64,000 nucleotides of DNA from Haliclona indistincta (Eukaryota; Porifera; Demospongiae; Haplosclerida; Chalinidae), in assembly GCA_964017065.1 (NCBI GenBank), contig OZ024792.1, positions 5,451,754 through 5,515,753 of the forward strand, given 5' to 3'. This document shows positions 1-64,000 of this stretch, piece after piece. Both the position numbers and the translations under genes were made by a program. The first letter of the stretch is position 1. The number at the start of each line of letters is the position of its first letter. The notes beneath the pieces were generated by a model. It worked only from the letters and a program-made list of their open reading frames with translations. It ran no database searches and had not been told where the DNA came from.

Positions 1-2545
1 GTCCATCAGCGTTCCCATGATCATCAGTGGACTTGTATTTGATGTCATAGTTGTATGCTGACAGAATCACAGCCCATCGCTGCAGTCGAGCTGCTGCCAA
101 CGACGGTATCCCTTTCTTGGGTCCCAGAATTGCCACCAGCGGTTTGTGATCCGTTATCAGGAGGAACTTGCGTCCATACAGAAACCTGTGGAACTTCTTG
201 ATGCCAAAGATTAAAGACAAAGCTTCTTTCTCAATCTGGGCGTAGTTGCGTTCACTAGTGGTCAGAGTGCGTGAGGCAAATGCTATGGGATGTTCACTAC
301 CATCTGGTAGCACATGAGAAATCACTGCTCCTACACCATATGCTGAAGCATCTGCTGCTAGTGTGATAGGAAGCTTAGGATTGTAATGAGTTAGTACACC
401 TGCTGACACAATTTGCTCTTTAACATCTTCAAATGCTCTAGTACATTCTTTGGACCAATTCCATTTCTGACGAGCAGAAAGTAAGGCATTCAAGGGATGT
501 AATCGGGAGGCTAGATTGGGTATGAACTTTCCATAGTAATTCACTAATCCTAAGAATGACCGAAGCTGTTGCACATTCTCAGGGGCAGGTGCATTCACAA
601 TAGCTTCTACCTTAGATGATAGTGGGTGTATGCCATGCTCATCGACTCTATGACCCAAGTACTCAATACTGGTCAACAAAAATTCACACTTACTTCTCTT
701 GAGTCGGAACCCATGATTCTCAAGACGAGTGAACACTTCCTGTAGACTTCGTCTGTGGCTCTCTTCATCTGGACTGCTAACGAGGATGTCGTCAATGTAG
801 CATGCTACTCCGTCGATTCCTTGCAGCACAGTGTCCATGATTCTCTGAAATATAGCAGGTGCAGATGCGACTCCAAATGGAAGACGGTTGTAGACGTAGA
901 GTCCTCGCTGCGTGTTGACTGTCAGATAGGGTTTTGATGACTCATCCACTGGGATTTGGAGGTAAGCTTGAGAAAGATCCAATTTCGAGAAGATTTTTCC
1001 TCCAGACAGTGTCGAGAATAATTCTTCAGGTGTCGGCAAAGGGTACTCTTCCACATTCATCGCTTGGTTCACAGTTACTTTGTAGTCTCCGCAGAGTCTG
1101 AAACGTCCATCTTTCTTTGGAACTACTACAATTGGGGCAGCCCATTGACTATGTGAGACTGGTGAGATGATCCCCTGTTCCTCCAGACGACTGATTTCTT
1201 GGCTAACTGCTTCTTTGATTGCATAAGGTACTGGTCTTGGCTTGAAGAAGCGAGGGGTAGCATCAGATTGTATTTGAAGTGAGGCTGTGAATGGCTTGAC
1301 ACTCCCCAGTTCATCTGAGAATAGTGGTTTGTGCTTCTCAAGTAGGTCGTCCACTAGTGATATTCTTGCTGCACGTACTGCAAAAATGTTGCTCCAGTCC
1401 AGGCGTAGGTACTTGAGCCAATTTCTTCCCAGAAGACTTGGTCCATCACCAGCGACCACTACGAGTACTAGCTTCTGTTTCTGATTTCCATATCTGACTC
1501 GCATGTTGAGAGTACCAGTAACTTCCATTCGTTCGTTAGTGTATGTCTTGAGGATCAGATTGGAAGGATGCAATGTGTCATTGGGGAATACGTCACGTCT
1601 AGTTGCTTCGGATATCACTGATAGAGCTGCTCCAGTGTCGACTTCCATGTCGAGAAATTTTCCGTTGAGTTGCAACTGGACTACTATAGGGTCAGGTGAT
1701 CGCTTGACCAGGTTGTGTATTTTGAAACCTTCATCACTGCTCTCCTCTGAAGACTGTTCAGCATTCTGTACGAGGTGCGTCTTCGACTTTTGTTTCTTGG
1801 AAACGGAGGAGGCCTTTGAGCGGCAAACCGATGCAATGTGTCCTGTCTTTCCGCAGGCGTGGCATTGAGCATCTTTAAATTTGCACTCGCTTGAACCATG
1901 GTTTGAGCGTCCACATCTGTAGCAAGGTTGTTGCTGATCACGATTGTGCTTGGTAGTGCTTGTCTGCGGTTTGCTCTTCTGAAAACGACCTTTACTCAGC
2001 TTGTGCACTGATAAGTCTGGTCTTTTGAAGGCTCGGGTGTCTTGGTCAGCAGCTTCCATAGCTCTGGCTGTCTCAATTGCCTTGGCGTACGTTAATGCTG
2101 TTTCAGACAGTAGTCGGCGTTGGATAGCTTCGTGTCGTAGACCACACACAAAACGATCACGTAGCGTCTCCTGTAGCACGGTGCCAAATTTGCAGTTGAC
2201 TGCCAACTTCCTCAGCGCGGCGTCGTACTCGGCTACACTTTCGCCTACTTCTTGATTTCGCTTGTGGAATTGAAATCTCTCTGCTATGGTCGATCTTTTG
2301 GGCAGAAAATGGTCATTCAACTTTGTTGAAATTTCTTCGAAGGACTTAGTTCCTGGGGTATCTGGTGCGAGGAGATCACTAAGAGTGGCGTACGTCGATG
2401 ATCCTATGGAACTCAGTAGTATTGGTACTTTCTTGTCGTCATCGATGGTATTAGCCTTGAAGTACAGTGTCACTCTTTCCAGGTAGGCCTTGATTGACTC
2501 TGATTCAGGTTGAAATTCCTGTAGCTTTCCATAAACTGCAGCCAT
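1..2545 (-). CDS. Gag-Pol polyprotein (retrotransposon), 3' end outside window
   Basis: One open frame of about 848 codons runs from the ATG at 2545 to the window edge with no stop, so gag and pol are fused without a frameshift. In order: a capsid-like Gag region; two CCHC zinc knuckles (CYRCGRSNHGSSEC and CHACGKTGHIASVC) near 1818-1925; an aspartic protease with DTGAALSVIS near 1640; reverse transcriptase with the catalytic box YIDDILV near 790-815; and an RNase H domain with the VLADASA-like and TDHKP-like signatures in the first 350 bases. Integrase would follow outside the window. The nearest ORF-decided start is the ATG just after the leader; no other in-frame ATG lies between it and the LTR. 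This is a replication polyprotein of a Ty3/gypsy (Metaviridae-type) element, not a host gene. Confidence 0.88.
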   Translation of the reverse strand, partial: MAAVYGKLQEFQPESESIKAYLERVTLYFKANTIDDDKKVPILLSSIGSSTYATLSDLLAPDTPGTKSFEEISTKLNDHFLPKRSTIAERFQFHKRNQEVGESVAEYDAALRKLAVNCKFGTVLQETLRDRFVCGLRHEAIQRRLLSETALTYAKAIETARAMEAADQDTRAFKRPDLSVHKLSKGRFQKSKPQTSTTKHNRDQQQPCYRCGRSNHGSSECKFKDAQCHACGKTGHIASVCRSKASSVSKKQKSKTHLVQNAEQSSEESSDEGFKIHNLVKRSPDPIVVQLQLNGKFLDMEVDTGAALSVISEATRRDVFPNDTLHPSNLILKTYTNERMEVTGTLNMRVRYGNQKQKLVLVVVAGDGPSLLGRNWLKYLRLDWSNIFAVRAARISLVDDLLEKHKPLFSDELGSVKPFTASLQIQSDATPRFFKPRPVPYAIKEAVSQEISRLEEQGIISPVSHSQWAAPIVVVPKKDGRFRLCGDYKVTVNQAMNVEEYPLPTPEELFSTLSGGKIFSKLDLSQAYLQIPVDESSKPYLTVNTQRGLYVYNRLPFGVASAPAIFQRIMDTVLQGIDGVACYIDDILVSSPDEESHRRSLQEVFTRLENHGFRLKRSKCEFLLTSIEYLGHRVDEHGIHPLSSKVEAIVNAPAPENVQQLRSFLGLVNYYGKFIPNLASRLHPLNALLSARQKWNWSKECTRAFEDVKEQIVSAGVLTHYNPKLPITLAADASAYGVGAVISHVLPDGSEHPIAFASRTLTTSERNYAQIEKEALSLIFGIKKFHRFLYGRKFLLITDHKPLVAILGPKKGIPSLAAARLQRWAVILSAYNYDIKYKSTDDHGNADG

Positions 2546-2577
2546 AGCTGTGAGTTCTTTACTCTCGTCGCCAAATG

Positions 2578-2822
2578 TGATATCGTACTTAAAATATTTG
2601 TATTAACTCAACAATGCAAGTACAAACCAAGAACTGAACTAAAAATGTACAAAAACTACCAGGGCTTAAATAGGGAGAACAGTGTGAAATGAACAGACAG
2701 ACAGACAGTCAGCATTCTACACATTAGACATAAATTAACACAAAGACTGTTCTCATGAGAGATATTACAAAACACAACTAATCAACACAAATAACAGAGT
2801 CACATTAACAGAGTCACCACAA
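2578..2822 (-). repeat. putative 5' LTR of the retrotransposon
   Basis: Read on the - strand, this stretch begins TGTGG and ends ATATCA, next to the leader. It contains a TATA-like TATTTAAG about 90 bases before its end and a run of ACAG/CTGT repeats. The partner LTR is outside the window, so the right boundary is an estimate based on where the foldback-family sequence begins. Confidence 0.5.
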
Positions 2823-2970
2823 TCGAGATCTACCTGTATTGCAAGTTTCAGTGCTTAGTAGCAAGCGGTTGCTGAGATACGCATTGCGGACACACAAACA
2901 CACACACACACACACACACAAACGAACAGACTACTGTATGCCTCGTGGCTCCGCCCACACCTCGGCATAA
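2823..2970. repeat. fragment of local foldback (MITE) family with CA microsatellite
   Basis: The segment matches the ends of elements at 8500-8660 and 9720-9845: a CTACCTGYATTGCAAGTTT core, a (CA)n tract at 2890-2920, and the signature hairpin around 2938-2968 (ATGCCTCGTGGC...), here slightly altered. Its left part is cut by the LTR retrotransposon. Confidence 0.6.
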
Positions 2971-3035
2971 TAATTGTCACAGTCTATATATAATCTTTCA
3001 TTTAAAGGCTATGATGTAGTTTTTACATTCTATAG

Positions 3036-6000
3036 TATTGTCATCATGTATTAATGGAACAGTTCGACTGATGAATGGGTCTACATCAGATGAGGGAAGA
3101 GTTGAAGTGTGTGTTAATGGAGAGTGGGGGACAGTGTGTGGCAGTGGTTGGGATCGAAGAGAAGCTGAGGTTGTTTGTAGACAATTCGGATACAATCCTT
3201 CATGTGAGTGAACATATGATACTAACATACTATTATGATCTATTTTAGGGGCTCTATACTTTCGCTCCTCAAGATTTGGTGATGGCTCGCTACCTATTCT
3301 AGCTCAGTCATACAGTTGTACAGGAACTGAGAGTAGTCTGACCAGCTGCAGTGGAGGGACAACAGGATACTCAAGCTGCCACTATGGTGGAGCAGCTGGT
3401 GTACGCTGCTTCAGTAGGTTACACTATCATGTTGTATCAATGATATTACTCTAGTATTGTAGGAAGCACAGGTTGTGTGAATGGAACAGTTCGTCTGGTC
3501 AATGGAAGAAGAGCCAGTGAAGGATCTGTTCAGATATGTGTTAATGGAGTCTGGGGACAAGTGTGTGGAGGTCAATGGTCTTCCAATAATGTAAGAGTCG
3601 TGTGTCGCCAACTGGGATACTCTACAACAGGTGCGAAACCATAGAATTACCTCAACAATGTACCTTTTCCTCAACTCCAGTGTATAGTCACAGCTATAAT
3701 CTGTTCACTGGAGTAGCTCCTCAACCAATAATATATGACAGAATATCATGTAATGGTAGTGAACAAACACTGTCAGCTTGTAGTAAGAATGTGTACTACC
3801 ATCACAGCACTTGCTCTATCACTTATACTGTTGAAGCAGTCTGTGAAAGTAAATTATATTTTTTCAGTATTCATCTAATCTTGTTTCTTATAGTTCCAAC
3901 CAACTGCACTTCTGATGCTGTTCGACTGGTGAATGGTAGCAGTGATAGAGAGGGAATAGTAGAGGTGTGTTACCAGGGAGTGTGGACTACTGTGGATGGT
4001 TTATATTGGGATTATCGTGATGCTCATGTTCTGTGTCATCAACTAGGGTACCAAGATACATGTGAGTAAATTAATAGAAATAAAAATTAATGTCTCTAAT
4101 AAACCTGTAGGGGCTTTTGCAATTAGGAGTATAACTTCGGACAGTAGTAACAGAATGTTTTTCAGTTACGACTGTAGTGGTAATGAAGCATCACTCCAGT
4201 CATGCCCAAAAAATACATTAAATGGCGATGTTCAATATTGGTACTACAGACCAAGAGCTGCAGTGGAATGTCAACAAATGAACATAAACCTTACAAGTAA
4301 GACTCGTCATTGCATCAGCTCATGATACAAAGGCTTATACATGCAGTCACATGTACAATGGAGGGTGCTACTCGTCTAGTGAATGGTTCCACTGAGAGAG
4401 AAGGAAGAGTGGAGGTGTGTCAGGATGGATACTGGGGGACAATCTGTAATGACTCATGGACTGAGGAGGATGCTTATGTGGTGTGCAGACAAATGTTTGG
4501 ACAAAATACATTGAGTTAGAAATAACTTGTTTTATTGTATACTTACATGATGCTAATATCTGCTCATAGGAGCTGTTCCTATCACTGATGGTCGTTATGG
4601 TAAGGGAGTGGGTCGTTATGGTAAGGGAGTGGGACCAGTTCACATGAGCAGTGTTAGATGTGATGGACATGAGATGAGGTTGAAAAATTGCAGTCATAGC
4701 AATGGAATGGAAGCTACGAATTGCCATCATGATAGAGATGCTGGAGTACTGTGTGAAGGTATATAGGTATTCATACATGTGCTATGATTATTCCTGACCT
4801 TATTACATGTATAGCTGAATCTCCAACTCACTATGATGTTTCTATTGAGGCATCTGATGAACCATATTTCATTGGTAGTAAGAACACTATGCACTGTAAT
4901 GTGTCTCCTAGGCCACACCAACCAGTCACCTACCAGTGGAGAACCACTGCTCGTTATTTAGGAGTCATCCTATCAGATACTAGTGCAGTCTCACCTAATG
5001 CTACTGTAGTGATTCAATCATCAGTCACTAAGTATGTATACTGTTACTGTATTGTCAAACAGACTGGAACCACTATTGGGACTGGAGTCATCAGGATAGT
5101 AGTAAACAGTGAGAACTATCATCATTGTTACAATTGATGTTGTTGATCGGTCACTATAGATATCCTCCAGCCAGCAGTTCCTGTACCATTGATGGCTACT
5201 ACTGGCTCTGATATCACTCTGAGAGTGAGTGTGACTGAGACAGGCAGAAGCGCTTACCTGCGAGAGCTGACCTGGTATCACAATGGAGTGAAGATCAACC
5301 CAACTATTAACACTAGACTCAACCTCACCAGTGACAATACATCACTGAGCATCAGTAGTGTTACTGATAGTGATAGTGGCCAGTACTCTGTGCAGTATGA
5401 TGGTCTGAGACTATACCCTTATGATAGTGACTGTGAGAGACAAGCACTTGATCTGTTTAGACACTATCCATGCACTACTAGCACCAGCTGTACTATATCT
5501 ATCAACACATGGTGAGGAAAAACTAAACTTTTTTTGAAATTTTTGAAATATAATGTGCATAGACCGGTGCATATACCGCTGCATAGACCACAAAAAACTA
5601 AACTGCTATGATCATACTCTGCTATGAATCGTACTCTTATACTACTACAGGTATAGGAATATTTTCTGACAATTCGGTAGCAACATTATCAGTGTCACGG
5701 AAAAATCTTTTTAACAGTACCTTTCCCAAGGTCGATATTTCAGTAAATATTACTGCTGATGACTACTTAGGTGTATCATATCGCTGGTTTCACAATGGTA
5801 TCTTACTTCCTACATCTTCTACAACCACAGCAAGTGAAACTGATTCTAGATAATCCCTCTTTACTCAATGATAGTGTGTATGAGACACAACTGATAACAA
5901 GTACATTTACAAAGCTGACCTGTGACAACCCATCACAATACTTCTGGTTCATGGGAACAAGTACTGTGATCATTAGAAGTGACATTCAGCAGCTACTGTA

Positions 6001-7203
6001 CTATGGTAATAATTTTTATTATCTAATTGAGTTAAAAAAATCTGTAAAACTTTTCTCATAATAGAAACTCCATTGACTGAGTTCACAGCTGAGAGCAGCT
6101 CTCTCCCAGCTACCCACACCACTACACTAACCTGCACTGCTACAGGAGGATATCCACCAGTGGACAGTATAACACTGTACAAGAACAATGAGCTCATCAT
6201 GAGGACCTCATCTGGTGTACTACATTACAACACTACCACATCATCTCAGTATGGTAGATATCAATGTGTGATTGATTCAGTAATACACTCTGTACAAAAG
6301 TCATTACTTTTACAAGAAGAAGGTATAATGATGTTATTAAGGTTTTGACTCATTAATTGTTATTTTGTATAGAACATTTGACAATTGTGTTTGAAGTTCA
6401 AGACTGTTCTATGTGGGCTGTAAGTATATGCATAATAATAATATTGTTATAATTATTTGTTTGAAGGGATTTAGTCTACAAAAATTTGAGAAAGCTCTTT
6501 CTAGATTTGTTGGTGAAATTCCTGATGCAGCTGCCCTGTTTATAAACTCATCACTATCCTGCTCCTCCTCCTCCTCCCTCACCTTCTCCTCCACACTTAC
6601 TTACTCCTCTGATGATGCCTCTCTCACTGCAACTGATCTCATCAATCGCATTAATTCACAGCTAACATCAGCTCTTGTTTCAGTGAATGGAATTTAACTT
6701 CACGTGATGGAGATGAGCAGTGACAGGACAACAACAATGACATCTTTACTGGTTGGACTCTTTCTTGGAGGATTCGGGTCATCAGCACTCATATTGCTGA
6801 TTGTGATTGTCATTATACTGTGAGTTTGTATAAGTTATGAAAAGTCAATGAAAGTGTATTTCTTGTTAACAGGATAATTTTTAAGTGTTGTCGAAGAAAG
6901 CAATACAACCTCGATATCAGCACTGAAGCTCGCTACTGTTCCAGTGCTCAAGCTGTGAAACTATCAAAAGCTCCTCAAACCACGCCAGTTCCTGAACCAC
7001 CAACTTCTTGTCCTCCACCACCTCTAAAACCAAAGAAGAAACAAGCTGCTTTGCCCAAGGCTCCACCAAAAGTTCCACAAGCAATGTTGTGGGACAACCC
7101 TTCCTATGGATACACTAATCGTGATGATCCTGAAATGTATGAAGAACTTAATGTTGAAGTGAGCAACAAAGAAGAGTATGGTGGAGAGTACGAGTGCATC
7201 TGA
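3036..7203 (+). pseudogene. receptor unit 1: SRCR-Ig transmembrane receptor, 5' incomplete, frameshifted, distinct cytoplasmic tail
   Basis: Exons: SRCR4 3036-3203, 3249-3413; SRCR5 3463-3630, 3681-3848; SRCR6 3894-4061, 4111-4296; SRCR7 4347-4514, 4570-4758; Ig1 4815-5108; Ig2 5160-5511; Ig3 5651-6005; Ig4 6065-6322; linker 6373-6419; membrane-proximal module plus TM 6477-6819; tail 6873-7203. SRCR7 carries a 7-residue tandem duplication (GRYGKGV twice, near 4590-4631). Lesions relative to the other units: a 4-base insertion in Ig2 (about 5468) leading to a TGA at 5513-5515, an 11-base deletion in Ig3 (about 5823), and an in-frame TAA at 6695-6697 just before the TM helix. The tail is unlike the others: CCRRK after the helix, PPPPLKPKKK (SH3-ligand type), DNPSYGY, MYEELNV and a C-terminal YECI. 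Probably a pseudogene, or a secreted or alternatively spliced form. The missing 5' exons may be left of the retrotransposon. Confidence 0.7.
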
Positions 7204-7355
7204 ACTTCAGCCTTAAAAAGTGACAATTTGTAGTTAGTAAACTGTGATTGTCTGTAATAACTTTAGTAGCAGAACTCTTAGTATAATGTGATTGATATAA
7301 TAATGTGATTGGTGCGGATAGTATTACATTAAACTAAAAAACATGCTGAATAAAA
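7204..7355 (+). terminator. 3' UTR of unit 1 with AATAAA at 7349-7354
   Basis: The only canonical poly(A) signal after the unit 1 stop is AATAAA at 7349-7354, at the edge of the repeat zone. The 3' UTR shows no similarity to those of units 2-5, matching the different tail exon. Confidence 0.35.
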
Positions 7356-8132
7356 TGAAGCACCAAAGGTGCAGATGCCTCGGTGCAGTACATGTAGCAT
7401 GTATGGCATTCAATTAGCAGATGCATAATTATGACAGCACGTATATATGCATGCAGTAAATCCACGGAAGGATCAAAACAGTAACATGAAAGCATGCAAT
7501 GTAAGCTGCAGTAGAAACAAGTTAAAGTATACTGCAACAAGACTACTGCACTCATTGCTGTGAGAATACTGCTACAAATATCAACAAACACAACTATCCA
7601 CCATTCTACAAACACAGCAACTGCAGATGCATGTATACAGGATTTCTGTACAGCAGTCACAATGCTTTAGTTATGCAATCAGAAGCCAATCAGTGCTAAC
7701 CACAATTCAACTGGGCGTGTCTACAGTGTTTAGCACAGCACACGCATACCACGAGCTAGATAGCTTGCATAGCTTGCTTACACGACTTCTCTGGACCTGC
7801 GCTGCTATCCTGTAGTAAAATTCTAACCTATCAGCTTCTAGGCAGTCAACTGTGGACAGCTTTGCCTTTGGAGAAGTCCAGATCGCCAGCAACGGTAAAC
7901 AAAGTAAGCAAACCGCGCCATAACTCAAGAACGAAGCTTCGTATACAACTTTCACATGTTCAAAAGCGAGATAATATCATGTTCTACTTACATTGCCAGT
8001 TCCAAAGCTTAACTTTCAGCGTACACTAAGATACTGAAGTAACAGACGGAAAAATGCACCATTGGTGCTGGTTATGCCTCGGTGGATGTTAAAATTTGAG
8101 CATGTAATGCTATAACAGAGTAATATTCATAT

Positions 8133-8579
8133 TCATCAGCTGCAGCATTCGAATATAGCACGAGGAGAAGCAATATAGCAAACTTGTAGTTATGCAATCA
8201 GAAGCCAAACAGTGCTGAGTATTATTAATATTATTTTAATTAACTGGGCGTGCCTATGCATTGAATGGCAGTAACCTGCCGGGTTCTGGTTGCAAGTAGC
8301 TTCCTCGCGCAGTTTCTACGGACCTGCGCTGCCATCATGTAGTATAAATTTAACCTACAAGCTACTAGGCAGTCTGCTGTGAGTAGTTTTGTTTTCTGAG
8401 AAGTCCTGATCGTCAGCAAAGCCATCTATAGGTGAGCAAACCGCGCCATAACTCTAGAACAAAGCTTTGCATCGAACTTTCGCTAATACACAACCGAGAT
8501 AATGTCGAGTTATACCTGCATTGCAAGTTTGAGAGCTCACCGTTCAGCGTGCGCCGCAAAAATGGTGTAACAGACAGAC
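8133..8579 (+). repeat. direct repeat copy A (447 bp)
   Basis: Nearly identical to 11537-11983 at an offset of exactly 3404 bases, with only a few substitutions (for example GAGGAGAAG against GAGCAGAAG). It contains CAGTGCTGAGTATTATTAAT and the core CTGCATTGCAAGTTT. It belongs to the same foldback family. Confidence 0.85.
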
Positions 8580-11536
8580 AGAATGACAGACAGAATGACA
8601 GACAGAATGACAGACAACGCGATTACAGTATGCCTCGTGGCTCCGCCCACCGAGGCATAAAAAGCACCAAGGTGCTGATGCCTCGGTGCAGTCATAAAAC
8701 TAAAAGTTATAACAAAAATACGCTGAACTAAAACATACACAGCAACAAACTGCAGCTGTTATACCTTGCTGTACAGCAATCACAATAGTTGTGCAATGCA
8801 ATTCCTGTATGATGAAATTAAAGCTGAAGAGCGCTGCAACAAGCTGCAATACAGCAGTGCACTGTTTGCAGAATAAGTTAGTGCAACTATGCAATCAGAA
8901 GCCTAGCAGTGCTAACCACATGGAATTCAGTTGGGCGTGCCTATAATCAACACAGCACGTGAGCGCTGGTTGATAGCTTGCTGGAGCTGGCGCTGCTTAG
9001 CGATAGCACGATTGATTTCTCAGCACTCACTGTACTACCTTGAGTACAGAATTGTCTTACAAGCTGTGAAGAAGACTATAGTGGACAGCTTTATCTTCAG
9101 CGAAGTCCCACAATGCTGAGCGAGTCCAGCAATGCCATTCAAGGTAACGAAGCTTTGGAACCAAAAGTCTATCAATTCAATTCCGAGGCAACACCGAGTT
9201 GAACATGTATTGCTAGTATCAGCGCTTAGTTTTTCGCCGACGCGGAGTTCTGCCTGCGGACAGAACGAATGAAGCACCTAAGGTGCAGATGCCTCGGTGG
9301 AATGACATTATATCCACAAACACAACTATCCACCATTCCACAAACACAGCAACTGCAGATGCATGCATACAGGATTTCTGTACAGCAATCACAATTCAGT
9401 GCTTTAGTTATGCAATCAGAAGCCAATCAGTGCTGACCACAATTCAACTGGGCGTGTCTACAATGTTCATTACAGCACACGCATACCACGAGCGAGATAG
9501 CTTCCATAGCTTGCTTACACGATTTCTCTGGACCTGCGCTGCTATCCTGTAATAAAATTCTAACCTATCAGCTTCTAGGCAGTCAACTGTGGACAGCCTT
9601 GCCTTCGGAGAAGTCCAGATCGCCAGCAACGGCAAACAAAGTAAGCAAATCGCGCCATAACTCTAGAACAAAGCTTTGTATCTAAATTTCGCTAGTTCAC
9701 ATTCGAGATAATATCGATTTCTACCTGCATTGCAAGTTTCAGAGCTTATCTTTCAACGTGCGCCGCAAAAATGATGTAACAGACAGACAGAACGACAGAC
9801 AGCCCGATTACAGTATGCCTCGTGGCTCCGCCCACCGAGGCATAAAAATGCACCATTGGTGCTGGTTATGCCTCGGTGGATGTTAAAATTTGAGCATGTA
9901 ATGCTATAACAGAGTAATGTTCATATTTATGCCTCGGTGGGCGGAGCCACGAGGCATACAGTAATCGCGTTGTCTGTCGTTCACTCATTATGCCTCGGTG
10001 GGCGGAGCCACGAGGCATACAGTAGTCGTGTTGTGTGTGTGTGTATCTGTCCGTTGCCGGCATAGCGCATCGCACGCTAAAAACTAAGCGCTGATATCAG
10101 CAATACAGGTAGAAATCGCTATTTGCTCGGAACTGAATTTATAAATTGTTGGTTCTAAAGCTCCGTTCGTGAGTTATGGCGTGAGATGCTTACCTCGATG
10201 GCTATTCCCGGCTATCTGGACTCCTCTAAAGACAAAACAGTTTACAGCTGACTGCCTTACAGCTAGTGAGTTCGTTTGTACTACAAAACAGCTTGGTAGG
10301 TCCGGCGAAATTCTCTCGAAGGCCTACAGCTCGAGCTTGAGCTACAGTAGTTGCTGATGATCTAGAGTTCTCCGTAGACAAAACTATCCACAGTTGACTG
10401 CCTAGAAACTGATAAGTCACAGGATAGCAGCGTAGGACGCTATCTCGCTCGTGTATGTGCTGTGCCGTGCTCTGCACTCGAATTGAACTTTATAGACACG
10501 CCCAGTTGAATTAGTGGTCAGCACTGATTGGCTTCTGATTGCATAACTATTATACTGCATTGTGATTGCTGTACAGAAAGGTACAACAGCTGCAGTACTA
10601 TTCCACCGAGGCATCTGCACCTTTGGTGCCTAGTTCTGTCTGTCTGTCTGTCTGTTATACAATTTTTGCAGCGCACGCTGAACGGTGAGCTCTGAAACTT
10701 GCAATGCAGGTAGAACTCGATATAATCTCTGTTTTGAACTAGCGAAAGTTTGATACAAAGCTTCGTTCTACAATTATGGCGTGGTTTGCCTTTGGTGCCC
10801 GTTTTTGGCGATCTGGATTTCTGTGAAGTGAACACTATTCACAGTTACCTGTTTTATATTGAATAATTTCTTTTTCACTTCTAACAGCGCGATAGGCCAT
10901 TAGAAAACAGCACAAACTTTCAGAACTCGCTCGATCGAACTCGCTAGCTAGGTCTAGACACGCCCATTAATTGTTGATGTAAAGACAAAAATGTATATTG
11001 CTGGCTGCCTTACAGCTAGTGAGTTCGCCTTTACTTCAGAACAGCACGGTAGACTTGTATATGAAGCTGCGTCAGTTCTCGAGTTATGGCGTAGCTTTGC
11101 TTACCTCTCGATCGATGGCCGTTGCTGGCGATCTAGAGTTCTCCGTAGACAAAACTATTCACAGTTGACTGCCTAGAAGCTGATAGTTTACATTGTATGT
11201 CTAAAGAAATTGTGCAAGCAAGTTATGGACGCTATCTCGCTCGTTGTACGTGCTGTGCCCTGAACATTATAGACACGCCCAGTTGAATTAGTGGTCAGCA
11301 CTGATTGGCTTCTGATTGCATAACTATTATACTGCATTGTGATTGCTGTACAGAAAGGTACAACAACTGCAGTTTAATTTTACTGTGTATGTTTTTATAA
11401 GTTGTTAGCCACTAACATAGTGTTCAACTAGCAACAGCAGACTTTTATTACAGCTTGTGTATTTCAGTTCAGCGTATTTGCAGACAGGCATGTATGCATA
11501 ACATTTCACCGAGGCATAAGCACCTTCGGTGCCTAG

Positions 11537-11983
11537 TCATCAGCTGCAGCATTCGAATATAGCACGAGCAGAAGCAATATAGCAAACTTGTAGTTATGCA
11601 ATCAGAAGCCAAACAGTGCTGAGTATTATTAATATTATTTTAATTAACTGGGCGTGCCTATGCATTGAATGGCAGTAACCTGCCGGGTTCTGGTTGCAAG
11701 TAGCTTCCTCGCGCAGTTTCTACGGACCTGCGCTGCCATCATGTAGTATAAATTTAACCTACAAGCTACTAGGCAGTCTGCTGTGAGTAGTTTTGTTTTC
11801 TGAGAAGTCCTGATCGTCAGCAAAGCCATCTATAGGTGAGCAAACCGCGCCATAACTCTAGAACAAAGCTTTGCATCGAACTTTCGCTAATACACAACCG
11901 AGATAATGTCGAGTTATACCTGCATTGCAAGTGTGAGAGCTCACCGTTCAGCGTGCGCCGCAAAAATGGTGTAACAGACAGAC
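11537..11983 (+). repeat. direct repeat copy B (447 bp)
   Basis: Partner of the copy at 8133-8579. The near-identity over 447 bases in an otherwise diverged zone suggests very recent transposition or a local duplication. Confidence 0.85.
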
Positions 11984-12021
11984 TGACAGACAGAAGAACG
12001 TTTGCACGCTCACTGAAATGC

Positions 12022-13958
12022 CTGTGGCAATAAACAGCCACGAGTCACATTGCAACCCATTGTCGTGCTAAGCCTGTTCATATCTTTACCGAGTTTCAGA
12101 AGTGAGCGATGGTCTCTGCAGCTCGATCGACATAGAACGAATGACCAATGACCACAAGGACAAGGTGTGTCAAGTGGGCGTGACCGTGAACACTTAGTAG
12201 ATAGCCATTGCTCTTGGCTTTTTCTTGAGATGTCTACGCACCCCAGAGCTGTCTTAGATGGAATCTGGAATCTACAAGTACCTAGGTAGTCAACTATGGG
12301 CGCTTTTGTCGTCAGAAAGGTCAAAGACGGCCGTCAAGGTGAGCCAGCCATAACTCGAGAACAAAAGCACTTTAGCAAAATCCACGAGTCAGATTGCAAG
12401 CCATTGTCATGCTAAGCCTGTTCTTACCTTTATCGAGTTTCAGAAGTGAGCGATGGTCTCTGCAGCTCATTGGACAGACAGAATGAATGAACGAACGAAT
12501 GAACAGATTTCACAAAACCCTCGGCGTGTTGCACATTGGCTCCTTAGTTATGGTTTGCAGAAGGAGCTTTACAGCTAAAGGCAACCTGCTTGCTATTGAA
12601 ACTGCACTGCTAACCAGAAGACAGCAAAATGCTAACCACTTTATAGGCGTGTCATGTGGGTGTGACCATGCATGTGAGTAGGTAGCCATTGCTAGCTGTA
12701 GGCTGATATCTACGCACACTCAGAGCTGTCCTGCTGTTTAGATGGAATCTACAAGTACCTAGATAGTCAAACATTGGCGCTTTTGTAGTCAGAGAGGTCC
12801 AAGATGGCCGTCAAGGTGAGCCAGCCATACATAACTCGAGAACGAAAGCACTTTAGCAAAATCCACGAGTCACATTGCAAGCCATTGTCGAGCTTGTCAT
12901 GCTCATAACCTCACCAGCGCGTAGAAATGATCGCTGATCTCTGCAGCTCGATGGACAGAATGAATGAACAGATTTCACGAAACCCTCGGCGTGTTGCACA
13001 TTGTAGAGAAAGCTCCTTAGTTATGGTTTGCAGAAGGAGCTTTGCAGCTAAAGCCAACCTGCTTGCTATTGAAACTGCACGGGTAACCAGAAGACAGCAA
13101 AGTGCTGACCACAAGGACAAGGTGTGTCAAGTGGGCGTGACTGCGAACACTGAGTAGGTAGCCATTGCTCTTGACTTTTATAGGCGTTTTTCTTGAGATT
13201 TCTACGCACCCCAGAGCTGTCCTGAAGTTTAGATGGAATATACAAGTACCTAGGTAGTCAACTATGGGCGCTTTGGTCGTCAGAGAGGTCCAAGATGGCC
13301 GTCAAGGTGAGCCAGCCATACATAACTCGAGAACGAAAGCACTTTAGCAAAATCCATGAGTCACATTGCAAGCCATTGTCGAGCTAAGCCTGTTCATACC
13401 TTTACCGAGTTTCAGAAGTGAGCGATGGTCTCTGCAGCTCGATGGACAGAATGAATGAACAGACTTCACGAAACCCTCGGCGTGTTGCACATTGTAGAGT
13501 TAGCTCCTTAGTTATGGTTTGCAGAAGGAGCTTTGCAGCTAAAAGCAAACCTGCTTGCTATTGAAATTGCACTGCTAACCAGAAGACAGCAAAGTGCTGA
13601 CCTCGTGCTGACCACAAGGACAAGGTGTGTCAAGTGGGCGTGACCGTGAACACTGAGTAGGTAGCCATTGCTCTTGGCCTTGATAGGCTTTTTCTTGAGA
13701 TGTCTACGCACCCCCAGAGCTGTCCTGCAGTTTAGATGGAATCTACAAGTACCTAGGTAGTCAACTATGGGCGCTTTTGTCGTCAGAGAGGTCAAAGACG
13801 GCCGTCAAGGTGAGCCAGCCATAACTCGAGAACAAAAGCACTTTAGCAAAATCCACGAGTCACATTGCAAGCCATTGTCATGCTAAGCCTGTTCATACCT
13901 TTACCGAGTTTCAGAAGTGAGCGATGGTCTCTGCAGCTCATTGGACAGAATGAACGAA
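12022..13958 (+). repeat. ~490-bp tandem satellite, about four units
   Basis: The anchor GCCGTCAAGGTGAGCCAGCC recurs at about 12329, 12807, 13298 and 13800 (spacing about 480-500 bases), each followed by CTCGAGAAC and CACGAGTCACATTGCAA-type sequence. A partial unit begins near 12022. Units differ by small indels and substitutions. No coding potential beyond chance ORFs. Confidence 0.85.
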
Positions 13959-13960
13959 CG

Positions 13961-14095
13961 AATGACAAACTAAGTACCGTAACCCTCGCGCATGCGCCGA
14001 GGGTTAATGACAAACTAAGTACCGTAACCCTCGCGCATGCGCCGAGGGTTAATGACAGAGCAAGTACCGTAACCCTCGCGCATGCGCCGAGGGTT
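13961..14095 (+). repeat. 45-bp minisatellite, three copies, each with a palindrome
   Basis: Units start at 13961, 14006 and 14051. Each carries AAGTACCGT and then the interrupted palindrome AACCCTCGCGC...GCCGAGGGTT. Confidence 0.9.
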
Positions 14096-14209
14096 AATGA
14101 CAGACAACGCGATTACAGTATGCCTCGTGGCTCCGCCCACCGAGGCATAATGACAGACAGACACACAACACGACTACTGTATGCCCCGTGGCTCCGCCCA
14201 CCGAGGCAT
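14096..14209. repeat. two foldback-family hairpins upstream of unit 2
   Basis: Two copies of the 29-bp hairpin (14120-14148 and 14181-14209, the second with GCCCCG in place of GCCTCG), joined by CAGACAGA-rich sequence. They end about 100 bases before the unit 2 start codon. Confidence 0.75.
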
Positions 14210-14257
14210 AATTACCTCAAGTGCCTATAGTACATTAATCGTATTCATTTTGGTTCA

Positions 14258-14265
14258 TGACGTCA
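14258..14265 (+). promoter_or_regulatory. CRE-type palindrome TGACGTCA upstream of unit 2
   Basis: A full TGACGTCA lies 47 bases before the unit 2 ATG, embedded in CATGACGTCATAG. It is the consensus site for CREB/ATF bZIP factors. A TATA box is not clear. The promoters of units 5 and 6 lack this site at the same place. Confidence 0.4.
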
Positions 14266-14311
14266 TAGTCGTAGTTCGCTGAGCTGTTGACAGCGCTCTC
14301 GTTGAGGAATC

Positions 14312-20366
<6,055 letters not shown>

Positions 20367-20558
20367 CAAAATATAGCACTTTGTCTTGAGCAACCTGTTG
20401 TGTTAGTGAGTTGTGTGTTGCTTTAGAGTAACTGTACACATAGAATGTTGACAGTTATCAGTACTTGTTACCCAGTCAGTTAAACTTTTCATTGTATGAA
20501 TGTTATAGAGTGACTTATAATTGAAAGATAATTGTTATTTCGACATTTCACTAGCTGA

Positions 20559-20564
20559 AATAAA
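20559..20564 (+). terminator. poly(A) signal of unit 2
   Basis: AATAAA within GCTGAAATAAACATAC, about 195 bases after the stop. The same 3' UTR block is conserved after units 3, 4 and 5. It lies only 128 bases from the stop codon of the convergent IP3-receptor gene. Confidence 0.65.
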
Positions 20565-20691
20565 CATACTTGTTAGCCAGTTAATGAGATTCTTGACAGA
20601 AGCTAAAATATGGTGTTTTCTCATTGCATGAAATTTGTTGAGAGTTGCAAAAATTAGCTAATATTGTGAGATATTTTAATGACACGTTTGG

Positions 20692-23396
20692 TCACCGAGG
20701 AAGAGTAGCGAACCGCCCAGTTTGTGGAAGATTAGTATGAAGTGTCTTCCTCTGCATTAGCTTGCGCTGCTCATTCATCTATAGAGAAGAAAAAGTACAA
20801 GTTGTATAATTTATGAAGGAAAAGAGAGGAAGGGATAGAGGAAGAAGACAGTTGATTGAAGATGTAGTGTTCACCTTATCTCTCAGTTCTCCTAGTTGTT
20901 GTGACAGTGTCTTCACTAGAGAGGTGGTCTCACTTAGTTGCATCTGCAGGTCCTTGATCTCATTCTGCTCTTGCTCAGGCTCGTCACTATCCAGTGACAT
21001 GCATCGTAATCTTGGAAACCACTCCAGTCGAGCTTGTTTTTCCTGAATTAAACAAAAATGTGTACGCAGATTATTAGATGACATGCATACACTACTCAAA
21101 GGTAAAACAATGTATCAGCTTCAATAGAGCTCTCGATATGTTGTTAAATAGCTGCATAGCTCACTTTATTATCAATATGTTCTTTTATACATGAGTACAC
21201 ATAGCTTTCTGGACCAGTGAATTCTGTTTTGTCTTTTATTCTGAGATGAACCACAAAGTAGAGATAGTGCCACATGTTGTGTTCTCGAACAGTGTGCTCA
21301 TCAAATGTGACGGCCTGGTTCTCAAACTTAGATCTATTGATACCTGAAAGAATGGGAACCAGGAGTATTGCAAAAAAAGTGTTGAAAAATACTATACTAT
21401 ACAAAACTTAAGTTATTTTTAAAACTATGGTAGTTGCAAACCACATATGAAGCAGCTGTTATTGAGCTTATCCTCCTTTTCGTTCTTCTCGGCTCTGAGG
21501 TCAGCAAATGTGTCGATGATAACACCAAAGATGAGGTTCTGAATGATGATTAGAATGACAAAGAAGAAGAATGAAATATCATAGAGCACTCTCAGAATGA
21601 AAAACGGCTCCTGGAGGAGACAGAAGAAGTAGTCACTCACTGAACACAGATGAAGTACACTTTAGCTTACGGTGCTGGAGAGACGTCTGATAGAATCTCC
21701 AATACCCCCTCCAGATCTCACTCCATCTCTCAACATCGCAACAATGCACATCAGCAAGGTCTCACAGCTCGGCTCTATCCGTGTCTCGTACTGTATCTCA
21801 CATGATCCATCCGCCATACAAGCATCCTCCTTCCCTGGAAGAAAAAACAACAAAGTAAAGGCCCCAGCTCTTCTCCACTCACCATGTGATATGACTTGTG
21901 TCTCTGACATGAAGTCTTGGTTGAAGAACACATAGCCCAGTATGGAGTACAGGCAGATGAGGATGAACGCAAGTGTTGCTGTGAGCATGATCGATAGTAT
22001 GTTTCTTGTGACACTCTTGATAACATTCTGCAACACCTCTTCACGATATATGATGTCAAACAGCTACAAGAGAACAATAATTCTTACACATACTATCATT
22101 CTTTATTTATTTTATAATTTATTATTTTATTTATTTATTTCTCCTTTTTTCTTTCATTGCTTATTGTTTTGTTACATCTAGTAACTCTTACACATACATA
22201 CTATCATACTTTTCTCTCACCAGCAAACAGTATAAGAACTCATGTCCGATCCAACCTAACACACATACTGTGAGGTAGTACTGCACGTGGTAGAAGATGT
22301 CCTTGTCTTTGCGCATTCCTCTGAAACAGTCCCAAGCCAAGTTTTTCCAATTTGCCTTTACATGTTCATTTTTAATCAGATAGCCTTTATTGCCCAACAG
22401 ACTGAGAACATGTATACACTTGTTAGTCACCTAAAACAGACACACAAATTTGAGAATGCATTGCGAATGTATTGCAAAATTTGAGAATGTATTGCAAAAT
22501 TTGAGCATGCATTGCGAATAGTACGTACTTGTAATAATCCGAGTAGGAACAGTGTGGGGTGTATGCCGAGAGTGATTAATGATCGTAGAGTGATGAGAGT
22601 CGCGATAAAGAACAGCCATCGATGATTTCTGTATTGTTTGAGGTTAAGAAACACATGCACAGTGAGTGCTATACAGACTATCAGTATAAGCCAGATCAGG
22701 AGAGAGGTCATGAGAGAAACTTCGCCTGCAGAGAATCAAGCACAGCGTTAGAGGCAGAGATGCTGTGTTTTACTCACCCATAAATTCCTCTCCTCTGTGG
22801 AAAGGATAGAAGAAAGCGACAAGCACGTTGATAATAATGTTGAGATAGAATGAAATGGATGACCAGTTTTGATTATTGCGGCACATTTCGTACAAGAATT
22901 TATGCTCTACAAGAAAAGTGTAGCCAGTGAGATGCATCTATTAGTGTGTTTACACTAGCAACTTTAGAACCGAGCCAGACTAGTTTAATTTGATTTTCAA
23001 AGTTAAGTGCCAGTTGTTGTACTACTATCAACCTTTAAAATAAAACTACACCAGTTTGGCACAGTTCTGAAGTTGCTAGTGTAAACGCACTATATGACAG
23101 TGGTGTACCTTGAAGTGATTTTTGACACAGCATCTCATCATACAAGCTGTCCATGTGTGTGAAGAAGTCTTCAACCTACAGCAGAATATCCCATGTATGT
23201 GTGTGTGTAGCCTAGTCCCCAGGCTCTCTGGCGGAGATTTTAAGTAAGCGTGGGTGTGTCTGTGTGTAGGTGGGTGTGGTTGCTATACCTTGCTGCCCTG
23301 CATGTCACATTCAGTGATTCTCTTTACTCGTTGTTTAGACTGAGTCATCAAAAAGTCACAAATACTAAGTTTAGGAAAGACAATTTCTCCAGTTTC
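20692..23396 (-). CDS. ITPR: inositol 1,4,5-trisphosphate receptor, channel domain and C-terminus (5' part not found)
   Basis: Eleven exons, 5' to 3': 23289-23396, 23109-23175, 22778-22906, 22529-22725, 22221-22430, 21883-22063, 21671-21834, 21442-21610, 21165-21343, 20875-21042, 20692-20778. The product begins at GEIVFP (just before the first TM helix), runs through the TM bundle ([16 protein letters not shown] linker as [12 protein letters not shown]), the pore filter SGGGIGD, the last helix ending [16 protein letters not shown], the CFICG/HNMWHY zinc-binding linker and the terminal coiled coil [15 protein letters not shown], and ends TLPR. These are hallmarks of IP3 receptors, the ER calcium-release channels. 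No stop or frameshift was seen. One donor is weak (GTTTGC after CFICG). The ligand-binding and regulatory parts, about 2000 residues in the family, are not visible between 23397 and unit 3. Either this is a truncated duplicate or the upstream exons are outside the window. Confidence 0.85.
22942..23092. mobile_element. small TIR element (MITE) in an ITPR intron
   Basis: The ends are imperfect inverted repeats of about 28 bases, TAGTGTGTTTACACTAGCAA on the left and its complement on the right (TTGCTAGTGTAAACGCACTA). The 151-bp element sits inside the intron between the second and third visible ITPR exons. Confidence 0.75.
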
Positions 23397-24240
23397 CTGT
23401 CAGCCCTCACAACCTATAAGAACCGAAGTAGTGAAATTAGCACACTGCAAATGCTTAAGCTATAAAATTCTCATCTTTATGCTCTCTATCAAAACTTCGT
23501 GCAAAATTGTGCTTGTGGTTCAAATACACTGAGATGACTACCTACTACTACTGTTTGCTTAACTATGGGTATACTTTTGTGACTAGGTTAATACTGTCAC
23601 AATGATTTTAGATTGAGTAGTCGTAACACATTAAATTTATGATTTTGTCATTATGTTGTACTCAATACTTCATGCTCACATGCATTAGTTCAGTATTGTT
23701 TGACGTGTGGTCCGTGTACGTGAAGGTATGTTAATTGAGTATGATGGTTTACGAAAAATCTCAATCTTTATCTAAACTTTATCATGTTAGTTACCGAGCA
23801 AAATATTTGAGTCATGGGGAACTAATTATTCAAAATTTTCTCTTAAATCATTACCTGATATGCACATTGAATTTTATAACTTCAATTAAGCGATGAAGGA
23901 GGAAACAGTGCTACATATAACGTCTTACAACAAAAATAATGGTGAACAACTCTAGCTACTATTATTTACTTTTGCAAATTGTTTATTGTTATTTTAAGAG
24001 AAGTATGGGAAGTACCAAAAAGTGTAAACAGACAACAAGTTTCAGGAAAGCACACAGAATAACAATTATTGAGTACAATGCTAATTACACTTAACTTTCT
24101 CCTATACTTGTATTACTCCTAAGCATACTTCTAAAAATAAACAAATTATTTTTAGTTCGCGTGACTTCTCATGATAGTATATGAACAGATCTAGCTAGTA
24201 AGTCATAGTGCAGCTGCTGGTCTTGTGCAGTGCATGAAAG
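23397..24240. other. intergenic spacer between ITPR exons and unit 3
   Basis: AT-rich sequence with no ORF that I can assign and no recognised ITPR exon on the - strand. It should contain the unit 3 promoter; no TATA box or CRE stands out. Confidence 0.5.
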
Positions 24241-29796
<5,556 letters not shown>

Positions 29797-30284
29797 CAAA
29801 AAGCAAGCACATTATTATACCACGTTTGTCTTGAGCAACCTGTTGTGTTAGTGAGTTGCTTTAGAGCAACTGTACACATAGAATGTTGACAGTTATCAGT
29901 ACTTGTTATATACTCCACCCTTTCTTCAAAGACACCGCTAGTGGAACAAATCGGATGTTCCATTAAAACCAGTGCCGAAGAGTGTAACAAACGAATTGTT
30001 ACACGGCAAATTCCCAATGCAAATGTATGCACTGGGAGCTCAGAGTGGTACAACTGTATTGTACCACTCATGGGCGGGTCTGGTGGCAACCATGAATAAA
30101 TCTCATGGCGCATAGCAGGACAGTGGTGCCCGCAGTGCCAACAATTTAGGTAAGGCGCATGACAGCAGCCCTAATACCGGAAGGTGAAGAGCTCTGTTGT
30201 GCGCACCTTATATACACAACGAGCACGCTCACACTAGTGGGACTTCGAACGAGTACATAACAAAACAATTAATGTATGTCTCCT

Positions 30285-30413
30285 CGTGTAACATTGGATT
30301 TGTCCGCACACGCTTCCGGTCTCGATGTAAAAATAGACCACTCGGGCTCCGCCCTCGTGGTCTATTTTTACATCTCGACCGCAAGCTCGTGCGTACAAAT
30401 CCAATGTTACACG
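30285..30413. repeat. palindrome, arms about 60 bp, copy 1
   Basis: The arms begin CGTGTAACATTGGATTTG and end CAAATCCAATGTTACACG, with TAAAAATAGACCAC against GTGGTCTATTTTTA near the centre. A hairpin of about 129 bases; the same structure is repeated at 31278-31406. Confidence 0.85.
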
Positions 30414-30928
30414 CGGAGCCATACATTAACTATTACTTATATCCCGTTGCGTGGGTGTATCAAAGTTGCCGCCCGTGGTTTAAAACGCACTAAAGTGCCA
30501 TGTGATTACGTCATGAGGACTATATTATCCTTTGATGTTTGATATGGTACCTCGGTGCAAAGGTCACGGACTGCCGGCAAAAAACTTAGTTTAGAGCAAG
30601 AAAGCGTATTCAACACAGATCCTACGAGCTAAAGAAATGCTCTTCTAGCTTAGCACACCTAGAACATCGTAGTGTAACGAGTCTCGGCGGCCACACGTAG
30701 CATAACTCGCCCCTTGATAGCACGATCGAAGGGCTAGACACACACAAAACGACGATAAATAGTTTCTTTCCTGTTTTCCACACTTTGTTTCGCTCTCCTT
30801 GCGGTCGCTGTCTCTACACTACACAGCAGATCCTACCATGACCTCGACCTCAGCTACCTCGTGGCCATGCGGTTTTACTGACGTCATTTAGCAACGGTGC
30901 GGCCACCGTTAGCAACGGAAATAAATCA

Positions 30929-31048
30929 GTTATAACACCCCGTATACTCGTGAATTATCCGTTTACAGTCACTCGCACTCGGGCGCTTCGCGCCCTCGTG
31001 CTCGTGACTGTAAATCGGATAATTCACGAGTATACGGGGTGTTATAAC
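30929..31048. repeat. near-perfect palindrome, arms about 57 bp
   Basis: The arms read GTTATAACACCCCGTATACT... and ...AGTATACGGGGTGTTATAAC around a GCGCTTCGCGC loop. It is not repeated elsewhere in the window. Confidence 0.9.
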
Positions 31049-31277
31049 TATTACTTGTACCACTCATGGGCGGGTCTGGCGGCAACCATGAATAAATCTC
31101 ATGGCGCATAGCAGGACAGTGGTGCCCGCATTGCCAACAATTTAGGTAAGGCGCATGACAGCAGCCCTACCGGAAGGTGAAGAGCTCTGTTGTGCGCACC
31201 TTATATACACAACGAGCACGCTCACACTAGTGGGACTTCGAACGAGTACATAACAAAACAATTAATGTATGTCTCCT

Positions 31278-31406
31278 CGTGTAACATTGGATTTGTCCGC
31301 ACACGCTTCCGGTCTCGATGTAAAAATAGACCACTCGGGCTCCGCCCTCGTGGTCTATTTTTACATCTCGACCGCAAGCTCGTGCGTACAAATCCAATGT
31401 TACACG
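31278..31406. repeat. palindrome, copy 2
   Basis: Second copy of the hairpin at 30285-30413, essentially identical, within the right-hand direct repeat of the insertion. Confidence 0.85.
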
Positions 31407-31523
31407 CGGAGCCATACATTAACTATTACTTGTTACCCAGTCAGTTAAACTTTTCAATGTATGAATGTTATAGAGTGATTTATAATCGAAAGATAATTGT
31501 TATTTCTACATTTCACTAGCTGA

Positions 31524-31529
31524 AATAAA
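31524..31529 (+). terminator. poly(A) signal of unit 3, displaced by insertion
   Basis: AATAAA in the conserved 3' UTR block (GCTGAAATAAACATAC). The 1.5-kb insertion puts it 1.7 kb after the stop instead of about 0.2 kb. Confidence 0.55.
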
Positions 31530-31648
31530 CATACTTGTTAGCCAGTTAATGAGATTTTTGACAGAAGCTAAATTATGGTGTTTTCTCATTGCATGAAATT
31601 TGTTGCGAGTTGATAACTATTGTGAGACATTTTAATGAAACATTAGGT

Positions 31649-32190
31649 CACCGAAGAAGAGTAGGCGAATTGCCCAGTTTGTGAAAGATTTGTATGAATT
31701 GTCTTCCTCAGCTTACACTTCTCAAAATAATATGAAAGAAAAAAGAAGAAGGACAGTGAAAGATTGAACAATAAATACAGACCTTGTCCCTCAGTTCTTC
31801 TAGGTGTTGTAAGTCTTGTGACAGTGTCTTCACTAGAGAGGTAGTCTCAATCAGTTGTCCTTGATCTCATTCTGCTCTTGCCCAGGCTCGTCACTATCCA
31901 GTGACATGCTTTGCAATCTTGGAAACAACTCCTTGTTTTTCCTGCAAATGCATAAGCAGATAATTTAACAAGGTGGAGTGTATACACTGTTCATTGGTAC
32001 AACACTTTGATAGGGCTCACCATGCTAGTCTATGGCACTTTATTATCTCCAATTATTATACATGAGTATAGATATTCTGAACCAGTGAATTCTGTCTTGT
32101 CCTTTGTTTTGAGATGCACTAAAAAGTAAGATAGACTACAAACATGCTGAGCTCTCGAATTGTGTGCTCATCAAACATTGATATCATATG
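31649..32190 (-). pseudogene. ITPR 3'-end fragment, decayed
   Basis: Reading right to left there are recognisable remnants of the ITPR TGPESYV/HNMW exon (about 32040-32190), the coiled-coil exon (about 31780-31945) and the terminal exon (from the TGA at 31649-31651). Several indels break the frames, for example loss of the segment encoding LQMQ-type sequence near 31855. It occupies the same position after unit 3 that the intact exons occupy after unit 2. Confidence 0.75.
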
Positions 32191-32615
32191 ATCTCAGTTC
32201 ATTAAGGCAGACATGCATTTCAGTAGGCCTGATCATAGATTCACATACACGTATGAGACTATAGTATGCTAGTCATAAAAATTAACGCATGCATGTGATA
32301 GTAACGAGTTAATCCTCTCTTTCACAACAAAACACTGTTAGCTCTTTCATATTGCATCATAACTTTGTCCCTGGCAATAGCAAGTTAAGAAAACCTGCGT
32401 GGACTGAATGGGGGTTATAAAAATATATATGAGACACCTCAAACATTTGCTTACTAAATAACCAACTGTTTTCTATCTGTGATGCATACACATTCAATTT
32501 TTTAAAGATTTGTCGGTACTCATGTAGAATTATAGTCAAACACTTTCAGTTTCACTATTCTACTGATGATGTAGCTATAAGTGATGCTTATTTATAATAG
32601 ACTTACAAGTTAACC
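32191..32615. other. spacer and presumptive promoter of unit 4
   Basis: AT-rich, with no assignable ORF or repeat. Confidence 0.4.
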
Positions 32616-37979
<5,364 letters not shown>

Positions 37980-38186
37980 CAAAAAGCAAGCACATTATTA
38001 TACCTGTTTTGTCTTGAGCAACCTGTAGTGTTAGTGAGTTGTGTGTTGCTTTAGAGTAACTGTACCCATAGAATGTTGACAGTTATCAGTACTTGTTACC
38101 CAGTCAGTTAAACTTTTCAATGTATGAATGTTATAGAGTGACTTATAATTGAAAGATAATTGTTATTTCTACATTTCACTAGCTGA

Positions 38187-38192
38187 AATAAA
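38187..38192 (+). terminator. poly(A) signal of unit 4
   Basis: AATAAA in the conserved GCTGAAATAAACATAC block, about 210 bases after the ancestral stop at 37977-37979. Confidence 0.55.
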
Positions 38193-38320
38193 CATACTTG
38201 TTAGCCAGTTAATGAGATTTTTGACAGAAGCTAAAATATGGTGTTTTCTCATTGCATGAAATTTGTTGCGAGTTGCAAAAAATTAGCTAATATTGTGAGA
38301 TATTTTAATGACACGTTTGG

Positions 38321-38860
38321 TCACCGAGGAAGAGTAGCAAACCGCCCAGTTTGTGGAAGATTAGTATGAAGTGTCTTCCTCTGCATTAGCTTGCGCTGCT
38401 CATTCATCTATAGAGAAGAAAAAGTATAAGTTGTATAATTTATGAAGGAGAAGGAAGAGAGAGGAAAGGGTAGAGGAAGAAGACAGTTGATTAAAGATGT
38501 AGTGTTCACCTTATCTCTCAGTTCTCCTAGTTGTTGTGACAGTTTCTTCACTAGAGAGGTGGTCTCACTTAGTTGCATTTGCAGGTCCTTGATCTCATTC
38601 TGCTCTTGTTCAGGCTCGTAGTGACATGCATCATAATCTTGGAAACCACTCCAGTCGAGCTTGTTTTTCCTGTGTAAGCAGATTGTTAATAAAAAAGGAA
38701 TGTATGCATTGCTTAAAGGTAAAACACACTATACAATGTATCAGCTTCAATAGAGCTGTCACCATGTTGTTAAATAGCTGCATAGCTCACTTTATTATCA
38801 ATATGTTCTTTTATACACGAGTACACATAGCTTTCTGGACAGGTGAATTCTGTTTTGTCT
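38321..38860 (-). pseudogene. ITPR 3'-end fragment downstream of unit 4
   Basis: The terminal exon (TGA at 38321-38323), the coiled-coil exon (about 38512-38670) and part of the TGPESYV exon (about 38775-38855) are recognisable. An 8-base deletion removes the SDSDEP-coding bases (near 38618) and shifts the frame, and the TGPESYV exon is cut off after GTTTTGTCT. The same 8-base deletion occurs in the copy after unit 5. Confidence 0.8.
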
Positions 38861-38900
38861 GAATATTGTCTGTATAACTTACAGTATGATCTAGCACTAA

Positions 38901-39050
38901 CACTAGATCATGACGTAGAATACTGACACTAGATCATGACGTAGAATACTGACACTAGATCATGACGTAGAATACTGACACTAGATCATGACGTAGAATA
39001 CTGACACTAGATCATGACGTAGAATACTGACACTAGATCATGACGTAGAG
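38901..39050 (+). repeat. 26-bp tandem repeat, six copies, CRE half-site in each
   Basis: Units beginning CACTAGATCATGACGTAGAA occur at 38901, 38927, 38953, 38979, 39005 and 39031 with almost no divergence. Each contains TGACGTAG. The array lies about 620 bases upstream of the unit 5 start. Confidence 0.9.
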
Positions 39051-39227
39051 TTTTTAGATAATCATTGTAGCAATTTGTTCGATTGTGACGCTGTGTTGTC
39101 TAATTAGCATCACTTCCGTTCGCAATAAATTACAACTATAGAGGTTTTGCACGTACAACTATGATGCTCATTTTTCGTAATATATAGTAACCGTTGCTAC
39201 GGTGCAATTTTGAGTGTCAGACAAGAG

Positions 39228-39668
39228 TTACTCATTGCATTTTTGATAGCTATAGATGACGCTGTACTACAGTCACATTATATGGTGCTTGGCACTGCTA
39301 GGTAGAATACAAAATCCCTACTAGCTGTATGCACCAAGCAATAGCTCTCTTGTGGAATGGCAGCATTTGCCAGTCATACACTTGCTTGTTAATATCATAG
39401 GAAAACAACAAGGAAATTATTTAAGTGTTGTTTGAATTATGTTACATTAAAAATAACTGTAGCAGCATATTAAACAACTTATCTGCTGTCTTTCAACTGT
39501 TTCACTAGAGTGCTAAGTTATCAACAATGAACAGTGTTTTATGCACACACAATAGATGTTTAGTGCATAGCAAGTGCAACACTAGCTATGAAACACTGGC
39601 TCATAGTACATTCCCAGTAGTAGCCTTTTAATGCAGACACCTTGCTGAGCTGCTCTCACTGAGGAATC
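39228..39668 (+). promoter_or_regulatory. upstream region of unit 5, duplicated at unit 6
   Basis: This block is colinear and nearly identical to 57328-57772 before unit 6, up to and including the 5' UTR (CACTGAGGAATC). It presumably contains the promoter. No TATA box is obvious. Confidence 0.5.
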
Positions 39669-42600
39669 ATGTTGAAGACCAGGTCCAAAGCAGTGCTGTT
39701 ATTCATTTGTAAGCTCTATATGCGTAGAGATAATGCGGCAAAATTCGTGCATGGTGTCCTCACGTGTGTCCTAGCTTTTTTGATGCACTACAGCTTATAC
39801 ATGTTCTCCAACTATTTTTAGATTATATCATCTCTGTTGTGCACGGTAGCTGCACTCATGGAGCAGTACGACTGGTGAATGGTACTACTACCAACTGGGG
39901 GAGGGTGGAAGTGTGTGTAGGACAGACATGGGGAACAGTGTGTGGTGGTCATTACGGCTTCTACAGTAGTAATGCCAGAGTGGTGTGCCGTCAACTGGGA
40001 TACAATGTGGACAAGCCTAGGACTTGTATGTTACATTTATGACTAAGTTTAATATTCACTTTTGAATCTACAGATATATATTATAGGCACGGTGCTTACT
40101 ATGGACAAGGTAGTGGATCCACTTGGTTGGGTGATCTGGGTTGTAATGGTAATGAACAAAGACTATTGGATTGTACAGCTAGACCCATTGGTAGTTATTA
40201 TTGTGAACACACTGAAGATGCTGGAGTAGTGTGTTCAGGTACTTTTATTTATTCAAATGTGCAGCTTTATAGAACTCCACGTACTCCAGATACTTGTGTT
40301 GCTGGTAATGTTCGTCTCATTGGTGGACTGGTACCAATAGAGGGAACTGTACAGATGTGTGTGGGAGGGAGATGGAGAGAACTGTGCGATAGTGGTTGGG
40401 GCTATCAAGAGGCATTTGTTGTGTGCAGACAGCTAGGACTACCTGCTACTGGTGAGTGTGTGATAATAACACATTATATGTGATAACAAAATTCTCTATT
40501 ATCAAATTGCAGCTGCAGTAGGTGAGACTTATACAAAACATAAAGATTTTATTTGTAATAGTTATCACAGTTATTAGTAGTTCAAATTTTAGTCCAAGAT
40601 CTTTACAATCTCTGTACTCAAACTTCCGTTGCTACGGCAATGAATCCTCACTAATGAACTGTTTGTACTCCTCCTCATCATGCACATCAAGTTATCCTAG
40701 TGATGCTGCTGTGAGATGTGGTGGAGACATTGCAGGTATTAAAGTTGATTATTATTATTTCAACTTTTAGCTCACAACAGCTAGTTGTCTTCACAATGGT
40801 AGTATTCGTCTGGTTGGTCCCAGTGGTCCCAACACAGTTGAAGGGAGAGTGGAATACTGCAGTAATGGAGTGTGGGGGACTATTAATAACTTTTACTTTG
40901 ATACAAGAGATGGTGAAGTGGTGTGTAGACAACTTGGATACCAGAATCCACGTAAGTTTGATCTTTAAAAATCACACATGTCATTCTCATCATTAATTCA
41001 GGTGTGAAACTATTCAGAAGCAACAAGTTTGGGAGAGGAAATGGTCCAGTAAGTTTTACTGGCTTGTCCTGTACTGGAAATGAACTGTCAATAATAAACT
41101 GCTCTCACTCATCAAACTCTCACTTTAATTACTACTATTACTACTATTGTCACTCTTGCAACTATTTTCACGACGGAGACATTGGAATACGCTGTTTGCT
41201 AAAAGGTTAACTATTTTGTGTTCACACTACTATCTACAATAATGCAGGATTGGTTCAATTGAGTAACATATTCATTGAAAAATGATCACTTTGTGAAATT
41301 AATAATTGTCACAATTTGATATTGAAATGATAATCTTTCATTAATAATATTTTATAGGCTATACTGAAGTTTTTACATTCTATAGTATCGTCATCATGTA
41401 CTAATGGAGCAGTTCGACTGATGAATGGGTCCACATCAGATGAGGGAAGAGTTGAAGTGTGTGTTAATGGAGAGTGGGGGACAGTGTGTGATCGATACTG
41501 GGATCGAAGAGAAGCTGAAGTTGTTTGCAGACAATTAGGATACAATCCTTCATGTGAGTGATCATTGTGATACTAACATGCTATTATAATCTATTTTAGG
41601 GACTATATACTATCGCTCCTCAAAATTTGGTGATGGCTCACTACCTATTCTAGCTCAGTCATACAGTTGTACAGGAACTGAGAGTAATCTGACCAGCTGT
41701 AGTGGGACAACAGGATACTCAACCTGCTACTATGGTAGAGTGGCTGGTGTACGCTGCTTCAGTAGGTTACACTATCATGTTGTATCAATAATATTACTCT
41801 AGTATTGTAGGAAACACAGGTTGTGTGAATGGAACAGTTCGTCTGGTCAATGGAAGAAGAGCCAGTGAAGGATCTGTTCAGATATGTGTTAATGGAGTCT
41901 GGGGACATGTGTGTGGACATGGTTGGTCTTCCAATAATACAAGAGTTGTGTGTCGCCAACTGGGATACTCTACAACAGGTATAATAATTTTTTGAGTTGA
42001 TTCTTATTTATTTCTCAAATTAGTATATAGCAGAAGCAGAGGCTTGTTCAATGAAATCAAACCTCAACCAATAATATATGGCAGGATATCATGTTCCAGT
42101 ACTGCACAATCATTGTCAGTTTGTAGTAAAAATGAGTACTACTACACCACCTGTCCCATCACTTATACTGGTGGAGTACATTGTGAAGGTAATCTTCACT
42201 TTATTGGAATTTATGTTTCTGTTAATAGGGAGGCACGGTAGTGACTCCCGGCTATGTAGGGATGAACGAGAAAAGAAGATGGCGGCTACATACAATGTAT
42301 TAGCGTTCAAACGGTGATATTTCGCCTGGTGATGAATTGTATACGTCCAAAGACACTTAGATCTGCTCTCTGGCGTTGCCCCATCTTACAGTAGCAAGGA
42401 GATTGCTCGAAATTTTACTAAAGTGATGAACCTGGAAACGGTGAAAATCGACTTTCGTCATCTTCGTTTTCTTTCTTTCTTTCTTTAACTCGCCTAGCGC
42501 CTTTACGCGAGCAGTATCGAGACCAAAACACCCACAAACAGTCGTGAAATTCTCCTGGCATGTGCCTTTGCCCCATAGAAACACTCTGTGCGAAGTAACG

Positions 42601-45600
42601 TGACAGGCACGTGATTCTATGACGCAAACAGATCTTGGTACATGGTCGATCTGCCTAGTCATAGATTTACAAGAAATAAAAAGATTTCTAACGAAATCAA
42701 AAGGATGTAGGGATAAAGAAATCTGCTACTGGTCCACAATGTAAACCAACAAGGAGCAAGCATGGAATGGTTACACGATTGACTTGCTAACAGACCATAG
42801 ATCCCTACATCAGTGGCTGTACATAACATTTTGACTATACTATAATTATTTTGTCACAAGCTAACCAATGCATGTCAGGTGTCAGTCAATAGCAACTAGC
42901 AGAACTGCTGTAGTCAGCCACTGATGTAGGGATCTATGGTCTGTTAGCAAGTCAATCGTGTTACCATTCCATGCTTGCTCCTTGTTGGTTTACATTGTGG
43001 ACCAGTAGCAGATTTCTTTATCCCTACATCCTTTTGATTTCGTTAGAAATCTTTTTATTTCTTGTTTGTGTCCTTTTTTCTTTTACAGTGAGTTTCAAAT
43101 TTTGGTGCAGTTCGAATTCGGCAAGATAATGTATCTCTTTTTTGTTTCCATCATTGGTTTGCTTTTTTTGATAATTGCTTTTTAACTTGTAGCTCCTAAA
43201 TACTGAAACTAGCTCATGCGTTCATGCATGCTGCAGCCTGCATGCACAGCATACGAGCCCCGCCCACTCTGGTTTAGAATTTTCTGTATGGCTGTGATAC
43301 TATCTGGCAAGCAGCAGAACGGTGATACTACACGAGCTTACTCTGTGAGCTGTTCTTCGAAGACTCCAGACGCCAATATGCGCTCTCCATACGGCGATAC
43401 TCTACAAGTGTGTTTGGTCACGTGCGTATTACGTAATCACAATAATGGCGTCAAACACTTAGCTGACAACTGTTCGTGATCGTGAGCTCGTCAAATGTAT
43501 ATCGTCGTTTCGCAAAAACTAAGCTCAAAAGGCACATGCCAGGAGAATTTCACGACTGTTCGTGGGTGTTTTGGTCTTGACAATGCTCGTGTAAAGGCGC
43601 TAGGCGAGTGGAAGAAAGAAAGAAAGAAAACGAAGATGACGAACGTCGATTTTCACCGTTTCCAGGTTCGTCACTTTAGTAACACTTTCGAGCAATCTCC
43701 TTGCTACTGTAAGATGGGGCAACGCCAGATAGCAGATCTAAGTGTCTTTGGACGTATAAAATTCATCACCAGGCGAAATATCAGCGTTTGAACGCTAATA
43801 CATTGTATGTAGCCGCCATCTTCTTTTCTCGTTCATCCCTACATAGGGAGGCACTACCGTGCCTCCCTAATGAGACTACGTAACCGGGATTGGAAACGGT
43901 GCATGTGCGTTGAAACACTCCGCGTCCGTTGCTAGGGTGGACTTGCAATGTGGCTGTCAGCGGCGCAGCAACGGTCAAACGACAAACGCTTAAGCCAGGA
44001 AAACCCGAAGAATACTTTCTTGCTGCCCTTTGCACAATGTAATCTACAGTGTCCTGGCTATTACTTGAGCATAGCCTCGTACTCAGGCTCTCGGACGGGC
44101 TGCGTGGGTGGCTATTATACAGAGAGCCTGGTACGCATTGCATGCGCATGCGCGAAATTAACCATCTGATGGTTAATCCGTATTATTCATGGTATTTCTG
44201 ATACTGAACTACAGTTGTTTGCGAAGATCTTGCATAACGGAAGCGAAAGCGGAAGTATGACGTTGGCCAATCAAACGTACGTAGGCGTGACCAACTGAAG
44301 CTGTACACGTGACGAAAAGTGAATTTGATTGGCCAGTGTCACACTTCCGCTTTCGCTTCCGTTATGCAAGATCTTCGCAAACAACTGTAATGCTCCGGAC
44401 TATTCTAACTTCTTAATTATACTTATGCACCTATGTTGGTGTGTGTTCTCAATAATAATAATAATATACTACAGTAAACTACTGTTGATGTCCGTGCACT
44501 CTTGCTTATGTCAGGATACGCATTGTTAGTTAGGAAAAAAAAACACAGAAGCAGCGGTGTTTAGGCCGGCTAAGCATGCCACGATGAAACATTGTACTGT
44601 TACGAGCCATATCGAACGCCACGAGCGGCAAGTATTCTAGATTTTGGCCTGATTTCGACAAAGTGTTTTATGTCTAGACAGATCTCCAATTGCTCACAAT
44701 TTGGTCGTGTGTACCTGGACAAGCGGCCAAGTAGATGCAGCAGCTTGCCCGAGCGTGGTTGGATCCCAAACAATAGTTCCAGCGTTGTTCGCATTAATGC
44801 ATAAATTTATGGTTCCGGTTAGGTACAGGAGGAATGCCGCATACTTAATATTCATAATACAATTAACCACACCCACTCTTGAATGAATATTGGTTATCTT
44901 TCCCGCGCGACCCGCGAAATCTGATCTCTGGTAGGATCAAGTGAAAAGAACGGCACCTCGTTAATTTTATGCGCACTTAAGTGGGCGGGCAAACTAAATG
45001 CTAAACCCAAAACCCTAAAAAAATCGCCTAACTGCGCAAGGTCGGGAGGGTCTTCCTAACTAAAGATCGTCGGGAGGGTCTTCCTAACTAAGGATCGTCG
45101 GGAGGGCCGTGCTCTCGGCAGTGCTAACAGCGCAAACCACGGATCGACTTAACACGGGCCACGCCCACTTAAGTGCGCATAAAATTAACGAGGTGCCGTT
45201 CTTTTCACTTGATCCGAAGAGACTAATACTGACAACTCATGATGCTGCAAGCCTAATAGTACGAGCGAGCACGCCTAGTAGAACCTTGTTGATGTCAATA
45301 TCATACTCACAGAGGCTTCTAGTCCTTTACAACTTATCTGCGTGGTGTAGGAACCTTACTGTGCGTAGAATCTTGCTGCCGGTAAGTTAGAATACTTGTT
45401 CACGTCTGGATAGGTCAGTTTTAACCCGCCATCTGAAGCTTTAACGAACAGATCAGTGATACTTAGGGTATAGTACTGCTCTAGACAAATTTCATACCTC
45501 TGGCTTGCGCGCTGAAGCGTCCAGAGCAGAGACAAAACGCAGAATCGATCGAGATAGCTGCAAAACTGATGTGGGCGGAGTTAATGATACGAGCGTCAAG

Positions 45601-48600
45601 AGGGTTAAATATTTAATGGCGTCTTCAGTCCAAGACGGCCCAAAAACCATGTTTTTCAAGGATTACTCGCTTCTGGTAGTGTTTAATGCCTATCCAAGAA
45701 GTAAGTGCACTATTCCAGATATATACACGTACAATTGTGCAGGTTTGGTAGTGATTCGTTCACTCAGGACACTGGACAGTGCTAGGCTCGTTCAAAGAAG
45801 AAAGAAAGAAGAAGAAGAAAGAAGATGAACAATTCGCGTGGGCGGCGATTTTAGTTTACCACTTTAGAAACGTCTGTCAGCTTCGCCAAAGGTATTTCCA
45901 TGCTCAGAACAATCGTCTGATCAAGCCTAGATGTCTGGAATCTCGAGAAACGCTAAAACAGCGAATATCTGTGACGGCTCTGTGAGAGTCGCCATCTTGA
46001 TTTTCGTCGTCAAGCAAGCAGTCCCGGCGACTTTCATAGACTTCCGACAAGCGCTTACACTTCAGATTCACTTAGAGATAGTTAAAATGCAGCAGAAATG
46101 TATAACAATAGAGATATGTGCGAAAACTCATTTTCACACATGAGTAGCCGCCATCTTAGTTCGAGGTCATCCCTACATATCATTGCCGATCGGCAATGAT
46201 AATAATCCCGCGCTGTATTTACTCTCCATTGTAGCACTCTGCGTGGGCGTATCAAAGGCGCCGCCCGTTCTATATTTTCCATAATGTGAACGCCGTTCGC
46301 AATATGGAAAATATAGCACGGCCAGGGAAAATATAGCACGCCAGGAGGGTTAAAGATAGGGTGGGCGGAGACTGACCTTGGCTCGACCTCGAGAATAAGT
46401 CGCCCTGGCACAAAGATTCAGTGACAACGGCAAGCTGTCGTGCTACAAACCAGTAAAAGCACCGTCTGCTCGTGCAATACGGGAATTATTGCGTTCGGGG
46501 TGTCGGTCTCGACGCTGATACAGCACTCGGCTTCGCCTCGTGCTGTATCACCGTCTCGACCACACCCCTCGCGCAATATTGCACTGAGTCTCGTTAAGCG
46601 GAGACTTCCTAATTAATAGGGTTCTCCTCAGCACTCGCGTTATGCGAGTCATCATCGATACTATTTGCTATAAAGGCTTGTTTGTAGCAATAAGTTTAAC
46701 TTACAGCTAAACCCAAAACCCTAAAAACCTTCTCCTAACTGCGCAAAGTAGGGAGGGTCTTCCTAACTAACTAAGGATCGTCGGGAGGGTCTTCCTAACT
46801 AAGGATCGTCGGGAGAGTCTTCCTAACTAAGGATCGTCGGGAGGGTCTTCCTAACTAAGGATCGTCGGGAGAGTCTTTCTAACTAAGGATCGTCGGGAGG
46901 GTCGTCCTAAACCGGGCCTTAGGCCCTTAGTTAGACCCCGTTCACACTGCACGTTAGAACCGGGCCGAACCGAACCGGGCCACACTTTATGATCAAAGTT
47001 CCGACACAACCGAACCGTGCTGGAAGCGGCCCACCTATGGTTGGTGTGCCGCGATGGTATAGTTCAGTTCAGTTGTAGCTCAGTTCAGTTGCATTCACAC
47101 TGTCAGAGATTTGTAACCGGGCCGGCCCGGTTCGGTTCCGTTTAGTGCGTAGTGTTAACACGGTTTAAGCATAAGGATCGTCGGGAGAGTCGTCATAAAC
47201 AGGCCTCAACTAAGGATGGAGCTAAAACTTAACTTTTATAAATAAAAAAACACCAAAAAATGCATTCTGCGAGAATCGAATCCTGACCGCCTGCATCACA
47301 AACCACCATACTAAACCGCTGTGCCACCGAACCAACTGACCGGTTGGTGCTACAAACAAGCCTTTATAGTAATTCTGTACGCGCGCGCACAACGCGAGTG
47401 CTTAGGAGAACCCTATTAATTTTTTTTTATAGAAATAACACACACATTTAGCAAATCGTGCTAGTAGTGGTAGGTATAATTAATTAAGTTAACTAAATAA
47501 AGGTAAAATAAGTTTTTTAAATAACTTAAGGTCAGTACACAGTTTAGCTTCTGTAGGTAGGTTATTCCATAATTTAATAGAACGAAACATGAAAGAGTTG
47601 GCAGACTGATTAGGAAGTCTCCGCTTAACGAGACTCGATTGAGTTCATTACCCGAATTTCGGGTAATGTTATTCACGGTATTATTACGTCAACAGACGTA
47701 AATGCAATTGTCACGTGAACGCGCTACGACAAATGATGGCAGCGATCTGCAGGTACTGCGCTTCTACGACGATTTGCAGAAGCGGTTTGCAGCAGGCTCG
47801 TATCCCACAGCCTCCAAAGTGAACTAGGCACCCCGTGGTAATATCATAAAGACCAGCGACTTGCCATACCACGCCTGAGTCGAAGAAAGTCTCTCTTCCA
47901 CCGAGAACTGCACTAACAACGTCTTTCTGAAAAGGCGCAAGATTTGATAGCCCAGAGAGAGCGTGAAATGGCGTTATTGTACTGTAGTAAGTTGCTCGTC
48001 ACAGCGTGTCGATTGCATTTCTACACTATGCAAGAACGGCCGCCATGTTTATTCTGTGACAGAGGAAGTATGTTGACGTAATAATACCTTGAATAACATT
48101 ACCCGAAATTCGGGTAATGAAACTAATCATCTTGCGAGTTTGGCTAGACCCTCTCCCGCATCTGACCCGCCCCCTTTTTTCTTTTGCGGGAGAGGGCCAT
48201 AGCGCGCTAGACTAGCACTGGACGCGTACGCAAGATCGAGAAGCTGTTTTATGGCAGCCACAAGCTATCTGCAGCTACCAGAAATGATGTGTAAGCTTAA
48301 GAAGACGCTAGCAACTACTCAAAAAATTTAGTGGGATGCGTTTTAAACGCACTTTGGCTACTTACAGACTAGCAGGCAGCTATAGCTAGCTCATGGCATC
48401 CTTAACGCGGCTCCTCGACCTTGCGTACGCGTCCAGTGCACGCTCAAAGTGTTGAATTTACTGTACATTTTCATTGAGATCAAGCAATTTTTGCCTCCCG
48501 GAAGTAAATTACGTAATGTTTTTGACGTCACATGCAACTGCCCTATATGCTATACTATCTCTCTTAACTTTTTTTTCATAGTATACGCTATACTATGCGC

Positions 48601-51600
48601 TCACGTGAGCGCATAGTAACAATACATTTTTGGTGAGTGCACTCCGCGTTGCGCTTGACCCAAATGGCGCACCAATACATTTAGCGAGCAGAAAGTCGTG
48701 AACTTTGTGTACCTCTACTGCAAATACTAAAGTTCTGTTTTTAGTGTACGCTGTTGCTTTATAATTGTTATTCACGTTGATCAATGTGGTGTAGGCATGT
48801 TTTTCAGCGCCTAGGGCGATACTGCAGTGCAGAATTCGTACTTGTTAGTGACCTTTTTTGTGTACCTCTGGACGCAACATGACAAATATCCGAATAAATT
48901 CAATACCTTGGAGCTACTGTTCGATGATTCGAATATGGTTTAGGCTATAATCTGTATGCAGACAAAGCGTTATCTCTTTGCAAAACGCCTTTGATTCGGG
49001 CAGTTTTTGTATTAAGTAATACTGTAACCATGCAGAACCACACCGTATCCAAGGGCAAAATTCACTTCCGGCGCAACGCGGCCGAGTGTATACACTAGGG
49101 TCTCCAATGAAAAAATTGACAGTCACAGATTCAGCGGGCTTTCATCTCGGTGTGTAGAGTAGCTTGACCCGAACATAAAACGGACAAAGAGAGTAGCGCC
49201 AAGTCCTTCCTTTTTGCAGGAAAAAATAAAAACACTCGAAGTAACTGGGCGAGCTAGCCAATCGTAAGTAAATACTTTTTGTTCATACTGCATTCAGCGC
49301 CAAAGCTTAGTTTTGTTGGTAAGGATGCACAGGATCATGCTGTCAAGATTTCCAAGCTCTTCGACGTCGCGGCGATCTTTATGCGCTGTTTCCAGGCCAT
49401 ACATAGGGTCCGCAATGAAAAAATCGACTGTCACAGATTCAGCGGGATGGCGACTCAGTGTGTAGAGTTGCTTGGTACGGACATAATAGGGATATACAGA
49501 GAAGCGCCAAGTCTTTCCTTTTTGCAGGAAAACAATAAAACGCTAAAAATTAGGGGTGGAGCCTACGAAGTGCTTTATAAACTATTTTATTTTCGAGTTA
49601 CATTCGATGCACGCGATACAGTTTTGTTGTCAAGAATGCACAGCATCGTGCTGTCATGATTTCAACACTCTTCGAGGTCGCAACAGCTCCTCTGCATCGT
49701 TTTCAAGGCGTAATTTGCAAGTGGGCGGGGTTTCCGAGACGCCACAATAACAGTTCTTGGTCTCTAGCGCTCTTGTACATAGTCCAATAGCAACCCTCAT
49801 GCACTTTCTGTCCAAGTAGGGTAGCAATGTAATTGCACACCAGGTTTAATCAAGTTCATTTGCTTCCTTCCACCAAATCCAAAATTTTGAAGTATATCTT
49901 GGAATTGGTGGAAGGAAGCAAATGAACTTGATTAAACTTGGTGTGCAATTACATTGCTACCCTACTTGGACAGAAAGTGCATGAGGGTTGTCATTGGTCG
50001 ATGTACAAGAGCGCTAGAGACCAAGAACTATTATTGTGCCGTCTCGGAGACCCCGCCCACATCCAAATTACGCCTTGAAAACGATGCAGAGGAGCTGTTG
50101 CGACCTCGAAGAGTGTTGAAATCATGACAGCACGATGCTGTGCATTCTTGACAACAAATCTGTATCGCGTGCATCGAATGTAACTCGAATATAAAATACT
50201 TTATAAGCAATTCGTAGGCTCCACCCCTAATTTTTTAGCGTTATATTTTTCCTGCAAAAAGGAAAGACTTGGCGCTTCTATATCTATCCGTTCTATGTCC
50301 GTACCAAGTAACTCTACACACTGAGTCGCCATCCCGCTGAATCTATGACAGTCGATTTTTTCATTGCGGACCTACCATACATTGAAAGAGGGCGGGGCCA
50401 TAAGACGATCACGAAAATAGACTTACTAGATTTTGTTTAGTTAGGTATCAATACATCTGCACAGCGAGTTTTATGGAGTTCATTCACTTCCTTCCATCTG
50501 GCTCAAAAATTTTCTGTTTTATTTTTAGTTTTTGAGCCAGATGGAAGGAAGTGTATGAACTTAATAAAACTCACTGTGCAGATGTATTGACACCTAACTA
50601 AGCAAAATCTCCATTAGGGTTGGTACAGCATAATTTACAAAAGCGCTGGAGTCCCAAGTCTATTTTCGTGATCGTCTTGGGGCCCCACCCTCTTTCGATG
50701 TATGGCCTGGAAACAGCGCATAAAGATCGCCGCGACGTCGAAGAGCTTGGAAATCTTGACAGCATGATCCTGTGCATCCTTACCAACAAAACTAAGCTTT
50801 GGCGCTGAATGCAGTTTGAACAAAAAGTATTTACTTCGATTGGCTAGCTCGCCCAGTTATTTCGAGTGTTTTTATTTTTTTCCTGCAAAAAGGAAGGACT
50901 TGGCGCTTCTCTCTTTGTCCGTTTTACATGTATGTTCGGGTCAAACTACTCTACACACCGAGATGAAAGCCCGCTGTCAATTTTTTCATTGGAGACCCTA
51001 TATACACGGAAATGCCCAGCGTCCAATCCCAGTCCGTAGGCAATATAATATCTATGATCCAGGCTTCAGCATGCATGAATGCATGAGCTAGTTTCAGTAT
51101 TTAGGAGCTACAAGTTAAAAAGCAATTATCAAGAAAAGCAAACCAAACCAATGATGGAAACAAAAAAGAGATACATTATCTTGCCGAATTCGAACTGCGC
51201 CATAAATTTGAAACTCACTGTAAAAGAAAAAAGGACACAAACAAGAAAATAAAAAGATTTCTAACGAAATCAAAAGGATGTATGGATAAAGAAATCTGCT
51301 ACTGGTCCATAATCATGGGCGTAGGAACAGGGGGGGCCACAGGGGCCAGGGCCCCCCTTATTTTTGAGCTTACTATAGAGTTGTTCAGAAAGTACCCAGC
51401 AAGTCTGTTGCATTGCCAACGAGTCTCAGTTTAATACCTAGACCACTACACTATACACTGCCATGCCATCAGTGCAACTAATCTTTATGGCTGGATTATT
51501 CTTGGTAACCGTAGCACGTTTGCATGTCGAAGATAGCCATGAAATCGCTGAAATAACGCCCCTTATGAATATTAATTAGCAAAATTTTTCGGCTCGCTCC

Positions 51601-54600
51601 GCTCGCCTACATCTTGGGCCCCCCTGCTCAAAAAATCTTCCTACGCCACTGATAATGTAAACCAACAAGCAGCAAGCATGCGAATGGTAACACGATTGAC
51701 TTGCTAACAGACCATGGATCCCTACATCAGTGGCTGACTACAGCAGTTCTGCTAGTTGCTATTGACTGACACCTGATTTTTTTTTTTTTTTTTATGACAA
51801 TTTAGCCTACAGCTAGGTCGTACCAGTAACAATGCTAATACAAGGGTACAAACCAATAATAATAATAATAATAATGAAAATAATAATTAGTTGGTGTTAC
51901 AAGAATAATTTAACTTACAGGGTAAAACAAGGTAAGAACAGCTTTAATAACAATCATTCCAATAGTTGATAACAGCCTTTTTAAAACTTGATACAGAACC
52001 AACTAAACGAACTTCTGATGGCAACTCATTCCATAATCTCACCGCGTCTGGATAAAATGATGCATCGTAGGAACAGGTGTGTGGCGCTGGACCACCAATT
52101 GCAAGACGCGTGGAATCGTGGTTTCTCAGTCTTAGGTCCATTGGATGTGCATTGAATTGAATTTAGCTTGTGACAAAATACCGTATAGCCGGTTATTTTC
52201 GATGGTCAAATATTTCGTTGGTAAAATTTTAGATTGGATCTAATTTTCGATACTCACTCGCCATTCGAAAATAAAATCCAGGCTAAAATTTGTTACCCTT
52301 CGCTTCATCTCAAACTCAATGGCGTCCACGAGTCGGGCGTCGAATTGTTGGAGAATGGAGAACTGTATATAGTCGTTAAACCACCGTCCAACCACGTTTT
52401 GTGATTGTTAAATGGAACCACAGAGTCGAAGATAAGTTGCTGTACCGCGGTGTCCACCTTTTCGCTTATCGATCGTGCGAGTAGTCTCTCGCGTGCAGCA
52501 GTGCGCATGGCAGACATTTCTCTAACAGAGGCGCTTGGCGTACAGTTTTGCTGCTATCGCTGCTCGCTGCTACCGTCAGATTCTGGTAAGAAGCGTTGGA
52601 AGTGGGCTCTAGCCACGATCTGTGTCTGCACGAGAAAATTTTGGGTGTTCAAAATTTTTGGTATGGTTCAAATTTTCGTGGATTTAATTTTCGAACGGCA
52701 GTCGGTGATCGAAAATTAAATCCAGTCGAAAATAACCGGCTATACGGTAATTATAGTATAGTCAAAATGTTATGTACAGCCACTGATGTAGGGATCTATG
52801 GTCTGTTAGCAAGTCAATCGTGTTACCATTCCTTGCTTGCTCCTTGTTGGTTTACATTGTGGACCAGTAGCAGATTTCTTCATCTCTACATCCTTTTGAT
52901 TTCGTTGGAAATCTTTTTATTTTCTTTAAAAATAGTTCCATCCAATTGTACTTCTGGTGCTGTTCGACTGGTGAATGGTAGCAGTGATAGAGAGGGAATA
53001 GTAGAGGTGTGTTACCAGGGAGTGTGGACTGCTGTGGATGGTGTATATTGGGATTATCGTGATGCTCGTGTGCTGTGTCGTCAACTAGGATACCATGATA
53101 AGTGTGAGTAAAAAATTAATAATGATAATTATTATAATAGGTCTTTTTCAAAAATTCAGGGGCTGTTGCCATTGGAAACACCCATTTCAAGAAAATGAAA
53201 TTTGTTTATATATACTCCTGTAGTGGAAGTGAAATGTCACTTCATTTATGCATGAAATCTACATACCTTCTAAGTTTTGATGCTGAATATTGGTACACCA
53301 GATCAAAAGCTGCAGTGGAGTGCCAACAATTGAACATAAACCTTACAAGTAAGACTTGTCAGTGCATCAGTTTGTGCATAGTTCAGGCCACTATACATGC
53401 AGTCACATGTACAATGGAGGGTGCTACTCGACTAGTGCATGGTTCTACTGAGAGAGAAGGAAGAGTGGAGGTGTGTCAGGATGGATACTGGGGGACAGTC
53501 TGTAGTGACTCATGGACTGAGGAGGATGCTTATGTGGTGTGCAGACAAATACTTGGACAAAATACATTGAGTTAGAAATAACTTGTTTTATTGTTATACT
53601 TCATGATGCAGATATCTGCTCACAGGAGCTATCGCTATCACTGATGGTCGTTATGGTAAGGGAGTGGGACCAGTTCACATGAGCAGTGTTAGGTGTGATG
53701 GACATGAGATGAGGTTGGAGAATTGTAGTCACAGTAATGGAGTGGGAGTGACCAACTGCCATCATGAGAGAGATGCTGGAGTACTGTGTGAAGGTAATGT
53801 ATTTTTGTTTTGGCTGATTTTGTGACTTATTATCCGTGAAAGTTCCAACTCACTATGATGTTTCTATTGAGGGATCTGACGAACCATATTCCATTGGTAG
53901 TAAGAACACTATGCACTGTAATGTGTCTCCTAGGCCACACCAACCAGTCACCTACCAGTGGAGAACCACTGCAGCTACTGGAGTCATCCTATCAGATACT
54001 AGTGCAGTCTCAACTAATGCTACTGTAGTGATTCAATCATCAGTCACTAAGTATGTATACTGTTACTGTATTGTCAAACAGACTGGAACCACTATTGGGA
54101 CTGGAGTCATCAGGATAGTAGTGAACAGTGAGAACTATCATCATTGTTACAATTGTTGTTGATTGGTCACTACAGATATCCTCCAGCCAGCAGTTCCTGT
54201 ACCATTGATGGCTACTACTAGCTCTGATATCACTCTGAGAGTGAATGTGACTGAGACAGACAGAAACACTTACCTGCGAGAGCTGACCTGGTATCACAAT
54301 GGAGTGAAGATCAACCCAACTAGTAACACTAGACTCAACCTCACCAGTGACAATACATCACTGAGCATCAGTAGTGTTACTGATAGTGATAGTGGCCAGT
54401 ACTCTGTGCAGTATGATGGTCTGAGACTATACCCTTATGATAGTGGCTGTGAGAGACAAGCACTTGATCTGTTTAGACACTATCCACTACTAGCACCAGC
54501 TGTACTATATCTATCAACTGATGGTGAGAAATAAACTAAACTGCTATGATCATACTCTGCTACTATAGGAATATTTTCTGAAAACATGGAATCAATGTTA

Positions 54601-56671
54601 TCAGTGTCACTGAAAAATCTTTTTAACAGTACCTCTCCCAAGGTCGATATTTCAGTAAATATTTCTACTGATGACTACTTAGGTGTATCATATCGCTGGT
54701 TTCACAATGCTATCTCGTTTCCTGTTAAGACAACATTTCAACCACAGCAAGTAAAACTGACTCTAGATAATCCCTCTTTACTCAATGATGGTGTGTATGA
54801 GACACAACTGGGAACAAGTACACATTCAAGGCTGACCTGTGACAACCCATCACCATACACTGGGTTCATGGGAACAAGTACTGTGATCATTAGAAGTGAC
54901 ATTCAGCAGCTACTGTACTATGGTAATTGAGTAGAGTATGCATGATTTGTAAAACTTTTCTCATAATAGAAACTCCATTGACTGAGTTCACAGCTGAGAG
55001 CAGCTCTCTCCCAGCTACCCACACCACTACACTAACCTGCACTGCTACAGGAGGATACCCACCAGTGGACAGTATAACACTGTACAAGAACAATGAGCTC
55101 ATCATGAGGACCTCATCTGGTGTACTACAATACAACACTACCACATCGTCTCAGTATCAATGTGTCATTGATTCAGAAATACACACATTACAGAAATCAC
55201 TGCTATTGCAAGAAGAAGGTAAAACTGCAATTTTATGCAACGCAATAATGATTGTCTGTAAACAGGACAAATGAATATTTCTTTTCAAACTAATAACTGT
55301 TCTATGTGGAGTGGTGTAAGTTATTGATTGCCCACACACCTGTTGTTACAATATTGTGTTATAGAGTTCAAAAGCACAAGAATTTGAAGCGTCACTTTCT
55401 AAGTTCACTGACCAACCAGCTGGTGCTGTCTTGTTCATGAACTCATCGCTATCCTGCTCCTCCTCCACTCTCACCTTCTCCTCCACACTCACTTACTCCT
55501 CTGATGATGGCTCTCTCACTGCAACTGATCTCATCAATCGGATAAATTCTCAATTATCGTCTGAGAATGCTACGGTTAAGGTTCAACTTGATGTAGTTGA
55601 AGTGACAATAATCAGTAGAAATGAGCAATGTTTGTCAACTATTCCTACATCATCACCATCATCATCACCCTCATCATCCTCACCATCACCATCATCCTCA
55701 CCCTCATCATCATCACCATCACCATCATCCTCACCCTCATCATCATCACCATCACCATCATCCTCACCCTCATCAACATCATCATCATCAGCTCTAATTG
55801 GTCTCTTCTTTGGAGGAGTGGGTTCAGCAACACTCATTTGGGCAATTGTGATTATTGCAATAATACTGTGAGTTAAACATTGTAATTATTTTACAACGCA
55901 ATTGTCTTGAAAAATAGGTTAATTCTAAAGTGTCGTCTAAAGAAGGATGACAGTAATAATGCTGTAGCAGTCTCGATAGTTAGGAATGTTAAACAACAAG
56001 AGCAGAACATTGATTGCAACACTAATCCTGCCTATGAGAGTTATGGCATCACTAATCCTGCCTATGAGAATGGTATTGACTGCATCACTAATCCTGCCTA
56101 TGAGAATGGTATTGACTGCAACACTAATCCTGCCTATGAGAATGGTATTGACTGCATCACTAATCCTGCCTATGAGAATGGTATCGACTGCAACACTAAT
56201 CCTGCCTATGAGAATGGTATTGACTGCATCACTAATCCTGCCTATGAGAATGGTATCGACTGCAACACTAATCCTGCCTATGAGAATGGTATTGACTGCA
56301 ACACTAATCCTGCCTATGAGAATGGTATTGACTGCAACACTAATCCTGCCTATGAGAATGGTATTGACTGCATCACTAATCCTGCCTATGAGAATGGTAT
56401 CGACTGCAACACTAATCCTGCCTATGAGAATGGTATTGACTGCAACACTAATCCTGCCTATGAGAATGGTATTGACTGCAACACTAATCCTGCCTATGAG
56501 AATGGTATTGACTGCAACACTAATCCTGCCTATGAGAATGGTATTGACTGCAACACTAATCCTGCCTATGAGAATGGTATTGACTGCAACACTAATCCTG
56601 CCTATGAGAATGGTATTGACTGCAACACTAATCCTGCCTATGAACAAGTAGTTTATGAGCAGCTCAATTAA
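39669..56671 (+). CDS. receptor unit 5: intact SRCR7-Ig4 receptor with 18-copy NPAY cytoplasmic tail and a 10.7-kb intron
   Basis: Exons: signal 39669-39708 ([13 protein letters not shown]); SRCR1 39822-40025, 40074-40238; SRCR2 40290-40451, microexon 40513-40521, 40571-40735; SRCR3 40781-40951, 41002-41205; SRCR4 41386-41553, 41600-41761; SRCR5 41811-41978, 42024-42188; SRCR6 52936-53103, 53160-53348; SRCR7 53403-53570, 53626-53793; Ig1 53843-54127; Ig2 54176-54523; Ig3 54569-54922; Ig4 54970-55218; linker 55266-55315; module, stalk and TM 55365-55867; tail 55918-56671. No stop was found and phases match across the large intron. SRCR3 has a Tyr-rich expansion with an added C-x-x-C. The stalk is a long (S/P)n tract from a TCACCA microsatellite. 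The roughly 250-residue tail has 18 NPAY motifs, 15 of them in perfect 12-residue repeats, and ends VVYEQLN (ITIM-like). Inferred role: surface recognition with multivalent adaptor docking or endocytosis. Confidence 0.85.
42227..43868. mobile_element. long-TIR foldback element in unit 5 intron
   Basis: It starts AGGGAGGCACGGTAGTG and ends CACTACCGTGCCTCCCT. The outer arms are long (about 42227-42655 against 43520-43868), share GCCGCCATCTTCTTTTCTCG-type sequence and include a GAAAGAAAG tract. Another foldback is nested in the middle. No transposase ORF, so non-autonomous. Confidence 0.85.
42669..43065. mobile_element. nested foldback, 151-bp arms (CAGCCACTGATGTAGGG family)
   Basis: Left arm 42669-42819 and right arm 42915-43065 are inverse complements. 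Inner ends read CATCAGTGGCTG / CAGCCACTGATG; outer ends read ACAAGAAATAAAAAGA and its complement. Relatives occur at 51240-52925 and 59341-59733. Confidence 0.85.
43869..44210. other. unclassified intronic sequence
   Basis: Unique-looking and GC-richer than the genes. Nothing recognised apart from the short palindrome TTAACCATCTGATGGTTAA (44157-44175). Confidence 0.4.
44211..44388. mobile_element. 178-bp MITE with 45-bp TIRs
   Basis: The ends are ACAGTTGTTTGCGAAGATCT and the exact complement AGATCTTCGCAAACAACTGT. The arms continue through the purine-rich CGGAAGCGAAAGCGGAAGT. The interior is about 88 bases. Confidence 0.9.
44389..44933. other. unclassified intronic sequence
   Basis: No ORF above chance and no recognised repeat apart from a short TAATAA run near 44452-44465. 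Confidence 0.4.
44934..45215. mobile_element. 282-bp TIR element enclosing GGATCGTCGGGAGGG repeats
   Basis: Left terminus GGATCAAGTGAAAAGAACGG, right terminus CCGTTCTTTTCACTTGATCC; arms about 55 bases to CACTTAAGTGGGCG. The interior has about 2.5 copies of a 28-30-bp unit (GGGAGGGTCTTCCTAACTAA) that recurs in 46751-46910. Confidence 0.88.
45216..46471. other. intronic repeat zone without recognised genes
   Basis: Contains a GAAGAAAGAAAG purine tract (45796-45826), the perfect palindrome ATCATTGCCGATCGGCAATGAT (46179-46200) and a CTATATTTTCCATA / TATGGAAAATATAG hairpin near 46270-46315. ORFs here are short and match nothing I recognise. Confidence 0.5.
46472..46584. repeat. 113-bp palindrome
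   Basis: The ends are GTGCAAT and ATTGCAC. The inner arms CTGATACAGCACTCGGC / GCCTCGTGCTGTATCA pair around TTC. Structure resembles the palindromes in the unit 3 insertion, but the sequence differs. Confidence 0.8.
46751..46910 (+). repeat. 28-bp tandem repeat, about five copies
   Basis: The unit GGATCGTCGGGAGGGTCTTC recurs at 46775, 46803, 46831, 46859 and 46887. It is shared with the interior of the element at 44934-45215, and a degenerate copy is near 47174. Confidence 0.88.
47261..47337 (-). other. tRNA-derived sequence (SINE-like or tRNA pseudogene)
   Basis: On the - strand an A-box-like TGGCACAGCGGTTTAG (47311-47326) and a B-box-like GGATTCGATTCTC (47271-47283) are spaced as in a tRNA gene, followed by a TTTTTTGGTGTTTTTTTA tail. 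The cloverleaf does not close well by eye, so I favour a SINE head over a working tRNA. Confidence 0.45.
47490..47618 (-). mobile_element. LINE ORF2 C-terminal remnant
   Basis: The - strand frame reads [17 protein letters not shown] followed by a K/L-rich end and a stop. This is the conserved C-terminal box (R...LWN.LP...FK) of CR1/L2-like reverse-transcriptase ORFs. 5'-truncated, as is usual for LINE copies. Confidence 0.6.
47646..48119. mobile_element. 474-bp TIR element with hairpin termini
   Basis: Left end CATTACCCGAATTTCGGGTA and right end TACCCGAAATTCGGGTAATG. Each terminus is itself a palindrome, and the TIR extends to about 45 bases (GTTATTC, TATTATTACGTCAA). The interior is unique. 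Confidence 0.88.
48215..48439. mobile_element. 225-bp TIR element
   Basis: Termini GCACTGGACGCGTACGCAAG and its near-complement CTTGCGTACGCGTCCAGTGC, arms about 25 bases. The interior includes TTTTAAACGCACTTTGG. Confidence 0.8.
48592..48617. repeat. 26-bp perfect palindrome
   Basis: Arms ACTATGCGCTCAC / GTGAGCGCATAGT centred on CACGTG, next to a second TATACTATG-type hairpin on its left. Confidence 0.85.
48618..49089. other. unclassified intronic sequence
   Basis: No ORF or repeat that I can assign. Confidence 0.35.
49404..50373. mobile_element. 970-bp foldback, arms about 475 bp
   Basis: Begins AGGGTCCGCAATGAAAAAAT and ends ATTTTTTCATTGCGGACCT. The arms run almost to the centre near 49888, where CTTCCTTCCACCAA / TTGGTGGAAGGAAG pair. 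CCATACAT flanks it on both sides (49396-49403 and 50375-50382), a likely 8-bp target duplication. Its termini resemble those of the surrounding element. Confidence 0.85.
50383..50697. mobile_element. 315-bp foldback
   Basis: Ends GAAAGAGGGCGGGGCC and GGGGCCCCACCCTCTTTC. Arms include AGACGATCACGAAAATAGAC and its complement, and CACTTCCTTCCATCTGG with its complement near the centre. It adjoins the 970-bp foldback. Confidence 0.85.
51040..51311. repeat. inverted copy of 43000-43230
   Basis: Reads as the inverse complement of the region right of the nested foldback at 42669-43065 (for example GAGCTAGTTTCAGTATTTAG, TATCTTGCCGAATTCGAACT). Together with 51655-51760 and 52760-52925 it is a second foldback of the CAGCCACTGATGTAGGG family facing the first. 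Confidence 0.75.
51312..51651. mobile_element. 340-bp MITE inserted in a foldback arm
   Basis: Left end CATGGGCGTAGGAACAGGGG, right end CTTCCTACGCCACTG, with G-rich and C-rich subterminal tracts (GGGGGGGCC / GGGCCCCCC). Comparison with the empty arm at 42740 shows the insertion and a short ATAAT/TAAT flank. Confidence 0.85.
51777..52150 (-). mobile_element. 5'-truncated LINE (CR1/L2-like) with poly(A)
   Basis: A T17 run at 51777-51793 is the poly(A) tail on the - strand. Upstream, the - strand frame 52141-51944 ends with the C-terminal LINE box ([20 protein letters not shown]). It sits in the loop of a foldback. Confidence 0.75.
52179..52749. mobile_element. 571-bp TIR element
   Basis: Left ACCGTATAGCCGGTTATTTT, right AAAATAACCGGCTATACGGT, then subterminal ATTTTCGA-rich repeats in both orientations. 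The ORFs inside are short and unrecognised. Confidence 0.88.
52760..52925. repeat. right arm of foldback next to SRCR6 of unit 5
   Basis: Matches 42915-43065 (CAGCCACTGATGTAGGGATC to GATTTCGTTGGAAATC). The splice acceptor of the SRCR6 exon follows 10 bases later, so the 3' end of the large intron is transposon-derived almost to the acceptor. Confidence 0.8.
56017..56649 (+). repeat. 36-bp coding minisatellite in the cytoplasmic tail of unit 5
   Basis: Fifteen perfect-length 36-bp units (56081-56620) plus two degenerate ones before and one after. Each encodes C(N/I)[10 protein letters not shown]. Variation is almost only AAC/ATC at the second codon and GGTATT/GGTATC. Frame is conserved throughout. 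The homologous part of units 2, 3 and 4 has only one to three units. Confidence 0.97.
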
Positions 56672-56878
56672 CAAAAAGCAAGCACATTGTTATACCACGT
56701 TTGTCTTGAGCAACCTGTAGTGTTAGAGAGTTGTGTGTTGCTTTAGAGTAACTGTACACATAGAATGTTGACAGTTATCAGTACTTGTTACCCAGTCAGA
56801 TAAACTTTTCAATGTATGAATGTTATTGAGTGATATATAATTGAAAGATAATTGTTATTTCTACATTTCACTAGCTGA

Positions 56879-56884
56879 AATAAA
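56879..56884 (+). terminator. poly(A) signal of unit 5
   Basis: AATAAA in the conserved GCTGAAATAAACATAC block, about 208 bases after the stop. Confidence 0.65.
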
Positions 56885-57011
56885 CATACTTGTTAGCCAG
56901 TTAATGAGATTTTTGACAGAAGCTAAAATATGGTGTTTTCTCATTGCATGAAATTTGTTGCGAGTTGCAAAAATTAGCTAATATTGTGAGATATTTTAAT
57001 GACACGTTTGG

Positions 57012-57330
57012 TCACCGAGGAATAGTAGCAAACCGCCCAGTTTGTGGAAGATTAGTATGAAGTGTCTTCCTCTGCATTAGCTTACGCTGCTCATTCATCT
57101 ATAGAGAGTATAATTTATGAATGAAAAGAGAGGAAGAAGACAGTTGATTAAAGATGAGTACTAGTGTTCACCTTATCTCTCAGTTCTCCTAGTTGTTGTG
57201 ACAGTGTCTTCACTAGAGAGGTGGTCTCACTTAGTTGCATTTGCAGGTCCTTGATCTCGTTCTGCTCTTGCTCAGGCTCGTAGTGACATGCATCGTAATC
57301 TTGGAAACCACTCCAATCGAGCTTGTTACT
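57012..57330 (-). pseudogene. ITPR 3'-end fragment downstream of unit 5
   Basis: The terminal exon (TGA 57012-57014) and coiled-coil exon (about 57174-57328) are present. The coiled-coil exon carries the same 8-base deletion as the copy after unit 4. Sequence upstream of the exon is cut and joined directly to the block that begins ACTCATTGCATTTTTG. Confidence 0.8.
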
Positions 57331-57772
57331 CATTGCATTTTTGATAGCTATAGATGACGCTTTACTACTCTGAGTCATACTATGGTGCTTGGCACTGCTA
57401 GGTAGAATACAAAATCCCTACTAGCTGTATGCACCAAGAAATAGGTCTCTTGTGGAATGGCAGCATTTTCCAGTCATACACTTGCTGGTTAATATCATAG
57501 GAAAACAACAAGGAAGTTATTTAAGTGTTGTTTGAATTATGTTACATTAAAAATAACTGTAGCAGCATATTAAACAACTTATCTGCTGACTTTTAACTGT
57601 TTCACTAGAGTGATAAGTTATCAACAATGAACAGTGTTTTATGCACTCACAAATAGATGTTTAGTGCTTAACAAGTGTAACACTCTAGCTATTAAACACT
57701 GGTTCATAGTGCATTCCCAGTAGTAGCCTCTTAAATGCAGACACCTTGCTGAGCTGCTCTCACTGAGGAATC
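57328..57772 (+). promoter_or_regulatory. upstream region of unit 6, copy of that of unit 5
   Basis: Colinear with 39228-39668, with a few substitutions and short indels. The 26-bp tandem repeat found before unit 5 is absent. Confidence 0.5.
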
Positions 57773-60700
57773 ATGTTGAAGACCAGGTCCAAAGCAGTGC
57801 TGTTATTCGTTTGTAAGCTCTAATTGCGTAGAGATAATGCGGCATAATTCGTGCATGGTGTCCTCACGTGTGTTCTAGCTTTTTGATGCACTACAGCTTA
57901 TACATGCTCTCCAACTATTTTTAGATTATATCATCTCTGTTGTGCATGGTAGCTGCACTCATGGAGCAGTACGGCTGGTGAATGGTACTACTACCAACCA
58001 GGGGAGAGTGGAAGTGTGTGTGGGACACACATGGGGAACTGTGTGTGGTCATTACGGCTTCTACAATAGTAATGCCAGAGTGGTGTGCCGTCAACTGGGA
58101 TACAATGTGGACAAGCCTGGGACTTGTATGTTACATTTTATGACTAAGTTTAATATTCACTTTTGAATCTACAGATACATACAGACACAATGCTTACTAT
58201 GGACAAGGTAATGGATCCATTTGGTTGGGTGATCTGGGTTGTAATGGTAATGAACAAAGACTATTGGATTGTACAGCTAGACCCATTGGTAGTTATTATT
58301 GTGGACACAATGAAGATGCTGGAGTAGTGTGTTCAGGTACTTTTATTTATTCAAATGTGCAGCTTTATAGAACTCCACGTACTCCAGATACTTGTGTTGC
58401 TGGTAATGTTCGTCTCATTGGTGGACTGGTACCAATAGAGGGAACTGTACAGATGTGTGTGGGAGGGAGATGGAGAGAACTGTGCTTTTTTGGTTGGGGC
58501 TACCAAGAGGCATTTGTTGTGTGCAGACAGCTAGGACTACCTGCTACTGGTGAGTGGGTGATAATAACACATTATATGTGATAACAATATTCTCTATTAT
58601 CAAATTGCAGCTGCAGTAGGTGAGACTTATACAAATCAATAAAGATTTTATTTATAATTATTATCACAGCTATTAGTGGTTCACATTTTAGTCCAAATTC
58701 TCTTTACTCACTCTTCCGTTGCTATGGCAATGAATCCTCACTAATGAACTGTTTGTACTTCTCCTCATCATGCAGTTATCCTAGTAATGCTGCTGTGAGA
58801 TGTGGTGGAGACATTGCAGGTATTTAAGTTGATTATTATTATTTCAACGTTTAGGTCACAACAGCTAGTTGTCTTCACAATGGTAGTATTCGTCTGGTTG
58901 GTCCCAGTGGTCCCAACACAGTTGAAGGGAGAGTGGAGTACTGCAGTAATGGAGTGTGGGGGACTATTAATAACCTTTACTTTGATACAAGAGATGGTGA
59001 AGTGGTGTGTAGACAACTTGGATACCAGAATCCACGTAAGTTTGATCTTTAAAAATTACGCATGTTGATCTTATCATTAATTCAGGTGTGAAACTATTCA
59101 GTAGCAACAAGTTTGGGAGAGGAACTGGTCCAGTAAGTTTTACTGGCTTGTCCTGTACTGGAAATGAACTGTCAATAATAAACTGCTCTCACTCATCAAA
59201 CTATTACTACTATTGTCACTTTTGCAACTATTCTCACTACGGAGACATTGGAATACGCTGTTTGCCAAAAGGTTAGCTATTATGTGTTCACACTACTATC
59301 TACAGCTCATGCAGGATTGGTTCAGTTGAGTAACATATTCACAAGAAAATTAAAAAGATTTCTATCGAAATCAATAGGATGTAGGGTTGTGAAATCTACC
59401 ACTGGTCCACAATGTAAACTAACAAGGAACAAGCATGGAATAGTAACACGATTGACTTGCTAACAGACCATAGATCCCTACATCAGTGGCTGCTGTGGTT
59501 GACTATAGCTACTACAGCAATAGTTACTGTTGACTGACACCAGATGTGCATTCAGCTTGTGACAAAATATTGATCTTATGACAGCCACTGATGTAGGGAT
59601 CTATGGTCTGTTAGCAAGTCAATCGTGTTACTATTCCATGCTTGTTCCTTGTTAGTTTACATTGTGGACCAGTGGTAGATTTCACAACCCTACATCCTAT
59701 TGATTTCGATAGAAATCTTTTTAATTTTCTTGTTTGTGTCCATTTTTCTTTTTCAGTAATGTGCAGTTCAATATCATGCAAGTACCGAGCCGTCTTTGTT
59801 TCCACCATTGGTTTAGTTTTCCTGTCATTGATGGCTTTTCTTTATTATTAACTATTTTAAACTTGTAACTAAAAATAATTGTTATGCTGTACATATCAGG
59901 TCGCCTACGCATGCATGAATGCATGCATGCAGTGCATACGAGCCCCGCCCACACTTGTTTGTAGACCTGTACGGCGGTTATAATTATCTGGCAAGTGCAG
60001 AATGGTGATCCTATACGAGCTTACCGTTCTTCGAAGACTCCAGACAATTTATGTGTTCTCCGTGAACCATACGGCGCGTCGGCGCGGCGATACTAAAGCT
60101 AGTGCTTGGTCACGTGCGCTGACCACTGCTTGGTCACGTGCGTATTGCGCAATCACAATAATGGCGTCTAACACTTAGCTGACAATGGATCACGATCGAG
60201 AAATCGCGGAATTTATATCGCCGTTGCGCTAAAAACAAAGTTCAAAAGGCACCTGCCAGGAGAATTTCACGACTTTTCGTGGGTGTTTTGGTCTCGGCAC
60301 TGCTCGCGTAAAGGCGCTAGGCGCGCTGAAGAAAGAAGAAAGAAGAAAGAAGAAGACGAAGATGACGAAACTCGATTTTCACCGTTTCCAGGTTCGTCAC
60401 TTTAGCAACAATTTCGAGCGATCTCCTTGCTATTGTAAGATGGGGCAACGCCAGAGAGCAGATCTAAGTGTCTTTGAACGTATAAAATTCATCACCAGAC
60501 GAAATATCAGCGTTTGAACGCTAATACATTGTATGTAGCCGCCATCTTGTTTTCTCGTTCAACCCTACATAGGGAGACACTACCGTGTCTCCCTAATAAC
60601 ATATAAAATGATCACTTAGTGAAATAAATAAGTGAAATGATCACTTAGTGAAATTAATAATTGTCACAATTTATGTGTTGATATTGATATGATAATCTTT

Positions 60701-63700
60701 CATTAATAATAATTATTTATAGGCTATACTGAAGTTTTTATATTCTATAGTATTGTCATCATGTACTAATGGAGCAGTTCGACTGATGAATGGATCCACA
60801 TCAGATGAGGGAAGAGTTGAAGTGTGTGTTAATGGAGAGTGGGGGGCAGTGTGTGACAGTGGTTGGGATCGAAAAGAAGCTGAAGTTGTTTGTAGACAAT
60901 TAGGATACAATCCTTCATGTGAGTGATCATATGCTACTAACATACTATTATATTCCATTTTAGGGGCTCTATACTATCTCTCCTCAAGATTTGGTGATGG
61001 CTCACTACCTATTCTAGCTCAGTCATACAGTTGTACAGGAACTGAGAGTAGTCTGACCAGCTGCAGTGGAGGGACAACAGGATACTCAAGCTGCTACTAT
61101 GGTAGTGTGGCTGGTGTACGCTGCTTCAGTAGGTTACACTATCATGTTGTATCAATGATATTACTCTAGTATTGTAGGAAGCACAGGTTGTGTGAATGGA
61201 ACAGTTCGTCTGGTCAATGGAAGAAGAGCCAGTGAAGGATCTGTTCAGATATGTGTTAATGGAATCTGGGGACATGTGTGTGGAGGTCAATGGTCTTTTA
61301 GTAATGCAAGAGTGGTTTGTCGCCAACTGGGATACTCTACAACAGGTGTGAAATCATAGAATTACCACAATAATGTACCTTTTTCTCAACTCCAGTGTAT
61401 AGTTACAGCAATAGACTGTTCACTGGAGTAGCTCCTCAACCAATAGTATATGGCAGAATATCATGTACTGGTAGTGAACAAACACTGTCAGCTTGTAGTA
61501 AGAATGTGTACTACAACAGCACCTGCTCTATCACTTATACTGGTGGAGCAGTCTGTGAAAGTAATTTATTATTTTTTCAGTATTAATCTAATTTTGTTTC
61601 TTATAGTTCCAAGTAATTGCACTTCTGGTGCTGTTCGACTGGTGAATGGTAGCAGTGATAGAGAGGGAATAGTAGAGGTGTGTTACCAGGGAGTGTGGAC
61701 TACTGTGGATGGATATTCTTGGGATTATAGTGATGCTCGTGTGCTGTGTCGTCAACTAGGATACCATGATAAGTGTGAGTAAATTAGTAATAAAAATATA
61801 AATTAATGTCAATTATACACACCTATAGGGGCTTTTGCAATTAGGAGTCTTGTGACAATAACTATAACTTCAGACAGTACTAACAGAATGCTTTTCAGAT
61901 ACCACTGTAATGGAAATGAAGCATCACTCCAGTCATGTCCAAAATCTTCTGTAAGTATCTCTGCAGAAAGTTGGTACAACAGACCAAGAGCTGCAGTTGA
62001 GTGCCAGCAATTGAACATAAACCTTACAAGTAAGATTCATCATTGTATCAGATCATGATACAAAGACTTATACATGCAGTCACATGTACAATGGAGGGTG
62101 CTACTCGTCTAGTAAATGGTCCCACTGAGAGAGAAGGAAGAGTGGAGGTGTGTCAGGATGGATACTGGGGAACAGTCTGTAGTGACTCATGGACTGAGGA
62201 GGATGCTTATGTGGTGTGCAGACAAGCTGGAATGAAGACAATAAGTGAGAATTATTAATATACGGTATGAATCAGTTGCTTATGGCTATAAGGAGCTATT
62301 GCTATCACTGATGGTCGTTATGGTAAGGGAGTGGGACCAGTTCACATGAGCAGTGTTAGATGTGATGGACATGAGATGAGGTTGGAGAATTGTAGTCACA
62401 GTAATGGAGTGGGAGTGACCAACTGCCATCATGAGAGAGATGCTGGAGTACTATGTGAAAGTAACGTATTTTTGTTTTGGCTGATTTTGTGACTTATTAT
62501 CTACAATCATGTGTATAGCTCCAACTCACTATGATGTTTCTATTGAGGCATCTGATGAACCATATTCCATTGGTAGTAAGAACACTATGCACTGTAATGT
62601 GTCTCCTAGGCCACACCAACCAGTCACCTACCAGTGGAGAACCACTGCAGCTACTGGAGTCATCCTATCAGATACTAGTGCAGTCTCACCTAATGCTACT
62701 GTAGTGATTCAATCATCAGTCACTAAGTATGTATACTGTTACTGTATTGTCAAACAGACTGGAACCACTATTGGGACTGGAGTCATCAGGATAGTAGTAA
62801 ACAGTGAGAACTATCATCATTGTTACAATTGTTGTTGATTGTTCACTACAGATATCCTCCAGCCAGCAGTTCCTGTACCATTGATGGCTACTACTGGCTC
62901 TGATATCACTCTGAGAGTGAGTGTGACTGAGACAGACAGAAACACTTACCTGCGAGAGCTGACCTGGTATCACAATGGAGTGAAGATCAACCCAACTAGT
63001 AACACTAGACTCAACCTCACCAGTGACAATACATCACTGAGCATCAGTAGTGTTACTGATAGTGATAGTGGCCAGTACTCTGTGCAGTATGATGGTCTGA
63101 GACTATACCCTTATGATAGTGGCTGTGAGAGACAAGCACTTGATCTGTTTAGACACTATCCACTACTAGCACCAGCTGTACTATATCTATCAACAGAAGG
63201 TGAGAAATAAACTAAGCTGCTATGATTCGTACTCTTATGCTACTATAGGAATCTTTTCTGATAATATGGAATCAATGTTATCAGTGTCACCGAAAAATCT
63301 TTTTAACAGTACCTTCTCCATGGTCGATATTTCAATAAATATTACTGCTGATGACTACATAGATGTGTCATATCACTGGTTTCACAATGGTATCCCACTT
63401 CCTACACTTTCTAAGACAACATTTCAACCACAGCAAGTGAAACTGACTCTAGATAATCCCTCTTTACTCAATGATGGTGTGTATGAGACACAACTGAGAA
63501 CAAGTACACATTCAAAGCTGACCTGTGACAACCCATCACCATACACTGGATTCATGGGAACAAGTACTGTGATCATTAGAAGTGACATTCAGCAGCTACT
63601 GTACTATGGTAATATTATCTAATTGAGTTGATAAAATCTGTAAAATTTTCTCATAACAGAAACTCCATTGACTGAGTTCACAGCTGAGAGCAGCTCTCTC

Positions 63701-64000
63701 CCAGCTACCCACACCACTACACTAACCTGCACTGCTACAGGAGGATACCCACCAGTGGACAGTATAACACTGTACAAGAACAATGAGCTCATCATGAGGA
63801 CCTCATCTGGTGTACTACAATACAACACTACCACATCATCTCAGTATGGTAGATATCAATGTGTGATTGATTCAGTAATACACACAGTAAGGAAATCACT
63901 GCTATTGCAAGAAGAAGGTAAACTGCATTTTTACACAATGCAACAATACAATGATCGTCTGTATTCAGGATACTTAAATATTTCTTTTCAAACTAATAAC
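57773..64000 (+). CDS. receptor unit 6: SRCR7-Ig4 receptor, 3' end outside window
   Basis: Exons: signal 57773-57812; SRCR1 57925-58125, 58175-58336; SRCR2 58388-58549, microexon 58611-58619, 58670-58819; SRCR3 58865-59035, 59086-59271; SRCR4 60751-60918, 60964-61128; SRCR5 61178-61345, 61396-61560; SRCR6 61607-61774, 61829-62029; SRCR7 62080-62244, 62293-62460; Ig1 62519-62803; Ig2 62852-63199; Ig3 63249-63608; Ig4 63660-63917; linker exon from 63969 to the window end. No stop was found. It is closest to unit 5 through SRCR3 (shared signal exon, Tyr-rich SRCR3 with an added C-x-x-C), but its SRCR5-SRCR6 exons resemble units 1 and 2. SRCR7 has a stronger donor (GTGAGA). The TM and tail exons are not in the window. 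Confidence 0.85.
59341..60598. mobile_element. foldback element in SRCR3-SRCR4 intron of unit 6
   Basis: Arms 59341-59492 and 59582-59733 are inverse complements and belong to the CAGCCACTGATGTAGGG family. The right part (60240-60598) matches the right arm of the element at 42227-43868, ending CTACCGTGTCTCCCT. The left outer arm seems to be missing. Confidence 0.8.

Follow-up and report, generated by a model that had tools for sequence, protein, structure and literature searches.

The last exon of an SRCR-Ig receptor gene, found in the analyzed window (the whole stretch of 64,000 nt of Haliclona indistincta DNA), contains 18 NPAY motifs encoded by an in-frame minisatellite with a 36-bp unit. 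The exon occupies positions 55918..56671 of the forward strand and, as seen from the sequence, the open reading frames, the motif count and the splice join, consists of a juxtamembrane segment, the 18 motifs, a 10-residue C-terminus and a stop codon. It is presumably expressed and encodes what appears to be the cytoplasmic tail of the receptor. Judging from the sequence, this tail may serve for adaptor docking, with a motif number raised by in-frame repeat exchange, and we place this explanation slightly on the probable side. Docking capacity may then change quickly in evolution via repeat expansion.

Architecture of the receptor gene and its tail exon

The receptor layout comprises seven SRCR domains, two Ig-type exons, a membrane-proximal domain, a stalk, a transmembrane helix and the tail, all on the forward strand. 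The first-half exons of SRCR domains 1-5 (39839-40003, 40283-40438, 40795-40947, 41385-41546 and 41816-41968) are tblastn matches without stops or gaps, and these domains (39839..41968) were assigned to the 18-NPAY gene by their position between neighbouring tails. The first-half exons of domains 6 and 7 (52935-53099 and 53420-53551) were identified by Pfam SRCR matches in the enclosing open frames; two open frames of the gene score above the SRCR (PF00530) cut-off of 26.1 bits, at 40 and 49.1 bits. The exon of Ig domain 1 (Ig1, 54166..54519) matches Pfam Ig_3/I-set and is near-invariant in 19 paralogues (pS 0.021 over 19 copies). Among solved structures it has weak Ig matches only, the best being titin (4.1e-9), and its comparison with viral contigs yielded six pattern-matching stretches and no relatives. 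The second Ig-type exon (54616..54921), having no Pfam match, is named by position, and the membrane-proximal domain (55365..55631), with no Pfam match at the cut-off, bears the working label SEA-like. According to repeat finding, the Ser/Pro stalk (55651..55787) comes from a second minisatellite with a 33-bp unit and 4.2 copies.

The tail is preceded by a hydrophobic segment and then a basic stretch, as read by eye: the transmembrane helix (55782..55867) is followed, after splicing, by LILKCRLKK. Across the intron between the helix and the tail exon (55868..55917, 50 nt, GTGAGT...AATAG; 48-56 nt in 11 paralogues), the two exons join in frame, which links the tail exon to the putative helix and agrees with its first-pass annotation as a receptor tail. 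The counts given there, 18 NPAY motifs with Y-x-N in 16 of them, were both confirmed by the motif count, the 16 motifs reading NPAYEN with Asn at Y+2.

The minisatellite itself spans positions 56009..56643 (forward strand), with a period of 36, 17.8 copies and 95% matches, as determined by Tandem Repeats Finder and unit count. It does include 15 full-length units, as had been annotated, but these are not all perfect: 11 are identical, three have two changes (AAC>ATC and ATT>ATC) and one has a single change. The repeat unit reads ENGIDC(N/I)TNPAY, the recurring N-I pair included, and the residue in position Y-5 is Ile in five and Asn in 13 of the 18 motifs, following the order NIINININNNINNNNNNN across the tail. 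All 18 prolines of the tail sit inside NPAY, while the number of NPxY motifs expected by chance from the tail's own composition is about 0.3. At its C-terminal end the tail has YEQV and YEQL, the latter within a terminal VVYEQL (the ITIM-like consensus being (I/V/L/S)xYxx(L/V/I)).

A second forward frame and the reverse strand are open across the array too, so openness by itself says little here; what identifies the coding frame is its splice join together with its position and the paralogues. AlphaFold2 modelling of the tail alone (positions 55916-56668, one residue being partly intron-derived), run on a single sequence without an alignment, produced a best model with a mean pLDDT of 47.5 and no residue at or above 70, and four other models with pLDDT of 26-32. 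The unconfident predicted fold is in keeping with a flexible tail.

Paralogue tails and the history of the array

The host assembly comprises 144 Mb in 46 contigs, the window occupying positions 5451754-5515753 of its contig, and the neighbourhood of the gene was covered in 20 stretches. Within 250 kb there are 19 Ig1 exons, each with 7 or 8 SRCR exon matches upstream, and the tandem family numbers 19 or more Ig-bearing paralogues. Downstream of Ig1, NPxY occurs in open frames in 16 of the 19 cluster genes, in more than one tail class (one Pro-rich tail is partly masked); it is absent from one other-class tail, and none was found for two genes. The second tail class of the same receptor family (Pro-rich, with NPSY, YEEL and YGGEY) is represented in the window by NPSY at 7096..7107, forward strand.

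The NPAY type accounts for 11 tails, including one that lies upstream of the set's first Ig1 exon, and the numbers of in-frame NPxY motifs per tail in map order are 1, 3, 1, 3, 6, 2, 1, 1 (frameshifted), 18, 5 and 3. Paralogue tails on the forward strand of the window contain two NPAY motifs (20292..20336), one (29755..29766) and three distributed over two frames (37846..37951). The exon of the latter is 229 nt long, not a multiple of 3, and its split three-motif copy (37862-37938) has a single motif in frame and then a stop. The annotated range of one to three motifs in the paralogues is thus accurate within the window but not outside it, where two paralogues have five and six. A longer block of 20 residues is repeated in the 5-motif tail and the 12-residue unit in the 6-motif tail, which suggests more than one expansion event. 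The likely starting point of the 18-NPAY tail is the three-motif form, as it is the commonest one (3 of 11 tails) and has the same beginning and end as the 18-NPAY tail, and one-motif tails may be the oldest form in the family. The last YEQL is present in five of 10 tails, the other five ending with YEQP (four tails) or YELP (one tail). Stalk length shows no link with motif number over the 11 tails (Spearman 0.41, P 0.21).

A degenerate search for all codings of NPAYEN, made with a tool that skips repeats and very common words, gave 24 matches, all in the cluster, and the reversed control gave none. Outside the cluster, an open frame with at least two NPxY motifs was found in none of 19 tandem-repeat loci, several of which overlap (they derive from 82 matches, 52 of these being without a locus).

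The shortest tail exon has 183 nt and the longest 756 nt; in 10 of the 11 tails the length is divisible by 3, while the adjoining intron varies within its 48-56 nt. Seven of the eight alternative lengths are in frame, which has P of about 0.003 under the 1/3 model, but this value is overstated, because 36-bp steps preserve the frame by themselves. In the pre-repeat part of 10 tails (the frameshifted tail excluded), pS is 0.168 and pN is 0.097. The 43 motif copies of 10 tails have no synonymous differences, and the third residue alone varies (Ala in 41 copies, Val in one and Asp in one). In the last motif with the C-terminus, about 43 pairwise synonymous differences are expected at the pre-repeat rate, while none is observed, the pairs being non-independent. 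A recent origin of the motif copies, or their homogenisation, would explain this pattern, and given the absence of synonymous differences, conservation of the motif cannot be taken to show selection for docking. The 3' flank of the 18-NPAY gene differs from those of three close paralogues by 2.4, 3.3 and 3.6%, which marks the 18-motif state as a young and perhaps neutral one.

In another ENA source, 12 relatives of the Ig1 exon are present. A 118-aa paralogue tail used as the query retrieved three tails of the NPAY type among 1026 candidates. The first of these other-assembly tails agrees at 98.9% over 92 residues with a three-motif cluster tail; the second, compared by eye, differs from another three-motif tail solely near the start and in one residue near the end; the third is without an exact cluster counterpart and has NSAY in one unit. 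In the two pairs of counterpart tails, both of the three-motif form (3 and 3), no difference in motif number between the two assemblies was seen.

The first-pass annotation had also proposed that docking valence changes through the repeat. The change proceeds indeed by whole in-frame unit steps, from 1 to 18 motifs among the paralogues, whereas a docking role of that number, differences between individuals and a promotion of condensation by the 12-residue spacing are conjectural. A stronger form of the proposal is that docking valence is heritable and changes fast, varying among paralogues and between individuals alike via in-frame minisatellite exchange, and that gene conversion keeps the ectodomain Ig exon near-uniform, so that the strength of signalling or uptake is tuned apart from recognition; we regard this as quite doubtful.

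Proposed adaptor docking and rival explanations

Under the docking explanation, recurrent exchange or slippage of an in-frame 36-bp minisatellite unit would have lifted the number of NPAY motifs to 18. PTB-domain adaptors would dock at plain or phosphorylated NPxY, SH2 adaptors would dock at Y-E-N once phosphorylated, and copy number would set the adaptor load per receptor. Y-x-N is the Grb2 SH2 consensus, and several PTB domains prefer a hydrophobic residue in position Y-5; for the NPAY tail, the PTB and Grb2 labels would express motif resemblance only. An exon-by-exon search of the same genome gave 10 matches to the PTB domain, of which five contain stops within the alignment, and 90 matches to the SH2 domain. 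According to the available parts of two sources, the commonest ligands of PTB domains are NPXpY or NPXY, the majority of these domains favouring the unphosphorylated form (PMC3507883), and NPXpY is read by the Shc PTB domain (PMC5624076). The encoded PTB and SH2 domains, the motif preferences of PTB domains and the unconfident fold together favour a docking tail with amplified valence. So do the 18 motifs with their unit classes, the in-frame splice join, the series of motif counts in the 11 tails, the exon frame preserved in 10 of them, the spread of NPxY over more than one tail class and the confinement of all tail prolines to NPAY. On the other side stand the uniform synonymous bases of the motif copies, the frameshifted tail, the NSAY unit of the other-assembly tail, the three cluster genes for which no NPxY was found, the presence of Ile in position Y-5 in only five motifs and the youth of the 18-motif state.

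The main rival is neutral expansion, since open-frame minisatellites with 12-residue units of unrelated sequence exist elsewhere in the genome (at least 6 of 16 loci, with a query that favours that period and with putative frames). In this case the motif works in one to few copies, and the extra ones are slippage tolerated in a flexible tail, with no functional effect. The second expanded minisatellite, in the stalk of the same gene, the recent age of the array and the lack of synonymous divergence of the motif all agree with neutrality. Still, the frame of the tail exon is preserved in 10 of 11 paralogues, and two more paralogues have their own, differently built expansions to six and five motifs, and we consider neutral expansion rather unlikely. 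Less likely again is an endocytic tail, in which unphosphorylated NPxY recruits clathrin-linked PTB adaptors (those of the Dab/ARH/Numb type), the terminal YEQV and YEQL are YxxPhi signals, and the uptake rate of a scavenger-type receptor depends on motif number; this possibility overlaps with docking, and the likelihoods of the two are not exclusive. The SRCR extracellular part and the termination of the 18-NPAY tail by YEQV and YEQL point to uptake, but the last YEQL is not conserved among the paralogues, the Y-E-N continuation in 16 of 18 motifs is not needed for uptake, and 13 of 18 motifs are without a hydrophobic residue in position Y-5.

Two further explanations concern the reality of the array and its fold. 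The whole 261-aa tail ORF found no protein database match at E<=1e-3 among 5716 candidates, as could be the case for an assembly artefact or a mis-sized array; however, the absence of long-array proteins says little, as the search with the paralogue tail gave only three tails of the NPAY type. Moreover, the unit variants follow the order given above, the flanks are unique, and the 5- and 6-motif paralogues are independent, all of which makes an artefact very improbable. More improbable still is a structural role of the tail as a folded beta-solenoid formed by stacking of its 12-residue Cys-containing units. Short, evenly spaced strands are seen in the best of the five AlphaFold2 models, but none of its residues reaches pLDDT 70, the other four models are even less confident, and the run used a single sequence; perfect repeats tend to yield solenoid-like AlphaFold2 models.

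According to the available part of a source on this subject, it is the valence of motif-adaptor interactions that determines at what point phase separation and clustering set in (PMC8791637). For the docking explanation, as well as for uptake, a single cluster with related tails of 1, 2, 3, 5, 6 and 18 motifs is a natural dose series, in which recruitment, uptake or clustering can be compared with motif number. It also allows asking whether receptors from a family with links to microbial recognition can be tuned by repeat instability.

Comparison with known systems

Repeated tyrosine motifs are a feature shared by the NPAY tail and p130Cas, the latter being an adaptor, not a receptor. In the part of the source that was available, the substrate domain of p130Cas is described as disordered, with 15 YXXP docking motifs for SH2 adaptors, and phase separation is said to be governed by its valence; unlike in the NPAY tail, the motif is YXXP rather than NPxY, and that part describes no minisatellite origin (PMC8791637). 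CagA likewise has a repeated tyrosine motif, EPIYA, situated in a disordered tail, with phosphorylation leading to SHP2 binding, and, as far as the accessible text of the source goes, the strength of its action is linked to tandem-repeat polymorphism, while how the repeats act remains unclear (PMC5408210). Unlike the 18-NPAY receptor, CagA comes from bacteria and is delivered into host cells, and it is considered here for comparison only, with no sequence relation claimed.

The bovine SRCR multigene family WC1 resembles the cluster in having clustered SRCR receptor genes with tails varying in type and length, and tyrosine phosphorylation is reported to be important for its activation signals. 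In WC1, however, the tail types vary by exon number and not through an in-frame minisatellite, and the Ig domains and NPAY arrays that characterize the 18-NPAY family are not mentioned in the portion of the source at hand (PMC2681482). Among sponges, the SRCR superfamily of Amphimedon queenslandica has undergone a similarly massive expansion, with 296 genes, 158 of them in tandem arrays, whereas a tail motif array such as the one found here is not described in the available text (PMC10855680). Some sponge SRCR genes shift expression with microbes or microbial molecules, as stated in the accessible part of another source (PMC6208332).

Open-access papers combining NPXY, sponge and SRCR were not found, and among the matches listed for NPXY tandem repeats in tails and for sponge SRCR tails, titles and the starts of abstracts mention no comparable array. 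Multivalent tyrosine-motif arrays are known as such; what is new is an NPAY array built by a minisatellite and a natural series of 1 to 18 motifs within one SRCR-Ig family.

Uniformity of the Ig1 exon in the cluster

The exon of the first Ig domain (Ig1; window 54166-54519 and 18 further copies in the cluster) is near-identical among the 19 paralogues, with pS of 0.021, while the second Ig-type exon, which adjoins it, has pS of 0.308 (14 copies), and the exon of the membrane-proximal domain has 0.441 (15 copies). For the two SRCR exons the values are 0.099 and 0.115 (19 copies each). The near-invariance of Ig1, compared with the wide divergence of the adjoining exons, suggests gene conversion confined to this exon of the cluster.

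The gap between SRCR exons 5 and 6

In the gene with the 18-NPAY tail, SRCR exons 5 and 6 are separated by approximately 11 kb (window 41992-52590). This gap, containing 28-bp tandem repeats at 45041-45106 and 46751-46910, looks like an insertion. Outside this gap, long tandem repeats are observed at window 12149-14102 (491 bp, 3.7 copies, and 45 bp, 3.2 copies).

Coding minisatellites of the stalk and tail

A second minisatellite of this gene (window 55651-55787; 33 bp, 4.2 copies) encodes the Ser/Pro stalk, predicted to lie on the extracellular side of the membrane. Stalk length varies from 13 to 57 residues among 11 paralogues, the maximum being found here.

Almost all units of the tail array (window 56009-56643) contain one Cys, and the whole tail has 18; these residues are left unexplained by the docking-tail reading.

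Comparison with the cluster tails yielded no exact counterpart of P0014, a related tail from another assembly, which is built of 13-residue units and has NSAY in place of one NPAY. Elsewhere in the genome, minisatellites with 12-residue units in open frames, unrelated in sequence, are found at no fewer than six loci outside the cluster (L009, L012, L013, L014, L015, L030).
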